DNA of 33,965 nt from a virus, in the IMG/VR virus record IMGVR_UViG_3300021962_000354, positions 1 through 33,965 of that record; one strand, 5' to 3'. The position numbers and the translations under genes were made by a program. Each line of letters begins with the position of its first letter. Position 1 is the stretch's first letter. The notes beneath the pieces are model-generated. The model was not told the origin of the DNA. It worked only from the letters and a program-made list of their open reading frames with translations, and did not search any database. Below are positions 1 through 33,965 of this stretch, piece after piece.

Positions 1-1053
1 CGGTTGATCAAGTTTATTACCATTCCTATCCGTTTTCCAACGGTAATTTTTTATCTCCTTTAGTAAATTTACGGAATCTTGATGAATGTATAGTGGAGTA
101 GCCTTAACGGAACGTATTCCCTCAAGAACATCCTTATTAGCTGGCTTCGCATTTAGTCCTTGTCTTACCAACTCTTCAATTGTTTTTGGCTCTGCGGCAT
201 CGCAATAAATTTCATCGAACTTATCTATTCCCAAAGCTACAATTTTTTCCACTAAGTCATTTGTAGTAAGTTTGGTTTCGTAAATCAGTTCTTGTACATA
301 AGCCGCATTTTCATAAAACACTACTTTCACCATTGCACTCGGTACATTGAAACCAAAGTCTAAGCCATACACTGTTTCACCTTCTGGCATTGTTTCCGTT
401 GTTCGGTAATGAAGGTAAATTAGGTCTTGACTCAATCCACGTTCACCAAGGCCATAGATTTGCCAATAGTTAGGGTCTGCATCTTTTAACCTCTCTAATT
501 CGTCAACCAGTTCTTTTGGAAGGAAAGGATTGTCTTTGAAAGTAGTAATATAAAAATCAGCATCGTCTCTTGGAATCACATCATCGTAAATCCATGAGGA
601 GATGTCCGATGGGTTATAGTCAATAACAATTCTACCTTCCGTTCTCATTATGAGCTGCATCCATGCTTCGTATGATAACTCGTTTGCCTCATTGCAAAAT
701 AAATAGGTTCTAGCCCTACCTCGAATCTTTTGTGGTTGATCAGCACTAACGAACTCGACCACGTTACCATTAAGCTGATATATTTGCTCCGTCTTATTGT
801 GATTATCTTCCGAATATATTCCGAGTCGGGAAAGAATGTCCACAAAGTCGCGTAGGACTGAACCTTTTATACTTGGGAGAGATTGCCTCACTATCGTTAA
901 TGTCTTACCATTCTCTTGAAGTAGCTTTACAATAAACCAAATAAGGATATTGTAAGTTTTACCCGAACGGGAACCTCCTTGCATGACCGTAATGCGCTTT
1001 TTTGAGTCTTGCAATATTTCAAAGATCTTGTTAGTCTGAAGTTTAGCATCCAT
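1..1053 (-). CDS. terL: Terminase large subunit, partial (C-terminus off the left edge)
   Basis: ATP-driven DNA packaging motor and nuclease. The 351 visible codons show a Walker A motif (GGSRSGKT, residues 26-33), a Walker B-like strand ending in acids (YLFCNEAN, about 117-124), a coupling motif near IDYNPSD, and an RNase H-like nuclease domain beginning at YGLDFGFN with a second acidic site in IYCDAAEPKT. This pattern fits the PBSX/T4-type terminase families. The ATG at 1053 is secure because an in-frame TAG lies a few codons upstream. The frame is open through base 1. The missing C-terminus appears to be at 33899-33965, where a DAMRYA-type ending precedes the portal gene. The gene lies downstream of the small subunit, separated by 257 bp of non-coding sequence. 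Confidence 0.95.
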   Translation of the reverse strand, partial: MDAKLQTNKIFEILQDSKKRITVMQGGSRSGKTYNILIWFIVKLLQENGKTLTIVRQSLPSIKGSVLRDFVDILSRLGIYSEDNHNKTEQIYQLNGNVVEFVSADQPQKIRGRARTYLFCNEANELSYEAWMQLIMRTEGRIVIDYNPSDISSWIYDDVIPRDDADFYITTFKDNPFLPKELVDELERLKDADPNYWQIYGLGERGLSQDLIYLHYRTTETMPEGETVYGLDFGFNVPSAMVKVVFYENAAYVQELIYETKLTTNDLVEKIVALGIDKFDEIYCDAAEPKTIEELVRQGLNAKPANKDVLEGIRSVKATPLYIHQDSVNLLKEIKNYRWKTDRNGNKLDQP

Positions 1054-1310
1054 AGTTTTAGTTATTTTCTAAAAATTTAGTTGTCGTGAACCAAGTTGAA
1101 AAGTGGGTATAAAAGTGGGGTCATTAGTGTATGTGGTTTTTATCTAGACAAGTGTTTTAGTGCTACCAAACTTCAGCTCTGCCCCCTGCCCTGCCCCATC
1201 GAAAAAAGTTTAAGTCCCCCCCATTAGTGGCCGCAAAAAACCTCATTGAGACGTACAGAAACGGCCAAAAAAACCACTATCCCCACGCTCGCCATCCGCC
1301 CGCCTCGACA
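1054..1310. other. Non-coding gap between terminase genes; C-run cluster, possible packaging site
   Basis: No convincing gene in 257 bp. The plus strand has C-runs at 1182-1186, 1189-1191, 1194-1197 and 1216-1222, so the transcribed minus strand carries four close G-runs that could form a G-quadruplex. A 9-bp direct repeat AAAAGTGGG occurs at 1099 and 1111. Part of the gap (about 1280-1312) is more GC-rich than its surroundings. Phage packaging initiation sites often lie in or beside the small terminase gene, so a cos or pac role is possible, but this is inference from position only. Confidence 0.35.
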
Positions 1311-1628
1311 TTAATTTTGTGCGTCCTCAATTGCCTGCAAATTCGGTTTGATCACCTCAATTTGTACTTGGTTCAATTGGCCTTCGATCTTAGACTCTAT
1401 TCGTTGCGTAGGCATCCCCATATAATATTGATAAAACAATTGAACGGCTTTCATGTCATTGCGCATCAAGTTATATTCCAACGCTTGAAAGGCCTTGCTT
1501 TCCATTGGGGCTAACTTCATCATAATTTCATGCTCTTCTAGCCTTCTCTTTCTTCCAGCTCCTTCTCTTGCTCCGCCTCTTTTGCTCTTCCTCTCTTCTA
1601 TCTTTGCCGTTAATTGTTGATCAGTCAT
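1311..1628 (-). CDS. terS: Terminase small subunit, putative
   Basis: Predicted DNA-recognition subunit that delivers phage DNA to the large terminase. The 105-residue protein is basic at its N-terminus and holds an AT-hook-like stretch, GGAREGAGRK (residues 18-27), that is common at the start of small terminases and related phage DNA-binding proteins. The rest is predicted helical with an acidic end. It is shorter than many small terminases (often 140-200 residues). The start overlaps the end of the upstream gene by 8 bases, and the large terminase follows after a gap. The call rests on the motif plus position; no fold was computed. Confidence 0.7.
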   Translation of the reverse strand: MTDQQLTAKIEERKSKRGGAREGAGRKRRLEEHEIMMKLAPMESKAFQALEYNLMRNDMKAVQLFYQYYMGMPTQRIESKIEGQLNQVQIEVIKPNLQAIEDAQN

Positions 1629-1875
1629 TGTTGTCTAGTTTGATTTTATTTGAATATTCAGAGATGCTCTTATTTTGTTTTTCAATATTTTGTATTGCTT
1701 CCAGATTATGTGTATGCCCTTTGTCATCTGGAATGTTACGCTCAAATAAACGGAATGTTACCCAACCGTCTTGTCCTTCTAAATTTTTTATATATTGCTG
1801 AAAATCAGTTACATATAAATGAATATAGACTGATCCTTCCTTTCCTTTCTTTATGTAAAAGCCTTTACGACGCAT
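1621..1875 (-). CDS. Hypothetical protein upstream of terminase genes
   Basis: An 84-residue protein of unknown function and the first gene of the minus-strand packaging block. I start it at the ATG at 1875 (MRRKGFYIKKG). An in-frame TTG lies 12 bases upstream at 1887 and would add four residues. The N-terminal half alternates hydrophobic and polar residues like a small beta-sheet domain, and the C-terminal half is lysine- and asparagine-rich and probably helical. The end overlaps the start of the small terminase by 8 bases, suggesting coupled translation. No family recognised. Confidence 0.6.
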   Translation of the reverse strand: MRRKGFYIKKGKEGSVYIHLYVTDFQQYIKNLEGQDGWVTFRLFERNIPDDKGHTHNLEAIQNIEKQNKSISEYSNKIKLDNND

Positions 1876-1941
1876 TATAACCAACAAATTACCAATCTTT
1901 TATGCTATATTCTAGCCATGAAATAACACTATGTTGATAAC

Positions 1942-1975
1942 TTTGTGAATAAAAATAATTGACTAAATATTTTTG
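1942..1975 (+). promoter_or_regulatory. Candidate Bacteroidota-type promoter for the plus-strand island
   Basis: TTTG at 1942-1945 and TATTTTTG at 1968-1975 match the Bacteroidota -33 (TTTG) and -7 (TAnnTTTG) elements with a 22-bp spacer, within the range known for flavobacterial promoters. It sits about 50 bases before the first plus-strand start codon, in the divergent gap 1876-2022. A minus-strand late promoter is expected in the same gap, but I could not identify a convincing one. Confidence 0.45.
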
Positions 1976-2022
1976 TATGAATAAAATAGTTAGTAATATT
2001 GCTATACAAAAACAAACCAACA

Positions 2023-2115
2023 ATGAAACATTTAAACGTGTCAAACATTTTGCCGATCATTATTGCGGCCGCTTTTTATGCAATTATTTTTATCATTAAC
2101 TTTTTAAACTATTAA
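2023..2115 (+). CDS. Small hydrophobic membrane peptide (30 aa)
   Basis: A 30-residue ORF starting MKHLNVSN, followed by an almost uninterrupted hydrophobic segment from about residue 9 to 27 (LPIIIAAAFYAIIFIINF), so a single membrane-spanning helix is likely. The stop at 2113-2115 is two bases before the ATG of the next gene, which is typical of a tight phage operon. It is the first gene behind the candidate promoter at 1942-1975. No family recognised. The coding call rests on position, spacing and composition. A role at the host envelope is possible but speculative. Confidence 0.5.
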   Translation: MKHLNVSNILPIIIAAAFYAIIFIINFLNY

Positions 2116-2117
2116 TT

Positions 2118-2384
2118 ATGCAAGTTCAAAACATGACATCAAACAAAGGAAACAAGATCGCAAACCAATTCGTAATTAAAACAGATGATGCAACTTATTT
2201 CCAATCTTACAATTCAATTATTGCTAAGGTTACTAAAGATCATTTTACTTTCCTAGATGAGACATACTGGAATTGGTCGCGTACTACCTCAAAGTATAGA
2301 AGTATGTTTTTAAACGAATCAACCGAAGAAACAAAGCGTAAAATAGCTGCTGGACATTATATGTTAACCAATTTAAATAATTAA
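2118..2384 (+). CDS. Small phage protein of unknown function
   Basis: An 88-residue soluble protein whose pattern (KIANQFVIKTDDATYFQSY, then WNWSRTTSKYRSMFL, ending in a helical lysine-rich tail) recalls a small conserved phage family with no assigned role. Both ends are tight: the preceding peptide stops two bases upstream, and the next small ORF begins two bases downstream. It has no signal peptide or membrane segment. Its place in the plus-strand island suggests early, host-directed or accessory expression, but the sequence gives no direct clue to mechanism. Confidence 0.7.
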   Translation: MQVQNMTSNKGNKIANQFVIKTDDATYFQSYNSIIAKVTKDHFTFLDETYWNWSRTTSKYRSMFLNESTEETKRKIAAGHYMLTNLNN

Positions 2385-2386
2385 TC

Positions 2387-2479
2387 ATGAAAACTAATAA
2401 ACAACTGTTGTACCTCATTATTGCCCTTATTTGCGCTGGTATTATCATTGGACAACTTCAGGATCATTTTTGTAAATAA
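2387..2479 (+). CDS. Second small membrane peptide (30 aa)
   Basis: A 30-residue ORF: MKTNKQ, then a hydrophobic helix (LLYLIIALICAGIIIG, about residues 7-22), then a short polar tail containing His, Asp and Cys. It begins two bases after the stop of the preceding gene and is followed 19 bases later by the next ATG. Its layout mirrors the 30-residue membrane peptide at 2023 (short basic start and one helix), although the sequences are not obviously duplicates. No known family. Confidence 0.5.
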   Translation: MKTNKQLLYLIIALICAGIIIGQLQDHFCK

Positions 2480-2498
2480 TAATTAAAACCAACTAAAA

Positions 2499-2984
2499 AT
2501 GAAAACAATAGAAATTACTTTGTACAAATTCGATGAATTATCAGAAAAAGCAAAAGAAAAAGCAATTCAAAATTATTCTGATATTAACATTGATCATGAA
2601 TGGTGGGATTCAATTTATTACGATGCTAGAAATGTAAATTTAAAAATATCAGAATTTGACATTTACGCAAGATCTATAAAAATTGATTTTATTTATTCTG
2701 CTGAAGAAACAGCACAAAAAATAATGTCAGAACATGGACAAAGTTGTAGTATATATAAACTAGCAGAATCATTTTTACATGATCTAAGTAAACTAAATGA
2801 AGACTTCGACGATTATGAAGATGATCTAATATATTTAGAAGATGATTTTTTGTCTGATTTGGGGGAAGAATATTTGTCTTTTTTAAATTCAGATTATGAT
2901 TATTTAACTTCTGAGAAGTCAATTATTGAAACATTTGAAGCAAATGATTATCATTTTAACGAAAATGGTAAAATATCAGGTTAA
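2499..2984 (+). CDS. Acidic phage protein of the KFDELSEKAKEKA type
   Basis: A 161-residue, strongly acidic protein. Its start (ITLYKFDELSEKAKEKAI, then DHEWWDSIYYDA) matches a widespread phage and plasmid family that some databases label, without strong proof, as a toxin-antitoxin antitoxin. The centre and C-terminus (about residues 95-150) are dominated by Asp and Glu with aromatic residues, which would also suit a DNA-mimic or protein-binding surface. A hairpin terminator follows the stop. The family match is from memory of its conserved opening, and the function is unknown. Confidence 0.7.
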   Translation: MKTIEITLYKFDELSEKAKEKAIQNYSDINIDHEWWDSIYYDARNVNLKISEFDIYARSIKIDFIYSAEETAQKIMSEHGQSCSIYKLAESFLHDLSKLNEDFDDYEDDLIYLEDDFLSDLGEEYLSFLNSDYDYLTSEKSIIETFEANDYHFNENGKISG

Positions 2985-3008
2985 CTGACGAAGGGTAACG
3001 CCCCGAAA

Positions 3009-3040
3009 CGCAATTTAAGGCCATTTAAGGCCTTTTTGCG
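3009..3040 (+). terminator. Rho-independent terminator of the plus-strand island
   Basis: Inner stem AAGGCC/GGCCTT with an ATTTAA loop, extended by an outer CGCAA/TTGCG pairing, with a run of five T on the plus strand after the inner stem. It lies 25 bases after the stop of the acidic protein gene. Read on the minus strand it has no T-run, so it should act mainly on plus-strand transcripts. Confidence 0.65.
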
Positions 3041-3063
3041 TATTAACCAATACAATACCATTA

Positions 3064-3207
3064 ATGGAGATAGAGAAGCTCTACAATTGGCTAGAAATGC
3101 ACCACAATGCCCTCGCAGTATCCTTTGCACAATGGGAGAATCCAAATAACCTCCCTTTCGTGTTGTATTGCGTGGCAATGTTCGTAAAGCATCAATCTAT
3201 AAAATGA
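3064..3207 (+). CDS. Small hypothetical protein (47 aa)
   Basis: A 47-residue ORF (MEIEKLYNWLEMHHNALAVS at the start, ending VKHQSIK) with a mixed helical composition that looks coding rather than random, including two Trp, three His and a hydrophobic stretch PFVLYCVAMFV. It lies after the hairpin at 3009-3040, so it would need read-through or its own promoter, and its end overlaps the convergent DnaA-like gene by 11 bases. No family recognised. It may be spurious. Confidence 0.35.
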   Translation: MEIEKLYNWLEMHHNALAVSFAQWENPNNLPFVLYCVAMFVKHQSIK

Positions 3208-3586
3208 CCCGACAACGGTAGTCATTTTGTAGCATTTCGGCCAGTTCTGAAAGATTAACGTCATACGGTACGAATACTGATATTCTTTTGTCTATCATGT
3301 ATCGTTTACTTATGTAGTCTTGAATTGATGACAAAGCATTTTGGATATTTTCATCCTTTATGCTTAACAGATCATTTATGACATTTATGCCATGAATAAC
3401 ACTGGTATGATCGGTATTCGTTAAATGGCCTATTTGTTTTAAAGTAGCACCGTAGTAATATTTAGATAAATAGTAAAAAAGATGACGACAAACAACAAGC
3501 TCACGGTATCGGCCTTTGGTCTTTACCCGCTCAATATCTTGACCCATAACAAAACAAACGCCCTCAAGTACATTAATTAACTCCAT
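3197..3586 (-). CDS. DnaA domain IV-like DNA-binding protein
   Basis: A 129-residue protein corresponding to only the C-terminal DNA-binding domain of the replication initiator DnaA. Residues about 20-70 carry the family pattern: a basic KGRYRELVVCRHLFYYL helix, a helix-turn-helix (TLKQIGHLTN), and the signature DHTSVIHG (59-66), equivalent to DnaA's D-H-[ST]-[ST]-V that contacts the DnaA box. The AAA+ ATPase domain is absent. The last 40 residues are not DnaA-like. It is the terminal gene of the early block and lies immediately downstream of the repeat-rich gap next to the prim-pol gene, so it probably binds the phage origin or host DnaA boxes. Whether it initiates or blocks replication cannot be told from sequence. 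Confidence 0.85.
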   Translation of the reverse strand: MELINVLEGVCFVMGQDIERVKTKGRYRELVVCRHLFYYLSKYYYGATLKQIGHLTNTDHTSVIHGINVINDLLSIKDENIQNALSSIQDYISKRYMIDKRISVFVPYDVNLSELAEMLQNDYRCRVIL

Positions 3587-3635
3587 AAATGATTGATTTT
3601 GAATGTTTAATATATCGTTTCAATTGCAACTATTG

Positions 3636-3837
3636 CCAAAAACAACCAATTTTAAGGCATTTTTGCCATATTTTGGGCCAAAAACCCCAAAAACCCCCAA
3701 AAACTCCCGACCGCCAAAAACCTTCCGATGCACCGCCTCGGTGTATCAACCGCCAAAAACCCCTAAGCCCACCAAAAACTTTCCGCACCCGAAATAAAAA
3801 ACCTTAAGCACCAAAAATCCCTAAGCCAACCAAAAAG
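3636..3837. repeat. Nine copies of CCAAAAA, including a 26-bp direct repeat
   Basis: CCAAAAA begins at 3636, 3678, 3687, 3697, 3714, 3753, 3772, 3811 and 3830. Spacings of 39 and 19 bp recur. A 26-bp unit at 3753-3778 recurs at 3811-3836 with two mismatches (CCAAAAAyCCCTAAGCC, then mACCAAAAA). On the minus strand, 3679-3698 reads as T5 tracts alternating with runs of four or five G, so a G-quadruplex is possible in the transcript or the single strand. Confidence 0.85.
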
Positions 3838-3926
3838 CATTTTCCCAATTCACCTCAATTCTCTATATACCCCACCCTATTAAAAAATATAAAAATAAAT
3901 ACCCCCTGGCTAAAATATAGATAAAA

Positions 3927-4026
3927 ATGGACTACATGGACTACAAAGCTCATTATCAATGTTTTACAAACAAAAATGCCCTACATTTGCCCTACATTTG
4001 CCCTACATTTGCCCAAAATGGACTAC
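3927..4026. repeat. Iteron-like short repeats: 3x GCCCTACATTT and 3x ATGGACTAC
   Basis: Three perfect head-to-tail 11-bp units GCCCTACATTT occur at 3978-3988, 3989-3999 and 4000-4010, followed by a truncated GCCC. ATGGACTAC occurs twice in tandem (3927-3935, 3936-3944) and again at 4018-4026, bracketing the array. Both units share a CTACA(T) core. The 11-bp period places the sites on one face of the DNA helix, as expected for cooperative protein binding. Confidence 0.85.
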
Positions 4027-4052
4027 ATTAACTAGACAAAAACTTCACGACA

Positions 4053-6560
4053 CTAAAAGAAATCATCAGACAATTCCTTCTTAAAGTTAATAACGTAACA
4101 TTTTTTGTTGTTTTGACCCCGATCTCTCACCACTTTGTAGTCCATTTTTAAAATCCCGCACGTCTCTTCTATCGCCTTATTAAACCTTTTTAACGAGTAA
4201 TCTTTCTTATCATAACCCGTAAAAGTTAGGTAATCATTATAAAGTCTTTCTAGTGTAATGGTCAACCCACTCTCGCCCTCCAGTGTCATAAAATAATCTA
4301 GGAACTCTTCCCCGAACTGTACCCTAATTTGCTTACGGCTTAGACTCTCACTCATTGCCATTTCCGTTACCCCATTTTCTAGGTAATCCGATACGCAGTG
4401 AAACATCAAGTTAAAGTACCTATTCCACTCGTCCTTGTCCCAATCATTAAATAGCTTATGCCCAAACTCATCTTCGGGGGTATGCTTAGGCGAAAAGTAT
4501 GGCGCAAACTCAAATATCTTTTGCCTCCTTTTAGCATGGTTCCCCGAGTTAGGTATAGTATAGTTAGTGGTAAATATCACCTTTGGACTGTCCTTATAAG
4601 GGATTCTAAGCTCATCCTTGTTCTTTTTCTCGACGGTAATACCTTCGGTTATAATCGAGTAAAAACCCTCAAAATCGACGTTCTTACGGGTATCCTCAAT
4701 AGCTATAAGCCTAGTATCTAAATCAACCCTTTGAAAGGCAAAGTTCTTGTCTATCTTAAAGTTCTTGCCATCTACTACTACGAGATTCATTAAATAACCC
4801 AAGGCCTTTACAAAAATCCCCTTACCCGTTCCTCCTCCTTTGGCCTCGTTCTCGGTTTCTTCGGCGAGGATCACCGCAAACGGCCGAGCGGGGTCTTTAT
4901 ACTTATGCAGCAAATACCCTATCAAGGATAAGCAATACAATAACTTCTCATTATCTCCTCCACTAATCTTATCTAAAAACTTCAAGTACTCGCAGTTCTC
5001 AATCTTAAAGTCATCCTCAATATATATCTTATGGTCAATAACTTGAGACTTCCAGATCACTTTACCTATATCTCCATATGTCATTAACTTAACCGAGTCT
5101 TTTGTTACTTTCACTACTCCGTTGACAAATGGGAAGTAGCACTCATTCTTTGTATCTTCTAAAAAACTAATCTCCGCACGATCAAAGAACTCAAAAAAGT
5201 TATCGCTAAAGTAAGTGTTGGATCCCTTATAAATGGTCTCCATAAGTGTTTGTGGATCAAGCCCCATATCAAACGAACTTGGCAACCTATTGATAAACCC
5301 CTTTATAAATTTCTTGATTTGCTCAGTCGAGCTTTCCTCGACCATGCCATCTTGAATTCTTATAAGCCTATAAATAACCGAGTTGGGGTCATAAAAGTAC
5401 AAGCTAAAACCACCTTTCTCATTTAGAAACCTTTCGAGCTTATCTAGTTGTATGACGGGTGTAACAATGCCGTTCTTCTCTTTGGTCTCCCAAAACTCTT
5501 TAATCTCTGGACCGTATTCCTTATCAAGCGTTTCGATTATTTCGTTTGCTTCCGATACGCTTTTGTCATGCCTTTTTACAAGGAATGACACTAGCTCATC
5601 TCCACTAACTCCACTTCTTTTCTTCTCATATATCTCTTTTTCTAATTTGCTCCCAAAGTTTTGCTTTCTTTCTCCGTAACCTTCTTCGAGGAGTCTTTTG
5701 GCCGCCATCTTGAAGTCCGAGTTGCATTTGAGAATGGCATACACTGCTGCTGGCTTATAACCCCTACCAACTTGAAACGGCGTGTTCGTTGAGAATACGG
5801 AAAAGAGTCCCATCTCGGTATTAAATGACCCACTATGTTCACTTGCCGACCCTGGTCTGAGGTAGTAAATTCTATTGCCTCCATTCTTAACTTTTTGCCA
5901 GCCGCACTCTTCCATGAGCGCAGTGAAGTCGCATCGGTTATTATAGTCATCAAATGGCGAAAGTCCATAGTCTTTTGCAGAAGGCTTGTGATGAGCTTCA
6001 ATGATATGTTCTTCGACAACTTCATTGAAGGATCGCATAAGCGTGAGTAGCTCTTGCCGCTCCTCGATTGTAATAATATTGATGCCTTCTTGCAAGACCT
6101 CATAGCCACTCGAAGGCGGTGCCGCAACATAACCAGCCTCACCGCGTGTCTCAATGACACAGTAGGATTTGATATGAGGGTTGCTTTTAAACTCATCATT
6201 TGTTGGTAGCCTACTTGCCAACTTTTGATTCCCCTCAATCTCCTCACATTTATAGTAGAGGTGATACCCTCCGCTTCTAGTTTTGACAATATGCAATTTA
6301 TCATAAAGCTCTTGTCGGATTCTTCTTCTAATTTCATCCCAAAGCTCGTAGGTCTGATATTTTGTGTCAATGTCGATAACCTCCAAGCCTCCAGATATAG
6401 AGCCACAAATAATTGCCACTCCTTTGGCTCTAGGGTCGGCCATTTGTACATCAAGCTCCGCTTGTGTAATCTTCTGCGTTTGGTAAACTTTCCAAGGAAA
6501 GATGGCTGCTTTGTTTTCATTTATAGCAATTACGTTTAGTCCTAAATCCAAATAGTTCAT
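4053..6560 (-). CDS. Primase-polymerase / SF3-type helicase fusion protein
   Basis: An 835-residue replication protein. The N-terminal prim-pol (archaeo-eukaryotic primase) domain, about residues 1-180, has the catalytic DxD (VIDID, D63/D65) and the SGGYH motif with H100, and should make primers or short DNA strands. After a linker, the C-terminal helicase domain has Walker A GGGTGKG (575-581), Walker B LIAIED (618-623), the sensor TTNY (664-667) and a downstream RRQK arginine pair (678-681), the arrangement of phage D5/SF3 or NrS-1-type replicative helicases. A winged-helix-like tail follows. Its ATG overlaps the stop of the upstream methyltransferase (TAATG). It is the central replication gene; no separate DNA polymerase is seen in the window. 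Confidence 0.93.
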   Translation of the reverse strand: MNYLDLGLNVIAINENKAAIFPWKVYQTQKITQAELDVQMADPRAKGVAIICGSISGGLEVIDIDTKYQTYELWDEIRRRIRQELYDKLHIVKTRSGGYHLYYKCEEIEGNQKLASRLPTNDEFKSNPHIKSYCVIETRGEAGYVAAPPSSGYEVLQEGINIITIEERQELLTLMRSFNEVVEEHIIEAHHKPSAKDYGLSPFDDYNNRCDFTALMEECGWQKVKNGGNRIYYLRPGSASEHSGSFNTEMGLFSVFSTNTPFQVGRGYKPAAVYAILKCNSDFKMAAKRLLEEGYGERKQNFGSKLEKEIYEKKRSGVSGDELVSFLVKRHDKSVSEANEIIETLDKEYGPEIKEFWETKEKNGIVTPVIQLDKLERFLNEKGGFSLYFYDPNSVIYRLIRIQDGMVEESSTEQIKKFIKGFINRLPSSFDMGLDPQTLMETIYKGSNTYFSDNFFEFFDRAEISFLEDTKNECYFPFVNGVVKVTKDSVKLMTYGDIGKVIWKSQVIDHKIYIEDDFKIENCEYLKFLDKISGGDNEKLLYCLSLIGYLLHKYKDPARPFAVILAEETENEAKGGGTGKGIFVKALGYLMNLVVVDGKNFKIDKNFAFQRVDLDTRLIAIEDTRKNVDFEGFYSIITEGITVEKKNKDELRIPYKDSPKVIFTTNYTIPNSGNHAKRRQKIFEFAPYFSPKHTPEDEFGHKLFNDWDKDEWNRYFNLMFHCVSDYLENGVTEMAMSESLSRKQIRVQFGEEFLDYFMTLEGESGLTITLERLYNDYLTFTGYDKKDYSLKRFNKAIEETCGILKMDYKVVRDRGQNNKKCYVINFKKELSDDFF

Positions 6561-7216
6561 TAAAATAGTTTTAGTTGCGCTTTAAAGTCATTAAATCTTT
6601 TTTCTTGTGCGTCGTAATAATCCTTATCCAATTCAAATCCAGTAAAGTCAAACCCTAAGTCATAAGCCGCAATCCTACTTGATCCACTACCTAAATGTGT
6701 GTCTAATATTTTATCTCCTTGTTTAGCGTAGTTAGTTAAGAGCCATTTGTAAAGTGCAACTGGCTTTTGGGTAGGATGTATGCGAGTTTCTTTATTTTTC
6801 ATGTTTTGTTGTAACATACCACTCCATCTAAATGCAAATTTTCTTAAGCCAACATTAAATGATGTATAAGCTAATTCTCCATCACTAAATGAAACATCTC
6901 CATTTAATTTATCCCAAAAAATCCATCCAGATGACTTTTTAAATCTATATGGATAATGATTTGCACCCCAAATTATTTGATTTTTACTTATACGATATAT
7001 CTCATCAAAATATTTACTATCTGGTTCACTAAATTTCCATAAAGATTTATTATAATTTTTTTGTTTTGCAACTCCACCACCTTTACCAGATGTGTAACCA
7101 CCTTTAATGTTATCATTACCATAAGGCGGGTCAACAATAGCTAGTTCAAAATACTTATCTGGGTATTTTGCCATTCCTTCCATGCAATCCATGTTAAATA
7201 CTTCGATAGTTGGCAT
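6560..7216 (-). CDS. DNA methyltransferase, beta class (N6-adenine or N4-cytosine)
   Basis: An S-adenosylmethionine-dependent DNA amino-methyltransferase of 218 residues. Motif IV DPPY is at residues 29-32, HPTQKP at 147-152, and motif I is the unusual DTHLGSGSS (172-180) in place of the common DPFxGSGT. The order IV before I marks the beta class. I start at the ATG at 7216, two bases past the upstream stop; a longer reading begins at 7252 but would overlap the upstream gene. No cognate restriction gene is nearby, so it is an orphan methyltransferase, probably protecting phage DNA. Target sequence unknown. Confidence 0.92.
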   Translation of the reverse strand: MPTIEVFNMDCMEGMAKYPDKYFELAIVDPPYGNDNIKGGYTSGKGGGVAKQKNYNKSLWKFSEPDSKYFDEIYRISKNQIIWGANHYPYRFKKSSGWIFWDKLNGDVSFSDGELAYTSFNVGLRKFAFRWSGMLQQNMKNKETRIHPTQKPVALYKWLLTNYAKQGDKILDTHLGSGSSRIAAYDLGFDFTGFELDKDYYDAQEKRFNDFKAQLKLF

Positions 7217-7217
7217 T

Positions 7218-7490
7218 TTAAATATTTTTATAACAGTAAATATCAATATCATCTAGCGATCTTACTACTCTTGCAAATACGCCATGCTTATTAAGATCAG
7301 CTATTCTTTTTTCTTGTAGTGGTGCTACAACTCCCTTCTCTGTTTTCACTTCGAGGAACATAACAAATCCTTTTCGTATGCACATTAAATCTGGTATGCC
7401 ATTCATATTGGTCTGGATCAATTTAATGCACGACCAGCCATGTCTATTCAATCTATCAACGATCTTTTTCTGTAATTCTGCTTCTCTCAT
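7218..7490 (-). CDS. VRR-NUC domain nuclease
   Basis: A small nuclease of 90 residues consisting of a single VRR-NUC (PD-(D/E)XK superfamily) domain. Visible residues are an N-terminal Glu (REAELQ), GIPDL with the metal-binding Asp (D34), LEVKTEKG (E47, K49) and the downstream PLQEKR (Q59). Family members act as structure-specific or Holliday-junction nucleases, and in phages they serve recombination and replication. The ATG at 7490 overlaps the previous stop as ATGA, so I prefer it over the in-frame TTG at 7499. It lies in the replication block between small unknown genes and the methyltransferase. Confidence 0.9.
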   Translation of the reverse strand: MREAELQKKIVDRLNRHGWSCIKLIQTNMNGIPDLMCIRKGFVMFLEVKTEKGVVAPLQEKRIADLNKHGVFARVVRSLDDIDIYCYKNI

Positions 7491-7708
7491 TTTTTCCAAG
7501 TTTTAGGTATTTCAATATCAAATTTATTTCCGTTCATAGGGTTGTCATACATCCTTAAATCATCGGAGTAGTAATGCTTAACCTCTCCTCCACTAAGCCT
7601 TACAACCCACACGCTATTTATCTCCAGCCCATAATCAATGATAAACATTGCATCTCCATATCCATGCGGAGTATGGACTGGGATTTTATTTTTTAGTTCT
7701 AGTATCAA
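7487..7708 (-). CDS. Hypothetical protein (73 aa), TTG start
   Basis: A 73-residue protein of unknown function with a likely small beta-fold (pattern VWVVRLSGGEVKHYYSDDL). It has no early ATG. The TTG at 7708 overlaps the stop of the upstream gene as TTGA, implying coupled translation, and its own stop overlaps the VRR-NUC start as ATGA. Small proteins of this style are common in replication blocks of phages. No motif supports a specific role. Confidence 0.6.
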   Translation of the reverse strand: MILELKNKIPVHTPHGYGDAMFIIDYGLEINSVWVVRLSGGEVKHYYSDDLRMYDNPMNGNKFDIEIPKTWKK

Positions 7709-8130
7709 AGAATCAAAATATTTTTATCCATAAAATTTATAATCACTTTACTTGGCATCATTATTCCGTTCTCGCACTCCACTTCAAAAGCTACATTCCA
7801 ATCTTTCTCGGTCATGGTGTTTACGAACAAAAGCCCTTCGTAAAACTCACCACTTTTGTAAAGCTGGTTATTCTCACCAAGTCTAACGATATCTTTACTA
7901 CGCAAATCATCTTCATGTATTCGAAAGGTAATAATGCAACTTGCTCTTTCAACCAAACCACGAATGTAACTAATGCCTTCGCTATTAAAAAATATTTCTA
8001 CGTCCCACCATAGCTTATTCTCCGTTTTGCTTTCCCACCAATCTATCTCGGTTTGTGGTGGTAGGCCTAAGGCATAGTAAAGATGTTCGCACTCAATAGT
8101 GAATAGAGTCGAGGTAATTTTTTGTGTCAT
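7705..8130 (-). CDS. Hypothetical protein (141 aa)
   Basis: A soluble, acidic protein of 141 residues with many aromatic residues (for example DWWESKTENKLWWDVEIFF near residues 29-47) and a mixed alpha/beta look. No family recognised. Its start lies within the 3' end of the small membrane-protein gene at 8093-8257 (38-base overlap), and its stop is shared with the TTG start of the next gene. It is probably an early auxiliary protein, judged by its neighbours only. Confidence 0.6.
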   Translation of the reverse strand: MTQKITSTLFTIECEHLYYALGLPPQTEIDWWESKTENKLWWDVEIFFNSEGISYIRGLVERASCIITFRIHEDDLRSKDIVRLGENNQLYKSGEFYEGLLFVNTMTEKDWNVAFEVECENGIMMPSKVIINFMDKNILIL

Positions 8131-8257
8131 TGTAGAGTTTTTTAATGAGGTAATTTATTGTTAGGATCATCATAAAACATAGTGTAAAAGGTACACAAAA
8201 GAGCATCCAATAGGCTACCCAAGCAAATACTTTTAATAGTGCAAGCATAATTTTCAT
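8093..8257 (-). CDS. Small membrane protein (54 aa)
   Basis: A 54-residue ORF. Residues 3-38 are almost wholly hydrophobic (from IMLALLKVFAWVAYWML through LTINYLI), enough for one long or two short membrane helices, followed by a basic and polar tail. The ATG at 8257 overlaps the stop of the upstream helicase gene as ATGA, the same coupling used by other genes in this operon, which supports it as real. It overlaps the next gene by 38 bases. Without it the helicase would be followed by an unusual 123-base gap. Function unknown. Confidence 0.6.
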   Translation of the reverse strand: MKIMLALLKVFAWVAYWMLFCVPFTLCFMMILTINYLIKKLYNDTKNYLDSIHY

Positions 8258-9501
8258 TTTAAGTAATCTATCTTAAAGTGATTAAGAGTATAATCCTTCT
8301 TATTCATCACTGCTTTATATATCTTATCCTCAATCCCGTTATAGCTAAATATCCAATAAATCTGAGCCGACTCGGTACGATCCTTTGTCTGTATCCTTGC
8401 TCTACTCTGCCAATACGATGTCGCACTAAAGTCAATATTATAAAACACTAACGCATCCGCACTCGAAAGATTAAGCCCCTCTCGCCCGCTCACGATTTGC
8501 GATACAAATACGGCATCATTACTCGCCTTGTTAAATGCCGCCGCATCTATCTCAATCCTACTACCAAACACCCACAGTAATGCTGCATACTCCGCTTGAA
8601 ACTTATAAAATATAGCAATCTTTTTACCCGCAAATTTCTCTTTAATAAACTCAGCTTTGGTATAGTCAAAGGCCTTTGCTACTCGCTTAGGCTCATCGAC
8701 AATCACCGAGCCGCTATATATTTGGTGCAGCTTATTCATCAACTTTACCGCAGTATCTCCCATGACAGTCTCTCCGTCTTTATTCGTTACCATTTTATCT
8801 CTACGTATCTTGTCAGCTAGCTTATACGTGCTATCATCCATTTTAACGTATAAGATATTCTCTTCTATTAGTCCCTCAAATCCCGCTTGGGCTTGGGTGA
8901 ACGTGATCATAATTGGTTTTATATCTTCCATAATTTTTTCTTCGTATGCAAGTGAGTAATCATTAATTGCTCTATTAAATACATATTTCTTTTGAAGTAT
9001 AACATAATCATTTGCCCATTGGTAAAAGGTCTTATACTTTTTATATACCGAGTAACTAGATATGTATAACTGGTGATAAATCTGTGAGTAAGATTCTGGT
9101 GTAGGTGTGCCACTCAAAAAGATAATTGGCGTTGCTGCACAAATTCTTTTCAGCTCCTTTGCTCTTTTAGATGGCCTTGGGAAAGCACCGAGTCCATGCG
9201 CCTCATCTACGATCACAACATCCCATCCGTACTCTACTTTATGAAGCTGCTCAAAATTGGTTATATATATCTCCATATCATAGCCCATGCTTTTTGCTTG
9301 CTCAATGATGTCATCAATGGCTTTCTTTTTAGTGCAGAATAGTACCTTCTGTGCGCCGAATTTATAAGCCGATGCAAGTGCCGTCAAAGTCTTGCCAGTC
9401 CTCACTTCCATAGCGAGGTATGCAATCTTGTGATACTTCAATAACTTAGCCGCTCGATCACTAATCTCTATTTGGTAATCTCTAAGATTCATCCTCTTCA
9501 T
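8254..9501 (-). CDS. SF2 DNA helicase, SNF2/DEAH-like
   Basis: A 415-residue ATP-dependent helicase or translocase. Motif Q/I region: LRDYQ near the start and EVRTGKT with the Walker lysine (residues 32-38). Motif II DEAH is at 99-102 and motif III SGTPT at 130-134. In the C-terminal RecA-like domain, VSGREGLNLSSAD (motif V) and WQSRARIQTKDR (motif VI with arginine fingers) are present. This is close to SNF2-like helicases found in many phages beside recombination nucleases. The ATG at 9501 gives a 20-base overlap with the upstream gene; an in-frame ATG at 9492 is also possible. It probably aids replication or recombination with the PD-(D/E)XK nuclease encoded just upstream. Confidence 0.9.
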   Translation of the reverse strand: MKRMNLRDYQIEISDRAAKLLKYHKIAYLAMEVRTGKTLTALASAYKFGAQKVLFCTKKKAIDDIIEQAKSMGYDMEIYITNFEQLHKVEYGWDVVIVDEAHGLGAFPRPSKRAKELKRICAATPIIFLSGTPTPESYSQIYHQLYISSYSVYKKYKTFYQWANDYVILQKKYVFNRAINDYSLAYEEKIMEDIKPIMITFTQAQAGFEGLIEENILYVKMDDSTYKLADKIRRDKMVTNKDGETVMGDTAVKLMNKLHQIYSGSVIVDEPKRVAKAFDYTKAEFIKEKFAGKKIAIFYKFQAEYAALLWVFGSRIEIDAAAFNKASNDAVFVSQIVSGREGLNLSSADALVFYNIDFSATSYWQSRARIQTKDRTESAQIYWIFSYNGIEDKIYKAVMNKKDYTLNHFKIDYLK

Positions 9502-9835
9502 TTAATTGTTCAAAATATCCTTGCTCGCTCAATTTAAAATGCAAGTCCTCTTCGTCATTTTTGCTTACCTCAATGCTCTCTAATTTAACCCTAAGCCTTT
9601 CCAAATAAAGTGTAGCATCCATAAGCTCTTCTTGCAAATGATTGAGCCATTGTAGGCTAGTCAGATCATCTCGCATCATTGTTACTCCGTACTTGATCAT
9701 ACCCTCTGCTGACCTTTTCTGATACTTAGATATTACGCTCTCTACTATTGGATCACGAGGAATATCATCATGGCATTCGATACATAGATCATGTATAGTA
9801 GCCATTACATCTTTTTTACATTTATTGCAGATCAT
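9482..9835 (-). CDS. Zinc-ribbon protein with MazG-like helical region
   Basis: A 117-residue protein. It begins with a compact zinc-binding motif (C3, C6, C18, C21). The middle, about residues 38-85, has the pattern KYGVTMMRDDLTSLQWLNHL, then QEELMDATLYLERL, resembling phage proteins annotated as MazG-like nucleotide pyrophosphohydrolases with an EExxD-type metal site. The C-terminus is acidic. The second metal-binding half of a true MazG is not evident, so catalytic activity is uncertain. It overlaps both neighbours by 14-20 bases. Confidence 0.5.
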   Translation of the reverse strand: MICNKCKKDVMATIHDLCIECHDDIPRDPIVESVISKYQKRSAEGMIKYGVTMMRDDLTSLQWLNHLQEELMDATLYLERLRVKLESIEVSKNDEEDLHFKLSEQGYFEQLNEEDES

Positions 9836-10583
9836 TTTTTTTGTATTTAAGTTGGTAAGAAATATTTCTCGGAGTTACCCCATCATTCATTGCGAGCCAT
9901 AGCTTATGCGTGCTTTTAAAAAGCTCCCAATCTTTCTTTAACTCGGTCATGGTACGTTGTACAAGTTGCCATCCTTGCCCTTGTATAGCACCGCCTTTGC
10001 CGCTAGTGCGGGTCTTGGCATTGAGCCATAATATACCTACGGCATCTACGTTTAGCTTTTTGTGATGCTCTTTGAGTAATTGATGGTAAGCTGCAAGTTG
10101 TAGCCAATAAGATGGATAAATGCTATTAGATGTTTTGATGTCTAGTAGCATAGTAAGCGATCCGAGTCTAATCACTCTATCAAGAGTCCCCGCAAAGCCT
10201 AACTTATCACTCATTAAGTGAACCTCCATCATATCTATTTGGGGATGAAAATTTGTCGAAAATTCAACATACCTTTCAAACATTGACCACTCAAGCATCT
10301 TATATTGTGGAGTGCCGTACTCATTGATAAGTGTAATCTCCTCATTGCAATCATATCTTTCAGTAAGCTCATGCACTACCGAGCCTCGGCGTCCCGCCTC
10401 GTCTCTGATATGGTCGGCATCCGAGCCAACATCTTTAAGCCATTTGTAATAAGATGCGTCTTTTGGGTAAGCCTCTAAAATTGTGGTAACGCTTGGTAGG
10501 TATTTTTCTTTTGGAGAAAGGTAAAATCTCGTGTCGATGAATTGAATACGTTGTCGGTCTAGGTCTAGTTTGTAATTTTTCAT
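9822..10583 (-). CDS. PD-(D/E)XK nuclease, RecB/Cas4-like exonuclease
   Basis: A 253-residue nuclease. Family marks in order are SVTTIL (about 31-36), the GSVVHELTE helix with H71 and E72, GTLDR with the metal-binding D135, LLDIKTS with D148 and K150, and the downstream QLAAY with Q162. This layout fits phage PD-(D/E)XK exonucleases related to RecB and Cas4 that process DNA ends in recombination. The ATG at 10583 follows an 89-base gap that contains the tRNA-like element. The protein is adjacent to an SF2 helicase and an SSB-like protein, so it probably forms part of the phage recombination-replication set. Confidence 0.88.
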   Translation of the reverse strand: MKNYKLDLDRQRIQFIDTRFYLSPKEKYLPSVTTILEAYPKDASYYKWLKDVGSDADHIRDEAGRRGSVVHELTERYDCNEEITLINEYGTPQYKMLEWSMFERYVEFSTNFHPQIDMMEVHLMSDKLGFAGTLDRVIRLGSLTMLLDIKTSNSIYPSYWLQLAAYHQLLKEHHKKLNVDAVGILWLNAKTRTSGKGGAIQGQGWQLVQRTMTELKKDWELFKSTHKLWLAMNDGVTPRNISYQLKYKKNDLQ

Positions 10584-10606
10584 AATAGTTGTAGTTTGTA
10601 ATGAGG

Positions 10607-10655
10607 TCGCTATATCGGATTCGAACCGATCTCTTGCGCTCCTAAGCGATAGCGA
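10607..10655 (-). ncRNA. tRNA-like element (acceptor/T-arm minihelix without a normal D arm)
   Basis: On the minus strand this reads as a perfect 7-bp acceptor stem (TCGCTAT/ATAGCGA), a short CGCT-TAGG-AGCG hairpin, a CAAGAG spacer, and a perfect T arm (ATCGG TTCGAAT CCGAT) whose GGTTCGAATCC is the canonical tRNA T-loop sequence, joined directly to the 3' acceptor strand. Total 49 nt. There is no D arm and no normal 5-bp/7-nt anticodon arm. The upstream bases (GGTTGGTTCATAGGTTAG) hint at a degraded D-arm region, but a complete cloverleaf cannot be drawn. It fills the gap between two early genes. It could be a tRNA remnant, an attachment-site relic, or a processing signal. Confidence 0.5.
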
Positions 10656-10672
10656 CTAACCTATGAACCAAC

Positions 10673-11260
10673 CTAAAAAGGTGTATCGTCCTCGTTTACA
10701 TCTGAGAGAACTGGTTTGATAAGAGGTAAGATAGAATTTTTTACATATTCTTCCAAATATTCCATTCTATCGGTGTCATCCCAAGTTGTAACACCTTTAA
10801 CCTTTATTTGTTTCAAAGGCGGCAACTCCCCAGGGTTTGCTTTATTCCAAAAATGCTTAAGTCCTACTCCATTTTGATTAATAAATACTACTGAGCTTTT
10901 CTTATCGCCATCAATAGTGAGCTTAGGGGTAAGAGTTACAAGTTCGCTGAAACTTACGTTTGGCAAGGCTTTGAGAAAGCTAACGGCATAACCGCTAGAG
11001 TATTTCATCTCCAAAAAGTAAGTAGTCTCTTTGTCTTTGAGTGCAATCACCCAAAATTTACCGTACTCGCTTTCTTTGGTTTTGATGTCTGAGATACAAC
11101 CCGTTAGTGAGTCATAAAACTCTTCGTGTACTTCTCGACCCATTTTGTTTGTGCGCTTTACCGATTTGTCAGTAGGCTGCTTGAATTGACGTACAAGTTT
11201 GCCGTTAGTGATGGATAAGAAAACTCCGTTTCCCGATCCCGAATTAGACTGAAGTCCCAT
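10673..11260 (-). CDS. SSB-like single-stranded DNA-binding protein
   Basis: A 195-residue protein whose very end, DVNEDDTPF, copies the acidic tail of bacterial SSB (consensus DDDIPF) that recruits partner enzymes. The body, about residues 10-150, is rich in beta-strand patterns consistent with an OB-like fold, and the N-terminus is Gly/Ser-rich. It lies between the regulator genes and the recombination nuclease, where phages often keep SSB or recombinase genes. The call rests on the tail and context; the core is divergent. The start at 11260 overlaps the upstream gene by 17 bases. Confidence 0.7.
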   Translation of the reverse strand: MGLQSNSGSGNGVFLSITNGKLVRQFKQPTDKSVKRTNKMGREVHEEFYDSLTGCISDIKTKESEYGKFWVIALKDKETTYFLEMKYSSGYAVSFLKALPNVSFSELVTLTPKLTIDGDKKSSVVFINQNGVGLKHFWNKANPGELPPLKQIKVKGVTTWDDTDRMEYLEEYVKNSILPLIKPVLSDVNEDDTPF

Positions 11261-11588
11261 TTGCTAAGTGTTTATTGTTAAGTAATAATTGAACCCGATA
11301 TTGATAAGATGATAGTAAATTTGCTACCTTTTCGTTATATACTTTATACTCTACTAACTGCTCGTACTTGTACATAAATTGGTTAATGTGATGCTGCACA
11401 TTCTCGTAATCACTGCTATTCATGCGGTGGATTTTTAGAGTAAGCCAATTGTACTCTTCCCAAAATACTGCGGGAACCTTGTAGTGGTCGTTGCGATTAA
11501 CTCTATTCTTTTTCTTTGGTCTTTTTAACGGAACGATGAAAAAAGCAATGGTAAGGCTACAAGCTAGGAGAATTAGTAGGGTTTGCAT
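11244..11588 (-). CDS. Hypothetical membrane-anchored protein (114 aa)
   Basis: The N-terminal segment TLLILLACSLTIAFFIVPL (about residues 3-21) is a membrane anchor or uncleaved signal, followed by a very basic stretch (KRPKKKNR) and a helical, Tyr- and Asn-rich soluble part of about 85 residues. The positive-inside rule puts the soluble part in the cytoplasm. It overlaps the XRE gene by 32 bases and the SSB-like gene by 17. No family recognised. The early position and membrane anchoring would suit a host-takeover or replication-anchoring role, but that is inference. Confidence 0.6.
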   Translation of the reverse strand: MQTLLILLACSLTIAFFIVPLKRPKKKNRVNRNDHYKVPAVFWEEYNWLTLKIHRMNSSDYENVQHHINQFMYKYEQLVEYKVYNEKVANLLSSYQYRVQLLLNNKHLANGTSV

Positions 11589-11751
11589 TTTTTAAAGTAT
11601 TAGTAATTTTCAAATAGTTGGATAGTGTAATCTTGCCCGTTTTCTCTGCTCTGTAAATTGTTTGTGAAGTTAAGCCGCAAAGCTGCGCAAGTTTTTCTTG
11701 TGAAAGGCCTCGTGCTATTCGTAGTGTTCTAATTTCTTGTTGTGTAGTCAT
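11557..11751 (-). CDS. XRE-family HTH transcriptional regulator
   Basis: A 64-residue protein that is essentially one Cro/CI-type helix-turn-helix domain: IRTLRIARGLSQEKLAQLCG, then LTSQTIYRAEKTG (about residues 7-41) with the typical Q-E-A positions of the recognition unit. It has no peptidase or dimerisation domain, so it resembles a Cro-like switch protein or small repressor. It is the first gene of the early minus-strand operon, directly behind a Bacteroidota promoter (11768-11799) and an inverted-repeat cluster it may bind. The ATG at 11751 leaves a very short leader. Confidence 0.88.
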   Translation of the reverse strand: MTTQQEIRTLRIARGLSQEKLAQLCGLTSQTIYRAEKTGKITLSNYLKITNTLKNANPTNSPSL

Positions 11752-11767
11752 GTCATTTAATTTTAGA

Positions 11768-11799
11768 CAAAGCTAAATAGACAATTTGAAATAAACAAA
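11768..11799 (-). promoter_or_regulatory. Early promoter of Bacteroidota type
   Basis: On the minus strand, TTTG (11799-11796) and TAGCTTTG (11775-11768) match the -33 TTTG and -7 TAnnTTTG consensus with a 20-bp spacer. Transcription should start about 7-10 bases before the XRE start codon, giving an almost leaderless mRNA. This is the clearest host signature in the window. Confidence 0.75.
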
Positions 11800-11821
11800 T
11801 TTATTTTAAATATTTTTTTTG

Positions 11822-11883
11822 TGAGCCGTTTGTCGCTCATTATCGGCTAATTTATAGCTCAAAAAACAAGAATTATGAGCTAT
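11822..11883. promoter_or_regulatory. Inverted-repeat operator cluster upstream of the XRE gene
   Basis: Four TGAGC/GCTCA half-sites form two inverted pairs: TGAGC 11822-11826 with GCTCA 11835-11839 (8-base spacer), and ATAGCTCA 11854-11861 with TGAGCTAT 11876-11883 (14-base spacer). The cluster lies just upstream of the early promoter's -33 box. Repeated paired half-sites are what a dimeric XRE regulator would bind. No binding evidence exists; the assignment is by pattern and position. Confidence 0.55.
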
Positions 11884-11908
11884 AATGTGTCTTATAATGG
11901 ACAATAAT

Positions 11909-11974
11909 CCGAATTAAGGTGCCTTTTATAACACTTTATGTTGAATTTGCATGGTTAATTCGGAATAATTCCGA
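11909..11974. promoter_or_regulatory. Second palindrome group in the regulatory gap
   Basis: A 15-bp palindrome TCGGAATAATTCCGA at 11960-11974 has perfect arms around a central A. The 9-bp pair CCGAATTAA (11909-11917) and TTAATTCGG (11955-11963) overlaps it and spans 55 bp. This motif differs from the TGAGC half-sites, so a second DNA-binding protein may be involved. The rest of the 11752-12044 gap holds no gene. Confidence 0.5.
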
Positions 11975-11991
11975 GTAAAGTGCAATAGAAA

Positions 11992-12013
11992 GCCCCTCGT
12001 AAAAACAAGGGGC
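11992..12013 (-). terminator. Putative terminator at the end of the late minus-strand block
   Basis: Stem GCCCCT/AGGGGC with a 10-base loop. Read on the minus strand it is followed by TTTCTATT, a weak T-tract. It lies 31 bases past the stop of the HExxH protein gene, separating the long late transcript from the early regulatory region. Confidence 0.55.
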
Positions 12014-12044
12014 GAACAAACCAACTTATCATGAAAAAATTTGC

Positions 12045-12350
12045 TTACTTGCTACCGTCTTGAAGCGGTATATCTTCGTGAGGATCAATCCTCCTATAAT
12101 TTTCTTTCCAAAGAATCTTGGTCAAAGTTATGGCTTTTTTCTCAATCTCCTCCTCACTCGCTTCTGGCCATAGTAAATGCAGTGTTTCGTGAACAATAAT
12201 TTCAAGATGCTTTTTCCCTTTAAGCCTTTCGTCTATCTCGATGAGGCCATCGGAATGTGCCACCCCATAAGCATTTTCCTTACCAAGTTTGCGATATTTA
12301 ATTCTTATTTTCAAATCCTTTGGGTGTGTTATCCTAAAATAATTTTTCAT
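12045..12350 (-). CDS. Small HExxH zinc-metalloprotease-like protein
   Basis: A 101-residue protein with a clear HETLH motif (H54-H58, the HExxH zinc-binding and catalytic signature) in a helix beginning KKHLEIIVHETLHLLWP, followed by a second helix rich in Glu and Lys. The first half looks like short beta-strands, as in minimal SprT/gluzincin-like phage domains. Substrate unknown. It is the last gene of the late block, and its start overlaps the upstream exonuclease stop as ATGA. Confidence 0.7.
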   Translation of the reverse strand: MKNYFRITHPKDLKIRIKYRKLGKENAYGVAHSDGLIEIDERLKGKKHLEIIVHETLHLLWPEASEEEIEKKAITLTKILWKENYRRIDPHEDIPLQDGSK

Positions 12351-13069
12351 TTATGTGTTTGGCTATGGTATTTACCGCAAGTTTTACAACGAAACATTAT
12401 TCTGACAAGTCCAGTTGCCGTAACTCTTTTTAAATTCTGTACAAGATCGTCAGACCCACATTCTGGGCATGATCCTCTATCGGCCTTATGAATGACTCCA
12501 TAATGTGTTTTTGGGGCTATATGCGTGTTTAAATGGCTAAAAACTTTCTCTAGCAATACCACATCATTTTTACAATATTTAACCATTTTCTCCATAGCCA
12601 CTTTATCCTTTTCAAGCATTATCTTTTTCCATAAATCGTAATCGGTATGTATCTTTTGACCGATGCCTAAAAACTTAGCAATGTAGTTGAGCTTATTGCT
12701 ATTAAACCTAAACTTGCTACGTGCCACTTTAAGCGTATCTATTGTAGTATAGCTAGGGAACATATCTATGCCATGAAATAGGCACCTTGTCCTAATCCAA
12801 GCTAGGTCAAATTTGTCCCCATTATGCCCTACAAGCTCATCGGCCTGGTTGGCAACTTTTATAAATGCCTCAAGCATTTTCTTATCGCATTGCTTAGAGT
12901 CCCATGTCAAAGCGTGAACTTCTTTCACACCTTCCCATTTATAGCAAATGCAAATTATAGCCCTTTCTTTTATGATAGACTCTGGTCCTATTGATAATTT
13001 ATATCCACTAGCCCAAAACAAACCCAAATTTGCACTTACCTCTATATCAAAAAAGAGCCTTTTCCTCAT
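12347..13069 (-). CDS. DEDDy 3'-5' exonuclease with C-terminal zinc ribbon
   Basis: A 240-residue protein with the three exonuclease motifs of the RNase H-like DEDD family: FFDIE (D8, E10), GHNGDKFD (D88) and YCKND (Y165, D169), the Y-x3-D form defining the DEDDy subgroup as in family B polymerase proofreading domains. The polymerase domain itself is absent. The tail carries a zinc ribbon (C201, C204, C228, C231). It is encoded after the lysis genes with 4-base overlaps on both sides. A stand-alone proofreading or DNA-degrading role is likely; its place in the late rather than the early block is unexpected. Confidence 0.88.
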   Translation of the reverse strand: MRKRLFFDIEVSANLGLFWASGYKLSIGPESIIKERAIICICYKWEGVKEVHALTWDSKQCDKKMLEAFIKVANQADELVGHNGDKFDLAWIRTRCLFHGIDMFPSYTTIDTLKVARSKFRFNSNKLNYIAKFLGIGQKIHTDYDLWKKIMLEKDKVAMEKMVKYCKNDVVLLEKVFSHLNTHIAPKTHYGVIHKADRGSCPECGSDDLVQNLKRVTATGLVRIMFRCKTCGKYHSQTHK

Positions 13070-13518
13070 AGGTATTTTTTATAGGCAAACGCTCCCACTC
13101 CTATAATCGCTATCCATAGCCATGTGTAAAATAATGCTTTGCTTTTGCGATCGAATCGATCCTCAAGGATCATATAATCTTTATCCTTAGCCTCGTAAAG
13201 CACTTTATATTTATCATCCCATTTTGTCTCGGTAATGTAAATAGTGTCTTTTAACTCTTTAATTATAGTTCTGATTTTTGTCTTTATCTCTGGCTCTGAG
13301 TAATGATCCTCTACAAGCCAAGTATAGATGCTATCTACCTTTTGCTTAATTATCAAGGAATCCTTGACAATTCGAATAGTGTCTATTTTGCTTTCTTGAG
13401 GAAACTGTTCGAGGCATAATTTTGCCGCTTGAACGGGGTGTTCATCGAGGTATTTACGAACTTTATTCGTTGTTATACACGATGTGAATAAAAAAATAAT
13501 GGGTAAGTACTTTAGCAT
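13066..13518 (-). CDS. Putative one-piece spanin (u-spanin)
   Basis: A 150-residue protein with an N-terminal lipoprotein-type signal (LPIIFLFTSC, with C14 the likely lipidated cysteine) and a C-terminal membrane helix (about residues 129-146, LFYTWLWIAIIGVGAFAY) ending in KKYL. The roughly 110-residue region between is polar and mixed beta/coil. A lipoprotein at one end and a membrane anchor at the other is the defining layout of unimolecular spanins, which fuse inner and outer membranes in the last step of lysis. It sits directly after the endolysin gene, overlapping by 7 bases, which supports the role. Confidence 0.72.
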   Translation of the reverse strand: MLKYLPIIFLFTSCITTNKVRKYLDEHPVQAAKLCLEQFPQESKIDTIRIVKDSLIIKQKVDSIYTWLVEDHYSEPEIKTKIRTIIKELKDTIYITETKWDDKYKVLYEAKDKDYMILEDRFDRKSKALFYTWLWIAIIGVGAFAYKKYL

Positions 13519-14099
13519 AAAATTGATGTGAAAAGTTTTGTTTTAGATATGCGGTCGGCTAGGCCATTAAACCCGCCGTTGATTCTTCTTGTAAGGTGTT
13601 TGATTGTCTCATCGCTTCCATCTCTAGCCGCTAGGTTCCATAGCACTTTCACTTCAAAGAACCATGCGGCACTAAGCAAAGGATATTTAGTTGCAACCAG
13701 GTCTGGATTTGCTATTAAGTCAACACTTATATAATCGCCAAATGCTTTATAATTTACCTTACCCGTAAGTTGTAAATATCCACGTCCCCGAAAAAGAAAC
13801 CCCTCTTTTGCATTATTACCCATGCGTAAGCCATAAACCATATTGCCTATCAACTCTGGCTTTCTAGCCGCTATTTCTGCGGTGTCTTTACTAAAATATC
13901 TTGGGAATGTTTTGAGAAGGCCTTGTGCGTTATAATTAAGGTTCTCACGCACGTATTTAAAGTTACCGCTCTCATGTGCTACCTGGCCTAGAAAGTGCGC
14001 TAAAACAAGCGGGTTATTAATTTTAAACGTATCGATAACACTTGGTAGCTCATCAAGAACCTGCTTCGGAAGAGTTGTTATCAGCTTTTTGGTCAACAT
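13512..14099 (-). CDS. GH19-family endolysin
   Basis: A peptidoglycan-cleaving lysozyme/chitinase-type enzyme of 195 residues from the ATG at 14099 (an in-frame TTG at 14129 would add ten). It has the GH19 catalytic motif region FLGQVAHESGNF with catalytic Glu at about residue 43, then NYNAQGLLKTFPRYF, and the family block FRGRGYLQLTG about 60 residues later. There is no signal peptide, so release depends on the holin encoded just upstream, whose gene it overlaps by 47 bases. Followed by the spanin, it completes a standard holin-endolysin-spanin cassette. Confidence 0.9.
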   Translation of the reverse strand: MLTKKLITTLPKQVLDELPSVIDTFKINNPLVLAHFLGQVAHESGNFKYVRENLNYNAQGLLKTFPRYFSKDTAEIAARKPELIGNMVYGLRMGNNAKEGFLFRGRGYLQLTGKVNYKAFGDYISVDLIANPDLVATKYPLLSAAWFFEVKVLWNLAARDGSDETIKHLTRRINGGFNGLADRISKTKLFTSILC

Positions 14100-14295
14100 C
14101 GGCGAACATATTTGAGATGAATTTGCCAACCCAACCGCTAATAAATACGGCTATGGCTATCTCTTTATGTCCCTCTAGTATTGTCATAGTAGATACAAAA
14201 ACACTAGCAGCAGCAAGAGAATCTCCAAAAAGCCTAATCTTTTTAGGTGTCGGATGAAAATAATATTTAAGTCCAAACTTCATTGTTAAATTCAT
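14053..14295 (-). CDS. Putative holin
   Basis: An 80-residue membrane protein with two probable helices (LFGDSLAAASVFVSTMTIL, about 23-41, and IAIAVFISGWVGKFISNMF, about 47-65), a basic N-terminus and a polar, acidic C-terminal tail. Size, topology and position immediately upstream of the endolysin all fit a holin that opens the inner membrane. A second in-frame ATG at 14283 could give a shorter form; dual starts are known to tune holin timing. It overlaps the upstream gene by 29 bases. Confidence 0.75.
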   Translation of the reverse strand: MNLTMKFGLKYYFHPTPKKIRLFGDSLAAASVFVSTMTILEGHKEIAIAVFISGWVGKFISNMFADVDQKADNNSSEAGS

Positions 14296-14638
14296 TTGTT
14301 ACGACCCAATTCGTCCCGTTGCTAACTATCTCCACGTAATTATATTGATCGTTTAGTACGTATGTTGTCCCTCCGTCAATGGTCTCTGTTGAGTATCCAT
14401 CAATCGTTACTTTATTGGTACTTGAGTCGGTCTTTTTTATAATGAATGAGGCCGCATTTGATACGGCCGTTGGAAGAGTAACTGTAACGGCACCACTTGT
14501 AGCATTTATGAGCTTTACATTGATGCCGTCCGTTTCCGTTAAAGTAGTGTTTGTAGTTGCACTACTAGATGAGAAAGCCAAATTACTTGCGTCAAGAATT
14601 TGGTCAAAGTTCGTTATATATGATCTATTTATTCTCAA
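14267..14638 (-). CDS. Beta-structured tail/fibre-associated protein
   Basis: A 123-residue protein rich in Ser, Thr, Asn and Val. It holds the repeat-like beta pattern NATSGAVTVTLPTAVSNAA, then FIIKKTDSSTNKVTIDG, then YVEIVSNGTNWVV, which recurs in phage fibre and tailspike modules. It has no early ATG; the TTG at 14638 overlaps the upstream stop as TTGA, implying coupled translation. It is probably a fibre accessory or tip protein by content and place, not an enzyme. Confidence 0.6.
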   Translation of the reverse strand: MRINRSYITNFDQILDASNLAFSSSSATTNTTLTETDGINVKLINATSGAVTVTLPTAVSNAASFIIKKTDSSTNKVTIDGYSTETIDGGTTYVLNDQYNYVEIVSNGTNWVVTNEFNNEVWT

Positions 14639-15030
14639 AGCTCTTCTTCGTCTTGTTTAGGGGCTTCCTCTAGCTCAACACCATTCACCCAACCATTTAA
14701 GAAGAAATAAGGCTCAAGTCCACCTGGATTAGCTACCTCAATCTTCTTAAACTCAAACTCACTCTCCTCAATCTTTTTAATATCCGCTTTTAGCTTTTTA
14801 AGCCCTTCTTTATTAAAATTATATTCTCCTTTTTCGTTTAGGATCAAATTGCCTTTCTCATCAACCGCCGCATTGTCAAGCCTTGCGTCATCTATCTTGC
14901 TTTGAAACTCATCAATAGATGGCTTGAGCTTTTCGTAGATTTTAAATAGCTTCTTTTGCCCTTTTGTCTCTTGTTGACCGATGTTGAGCTTGATGTTCTC
15001 AACGAGAATAAGTAAATCTCTGTAAGTCAT
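14635..15030 (-). CDS. Hypothetical helical tail-region protein
   Basis: A 131-residue, strongly charged protein: a predicted coiled-coil or helical hairpin over about residues 5-95 (KLKPSIDEFQSKIDDARL, then GLKKLKADIKKIEESEFEF) with a beta-like turn built on DEKGNLILNEKGEYNF, and an acidic tail (EDEEEL-type). The layout recalls small phage tail-region families such as DUF1617, but I cannot confirm it. It is located between fibre genes and the lysis cassette. Function unknown. Confidence 0.6.
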   Translation of the reverse strand: MTYRDLLILVENIKLNIGQQETKGQKKLFKIYEKLKPSIDEFQSKIDDARLDNAAVDEKGNLILNEKGEYNFNKEGLKKLKADIKKIEESEFEFKKIEVANPGGLEPYFFLNGWVNGVELEEAPKQDEEEL

Positions 15031-15052
15031 AGTGTATTTGTTTTTTGCTAAT

Positions 15053-15385
15053 TTAAACTATATTTTGATTCCAAGGTAATGGCAAGCTCACAATAGGAGG
15101 ATTTTTTTGATTCTCAATTTGTGAGTCAAGGGCAGCATCCAAAGCCGCAACATCTAAGTTAGCCTCCAACCATGAGCATACCTCATCAAATGTAAGATCG
15201 CTATATGGTACAAATGCCATCGGATCGGGAGCGGAGCATCCCATAGCACCATAGACATCGCCATAGTACTCTTTATCTCCATCTACTTCCTTAGCATCTC
15301 TGCGCCAATGTACTGTGCTAACTACATCTATCAATTCACCTTCTTTCGGTACGCAATCCATTGCGGATATAATCCAATATTTCAT
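15053..15385 (-). CDS. Small conserved phage protein (TVHWRR...APDP type)
   Basis: A 110-residue protein with a recognisable conserved pattern: VVSTVHWRRDA, then YYGDVYGAMGCSAPDP, then FVPYSDLTFDEVCSWLEANL, and a final NPPIVSLPLPW. This family is common next to tail-fibre genes in environmental phages and has no established function. It lies 1 base after the S74 fibre gene in map order (downstream on the minus strand). I infer a structural or fibre-assembly role from location only. Confidence 0.7.
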   Translation of the reverse strand: MKYWIISAMDCVPKEGELIDVVSTVHWRRDAKEVDGDKEYYGDVYGAMGCSAPDPMAFVPYSDLTFDEVCSWLEANLDVAALDAALDSQIENQKNPPIVSLPLPWNQNIV

Positions 15386-15386
15386 A

Positions 15387-18300
15387 TTAATTTAATTTTG
15401 CTTCTAATTTTTCAATCCTTTCCATAGCCTCTTGCAAAGCCTTAATAGCTTTCATATAAAGAATGCTATATTTTACGGTTTTTATATGCCCATCAACAAC
15501 TTTTTCGCCATCAATGAATTTATAATTTGGAATATTGTCAACAAGATTTGGGCTTATTAATTCTAATTCTTGAGCAACTACTCCAATGTGATATGGGTAA
15601 TTAGGGTCAGCAGCTACTTCATCCTTTAATCTAAATTTCCTAACAGTTAGATTTTTAATGTCATTCCATTGAGATGAGGCATCAATAATATCTTGTTTTA
15701 AATTTATATCAGATACGGATGTATAAGTATTTGTACGAGAGTTAAATGTACCGTTTGACCAAATAATAGCTTTTACATTTGTGCTATCTTGACAATATAA
15801 AAAGTATTGGTCTAAGTTATTTGGAGTTGCTGCACTAAATGTGATACTTTGACCAAATGGTTGTGATGCTGCTTTATGTCTTAATGATAATGTATCTGAG
15901 GCAGCAGTAGTCCCAGTAAATTCGTGATATGTTCCAGTAGAACCTATATATGTTCCATCATTACTCGCCTTTAAGTACCCCCCACTCGTTATGCGCATTC
16001 TTTCGGTTCCAGCAGTATAAAATTCATGTCTTTCTGGTGTGGAAAATCTTATTGGGTCAACAGATGCAGCAATATGTACTGCTAAATTATCAGTATAAAA
16101 TGTACCATATCTTGCGTTGTCTGACCGATAAACCCTTAATTCTCCTGCTGACTTAACCTCTACATTCCCCCCACTCGTGATGCGCATGCGTTCGGCTGAG
16201 TTTGTGTAAAATATCATTGGGTCATCAGTTGTGGTAGCAATTTGCATTTGATTATTACCTACGGCTACAACACCAGCAGCATTACTTGATTCTAATTTTA
16301 ATATAGACCCATTTGTACTATTTTGATATATATGTAAAAGTGTTGCACTTGCATTCCAATCTGAAGCACTTGGCGAAGTAGTCCCGATTCCGACATTGCC
16401 GCCACCAGTAATAGTTAATCTTGTAGTATTATCAGTAGCTATAAATACATTACCATTAACACTATTCCATAAGTTTAAATTTGTACTATTATGATAAAGA
16501 TAACCTTTTAATGTACCTGCAACAGTAAAAGAAATCATTGCATTAGATGAACCATTTATATTAAATGCAGTTCTACCCGCCTCTATTGTTGGGTTATAAT
16601 TACCACCAAATCTAAAGTCCGTTCCATCTGCTCTTAAATCACTGCTAAACGTAGCTGCGCCGGTTGAAGAGATTGTGAGTCTCGCAGTATTATTTGTCAT
16701 GATGTTGAAACCATGACTTGTAGTTGTTCCAATATATCCTTGATTGTTTTCGGTATTTATACCAAATTCAGCAGTAGATACGTTTACTATTCTAAAATAA
16801 TATCCTCTTACACCAGTATTAAAAGTAGATAAGCCAGTGTTATAATTAAGAGATAAAAGATTAGTTGTACCAGCTGAAAAATCAAGTACATTACTTGCAC
16901 TTGTGTACATACCTCTTGATGGTACAGAAGTGCCAGTTGGGATAAATGCAGTTGCAGTTATTGTATCCGCACCAGTAACTGCTGAATTAAATGTAGTTAG
17001 TCCGCCAAAATAGTTTCTTTTAGCAGAGTCGTTTTGATAAATGCCATATCTTGTAACACCTGCATATCCAGCAGTATTGTCTGTATAATCTACCCAAAGC
17101 CCAAACAAATTATCAAAGTTAGCAGTTGCAGTCAATGTACCAGCCAATCTCATTGCAACCGCTTGACCACCACTTGCACTCTTTGAACCAAAGTGTGTAT
17201 ATATCGCAGTATCAGCTTGGCTACCTAAATTAAAGTTGCCACTATTTGATGTGAATGATGCGGTTGTGCCTATTAATCCGCCAGTTAATGTTCCTCCAGT
17301 TAATGGCAAATATCCACTTAACGCAGATCCATAATTTGGTATATTTAGGGTTGCACCTACTAATGTTGCAGCTCCACTTGATCCAGTAGTTGTTAATGTA
17401 ATAGCATTTTGCTTAGTATTAAATGTACTCCAATCAGCACTACTCAAAGCACCTCTATTTGTTGCTGATGCAGTAGGTAAATTAAATGTATGCGTACTTG
17501 TGCTTGAGCTTATTGCAAAGTCAGTACCGCTTGTTCCAACTGCAAAAGTCTGTGTTGCTGCAGTTAATCCGTTTAAAGAAGTTATTGCTGCACTAATATA
17601 AGTAGGAGTAAAATATTCCAAAGCAGTAGCTCCAGAGTTTACTCTAAGTAATTGTCCTGAAGTTCCTAAAGATGAAAGTCCAGTACCTCCTCTTGCAATT
17701 GCAAGTTGTCCACTCCATCCTATTGTGTGTGTTGAACTTGCTGAAGTTATTATAACATTTGTATCATTTGCAAATGTCTGTGTTGCTCCAGTTAAGCCAT
17801 TTAGACTTGTAATGGCAGCACTTATGTAAGTAGGAGTCCAGTTTACCCATTTACCAGATGTACTATTATATTGCAAAAGCTGACCATTGCTTACACTTGT
17901 AATAGTCGCATCATCAAGATCATTCACTCCAATGCTTACAATCCCAGTCTGTCCATTTACACTCGCAACGGCGTTTGAGCCAGTGGACTTTTGCCATACA
18001 GAGCCATTGTACATGACCCAATCTCCGGCATCAAATGTGATTGATCCGCTACCTAGGTTTTGTGTACCTCCTACGCTCACTATATATACATCCCCAGCAT
18101 CTCCCGTTCCATCGGCCAAAGTCGGTGTGTTAGTGCTTGCATTCCAAGTCCCTTTGTACTCAATTACACTTGATGGCAATTGGGCAGCTGGGATTTTACC
18201 CCCAGCATCAAGGCTCGCATAACCGTTGTTCTGACCTTTTTCGCTCGTTGCTTGGTAAGTTGTACTATCAAGCGATCCATCCCCTTTCAAGAACTGCGAT

Positions 18301-18458
18301 GATGTACCACTCGCAATATAATTTTGTATGCGTTGATTACCCCCTGCACCTTTACCAATGTAAAGGTCATAAGTGTCGGTAGTGAACAAAGGCTCGGCAA
18401 GCTGTCCTTGTGGGATTGTTGCATTCGTGCCTCTTTTTATCTTTAATGTATTTGCCAT
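15387..18458 (-). CDS. Tail fibre with C-terminal S74 autoproteolytic chaperone domain
   Basis: A 1023-residue receptor-binding fibre. The N-terminus (LKIKRGTNATIPQGQLAEPL, then FTTDTYDLYIG) is the attachment module seen in many phage fibres. The middle is a long Ser/Thr/Gly-rich beta region with recurring units (TPTYISAAITSLNGLT twice; RLTITGGGNVGIG and ERMRITSGG repeats). The last 108 residues are a peptidase S74 intramolecular chaperone: SDINLKQDI, with the likely self-cleavage serine near residue 916, and HIGVVAQELE, ending in a coiled coil. The chaperone should trimerise the fibre and cut itself off. Confidence 0.92.
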   Translation of the reverse strand: MANTLKIKRGTNATIPQGQLAEPLFTTDTYDLYIGKGAGGNQRIQNYIASGTSSQFLKGDGSLDSTTYQATSEKGQNNGYASLDAGGKIPAAQLPSSVIEYKGTWNASTNTPTLADGTGDAGDVYIVSVGGTQNLGSGSITFDAGDWVMYNGSVWQKSTGSNAVASVNGQTGIVSIGVNDLDDATITSVSNGQLLQYNSTSGKWVNWTPTYISAAITSLNGLTGATQTFANDTNVIITSASSTHTIGWSGQLAIARGGTGLSSLGTSGQLLRVNSGATALEYFTPTYISAAITSLNGLTAATQTFAVGTSGTDFAISSSTSTHTFNLPTASATNRGALSSADWSTFNTKQNAITLTTTGSSGAATLVGATLNIPNYGSALSGYLPLTGGTLTGGLIGTTASFTSNSGNFNLGSQADTAIYTHFGSKSASGGQAVAMRLAGTLTATANFDNLFGLWVDYTDNTAGYAGVTRYGIYQNDSAKRNYFGGLTTFNSAVTGADTITATAFIPTGTSVPSRGMYTSASNVLDFSAGTTNLLSLNYNTGLSTFNTGVRGYYFRIVNVSTAEFGINTENNQGYIGTTTSHGFNIMTNNTARLTISSTGAATFSSDLRADGTDFRFGGNYNPTIEAGRTAFNINGSSNAMISFTVAGTLKGYLYHNSTNLNLWNSVNGNVFIATDNTTRLTITGGGNVGIGTTSPSASDWNASATLLHIYQNSTNGSILKLESSNAAGVVAVGNNQMQIATTTDDPMIFYTNSAERMRITSGGNVEVKSAGELRVYRSDNARYGTFYTDNLAVHIAASVDPIRFSTPERHEFYTAGTERMRITSGGYLKASNDGTYIGSTGTYHEFTGTTAASDTLSLRHKAASQPFGQSITFSAATPNNLDQYFLYCQDSTNVKAIIWSNGTFNSRTNTYTSVSDINLKQDIIDASSQWNDIKNLTVRKFRLKDEVAADPNYPYHIGVVAQELELISPNLVDNIPNYKFIDGEKVVDGHIKTVKYSILYMKAIKALQEAMERIEKLEAKLN

Positions 18459-18468
18459 TTATATATTT

Positions 18469-19626
18469 TTACCAAGTTCCGTAATCGCCAATACTCCATT
18501 CTCTATTTGCACTTAAATCATACGCCACATCGTTAATTGTAAGCTGCCTTGCATTTGTAACGGGTGTAAAGCCAAGTGCCGTTGCTATGCTCTTTTTCTC
18601 CCATAGTGAGGTAGTTGTGTTATAAAAAATACCGTCATTATTGGAAGGGCTTTGAGCCGCAACATTATGAAGCTCATCAAGCTCGTAACCGTTTTGTATC
18701 TTAACCTCTATCACACCCATCGTAGGATGTGATCTAACCACTACACCAATGTACACAATATGATCGGGTGCATAAGGCTTAGTAGAAGTGTAAGCACCCG
18801 CAATAGTAGGGCTTAAATAAAGAGCCGTACCAACGGAGTATGCTTGCGTATCTAAGCTATTTATGCCACCAGCCACAATTACAAAGCCGTTGCTTTGATT
18901 ACTAATATCGCTTTGCACTACACCAAATGTCTGCGCACTTGTTATATCTCCAACGGCAAGTGCCTTTGTAACCGTAGGCAAGTTACCTTGACCGCCGTTT
19001 ATGTACACTACCGTACCTTTTGCGAGTGTAGCCCCCGTACTATTATACACTTCACGAATGAGTGTAAGAGCCTGGTTAATTGTGGTTGGGAAAGTAGCTA
19101 GTGTGCCATCCCCCTTTATATATTGTGCGCCCGTACCCGCAGCCGTTACTGCAAGCGTGCCATTGCTAGTCAAAGGCGAATTACTAACTGTAAAAGCCTC
19201 TGGCATTGTCAGTCCTACACTTGTAAGACCCGTATCGTAATCACTCCACGAGGTTTGTAAGGTAGAGCCGTCTTGCTTAGTAAGGGTAAGTGTCTTGGTT
19301 GTCGTACCGCTTACATTTGCCGCAGTTAGGCTCCTATCGTATGCAGTGTCCCATTCCGCTTGCTCCGCATCACTAGGTAAGCTATATCCACTTGCATACG
19401 TAACCGCCAATGTGCCACTTTGTACAAGTGGGCTATTTGCAACACTAAAACCCGTAGGCATTGTAAGCCCTACGGAGGTAAGATTGGTAGCCGCCCCACT
19501 CGCACTATAATCCAAATTCACGTAAACTGGACTCGGCTGACCTCCACTAACCGTAATATTGGTTACATCGTAAGTAACCTTTATTGTAGGTTGTGTTGAG
19601 CTATATGTAACTTTTATTAATATCAT
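18469..19626 (-). CDS. Tail fibre/baseplate structural protein
   Basis: A 385-residue beta-rich protein. A motif of about 28 residues is duplicated: TSVGLTMPxxFxVxNSPL followed by GTLAVT, at about 49-76 and 134-161. QYIKGDGTLATFP resembles a segment in the next fibre gene (QFLKGDGSLDSTTY), suggesting a shared origin of modules. The C-terminal half (about 190-320) looks like a capping or carbohydrate-contact domain, followed by SPSNNDGIFYNTTTSLWEKK, a phage fibre joint motif. It probably connects the baseplate to the S74 fibre. Confidence 0.72.
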   Translation of the reverse strand: MILIKVTYSSTQPTIKVTYDVTNITVSGGQPSPVYVNLDYSASGAATNLTSVGLTMPTGFSVANSPLVQSGTLAVTYASGYSLPSDAEQAEWDTAYDRSLTAANVSGTTTKTLTLTKQDGSTLQTSWSDYDTGLTSVGLTMPEAFTVSNSPLTSNGTLAVTAAGTGAQYIKGDGTLATFPTTINQALTLIREVYNSTGATLAKGTVVYINGGQGNLPTVTKALAVGDITSAQTFGVVQSDISNQSNGFVIVAGGINSLDTQAYSVGTALYLSPTIAGAYTSTKPYAPDHIVYIGVVVRSHPTMGVIEVKIQNGYELDELHNVAAQSPSNNDGIFYNTTTSLWEKKSIATALGFTPVTNARQLTINDVAYDLSANREWSIGDYGTW

Positions 19627-19964
19627 TATGAGGTAACTTGGTTTTGAACTTCAACGTAGCCTTGCATCCAAGTATATTTATTAGTAGAAATGGTTACTTC
19701 AAGCTCGTAAGTATATTCTCCAGCCGTATAAGTAGCCGTTGTAACTGGGCTTAATGTTACCTTTCTTGTATGATTGTCAATTTGCACAAATAAAGCATTT
19801 AGCCACTCAATCATAACCGTTCCGCTTGAGTTCTTGGCTTGTAGCTTAAAGCTATAAGTAGATACATCAAGTGGAGTTTCTTCACACTCATCTTCGTAGA
19901 ATGAATAGGTGATAACGTAAGTATCTCCCTTCTTTATTGGCTTCATGTTTAATTCACCTATCAT
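19626..19964 (-). CDS. Ig-like/BppU-type baseplate protein
   Basis: A 112-residue beta-sandwich protein with the pattern KKGDTYVITYSFYED, then YSFKLQAKNSSGTVMIEWL, then GEYTYELEV and WMQGYVEVQNQVT, close to the N-terminal domain of lactococcal-type baseplate upper proteins and related phage Ig-like domains. It probably plugs fibres into the baseplate. The ATG at 19964 overlaps the previous stop (ATGA). Confidence 0.7.
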   Translation of the reverse strand: MIGELNMKPIKKGDTYVITYSFYEDECEETPLDVSTYSFKLQAKNSSGTVMIEWLNALFVQIDNHTRKVTLSPVTTATYTAGEYTYELEVTISTNKYTWMQGYVEVQNQVTS

Positions 19965-20182
19965 GGCTTATCGGCTTTATCTTTTAATTCTAATTTGATC
20001 TCATTAAGAGCTTGCATAATTTCTTTGAACTGCACCGCAGTCTCATCCTCTTTCTTTTCAAGAGTTTTTAGCCTAAGATCATGCTCTCTTAGCTTTATTT
20101 TCATATCGGTATAAAGGCGAATAGCACCAAGTCCGAATGCTATTGTTTGTATTCCTAAAACTAACCAGAAATTTGCTTCCAT
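19961..20182 (-). CDS. Small membrane coiled-coil protein, XhlA-like
   Basis: A 73-residue protein with an N-terminal membrane helix (FWLVLGIQTIAFGLGAIRLY, about 5-24) followed by a long heptad-like coiled coil (KIKLREHDLRLKTLEKKEDE onward) rich in Lys and Glu. Proteins of this shape occur near tail or lysis genes and are compared with XhlA or holin-associated proteins, although classical XhlA has the helices in the opposite order. A role in lysis or membrane tethering is possible but not shown. Confidence 0.55.
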   Translation of the reverse strand: MEANFWLVLGIQTIAFGLGAIRLYTDMKIKLREHDLRLKTLEKKEDETAVQFKEIMQALNEIKLELKDKADKP

Positions 20183-20206
20183 TTGCTATTAAAATTACAT
20201 AATTTT

Positions 20207-20827
20207 TTACAATGCGATATATACCGCTTTTACTACTTTTCCGTTAAATGAGCTGCCAATACTTATGACAAAATTTGGTGATGTGCCAGTTACAGTGTAG
20301 TTGTAATACCAAGTGCCTTCTATACCAACTGCCACAAGTTTAAAGGTTGCTGGGTTACGACCAGTGATTGTACCGCTTGCTACGGTGTAGCTATCTACGG
20401 TTGTAATCTCAGTCAGAGGACCAGTTCCTTGAAGAGTAAAATTATAGCTAGAGTTTTGGCCGATGCTAGAGCTTAGTGATAAGTCTTGTATAATGCAGTC
20501 AAATTCGTACACTTTGTAGTTGCCACTCGCATCAATCATGTCTAAATACCCTACAAAAGCCGCATCACTGCCTTCAATAAAATTATCAAAAAAAGTTATT
20601 GGCTGCAAATTTGATTGTACCATCTTTACTAGACCACTTCCGCTAATTGAAAAGCTAGATCTATTTGGTAGGTATTCCCTAAATACTCCGTTCGTTCTTG
20701 GAGCCAACTCTAAAAAATCCCTAGTAATACTTATTGTAGCATCTTTAGTACACGCAAAAGGATAAACATTACCACTTGCGTTCGTAAATGCTAAAACCAA
20801 TCCTTGCGCCGTTACTACTTCTGCCAT
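20207..20827 (-). CDS. Tail protein, tail-tube-like fold suspected
   Basis: A 206-residue beta-rich protein. Its start (GLVLAFTNASGNVYPFACTK, then DATISITRDF) and SFSISGSGLV, then FTLQGTGPL spacing resemble tail-tube family proteins, in which two beta-sheets form the tube ring. Yet it is encoded after the hub gene, whereas the main tube gene is at 25759-26190, so it may be a distal-tail or minor tube protein. The last 50 residues (GTWYYNYTVTGTSPNFVISI) look like a separate small beta domain. No direct family match claimed. Confidence 0.55.
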   Translation of the reverse strand: MAEVVTAQGLVLAFTNASGNVYPFACTKDATISITRDFLELAPRTNGVFREYLPNRSSFSISGSGLVKMVQSNLQPITFFDNFIEGSDAAFVGYLDMIDASGNYKVYEFDCIIQDLSLSSSIGQNSSYNFTLQGTGPLTEITTVDSYTVASGTITGRNPATFKLVAVGIEGTWYYNYTVTGTSPNFVISIGSSFNGKVVKAVYIAL

Positions 20828-20828
20828 A

Positions 20829-23285
20829 TTAATTTGTTAAATATCTGTCTATATAAGTATCAAATGTTTGTGCATTTGACGCCGTATAACTAAATGTCAT
20901 TTCTCCTCCGTTCAAGTCTAGTGAATAAATGTTGGTATCAATCCAAACAGTTAAAATATCATTTGTTGCGAGTGTTACACTATTTGTACTCAAATCCACG
21001 TTAAAAGGCTCTGGTAAGTTATTAATATTTACACTTTGTGTATTAATAGCCGTACCATTCTTTCTAAGCTCAAAATTTACTGGTGTAGTACCATTGGATG
21101 TAACATAACCAGATACATTGCAAGCAATATTTACTGTAATATTATTTGTACCAATATAAGTAATGTTTGATGTGCCGCCAAGCGTAAAGTCAGCAGCACT
21201 TACTATTGTAAAAGGTACAAAGTTTGTAGATGAATAAGAGCCAGTTGTAACATCTGCTTCAAATGTTTTAGTTATGTTTGCGCCTGGGTCTTTTACGCTA
21301 TCATAAACCTCAATTAGCGTTGCACTCCAAGTAGCCGAAGAGAAGTCAATCTCTTTCATGTTTAAAACATAATAAACTTTATTTGGGTCATCATCAACAA
21401 ATATAAAAGTGTTAATTAAACCAATTGGGTCTGCACCACTATTAAATTTAAGGCCATAGCAGTTAACATCAATTTTATTTCTATTATACCTATTATGCTC
21501 CCAGTATGGTATCAATGCTTGTTGCAAAAATGCGTATCTTTCGTCTGCATATCTATATCTAAACCATTCTGCGTTGGTAAAGGTTATTTGATCTGACTCA
21601 AATAAACTACCCTTAAAGTTATAAGATACATTGTCCTCTAAATATGTATAATTCTCAGATGTGTTTCTTAAACTTCCAGATTTCTCATATTTAACCTCAT
21701 GGCCAGTAAGATTTGATCTTCTCTCATCTACGTTAAATACTGGGATTGTCTCAAGAGAAAAGTTCTTAATCTGTAATTGATTGTCAACATAGCCGTCTCG
21801 TAAAAATCCCCAAAATTGCATTTTAAACTTTCCAGCATACGGCATAGGTTCAGATGTTACGGTAATTGTCTGCCATTCAGTTGCAAATATATCTTTTGCT
21901 GGGTCAACTACCATTCTTATCTGAGCAGTTGGATAAGTTTTGGTAACATCATTCAAAACCCACTTACCTTCTTTATCTAACCAATAATTACCAAATGCAG
22001 TTTCTAAATATAAAGATGCGATTAGAATATCTTTATCTTGTAAACTTATAACTCCTTGACTAACATAAGATGGTGTTGCATAAGTAGAAAGATCAAAGTC
22101 TTTATATTTAACTTCAAATGTTAATTTGATAGTATCAAGTGTTCTTATGTATGTATATTCAGATTGAATGAAAGAAAACTCGTTATCTCTTAATCTAAAA
22201 TAAGCATATCTTTCGCTCAGTATTGTATCTACATAAACCTCAGATATATTTCTAGTTCCAGTATTAACTGTTTGAGATAGCCAAGTGCCGTAATAAAAAC
22301 TCCAGTTATCTAAAGCATATAATTTAAGAGAAGCATTTGAGCTTATAAGTGCGCCCCTTGTAAAAGAAGAGTTTTGTACTACTTCTGGAAACATTTCATA
22401 TTGCTTGATAACACTATCAAACTTTGTTCGTCTGTTAATGTATCTAAGCATTTCTGGAGCAATAGGCTGCATATTTTCACCCACTCCAATATTTGCATCG
22501 TATCTTCTATTCACCGTTGCTCTGCCTCCACCTACTTGGTTCCTAAAGCCTCTTAAATTTACATTCGTAGGAATATATAAATCTTCTAATCTAAGGAAAT
22601 ACCATTGGCCTTTGTATTGAAACATAGTCTGGCCAAATGATTGATTGATCTTGGTCAAAACTTCTAATTTGCTATCGTACTGCTTAGGTTCTTGCATGAA
22701 AGTCCTAGCATCTAAATAGCATTGATCCAAACACATATCTGTGTTTGTGCTATTCATTGAAGTATGATACAAGGAATTATAAACCCTTGATTGTACTAAA
22801 CTCTGTGGGGATTCTTCTAGACAATAACCAATAGCAGTCCAAGGTGTTAATTTTCCTACAACCTCGGCACCGTTATTGCTAAATTGCTTTTCTGATAATT
22901 GACCAATTCCTTCGGTTGCAGTAAGCGTCAAAACGTGTTCACCCGCTATCCATGTCTCTTGGAAATTATCTTGTAAAATAAATCCATACCAATAAGGAGT
23001 GAAACTACCAAAGGAGAATATTACCTCAATGTCATTGTCATTATTTGTAACAAAGTTATCCATCGTTACCGATGAATCACTTGCTATTATATTTATTGTA
23101 GCTTGTTGCGGTCTATAAGGCTTAAATAAATTCTCATCTGTATTATATTCTGACAATACAAACGGCCTTGCGGCTGGAGTCAAATATGTAACACCACCAG
23201 TCCAACCTTCAAATAATAATTGAACGGTGCAAGTATCACCTTCTGTGCTTTTAAATTCAATCCTATATTTTTCGCTTCTAGCCAA
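20829..23285 (-). CDS. Tail hub / baseplate protein (Dit-Tal-like position)
   Basis: An 818-residue protein directly after the tape measure, the usual slot for the distal tail and tail-associated hub. The first 110 residues (YRIEFKSTEGDTCTVQLLFEGW onward, split by beta turns) resemble a Dit-like or gp27-type beta domain, the centre (about 200-600) is rich in Tyr, Phe and Asn, and the last 130 residues form a likely carbohydrate-binding-type beta-sandwich (FVPFTIVSAADFTLGGTSN, then TLATNDILTVWID). No lytic motif is visible. It starts at a TTG at 23285, overlapping the tape measure by 8 bases. Confidence 0.75.
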   Translation of the reverse strand: MARSEKYRIEFKSTEGDTCTVQLLFEGWTGGVTYLTPAARPFVLSEYNTDENLFKPYRPQQATINIIASDSSVTMDNFVTNNDNDIEVIFSFGSFTPYWYGFILQDNFQETWIAGEHVLTLTATEGIGQLSEKQFSNNGAEVVGKLTPWTAIGYCLEESPQSLVQSRVYNSLYHTSMNSTNTDMCLDQCYLDARTFMQEPKQYDSKLEVLTKINQSFGQTMFQYKGQWYFLRLEDLYIPTNVNLRGFRNQVGGGRATVNRRYDANIGVGENMQPIAPEMLRYINRRTKFDSVIKQYEMFPEVVQNSSFTRGALISSNASLKLYALDNWSFYYGTWLSQTVNTGTRNISEVYVDTILSERYAYFRLRDNEFSFIQSEYTYIRTLDTIKLTFEVKYKDFDLSTYATPSYVSQGVISLQDKDILIASLYLETAFGNYWLDKEGKWVLNDVTKTYPTAQIRMVVDPAKDIFATEWQTITVTSEPMPYAGKFKMQFWGFLRDGYVDNQLQIKNFSLETIPVFNVDERRSNLTGHEVKYEKSGSLRNTSENYTYLEDNVSYNFKGSLFESDQITFTNAEWFRYRYADERYAFLQQALIPYWEHNRYNRNKIDVNCYGLKFNSGADPIGLINTFIFVDDDPNKVYYVLNMKEIDFSSATWSATLIEVYDSVKDPGANITKTFEADVTTGSYSSTNFVPFTIVSAADFTLGGTSNITYIGTNNITVNIACNVSGYVTSNGTTPVNFELRKNGTAINTQSVNINNLPEPFNVDLSTNSVTLATNDILTVWIDTNIYSLDLNGGEMTFSYTASNAQTFDTYIDRYLTN

Positions 23286-25125
23286 TTCTATTAATATTAG
23301 TGTTTGTTCTATTTATCGCACCCACCAAATCTGAACCTCTAAGGCTTAGGCTTACTGCGCCACTCATTGCGAGACCTCCTGGACCAACTCCGCCGAAATT
23401 AGCACCTCCACCTACACTTAAAAAATCTCCTAATGCGCCAGTGCTTATTCCTTTTAAACCAGCAGCTACACCAATACCAGCACCAGGTGCTAATATATTT
23501 GCAATTAGACTTGCTATACCAGTTGCGATAAGTTGAGCTGCAATTCTTTTTAATACTGCTACAACTGCATTCCCAAAATCAGCCCATGCTATTTTACCAG
23601 TTGTAAGCAATGTATTAAATAAATCCTCAATTGGTTGCCTTAATGTTCTATTAAATATGCCAAATATTCTATCATTATATTTTTGAGTAATTGACTCAAA
23701 AGATTTTAAAGCATCTTCGTAAAATTTAATATCATCTTTATCTGGTAAAAATGGACTTTTTAAATCATTAGCCATTGGTCCACCTACATCTGTTACCGCA
23801 ATTCTTATTCTTTTATTTAACTCAATATTATCTTCAGTTAATTTATTGGCTTCTTTTAGAAACTTAATGTATTCAGCTGACCTAGCTGGTAATTTTTGAA
23901 ATAAATCCTTGTATTCATCTTTTACTTTTTTAATTTTTACAGGATCTAAAACACTATTATCTAAGTTTTCTATTGTTAATTCGGTAAATACTTTCTTTAA
24001 CTCATCTAATTTTAATCTTAAATCAGATACAATTTTTGCTTGATCTAAATACTTTTGATTTACTAATTTAGTAGCAGCATCTCTATCTCCTTCTGCTAAA
24101 ACATATTTATTTATAGCTCCTCCAAAATCAGTAACACTATTTTTATTTGCTTTTGTTAAATCATTTATTCGCTTATATTCTGCTGGTAAATTTTTAACAA
24201 TACCTAATAATTCTCTATTTTGTTTATTAAATTCTTTTGTAGTTTCAACTATTTCATCTTCATATCCTTTTGCAAGAGCTTGATTTAATATTGATTGAGT
24301 ATATTTATTAGTAAGATCAGTTAAATTTTTTAGTCCTTCTCCTTTTAAACTTAAACTACCAAAATAATCATCAGATATTTTCTTTAATTCTTGTAAAGCT
24401 AGTTGTTTGCTTAGATAACTTTTTGATGTATCAGTTAATGCTTTTGATAATGTTTGTACCTTTAAAATTTGTGCTTCTGTACTCGCAGTAGCATTATCAG
24501 TTATATCATTTGATGATTTAGCATTTTTATTAAATTCCTCGTATGATTTAGTTAACTCTTCAAATCTTTTTTTATTAACATCTATTTTCCCAAATAAGGC
24601 GTCTAAAGCATTGCCTAAACTGCCATATTTTTGAACCAAAGTTGTAATAATTGCAGTACCAGCACTAAATGCTAAAAACAAACCGCCTGGTCCAATTAAT
24701 TGTCCTTTTAATGCTTCAAAAAATCCTTTTAATCCGTTTGTTTCAGTTTTTAGATTACCAAAACTTTGTATAATTGCTGGAATGTTATTCTGAATACCGA
24801 TAAATCCAAATGGTAAATCTTGTATTGCAACTGATAAACTACTTACCGCAATTCTAGCACTCCTTGATGAATTGGTAAATTGTTCTACTTTTTGAGTAAC
24901 TGGAGGTGCTTCTGTGCCTAATTTTTCATAGGACTTAATAAGATTTTGCTGAGTTATTGTTGTCCTAGCTAATTCCCTAGATAATTTATTAAATTGTTTA
25001 TCTCCGCTAGGTAATGAATTTATTTTTTTACCTAATTCTTCTATCTTAGCAGTAGCTTGATTTATAGCTGCTAATAATTGATCGGCATTGGCCTGAATGA
25101 TTATGTCTAATCCTGGAATGTTCAT
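23278..25125 (-). CDS. Tape measure protein
   Basis: A 615-residue protein that sets tail length and reaches the host membrane during DNA ejection. It has long helical segments rich in Lys, Glu, Asn and Leu (about 10-60, 190-480), a hydrophobic stretch GPGGLFLAFSAGTAIITTLV (about 144-163), and a C-terminal hydrophobic Gly/Ala region (IAAQLIATGIASLIANILAPG) typical of membrane insertion. Using about 1.5 angstrom per residue, a tail of roughly 90 nm is predicted. Its ATG overlaps the chaperone stop as ATGA, and it is followed by the tail hub. Confidence 0.88.
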   Translation of the reverse strand: MNIPGLDIIIQANADQLLAAINQATAKIEELGKKINSLPSGDKQFNKLSRELARTTITQQNLIKSYEKLGTEAPPVTQKVEQFTNSSRSARIAVSSLSVAIQDLPFGFIGIQNNIPAIIQSFGNLKTETNGLKGFFEALKGQLIGPGGLFLAFSAGTAIITTLVQKYGSLGNALDALFGKIDVNKKRFEELTKSYEEFNKNAKSSNDITDNATASTEAQILKVQTLSKALTDTSKSYLSKQLALQELKKISDDYFGSLSLKGEGLKNLTDLTNKYTQSILNQALAKGYEDEIVETTKEFNKQNRELLGIVKNLPAEYKRINDLTKANKNSVTDFGGAINKYVLAEGDRDAATKLVNQKYLDQAKIVSDLRLKLDELKKVFTELTIENLDNSVLDPVKIKKVKDEYKDLFQKLPARSAEYIKFLKEANKLTEDNIELNKRIRIAVTDVGGPMANDLKSPFLPDKDDIKFYEDALKSFESITQKYNDRIFGIFNRTLRQPIEDLFNTLLTTGKIAWADFGNAVVAVLKRIAAQLIATGIASLIANILAPGAGIGVAAGLKGISTGALGDFLSVGGGANFGGVGPGGLAMSGAVSLSLRGSDLVGAINRTNTNINRIG

Positions 25126-25418
25126 TTTGCCAATCTTTTAAATATTTCCTTATATTCCTCTTCGTCTATTTTTGTTACTTCTTCATCACCTGGTAATTCC
25201 CAAAGTTCTTCTGGTGTTTTAGGTGCAGTTTTTGGATCAGCCATTAACCGCACCATTGTAAACATCATCATCCTAACAAGTTTATATTGATCTAGCTTAT
25301 GGTTATTATGTCCATTTAACATTAATGAAAAATGTCTTGGACTAATACCATAAAAATTGTTAGGAAGCAATTTTAGTTCCCCAAAAGCAAACTTTTCTAT
25401 TTCTTCCCACGAGTAATC
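25122..25418 (-). CDS. Tail assembly chaperone, frameshift extension (gpT-like part)
   Basis: Second half of a gpG/gpGT-type tail chaperone. This frame has no ATG: codons from 25418 read DYSWEEIEKFAFGELKLLPN and continue to the stop at 25122, so it is reached by -1 frameshifting from the upstream gene. The fusion would be 113 + 98 = 211 residues. Its WEEIEKFAFG, then NNFYGISPRHFSLML pattern is typical of the T part of tail chaperones that guide the tape measure. A TTG at 25370 could give a free 82-residue form, but this is less likely. It is followed directly by the tape measure gene (ATGA overlap). Confidence 0.85.
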   Translation of the reverse strand, partial: DYSWEEIEKFAFGELKLLPNNFYGISPRHFSLMLNGHNNHKLDQYKLVRMMMFTMVRLMADPKTAPKTPEELWELPGDEEVTKIDEEEYKEIFKRLAK

Positions 25419-25756
25419 TTTTTTTTTGTTTCAGATTGTGTTTGCGTTTCTTTTATAAATTCATTCTCACTCCATAATTTAATTATTTCTTGTATTTGCA
25501 ATAAAAAACTTTCATTTTTTATATTCAATTCAATTGCATCTACAAAAAACTCTAAATTATATTCTGGTATAATCTCTTTAATTAAACAATTATTGTAATA
25601 GCCGCTATATATAATATGAGCTATGCCAATCTCATTTAATTCATTATTATCAAAACCAACACCAGTAGAAAATTTCTCAGAAAGGTAGCGAAAGCTAGCC
25701 ATTCCGAATTTGATGCCAATTTTTTTGTCATCAATAGTAATAGTAGTATAATTCAT
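25397..25756 (-). CDS. Tail assembly chaperone (gpG-like)
   Basis: A 119-residue first product of the tail chaperone pair. It has alternating beta/helix character (TTITIDDKKIGIKFGMASFRYL, split around a conserved YL) and a C-terminal basic tail TKKKITRGKK. Position between the tail tube and tape measure genes and the slippery A9G run near its 3' end are the hallmark of this family: most ribosomes finish here, and a minority shift into the -1 frame to make the longer form. The short form is expected to be in excess. The ATG at 25756 is 3 bases past the tube gene stop. Confidence 0.85.
   Translation of the reverse strand: MNYTTITIDDKKIGIKFGMASFRYLSEKFSTGVGFDNNELNEIGIAHIIYSGYYNNCLIKEIIPEYNLEFFVDAIELNIKNESFLLQIQEIIKLWSENEFIKETQTQSETKKKITRGKK
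25418..25427 (-). promoter_or_regulatory. Programmed -1 ribosomal frameshift site
   Basis: On the minus strand, nine A then G (ACA AAA AAA AAG). The A AAA AAG heptamer (25424-25418) fits X XXY YYZ and allows both tRNAs to slip back one base, joining the 119-residue frame to the frame ending at 25122. It lies about 20 bases before the upstream stop at 25397-25399. Confidence 0.8.
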
Positions 25757-25758
25757 AA

Positions 25759-26190
25759 TTAAACAGTTACGTCAATTGTGCCAGTAGAAGCGATTGTTCC
25801 AGAAAAGTTTACAAATTCAGTTGTTGCTTGATTCATTGTCAATGATGTGATATAACCAGCAAATTGATGGTAATATGCAGCACCAGCACTTGAACCAGTT
25901 ACAACTGGGTTTTGAACTCTTACAGTAACTAAAGTCTTATTAGCAAATGCAGTAAGCAAAGAGCTATAAGATACTTGAGCAATTGTTGGTGCGGTTTCGC
26001 AAATTGCATCAAAATCCAAACTCATTTGTGGCTCACCTACCGCAGTAAGAACTCCACAGTTTGTTTGATCGGTGGTTGAATCTACCGTAGAATTTACGCT
26101 AGATGTACGCAAACATACGAGGTTTTTATATGACGAACCACCAGCTACGTCAATCTCGATGTTTTGTAAAGAACCTTGTACTTGTGCCAT
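25759..26190 (-). CDS. Major tail tube protein
   Basis: A 143-residue beta-rich protein. Its place between the tail terminator and the tail chaperone is the standard slot for the tube subunit. The sequence (NIEIDVAGGSSYKNLVCLRTSS, split at a turn; EPQMSLDFDAIC; YYHQFAGYITSLTMNQ; NFSGTIASTGTIDVTV) resembles tail tube folds in which a long loop and beta-sandwich form hexameric rings. It carries two cysteines, unusual for this family but not decisive. It is expected to be among the most abundant virion proteins. Confidence 0.78.
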   Translation of the reverse strand: MAQVQGSLQNIEIDVAGGSSYKNLVCLRTSSVNSTVDSTTDQTNCGVLTAVGEPQMSLDFDAICETAPTIAQVSYSSLLTAFANKTLVTVRVQNPVVTGSSAGAAYYHQFAGYITSLTMNQATTEFVNFSGTIASTGTIDVTV

Positions 26191-26197
26191 TGTTGTT

Positions 26198-26629
26198 TTA
26201 TTTTTGGTTTACTAAATTGTTTATTGTTATAATTTTTCGGGCTACATAATTGTCGCCATTATACAAAGGTAAATATAAAGAATTTATCCTAGACATTGGG
26301 TAAACCGTAAAGTCAGAATCTTGAAATCCATCTATCTGACTATCTGGAATTAAGATATTTAAAATCTGCCCAGATATATTATCAACTACCGATAAATCAT
26401 TAACTCTATATTGTTCACTAAATATGTCTATATCTACTTGTACTATATTTTGAAACGTATTATTTGTATTATTTGCTTGCTCTGTTATGGATGAAATAAT
26501 AACATAGTTTTTAGGTAATGTCTTAAATGGATCTTGCCCATAAACTGGCACATCTTTACCATTATATGTAATATTGCCATTTAAAGCATTTACATAAATC
26601 GTTCTAACACTATTTGAGCAATCTTTCAT
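26198..26629 (-). CDS. Tail completion/terminator protein
   Basis: A 143-residue protein with the start VRTIYVNALNGNITYNGKDV, then VPVYGQDPFKTLPKNYVIIS, which matches tail terminator proteins (DUF3168-like) in phages with HK97-type heads: an N-terminal helix, a beta core, and a motif around FSEQYRVND. It joins head to tail by capping the tube. It overlaps the upstream gp10-like gene at a single base and precedes the tube gene. Confidence 0.75.
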   Translation of the reverse strand: MKDCSNSVRTIYVNALNGNITYNGKDVPVYGQDPFKTLPKNYVIISSITEQANNTNNTFQNIVQVDIDIFSEQYRVNDLSVVDNISGQILNILIPDSQIDGFQDSDFTVYPMSRINSLYLPLYNGDNYVARKIITINNLVNQK

Positions 26630-27069
26630 TATTCTTTAATTATATTTTCCATTCTTTTAATCATTATAGGAAACACTTCCCTTACTGATGGATAAAAAAA
26701 TGGTTGAGCTGGAGTATGCCCATCTCTTTTTTTACTTTTAAATAACCAAGCATATTCTTTCCAATCTTCTTCTAATGTAGGAGTATATTCCTTAGCTGCT
26801 GGACCAGTACCAAACTCTACATAAGCAGCATATCTAATATCTGATTTTAATCTATAAGATAATTGGCTATCTTTCTTAGTTGTAATACTATTTCTTAATA
26901 AACCAGTATCAACTGGCGCTCTTTGTTTAGATTTTGTAGCCATTTCTTCAACGGATGCTGCCATTTCAGCATCAAGTTCATTAATTAGATTTTCAGTAGC
27001 ATTTTTTATATTCTTAAAAAGTTTATCAAATGCTGCATTTTGATTTTTAAAAAATATACCGTCAGCCAT
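26629..27069 (-). CDS. HK97 gp10-like head-tail joining protein
   Basis: A 146-residue protein with the family core KQRAPVDTGLLRNSI (about 48-62), then AAYVEFGTG (about 81-90) and the C-terminal PAQPFFYPSVREV (about 119-131), all hallmark segments of HK97 gp10-like neck proteins. It probably sits at the head-tail interface with the tail terminator. It overlaps each neighbour by one base, consistent with coupled translation. Confidence 0.9.
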   Translation of the reverse strand: MADGIFFKNQNAAFDKLFKNIKNATENLINELDAEMAASVEEMATKSKQRAPVDTGLLRNSITTKKDSQLSYRLKSDIRYAAYVEFGTGPAAKEYTPTLEEDWKEYAWLFKSKKRDGHTPAQPFFYPSVREVFPIMIKRMENIIKE

Positions 27070-27629
27070 TAAATAACTACCTTTTTATATTGATGATAAT
27101 TTAACCCATCCCAGTTAGGATATTGGCTAATAAGTGCTTGAGGATCAGCGTTCATCTTCTTGCCTCTGTTCTCATACTGCCAAGCCACCAAAGCCATAAT
27201 ATCGTTTGCTATGTCCTCTGGAACTGAGCTATAACCACTTTGGTATTGCACCTCATAGTTGCCTTGCGTATAAAGCCACAATTTGCCCGCAATCACCTCG
27301 TAGTCATCATTCTTAGTAAGTGTTTCCCAGCTATTTATGCCAGTTTTTATTTTTACACTGTCAATACAAATAACTGGTCCATAAGGCAAATCTACCATCC
27401 AAACGCTTGGCTCATAGCCAGTTGTCTGAATATAGCTTTTAAGCAACTTATTTACAAACGCTACCCCAGTTAGTTTCTCAATATGTATTCTTGAAGCATT
27501 GATCAGTGATTGTATTAAAGTATCATCTGATGTATAATCAATTCGCATCCAATTCTTTGCGTCAGTTAAGCTCACTGGTTCAACGACCCCATCAGCTAAG
27601 ATCGCCGTTCCGTTTATATATATCGCCAT
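27069..27629 (-). CDS. Head-tail connector, gp6-like adaptor
   Basis: A 186-residue adaptor. PVSLTDAKNWMRIDYTSDD, then LIQSLINASRIHIEKLTG (about 18-56) is the helical signature of gp6/DUF3199-type connectors, followed by a beta region (VQYQSGYSSVPEDIANDIMA) and the final helix. It binds the portal ring and receives the tail. Between it and the capsid gene lie the two glycosyltransferase genes, which is unusual for a head-to-tail gene order. Confidence 0.88.
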   Translation of the reverse strand: MAIYINGTAILADGVVEPVSLTDAKNWMRIDYTSDDTLIQSLINASRIHIEKLTGVAFVNKLLKSYIQTTGYEPSVWMVDLPYGPVICIDSVKIKTGINSWETLTKNDDYEVIAGKLWLYTQGNYEVQYQSGYSSVPEDIANDIMALVAWQYENRGKKMNADPQALISQYPNWDGLNYHQYKKVVI

Positions 27630-27634
27630 ACTTA

Positions 27635-28603
27635 CTAATATTTATTAACCATTTCTCTGAACCAGGTCTCAAACTCATCAAGCGCTTTTCTCGGGTCATG
27701 CTCTCTTGATCTCTCTTTTGCTTTTTTGGATGCCTCACTATATTTTTTGGTGTCATCCAGTTCAGTAATTGCCTTAACCCAGCTTTTAATATCATTCCTA
27801 TCTTTTATAAAGATACCCGCTTTCCCACAGTTTTCAACCAACCCATCGGCCATCGAGCTTATAACGGGGATTCCACTGCACATTGCCTCGGTTGCCGTTC
27901 TGCCCCAACTCTCATAATCGCTTGGCATTAATAGTATCCTTGTTTGCTTATAGTATTGCGCAATATCGGGCGTATTAGGCACTAATTTTAAATTTGGAAG
28001 GCTAGATATCATTTGCTGATCATAGCTCCCCAAAACGCCTAAAAAACGCTTATTTGGCAATGCACGAGCAATCTCTTCAAATATCTTTCCGCCTTTGTTC
28101 TCGTTGGTGTTAATCAGAGTAATGTATTCGTTCTTCGCTGGATCAATCTTAAGGTCATAAATCCGATAGTCAACGGGAGGCGTTAGTATAAAGTTATCCC
28201 ATTTGTAATTTAATTTCTCTTTTAGCCATAAAGAGTTATACACAACGTGTTGATTGCGTTCTGCGTTAATGATTTCGGGGTAAGGATGGCTATTATGAAT
28301 AAGATGAAATACGGGTTTTTTGTAAAGTTTGGCAGCTCCTACTGTCCATCTTGTATAGTCCAAATGCGTTATTACCGCATGACTCCAACGCATTAAATTG
28401 TCAACTACGTTTTCATTTGGCGGAAAAACATCAATGCCATCAAAAACATAATTATTTTTAATTCGATATTTATTTGCTTGATGCAAAAGCACTCTTATAT
28501 TATGTCCTTTGCTTTGCAAATGTTTGTGCATATGATGAATCATCCATTCTGCACCGCAATTATGCTCTGGAGGATAAAGATGTATCGAAGCTACAATATT
28601 CAT
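27635..28603 (-). CDS. GT-B glycosyltransferase, family 4-like
   Basis: A 322-residue enzyme expected to transfer a sugar from a nucleotide-sugar donor. N-terminal domain: MNIVASIHLYPPEHNCGAEW (the GxE acceptor-side motif at 17-19). The linker is followed by the donor-binding half with NTNENKGG (165-172), VLGSYD (190-195), and the E-x7-E motif PSDYESWGRTATEA (E231, E239) followed by MCSGIPVISS. It has no signal or membrane helix, so it is cytoplasmic. It overlaps the GT25-like gene by ATGA and precedes the connector gene by 5 bases. A capsid or tail protein target is inferred from location. Confidence 0.85.
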   Translation of the reverse strand: MNIVASIHLYPPEHNCGAEWMIHHMHKHLQSKGHNIRVLLHQANKYRIKNNYVFDGIDVFPPNENVVDNLMRWSHAVITHLDYTRWTVGAAKLYKKPVFHLIHNSHPYPEIINAERNQHVVYNSLWLKEKLNYKWDNFILTPPVDYRIYDLKIDPAKNEYITLINTNENKGGKIFEEIARALPNKRFLGVLGSYDQQMISSLPNLKLVPNTPDIAQYYKQTRILLMPSDYESWGRTATEAMCSGIPVISSMADGLVENCGKAGIFIKDRNDIKSWVKAITELDDTKKYSEASKKAKERSREHDPRKALDEFETWFREMVNKY

Positions 28604-29163
28604 AGTATTTTATTTGCGGAGCCATCAAAGATATTTGTATAATCTGCATGATGATTCCATAGTGGAGAGTAATGTGGTTTTTGCCAAGCTATCATCGGAG
28701 AGATGATAAAACTTTTCATTTGTGGTTGTATATATCGTAAAAGCCAATCATCAAATTGATGAGTCATGTCATTATAGCTTTCACATAATTTTTTCGGATT
28801 GTTGTATAATACGGCATGGGTTGTCCAAGCTCCGTTTACTTTAAATAGATTATCACTATATCTAAAATATTCGCCAATGATATTGGCCCCTAAATAACAA
28901 AGCTCCCAATCGCTAGGAAGTTGTGATATAGCAGATTCAAAATGATCACATTTTCTTATCTCAACATCATCCTCAAACATCATAAGCACATCTGCTTCGC
29001 AGTTGCTCACAATGTCTTTCATTGACAAGTTAAAGCTAATTTTGGCATCCTCGTGCTTTATAGCATAATAGGCTTGTGCGTTGTATCCTAATTTGGAAAC
29101 TTCTCTTTTTGCTTGTACAAGTCTATCGGATGCGTTTAGAGTTGTAAGTATTTTTATTTCCAT
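28600..29163 (-). CDS. Glycosyltransferase family 25-like protein
   Basis: A 187-residue putative GT-A glycosyltransferase. The centre has FEDDVEI (63-69), a DxD-type metal and nucleotide-sugar site, preceded by the strand ADVLMM, with GAWTTHAVLYNNPKKL (about 111-126) and QFDDWLLRYI later, the pattern of LPS-type GT25 proteins. It starts at ATG 29163, right after the T-run of the terminator at 29167-29194. Together with the next gene it may build a short glycan. The acceptor is unknown; the neighbouring capsid protein is one candidate. It could also act on host surface sugars. Confidence 0.72.
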   Translation of the reverse strand: MEIKILTTLNASDRLVQAKREVSKLGYNAQAYYAIKHEDAKISFNLSMKDIVSNCEADVLMMFEDDVEIRKCDHFESAISQLPSDWELCYLGANIIGEYFRYSDNLFKVNGAWTTHAVLYNNPKKLCESYNDMTHQFDDWLLRYIQPQMKSFIISPMIAWQKPHYSPLWNHHADYTNIFDGSANKIL

Positions 29164-29166
29164 AGT

Positions 29167-29194
29167 AAAAAAAAGGGAGACTTACGGGTCTCCC
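29167..29194 (-). terminator. Strong rho-independent terminator after the major capsid gene
   Basis: On the minus strand: GGGAGAC-CCGTAA-GTCTCCC (7-bp perfect stem, 6-base loop) followed by eight T. It lies just after the capsid stop and ends 3 bases before the start codon of the GT25-like gene, so the downstream glycosyltransferase and tail genes should depend on read-through. Confidence 0.9.
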
Positions 29195-29215
29195 AATATT
29201 TATGATTAACTAACC

Positions 29216-30391
29216 TTAGATTGCACCATAGATACAAGCTGAAGGTTGGAATTGCATCAAATCGCAACGAGCTTCGCAACGGAAAGTGATCAAGTTCTTT
29301 ACGAAATCGTCTTGATCGAATTCAGTTGAACGAACTGCAAGTCCGCTCTGTTGAGCAATAGAGAACTTAGTAGTGTCAAGAACATAAGCCTTAGACGCTG
29401 TAACCAAGCTATGAGGAACAACGGGAATACCCATCATTCTGATGTTACCTTGAGCATCAATTGTGATACCACCAGGAACAGAGTAAGAACCACCAGAAGG
29501 AACGGTTTTCAATACGTTAGCCCAACCAGCGTGTGTGGTCAAGATAAGGTTTGCGTTCCAGTTTGCTGATCCCAACTGAGCAACATAATCTACGAACTTC
29601 TCGGCAGTGTTAGCACCACTAGATACACCAGCAGTTGCGCTAGAAGCGAGGTCGTTCAAGTAATATGTATCTTCAGCTCTTTGGAAATCTTCAATCAAAG
29701 ATTGCTGCAAATATGCGTTCAAGAAAGGAAGATCATCAACCATTTGGCGAGATACCTTTACATAGCCAGCGATGAATTGCAACACTTTGTTTACAACTGT
29801 TACATCGTAGTCCAATTGTGCTTTAGCAGAACCTTCAGTTTGCTTACCGAAAGAACCTTCACCAACTGGAGTGTTTCCACGAGGGAAAGATACTGAACCA
29901 GTTGAAACTGGGATGATGTTGAATACACTTCTGAGGTGTGGGTTAACGAAAGCACGAAGTGCTGGAGAGTTGATGTAAGAAACATAAGGGTTACCAGTAA
30001 GGTTAGAAGCCTCTGTCATTACACCTACGGTTTTAAGATCCAACTCGAAGTTGAAACCTTTACCGTTTGATCTAACTGCTTCTTTAATTGAATCGTAACC
30101 TTTTACGATTGCATCGCCGATTGCAGATTTGATCTCAGCAATATGCTCGTTGTAAGATTGTGCAACTTTCTTAGTCTCAGCAGCACCAATTTTACCAAAT
30201 GCAGCTTTAGCAGCGAGAACTTCTTCTCTTGCTTCAGCAATTGTTTTGTTGTTTTTTGCGAGTTGCTCGTTGATAGCCTCAACTTTGCTTTCGAAAGACT
30301 TAGCAGCCTTCTCAGTAGCAGCAGCAACTTCAGCTTTCTGCTCGGCCATTTTGGCTTCGAGAGCAGCTTCAAATGTTTTAATGTCGCTCAT
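29216..30391 (-). CDS. Major capsid protein, HK97 fold
   Basis: A 391-residue capsid subunit. Residues 1 to about 110 are a Lys/Glu/Ala-rich coiled coil (FEAALEAKMAEQKAEVAAAT onward), equivalent to the delta/scaffolding domain removed by the prohead protease encoded just upstream. The remainder carries the capsid-family blocks (NPHLRSVFNIIPVSTGSVSF, then the VPGGITIDAQGNIRMMGIPV region and the C-terminal DDFVKNLITFRCEARCDLM, split by turns). It is surrounded by protease and terminator, as expected for the most strongly expressed late gene. Cysteines are few. Confidence 0.92.
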   Translation of the reverse strand: MSDIKTFEAALEAKMAEQKAEVAAATEKAAKSFESKVEAINEQLAKNNKTIAEAREEVLAAKAAFGKIGAAETKKVAQSYNEHIAEIKSAIGDAIVKGYDSIKEAVRSNGKGFNFELDLKTVGVMTEASNLTGNPYVSYINSPALRAFVNPHLRSVFNIIPVSTGSVSFPRGNTPVGEGSFGKQTEGSAKAQLDYDVTVVNKVLQFIAGYVKVSRQMVDDLPFLNAYLQQSLIEDFQRAEDTYYLNDLASSATAGVSSGANTAEKFVDYVAQLGSANWNANLILTTHAGWANVLKTVPSGGSYSVPGGITIDAQGNIRMMGIPVVPHSLVTASKAYVLDTTKFSIAQQSGLAVRSTEFDQDDFVKNLITFRCEARCDLMQFQPSACIYGAI

Positions 30392-30400
30392 TTTGTTAAT

Positions 30401-31540
30401 TTAAAATTTGTTTATAATATTTATTAAATACTCAACTGGAACCTCTTCTTCTTTTTGCTGCGCGGGTGTCTCATCGACTGCCTTTGTGCTACTCATACGT
30501 TCAATCAGTTCAGCGAGTTGTTTCACTTTTAACATACACAAATCAATTGTCTCATCCGTTACATCACTGTTGCGGATAAATTTCTCAAAAGATTTGATTT
30601 GATCTTGTATTTGCTCAATGTTATTCATATTCTTCATGCCTAGTAATGGAGTTGCTTCGTTTGCTCCCCATGCAGTAAGGCTTGAACCTTCAAAAAGCAT
30701 TACTTCATGGATTTGGTTAGCATCTCCACTTTTTTGCTCTCTTAGTGTTTTAAATCCGATTGAGTGTTCGGCAATAAGCCCACTCTCAATCATCTTGATA
30801 TAATCTTGACCAAGGTTGTGTTTACCAACCTTGCTCTCATAATAAAGTCCGTACTCGTCCTCTTTCAACACTTGTATTTTACCAAGCGGCTTAGATGGAT
30901 CATGGTTAAGTAGATGCTTAATTCTTCCTTTTCCTTCTGGTCCCCAATCTTGGATTGATCTTTTAAATGCACCTGGCATCATTATATCGCCATCGCTATC
31001 TACATTGCCAAATGCGGAGAAATAACCAGTTACAACTCCTTGCTTAGTATCAACATCTTTAACCTCTAGGTTAAATGATTTGTAATTGTATATCATGCTT
31101 TTTCTATTGTCTATTTGCTCTAATTTACGAATTGCCCAATTAATGCCCGCATCACCTCCCCAAGCGTCCCACATAAGGCCACCGCAACCCTCTGAATAAG
31201 GCACATCTTTGTTTTGTTGATGCCTTTTAAATGATGCCATTCTAGCAATGGTATCACGAGATATTTTCTCACGACTTGCTAGTTGATTTGCTCTTGTCCA
31301 ACCTACGGATGTTCCGCAATCACTGCCATTCTCCTCTTTCCATTTTAATGCTCTTTTTGCATTGTTAGTAGCCGCTTCGGGGTAGTCGTTATAATTTTCT
31401 TCTTTCAACTCCAAACTTTTCTCGCCTTCTTGCGCAAGATAAGCCGCATACGCACGCTCCGCACTATCACGTGATGTATAAATACATTCACCGTCTTTCC
31501 CAATCGCATATTTACCGTTTGAACAAGCGTATATTGGCAT
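30401..31540 (-). CDS. Prohead protease with extra N-terminal domain
   Basis: A 379-residue serine protease of the HK97 prohead (U35) family. The catalytic domain starts near residue 150: GYFSAFGNVDSDGDIMMPGA (172-191), LLNHD with catalytic H213, EHSIGFK with S260, and FEGSSLTAWGAN with E284, matching the His-Ser-Glu triad. Before it, residues about 45-145 form another domain (NDYPEAATNNAKRALKWKEE, then CGTSVGWTRANQLA, then GCGGLMWDAWGGDAG) with conserved Cys, Trp and Gly that I recognise from phage proteins of unknown role. The C-terminal coiled coil may aid scaffolding. It removes the capsid N-terminus during maturation. Confidence 0.9.
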   Translation of the reverse strand: MPIYACSNGKYAIGKDGECIYTSRDSAERAYAAYLAQEGEKSLELKEENYNDYPEAATNNAKRALKWKEENGSDCGTSVGWTRANQLASREKISRDTIARMASFKRHQQNKDVPYSEGCGGLMWDAWGGDAGINWAIRKLEQIDNRKSMIYNYKSFNLEVKDVDTKQGVVTGYFSAFGNVDSDGDIMMPGAFKRSIQDWGPEGKGRIKHLLNHDPSKPLGKIQVLKEDEYGLYYESKVGKHNLGQDYIKMIESGLIAEHSIGFKTLREQKSGDANQIHEVMLFEGSSLTAWGANEATPLLGMKNMNNIEQIQDQIKSFEKFIRNSDVTDETIDLCMLKVKQLAELIERMSSTKAVDETPAQQKEEEVPVEYLINIINKF

Positions 31541-31543
31541 ATT

Positions 31544-32374
31544 TTATCTTTTCATTATTAATCTTCCGTTCTCATCCCTTCTCGGTACAAAACCAACTGT
31601 ACATCGACAATTGATTGTGAAGCCTGCTGGGGCAGTTGGATCACCAGGTTGTGCAGCTAGCACTGTATCGCCTTTTTTACCAGTGGATGTGAACGGCTCA
31701 TTAAAAGGAACTGTTGCACCATCCATGTGAAAATGATCGTAAGAATTTCTTGGAATCCTACGAGTTCTTATATCACGACTAGCTATCCAAACCTTATCCA
31801 CTTCAAAGTTATGCAATTTTGCGCCTTCCATTGCGGCATAGTTACTTGCACGCATCACCTCCGTTCTTGCTATTCTTCTTGCCCTCATCATTGCATATCC
31901 TAGCTCATCACTTTGTACGATCTGCCGACTTATCTCATCTATACCAAGTCCCTCTGCAACGCCTTTGCCAATTATGGCTAGTAATTGCTTTTTTGTTGTC
32001 TGCGTAATGTCAGCTACAAGCATAAAGCCATACTGAGCCAAAAATTGCATGATGGTAGTAATGAAGTCATCATTTAGTCCAAATGGATTGGCTGCTTTCT
32101 GACTCATGTTTCTCACTGCTCTAAATGATGCGTTTCCGAACATAACCGCCGCTTCTCTATAAAGCTGCATCATTATTTTCATCATCTCATCATTCCAAGC
32201 GTAAGCACCCATCAGTGTTTGTGCAGCACCCGTACCATAAAGCCTCACATCACTAGCTACTTTCTCTAGGTCTTTGCTAATTGCCTTCTGAAATAAAGAA
32301 CTATATTTTGCATCGAGCTGCCTACGCATCCTTTCAAACTTCACCCAATATTCGCTTCTTTGCTTCGCGTTCAT
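31544..32374 (-). CDS. MuF-type minor head protein
   Basis: A 276-residue minor capsid or head morphogenesis protein. The N-terminal region is helical; the C-terminal domain holds RRIARTEVMRASNYA (about 162-176), then WIASRDIRTR, HFHMDGATVPFNEPF and the terminal NCRCTVGFVPRRD, the recognisable end of the MuF (phage Mu gpF) family. It is injected or sits at the portal vertex in related phages. It is encoded 14 bases after the portal and before the prohead protease, the canonical order. Confidence 0.9.
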   Translation of the reverse strand: MNAKQRSEYWVKFERMRRQLDAKYSSLFQKAISKDLEKVASDVRLYGTGAAQTLMGAYAWNDEMMKIMMQLYREAAVMFGNASFRAVRNMSQKAANPFGLNDDFITTIMQFLAQYGFMLVADITQTTKKQLLAIIGKGVAEGLGIDEISRQIVQSDELGYAMMRARRIARTEVMRASNYAAMEGAKLHNFEVDKVWIASRDIRTRRIPRNSYDHFHMDGATVPFNEPFTSTGKKGDTVLAAQPGDPTAPAGFTINCRCTVGFVPRRDENGRLIMKR

Positions 32375-32388
32375 CGATGCACTTTTGT

Positions 32389-33894
32389 TTATATGCTGTC
32401 CTCAATGACATCATCATCCTCTTCTCTACTGCGCATTGCTGCTCGCTCTTCTGCTTGGGATATTTCGTCATCACCATCCTCATTATCTCCTCGTCTGTTG
32501 TTTGCGATGTTATCTGATCCGTTGTCCATGCCATCTTCTTCGCTTGGGGGTACCGTTAAGTCCATCACTGCTTGCTCAATAGGAATTAATCCGCTATTGA
32601 TATAAGCATACTCAAATGCGCCTTCTCTTTCTTGATAGTTCATTGCAACACGCTTTTCATCCATTGTTAACCAATTGGCATCACGAAGTGAACGAACCAT
32701 TCTCTCCATGTCTTGCTGCATCTCTGGAAGTGCCGTAATATCAAAGTCGATAAAATAATCTTCTCCGTACCGAGGCACAAGGAATTTATTTAACTCATCA
32801 CGCAACTGACAACACATTGGAATAATTGTGTTGGTAATAAGATCACGCATTGCGTTTTGGTAGTTATTATAGCTTGACGTATCAACATCGAAAAGCACTG
32901 CTGGAAGCCCAAACACTCGGCACCACTGGTGCATACTCATTCTGAGTGTGTTAACCAGCTCCATGTCAACACTAGAAAGTCCAAAGTTTAAATAGTCCCA
33001 AGGAGTTTGCAGCACTGCCACTCTTCCCTTATTATCTATTCCGTTTAGATTCTCATTGACTGCTCTTTTAATATCGTTCGCTTGATCGATTGTAAATGAT
33101 GGCACTATGCTACCAAGTGGCTTTGGGGTAATTGCTCCTTTCGCTCCACCATTGCCAGTCATTGTTGCACTTGCATCGGCAGCATTGTTACTCATGCGAA
33201 GAGTCTTATACGCAGCACGAAGTGGGGACAGTCCACGAAGATGTGTTCTTCTAGTTGCATCAAAGTCTGGGTTCCAACTTCTCCACATCATCACTTGCTC
33301 TTTGGGTAAATCAACACCGGCACCAATTTGAAGTTTATATCCAGCAATTGCATATACATCTTTCGGATCTGGATATATCTCAAGAAATTGAGTAGGTAAA
33401 ATATTAAGCTCACTAAATGTGCCTCCTATCTTGCCATCATTGCCATAAATATTTCCCTCACCACTTAGGTACCTATATCCAAATAAATTCTCGAAGAACT
33501 GATCTTGAGATTGATAAGAGTTAGGCTGCTCAAGAAGTCTTGCAAGAGGAGTACCCATTATGATATTCTCACTGTATGCGTTTTTACGTGCAATAATAGC
33601 CTGCTCGTATGCACCTCTATGTTGTACCCCTTTTACAAGTTGCTTGTAACGCATTAAGTTTGTGCGAGCTTTCTCCCCTGGGTTTAGTTTATAAACATAC
33701 CAAGGAATTGAAGCACTCTTGCGTGCTAAAAAGCTTACAATGGAATAAACATCGGCATTGCCAAGATAACCTTGGTTTACGTACTCTATTCCAGTATAAT
33801 CTTGTATTACCGAACTATTGATGCCGACCATTTGCACTGCACTTGTCGGATAAGGATTGATGCCCTTCTTTTTGAATAAATCAAATAATCCCAT
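32389..33894 (-). CDS. Portal protein, HK97 family
   Basis: A 501-residue portal subunit that forms the dodecameric DNA gate at one capsid vertex. Family blocks seen are VYSIVSFLARKSASIPWYVY (about 49-68), FGYRYLSGEGNIYGN and LRGLSPLRAAYKTL in the first half, the helical LRMSMHQWCRVFGLPAVLF stretch, and NAMRDLITNTIIPMCCQL before an acidic C-terminus (EEDGMDNGSDNIA, then GDDEISQAEE, DDDVIED). It is first in the head operon, directly following the end of the terminase large gene (33899-33965). Its ATG at 33894 is 4 bases past that stop. Confidence 0.95.
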   Translation of the reverse strand: MGLFDLFKKKGINPYPTSAVQMVGINSSVIQDYTGIEYVNQGYLGNADVYSIVSFLARKSASIPWYVYKLNPGEKARTNLMRYKQLVKGVQHRGAYEQAIIARKNAYSENIIMGTPLARLLEQPNSYQSQDQFFENLFGYRYLSGEGNIYGNDGKIGGTFSELNILPTQFLEIYPDPKDVYAIAGYKLQIGAGVDLPKEQVMMWRSWNPDFDATRRTHLRGLSPLRAAYKTLRMSNNAADASATMTGNGGAKGAITPKPLGSIVPSFTIDQANDIKRAVNENLNGIDNKGRVAVLQTPWDYLNFGLSSVDMELVNTLRMSMHQWCRVFGLPAVLFDVDTSSYNNYQNAMRDLITNTIIPMCCQLRDELNKFLVPRYGEDYFIDFDITALPEMQQDMERMVRSLRDANWLTMDEKRVAMNYQEREGAFEYAYINSGLIPIEQAVMDLTVPPSEEDGMDNGSDNIANNRRGDNEDGDDEISQAEERAAMRSREEDDDVIEDSI

Positions 33895-33898
33895 GTTG

Positions 33899-33965
33899 TT
33901 ATATTGCTCCCCAAGTTACACTTGGGATTGTTAATTTAGAATATATTGCATATCTCATAGCATCA
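33899..33965 (-). CDS. terL: Terminase large subunit, C-terminal fragment (continues beyond the window)
   Basis: An open frame enters from the right edge and ends with DAMRYAIYSKLTIPSVTWGA-I-stop, 21 residues. DA(M/L)RYA near the C-terminus is the usual ending of PBSX/T4-type terminases (an Asp in the nuclease active-site helix) and directly precedes the portal gene. The left-edge fragment (1-1053) stops after NYRWKTDRNGNKLDQP, exactly the segment that comes just before this ending in relatives. Both fragments are therefore probably one gene cut by the window boundaries. Confidence 0.85.
   Translation of the reverse strand, partial: DAMRYAIYSKLTIPSVTWGAI

Follow-up and report, generated by a model that had tools for sequence, protein, structure and literature searches.

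Two adjacent glycosyltransferase (GT) genes in the head module of a virus probably form a virion glycosylation cassette that is coupled to the capsid gene. The DNA analysed is a virus record from IMG/VR with a length of 33,965 bases, the whole of which is called the window here. We assign this reading a probability of roughly 70%. It draws on the folds and conserved motifs of the enzymes, purifying selection, gene order, a conserved terminator and gene swaps at one position of the cassette, as well as on the same enzyme classes being used by mycobacteriophage Che8.

Two glycosyltransferase genes in the head module

On the minus strand, the window carries in order the genes for the portal, a MuF-like protein, the S78 prohead protease, the major capsid protein (MCP), a GT25-like protein, a GT4 protein, a gp6-like connector, a gp10-like protein, the tail terminator and the tail tube, with further genes onward. 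The HK97-type MCP (29216-30391, minus strand; Pfam Phage_capsid 5.4e-18; phrog_10, major head protein, 1e-30) is the upstream anchor of the cassette, and the head-tail connector (27069-27629, minus strand; PF05135 1.1e-9; phrog_442, head-tail adaptor, 1e-17) is the downstream anchor. Between them, a gene at 28600-29163 encodes the GT25-like protein of 187 aa and a gene at 27635-28603 encodes the GT4 protein of 322 aa, both on the minus strand. The stop codon of the former and the start codon of the latter overlap in an ATGA (28600-28603, minus strand), an arrangement of translational coupling. An initial annotation had proposed this overlapping pair in the head module, with the MCP and the gp6-like connector as its neighbours, and behind the MCP a 7-bp hairpin with eight T that ends three bases (ACT) ahead of the first GT start codon; all of this proved correct on reading the letters.

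Other genes of the same strand have features of their own. The protease (30401-31540) bears about 150 extra N-terminal residues ahead of its Peptidase_S78 match (157-299). A 1023-aa probable tail fibre or tip protein (15387-18458) starts with Mtd_N (major tropism determinant) and ends in a C-terminal S74 self-cleaving chaperone, and a GH19 chitinase-type endolysin candidate lies at 13512-14129.

Judged from its sequence and its structural model, the 322-aa protein is a standard GT4, of the retaining type. It contains a Glycos_transf_1 domain (PF00534, 1.7e-14), matches phrog_26352 (6e-68) and carries the E231-x7-E239 and HN motifs, which are invariant from the Bacteroidota-type through the Streptomyces members of the family. 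Its AlphaFold model (pLDDT 94) has a GT-B fold, and Foldseek matched it to MshA, PglA, PimA, BshA and SdgB, the last of which we take to be a GT4 that glycosylates proteins. The median dN/dS of 0.12 over 30 comparisons corresponds to purifying selection. The family phrog_26352 is annotated as ‘unknown function’ in PHROGs.

The 187-aa protein had no sequence match in searches of Pfam, PHROGs or the PDB, and fold prediction was therefore used. The AlphaFold model (pLDDT 92) shows a GT-A fold nearest to GT25 structures, with human COLGALT1 (GT25) and mimivirus R655 as the top Foldseek matches at a sequence identity of about 10-14%; the PBCV-1 capsid glycosyltransferase structures stand lower in the same list. 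Conserved motifs are FEDDV, DDWL, WTTHA and a C-terminal QKPHxSxLW, with the acidic EDD kept, and the gene is under purifying selection (median dN/dS 0.17, six comparisons). The protein thus has the fold and the EDD motif in common with the GT25 family (COLGALT1, mimivirus R655 and bacterial LPS enzymes), but differs from it in its short length, its low identity and the lack of a match to Pfam Glyco_transf_25 (PF01755). Because of this lack, we call it GT25-type by fold and not a sequence member of the family; in the relative L245, the corresponding protein gives a sub-threshold Glyco_transf_25 match of 0.034. The earlier view of the pair as a GT-A enzyme and a GT-B enzyme is borne out by the predicted folds and the motifs, and both enzymes look active.

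The 52-base gap between the MCP gene and the first GT gene contains a terminator-like hairpin with a T-run (29167-29194, minus strand). The hairpin, GGGAGAC-CCGTAA-GTCTCCC at 29194-29175, has a 7-bp stem and a 6-nt loop, and is followed by eight T (29174-29167), the bases ACT and the ATG at 29163. Its folding energy by itself is unremarkable (z = -1.6). Of 113 distinct relatives, 108 have a hairpin with a T-run at most 100 bases after the MCP gene, irrespective of the gene that follows, whereas none occurred in shuffled controls or after nearly all other tested gene families (3/79 after tmp, 3/7 after HNH genes), so the terminator is beyond chance. One stem pair covaries in the clade of the window (A-T, T-A and G-C). 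The hairpin is a probable attenuator of the downstream genes, and compared with the capsid, the GT enzymes are probably made in small amounts, which would suffice for catalysts. Terminators behind the capsid gene that reduce downstream expression are known in other phages, for example T7.

One possible alternative is that the two enzymes alter the host envelope, through LPS/O-antigen-type conversion or superinfection exclusion, and that they merely happen to lie in the late operon. Members of the GT25 and GT4 families often take part in making LPS and polysaccharides (Pfam description of PF01755), and this wider role in surface glycans, LPS included, counts against the virion reading. Serotype-converting phage GTs are well known, for example from SfI (PMC3636060). 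However, in gtr-type serotype-converting modules the GT is accompanied by the membrane flippase GtrA and by membrane GTs, whereas no flippase, polymerase or membrane-anchored GT was found beside the window pair among the best-matching Pfam and PHROG families. Late and probably attenuated expression would also suit surface conversion less well than the modification of a virion protein, and we consider envelope modification unlikely.

Capsid linkage and an exchangeable slot

IMG/VR loci were collected via matches to the MCP, the GT25-like protein or the GT4 protein; a GT4-first collection used GT4 as the only query, so that capsid neighbours were not favoured. The gene order in relatives is protease, MCP, one or more slot genes, GT4 and gp6. 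In the GT4-first loci with distinct proteins, a same-strand MCP is present in 97, the contig ends at most 1.7 kb upstream in 32, and four show no MCP that could be recognised; three of these four are long clusters as described below, and the fourth is L323. Over the entire set, 167 of the 169 loci with both genes have the MCP upstream of GT4 and on its strand (156 within 1.5 kb). L263 and L264, two candidate exceptions to this linkage, were rejected as frame-joining artefacts, and their MCP is adjacent upstream. L323, the one remaining exception to this linkage, has a divergent GT4 gene and then a SAM methyltransferase gene (around 7989-9483), with no recognised capsid gene in the 7.8 kb upstream.

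The same GT4 family also occurs in unrelated prophages of Streptomyces: of 393 genomes sampled from one genus group, 36 carry it. Wherever the MCP was recovered at these loci, GT4 directly follows it (16/16), and a head-closure gene lies downstream in 15/16. The cultured Streptomyces phage TurkishDelight encodes gp20, a protein with two GT4 domains, between the MCP and the major tail protein. The family is rare in Bacteroidota genomes (1/395). The cassette is not universal, since in the more distant cultured flavophages phi10:1 and 11b nothing but small genes separates the MCP from the connector.

The initial annotation had named a random placement of GT genes in close relatives as a refutation; these loci exclude it, as GT4 stays by the capsid gene throughout. 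The comparison it proposed, of whether the pair always adjoins the capsid gene, came out positive for GT4 and negative for the GT25 position, which is often held by a methyltransferase. The pair is therefore not a fixed unit; only GT4 and the capsid context are constant. This constant link spans distantly related capsids and Streptomyces, which further argues against modification of the host envelope.

In distant relatives, a longer cluster occupies the site between MCP and gp6, with genes for a GT25-like protein, a conserved unassigned protein, an FkbM-like protein, a GT11 fucosyltransferase and GT4. It is found in two Bacteroidota MAG contigs (L245 and L246), whose capsids are only 28-33% identical to the window MCP, and in IMG/VR loci L274-L276, L282, L284 and L320. 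Such a long glycan-building set at the MCP-gp6 site matches the prediction of virion glycosylation.

Another alternative is that the enzymes hypermodify phage DNA, in a glucosylation-like manner, against restriction. DNA-modifying phage GTs are known (Pyle 2024, as cited in PMC12619734), and the window itself encodes an N6/N4 DNA methylase (6560-7252, minus strand), which adjoins a prim-pol replication protein (4053-6560). However, GT4 pairs with the capsid gene and not with replication genes, no modified-base synthesis genes were found among the proteins scanned, and the Foldseek matches are GTs that act on small molecules, lipids or proteins. DNA modification is thus highly improbable.

Among 90 distinct MCP/GT4 pairs, the slot between the two genes contains a GT25-like gene in 40, a class I SAM methyltransferase gene in 31, an FkbM methyltransferase gene in eight and both GT25 and FkbM in six, and a few of the slots are broken by HNH endonucleases. 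Two candidates for an empty slot were rejected and are not counted as slot-less, because L117 has a methyltransferase frame and L234 looks frameshifted. On the MCP tree, the slot content changed at least 18-20 times, compared with about 38 times when the labels were shuffled. Near-identical MCPs carry different slot genes, and so the slot is independent of the MCP sequence. Between the window and L081/L082, the flanking DNA is mostly 93-100% identical whereas the slot (29163-28600) is about 23-56% identical, which in the sequence comparison is a clean cassette exchange.

The start of the GT4 gene (the first ~250 bases, 28603-28350) is 80-88% identical between the window and slot-swapped relatives, compared with 90-100% for the rest of the gene. 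The acceptor-side domain of GT4 may thus be touched by the exchanged tract or by co-adaptation. On trees of the GT4 parts, 17 slot changes were counted for the N-terminal part, 22 for the middle and 24 for the C-terminal part; these counts are only suggestive of an N-terminal part that travels with the slot gene. HNH homing endonucleases (NUMOD4/HNH_3) lie around the slot gene in L027, L040, L050, L059, L060, L075, L110 and L246, and such enzymes might drive slot exchange by gene conversion.

The frequent change of slot content and the insertion of HNH endonucleases there resemble an insertion hotspot. They would suit a third alternative, in which the enzymes are cargo (‘moron’) genes that settled in a permissive spot behind the terminator and have no direct link to the virion. 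However, GT4 takes no part in the exchange and shows purifying selection (median dN/dS 0.12), the enzymes exchanged in the slot are all of sugar-tailoring types and not random cargo, and the same GT4 family recurs by the MCP in Streptomyces prophages. We therefore regard the cargo explanation as quite improbable.

A proposed mechanism of virion glycosylation

Virion glycosylation is the best-supported reading, and the three alternatives are less likely. From the genes we infer a model of enzyme activity, acceptor, order of steps, sugar identity, reduced dosage and purpose. Upon late expression, GT4 would transfer a core sugar from a host nucleotide-sugar to a head or tail protein in the cytoplasm. 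Since the MCP gene is the one neighbour that stays constant, its product would be the likeliest acceptor. The slot enzyme would then tailor the core sugar: the GT25-type enzyme of the window would add a second sugar, and in relatives a SAM- or FkbM-type methyltransferase would O-methylate the sugar, or both enzymes would act. The terminator behind the MCP gene would allow much capsid and, via read-through, little enzyme to be made. Exchange of the slot gene by recombination would alter the exposed sugar and leave the capsid sequence unchanged.

A search of the window MCP for an acceptor site, by comparison with the MCPs of the GT-less phages phi10:1 and 11b, found none to assign, as there is no C-terminal extension and no obvious Ser/Thr-rich insert. 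The lack of an extension counts against the virion reading, since the glycosylation sites of mycobacteriophages have been reported at C termini (PMC12619734).

As to product and purpose, the initial annotation had suggested that the pair could build a disaccharide, and that shielding of the capsid or adhesion might be served. One rather doubtful speculation is that a change of the outer capsid-glycan residue by a one-gene swap would amount to antigenic variation of the particle without antibodies. Since the transfer would take place in the cytoplasm, next to the capsid gene, the glycan may keep host defence sensors of major capsid proteins, or an environmental lectin-like recogniser, from detecting the capsid protein. 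The slot swaps would then be the trace of an arms race.

Taken together, our results suggest that the particles of many aquatic phages bear a sugar coat, a feature so far shown mainly in mycobacterial phages. If the virion reading is true, glycosylation of the particle is not peculiar to actinobacterial phages and forms an integral part of the head module in a large aquatic Bacteroidota-type group, and the GT4 family phrog_26352 becomes a sequence marker of virion glycosylation. The exchange of sugar-extending and sugar-methylating enzymes in one slot would then provide natural close pairs, such as the window and L081/L082, that differ by a single glycan change.

Comparison with known systems

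Phage-encoded virion glycosylation has been shown for mycobacteriophages (Freeman et al. 2023, as described in PMC11600133, PMC12363180 and PMC11256854). Since it is established there, the cassette is not the undescribed kind of system that the initial annotation had taken it for. Che8 gp110 and Corndog gp38 are named as essential for capsid glycosylation (PMC12363180), and an O-methyltransferase with three GTs in Cluster O phages is said to modify the capsid and the tail tube (PMC11600133). These mycobacteriophage systems (Che8 gp108-gp110; Corndog gp38 and its neighbours) consist of soluble phage GTs and a sugar O-methyltransferase, and the window group likewise encodes phage GTs, with or without a sugar methyltransferase. 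By analogy, the window system, known here from its genes, would work like mycobacteriophage virion glycosylation.

Both kinds of system also have an enzyme of GT25 type: we found that Che8 gp110 is a GT25 by Pfam (PF01755, 1.2e-7), and the slot enzyme of the window is GT25-type by fold. In other respects the two differ. Che8 gp108 is a GT2 fused to a TylF-type methyltransferase; the window uses a GT4 instead, which has no detectable sequence similarity to gp108. The Che8 GT genes lie at the right end of the genome, whereas the window genes stand directly behind the capsid gene. This distance from the capsid gene and the lack of similarity between gp108 and GT4 count against the virion reading. 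Moreover, GT25 and methyltransferase alternate in one slot in the window group, unlike in the mycobacteriophage systems.

The phrog_26352 GT4 of Streptomyces phages and prophages is of the same family as the window GT4, to which it is about 30-38% identical, and occupies the same position between the MCP and a head-tail gene. It usually stands alone, tandem-duplicated or fused, and no slot for GT25 or methyltransferase was seen in the Streptomyces loci examined, whereas the window has one. In the open-access subset of the literature searched, we found neither the exchangeable slot nor a capsid linkage of this breadth. Relative to the known systems, the novelty lies in the Bacteroidota-type lineage, in the fixed link to the capsid gene and in the exchangeable slot.
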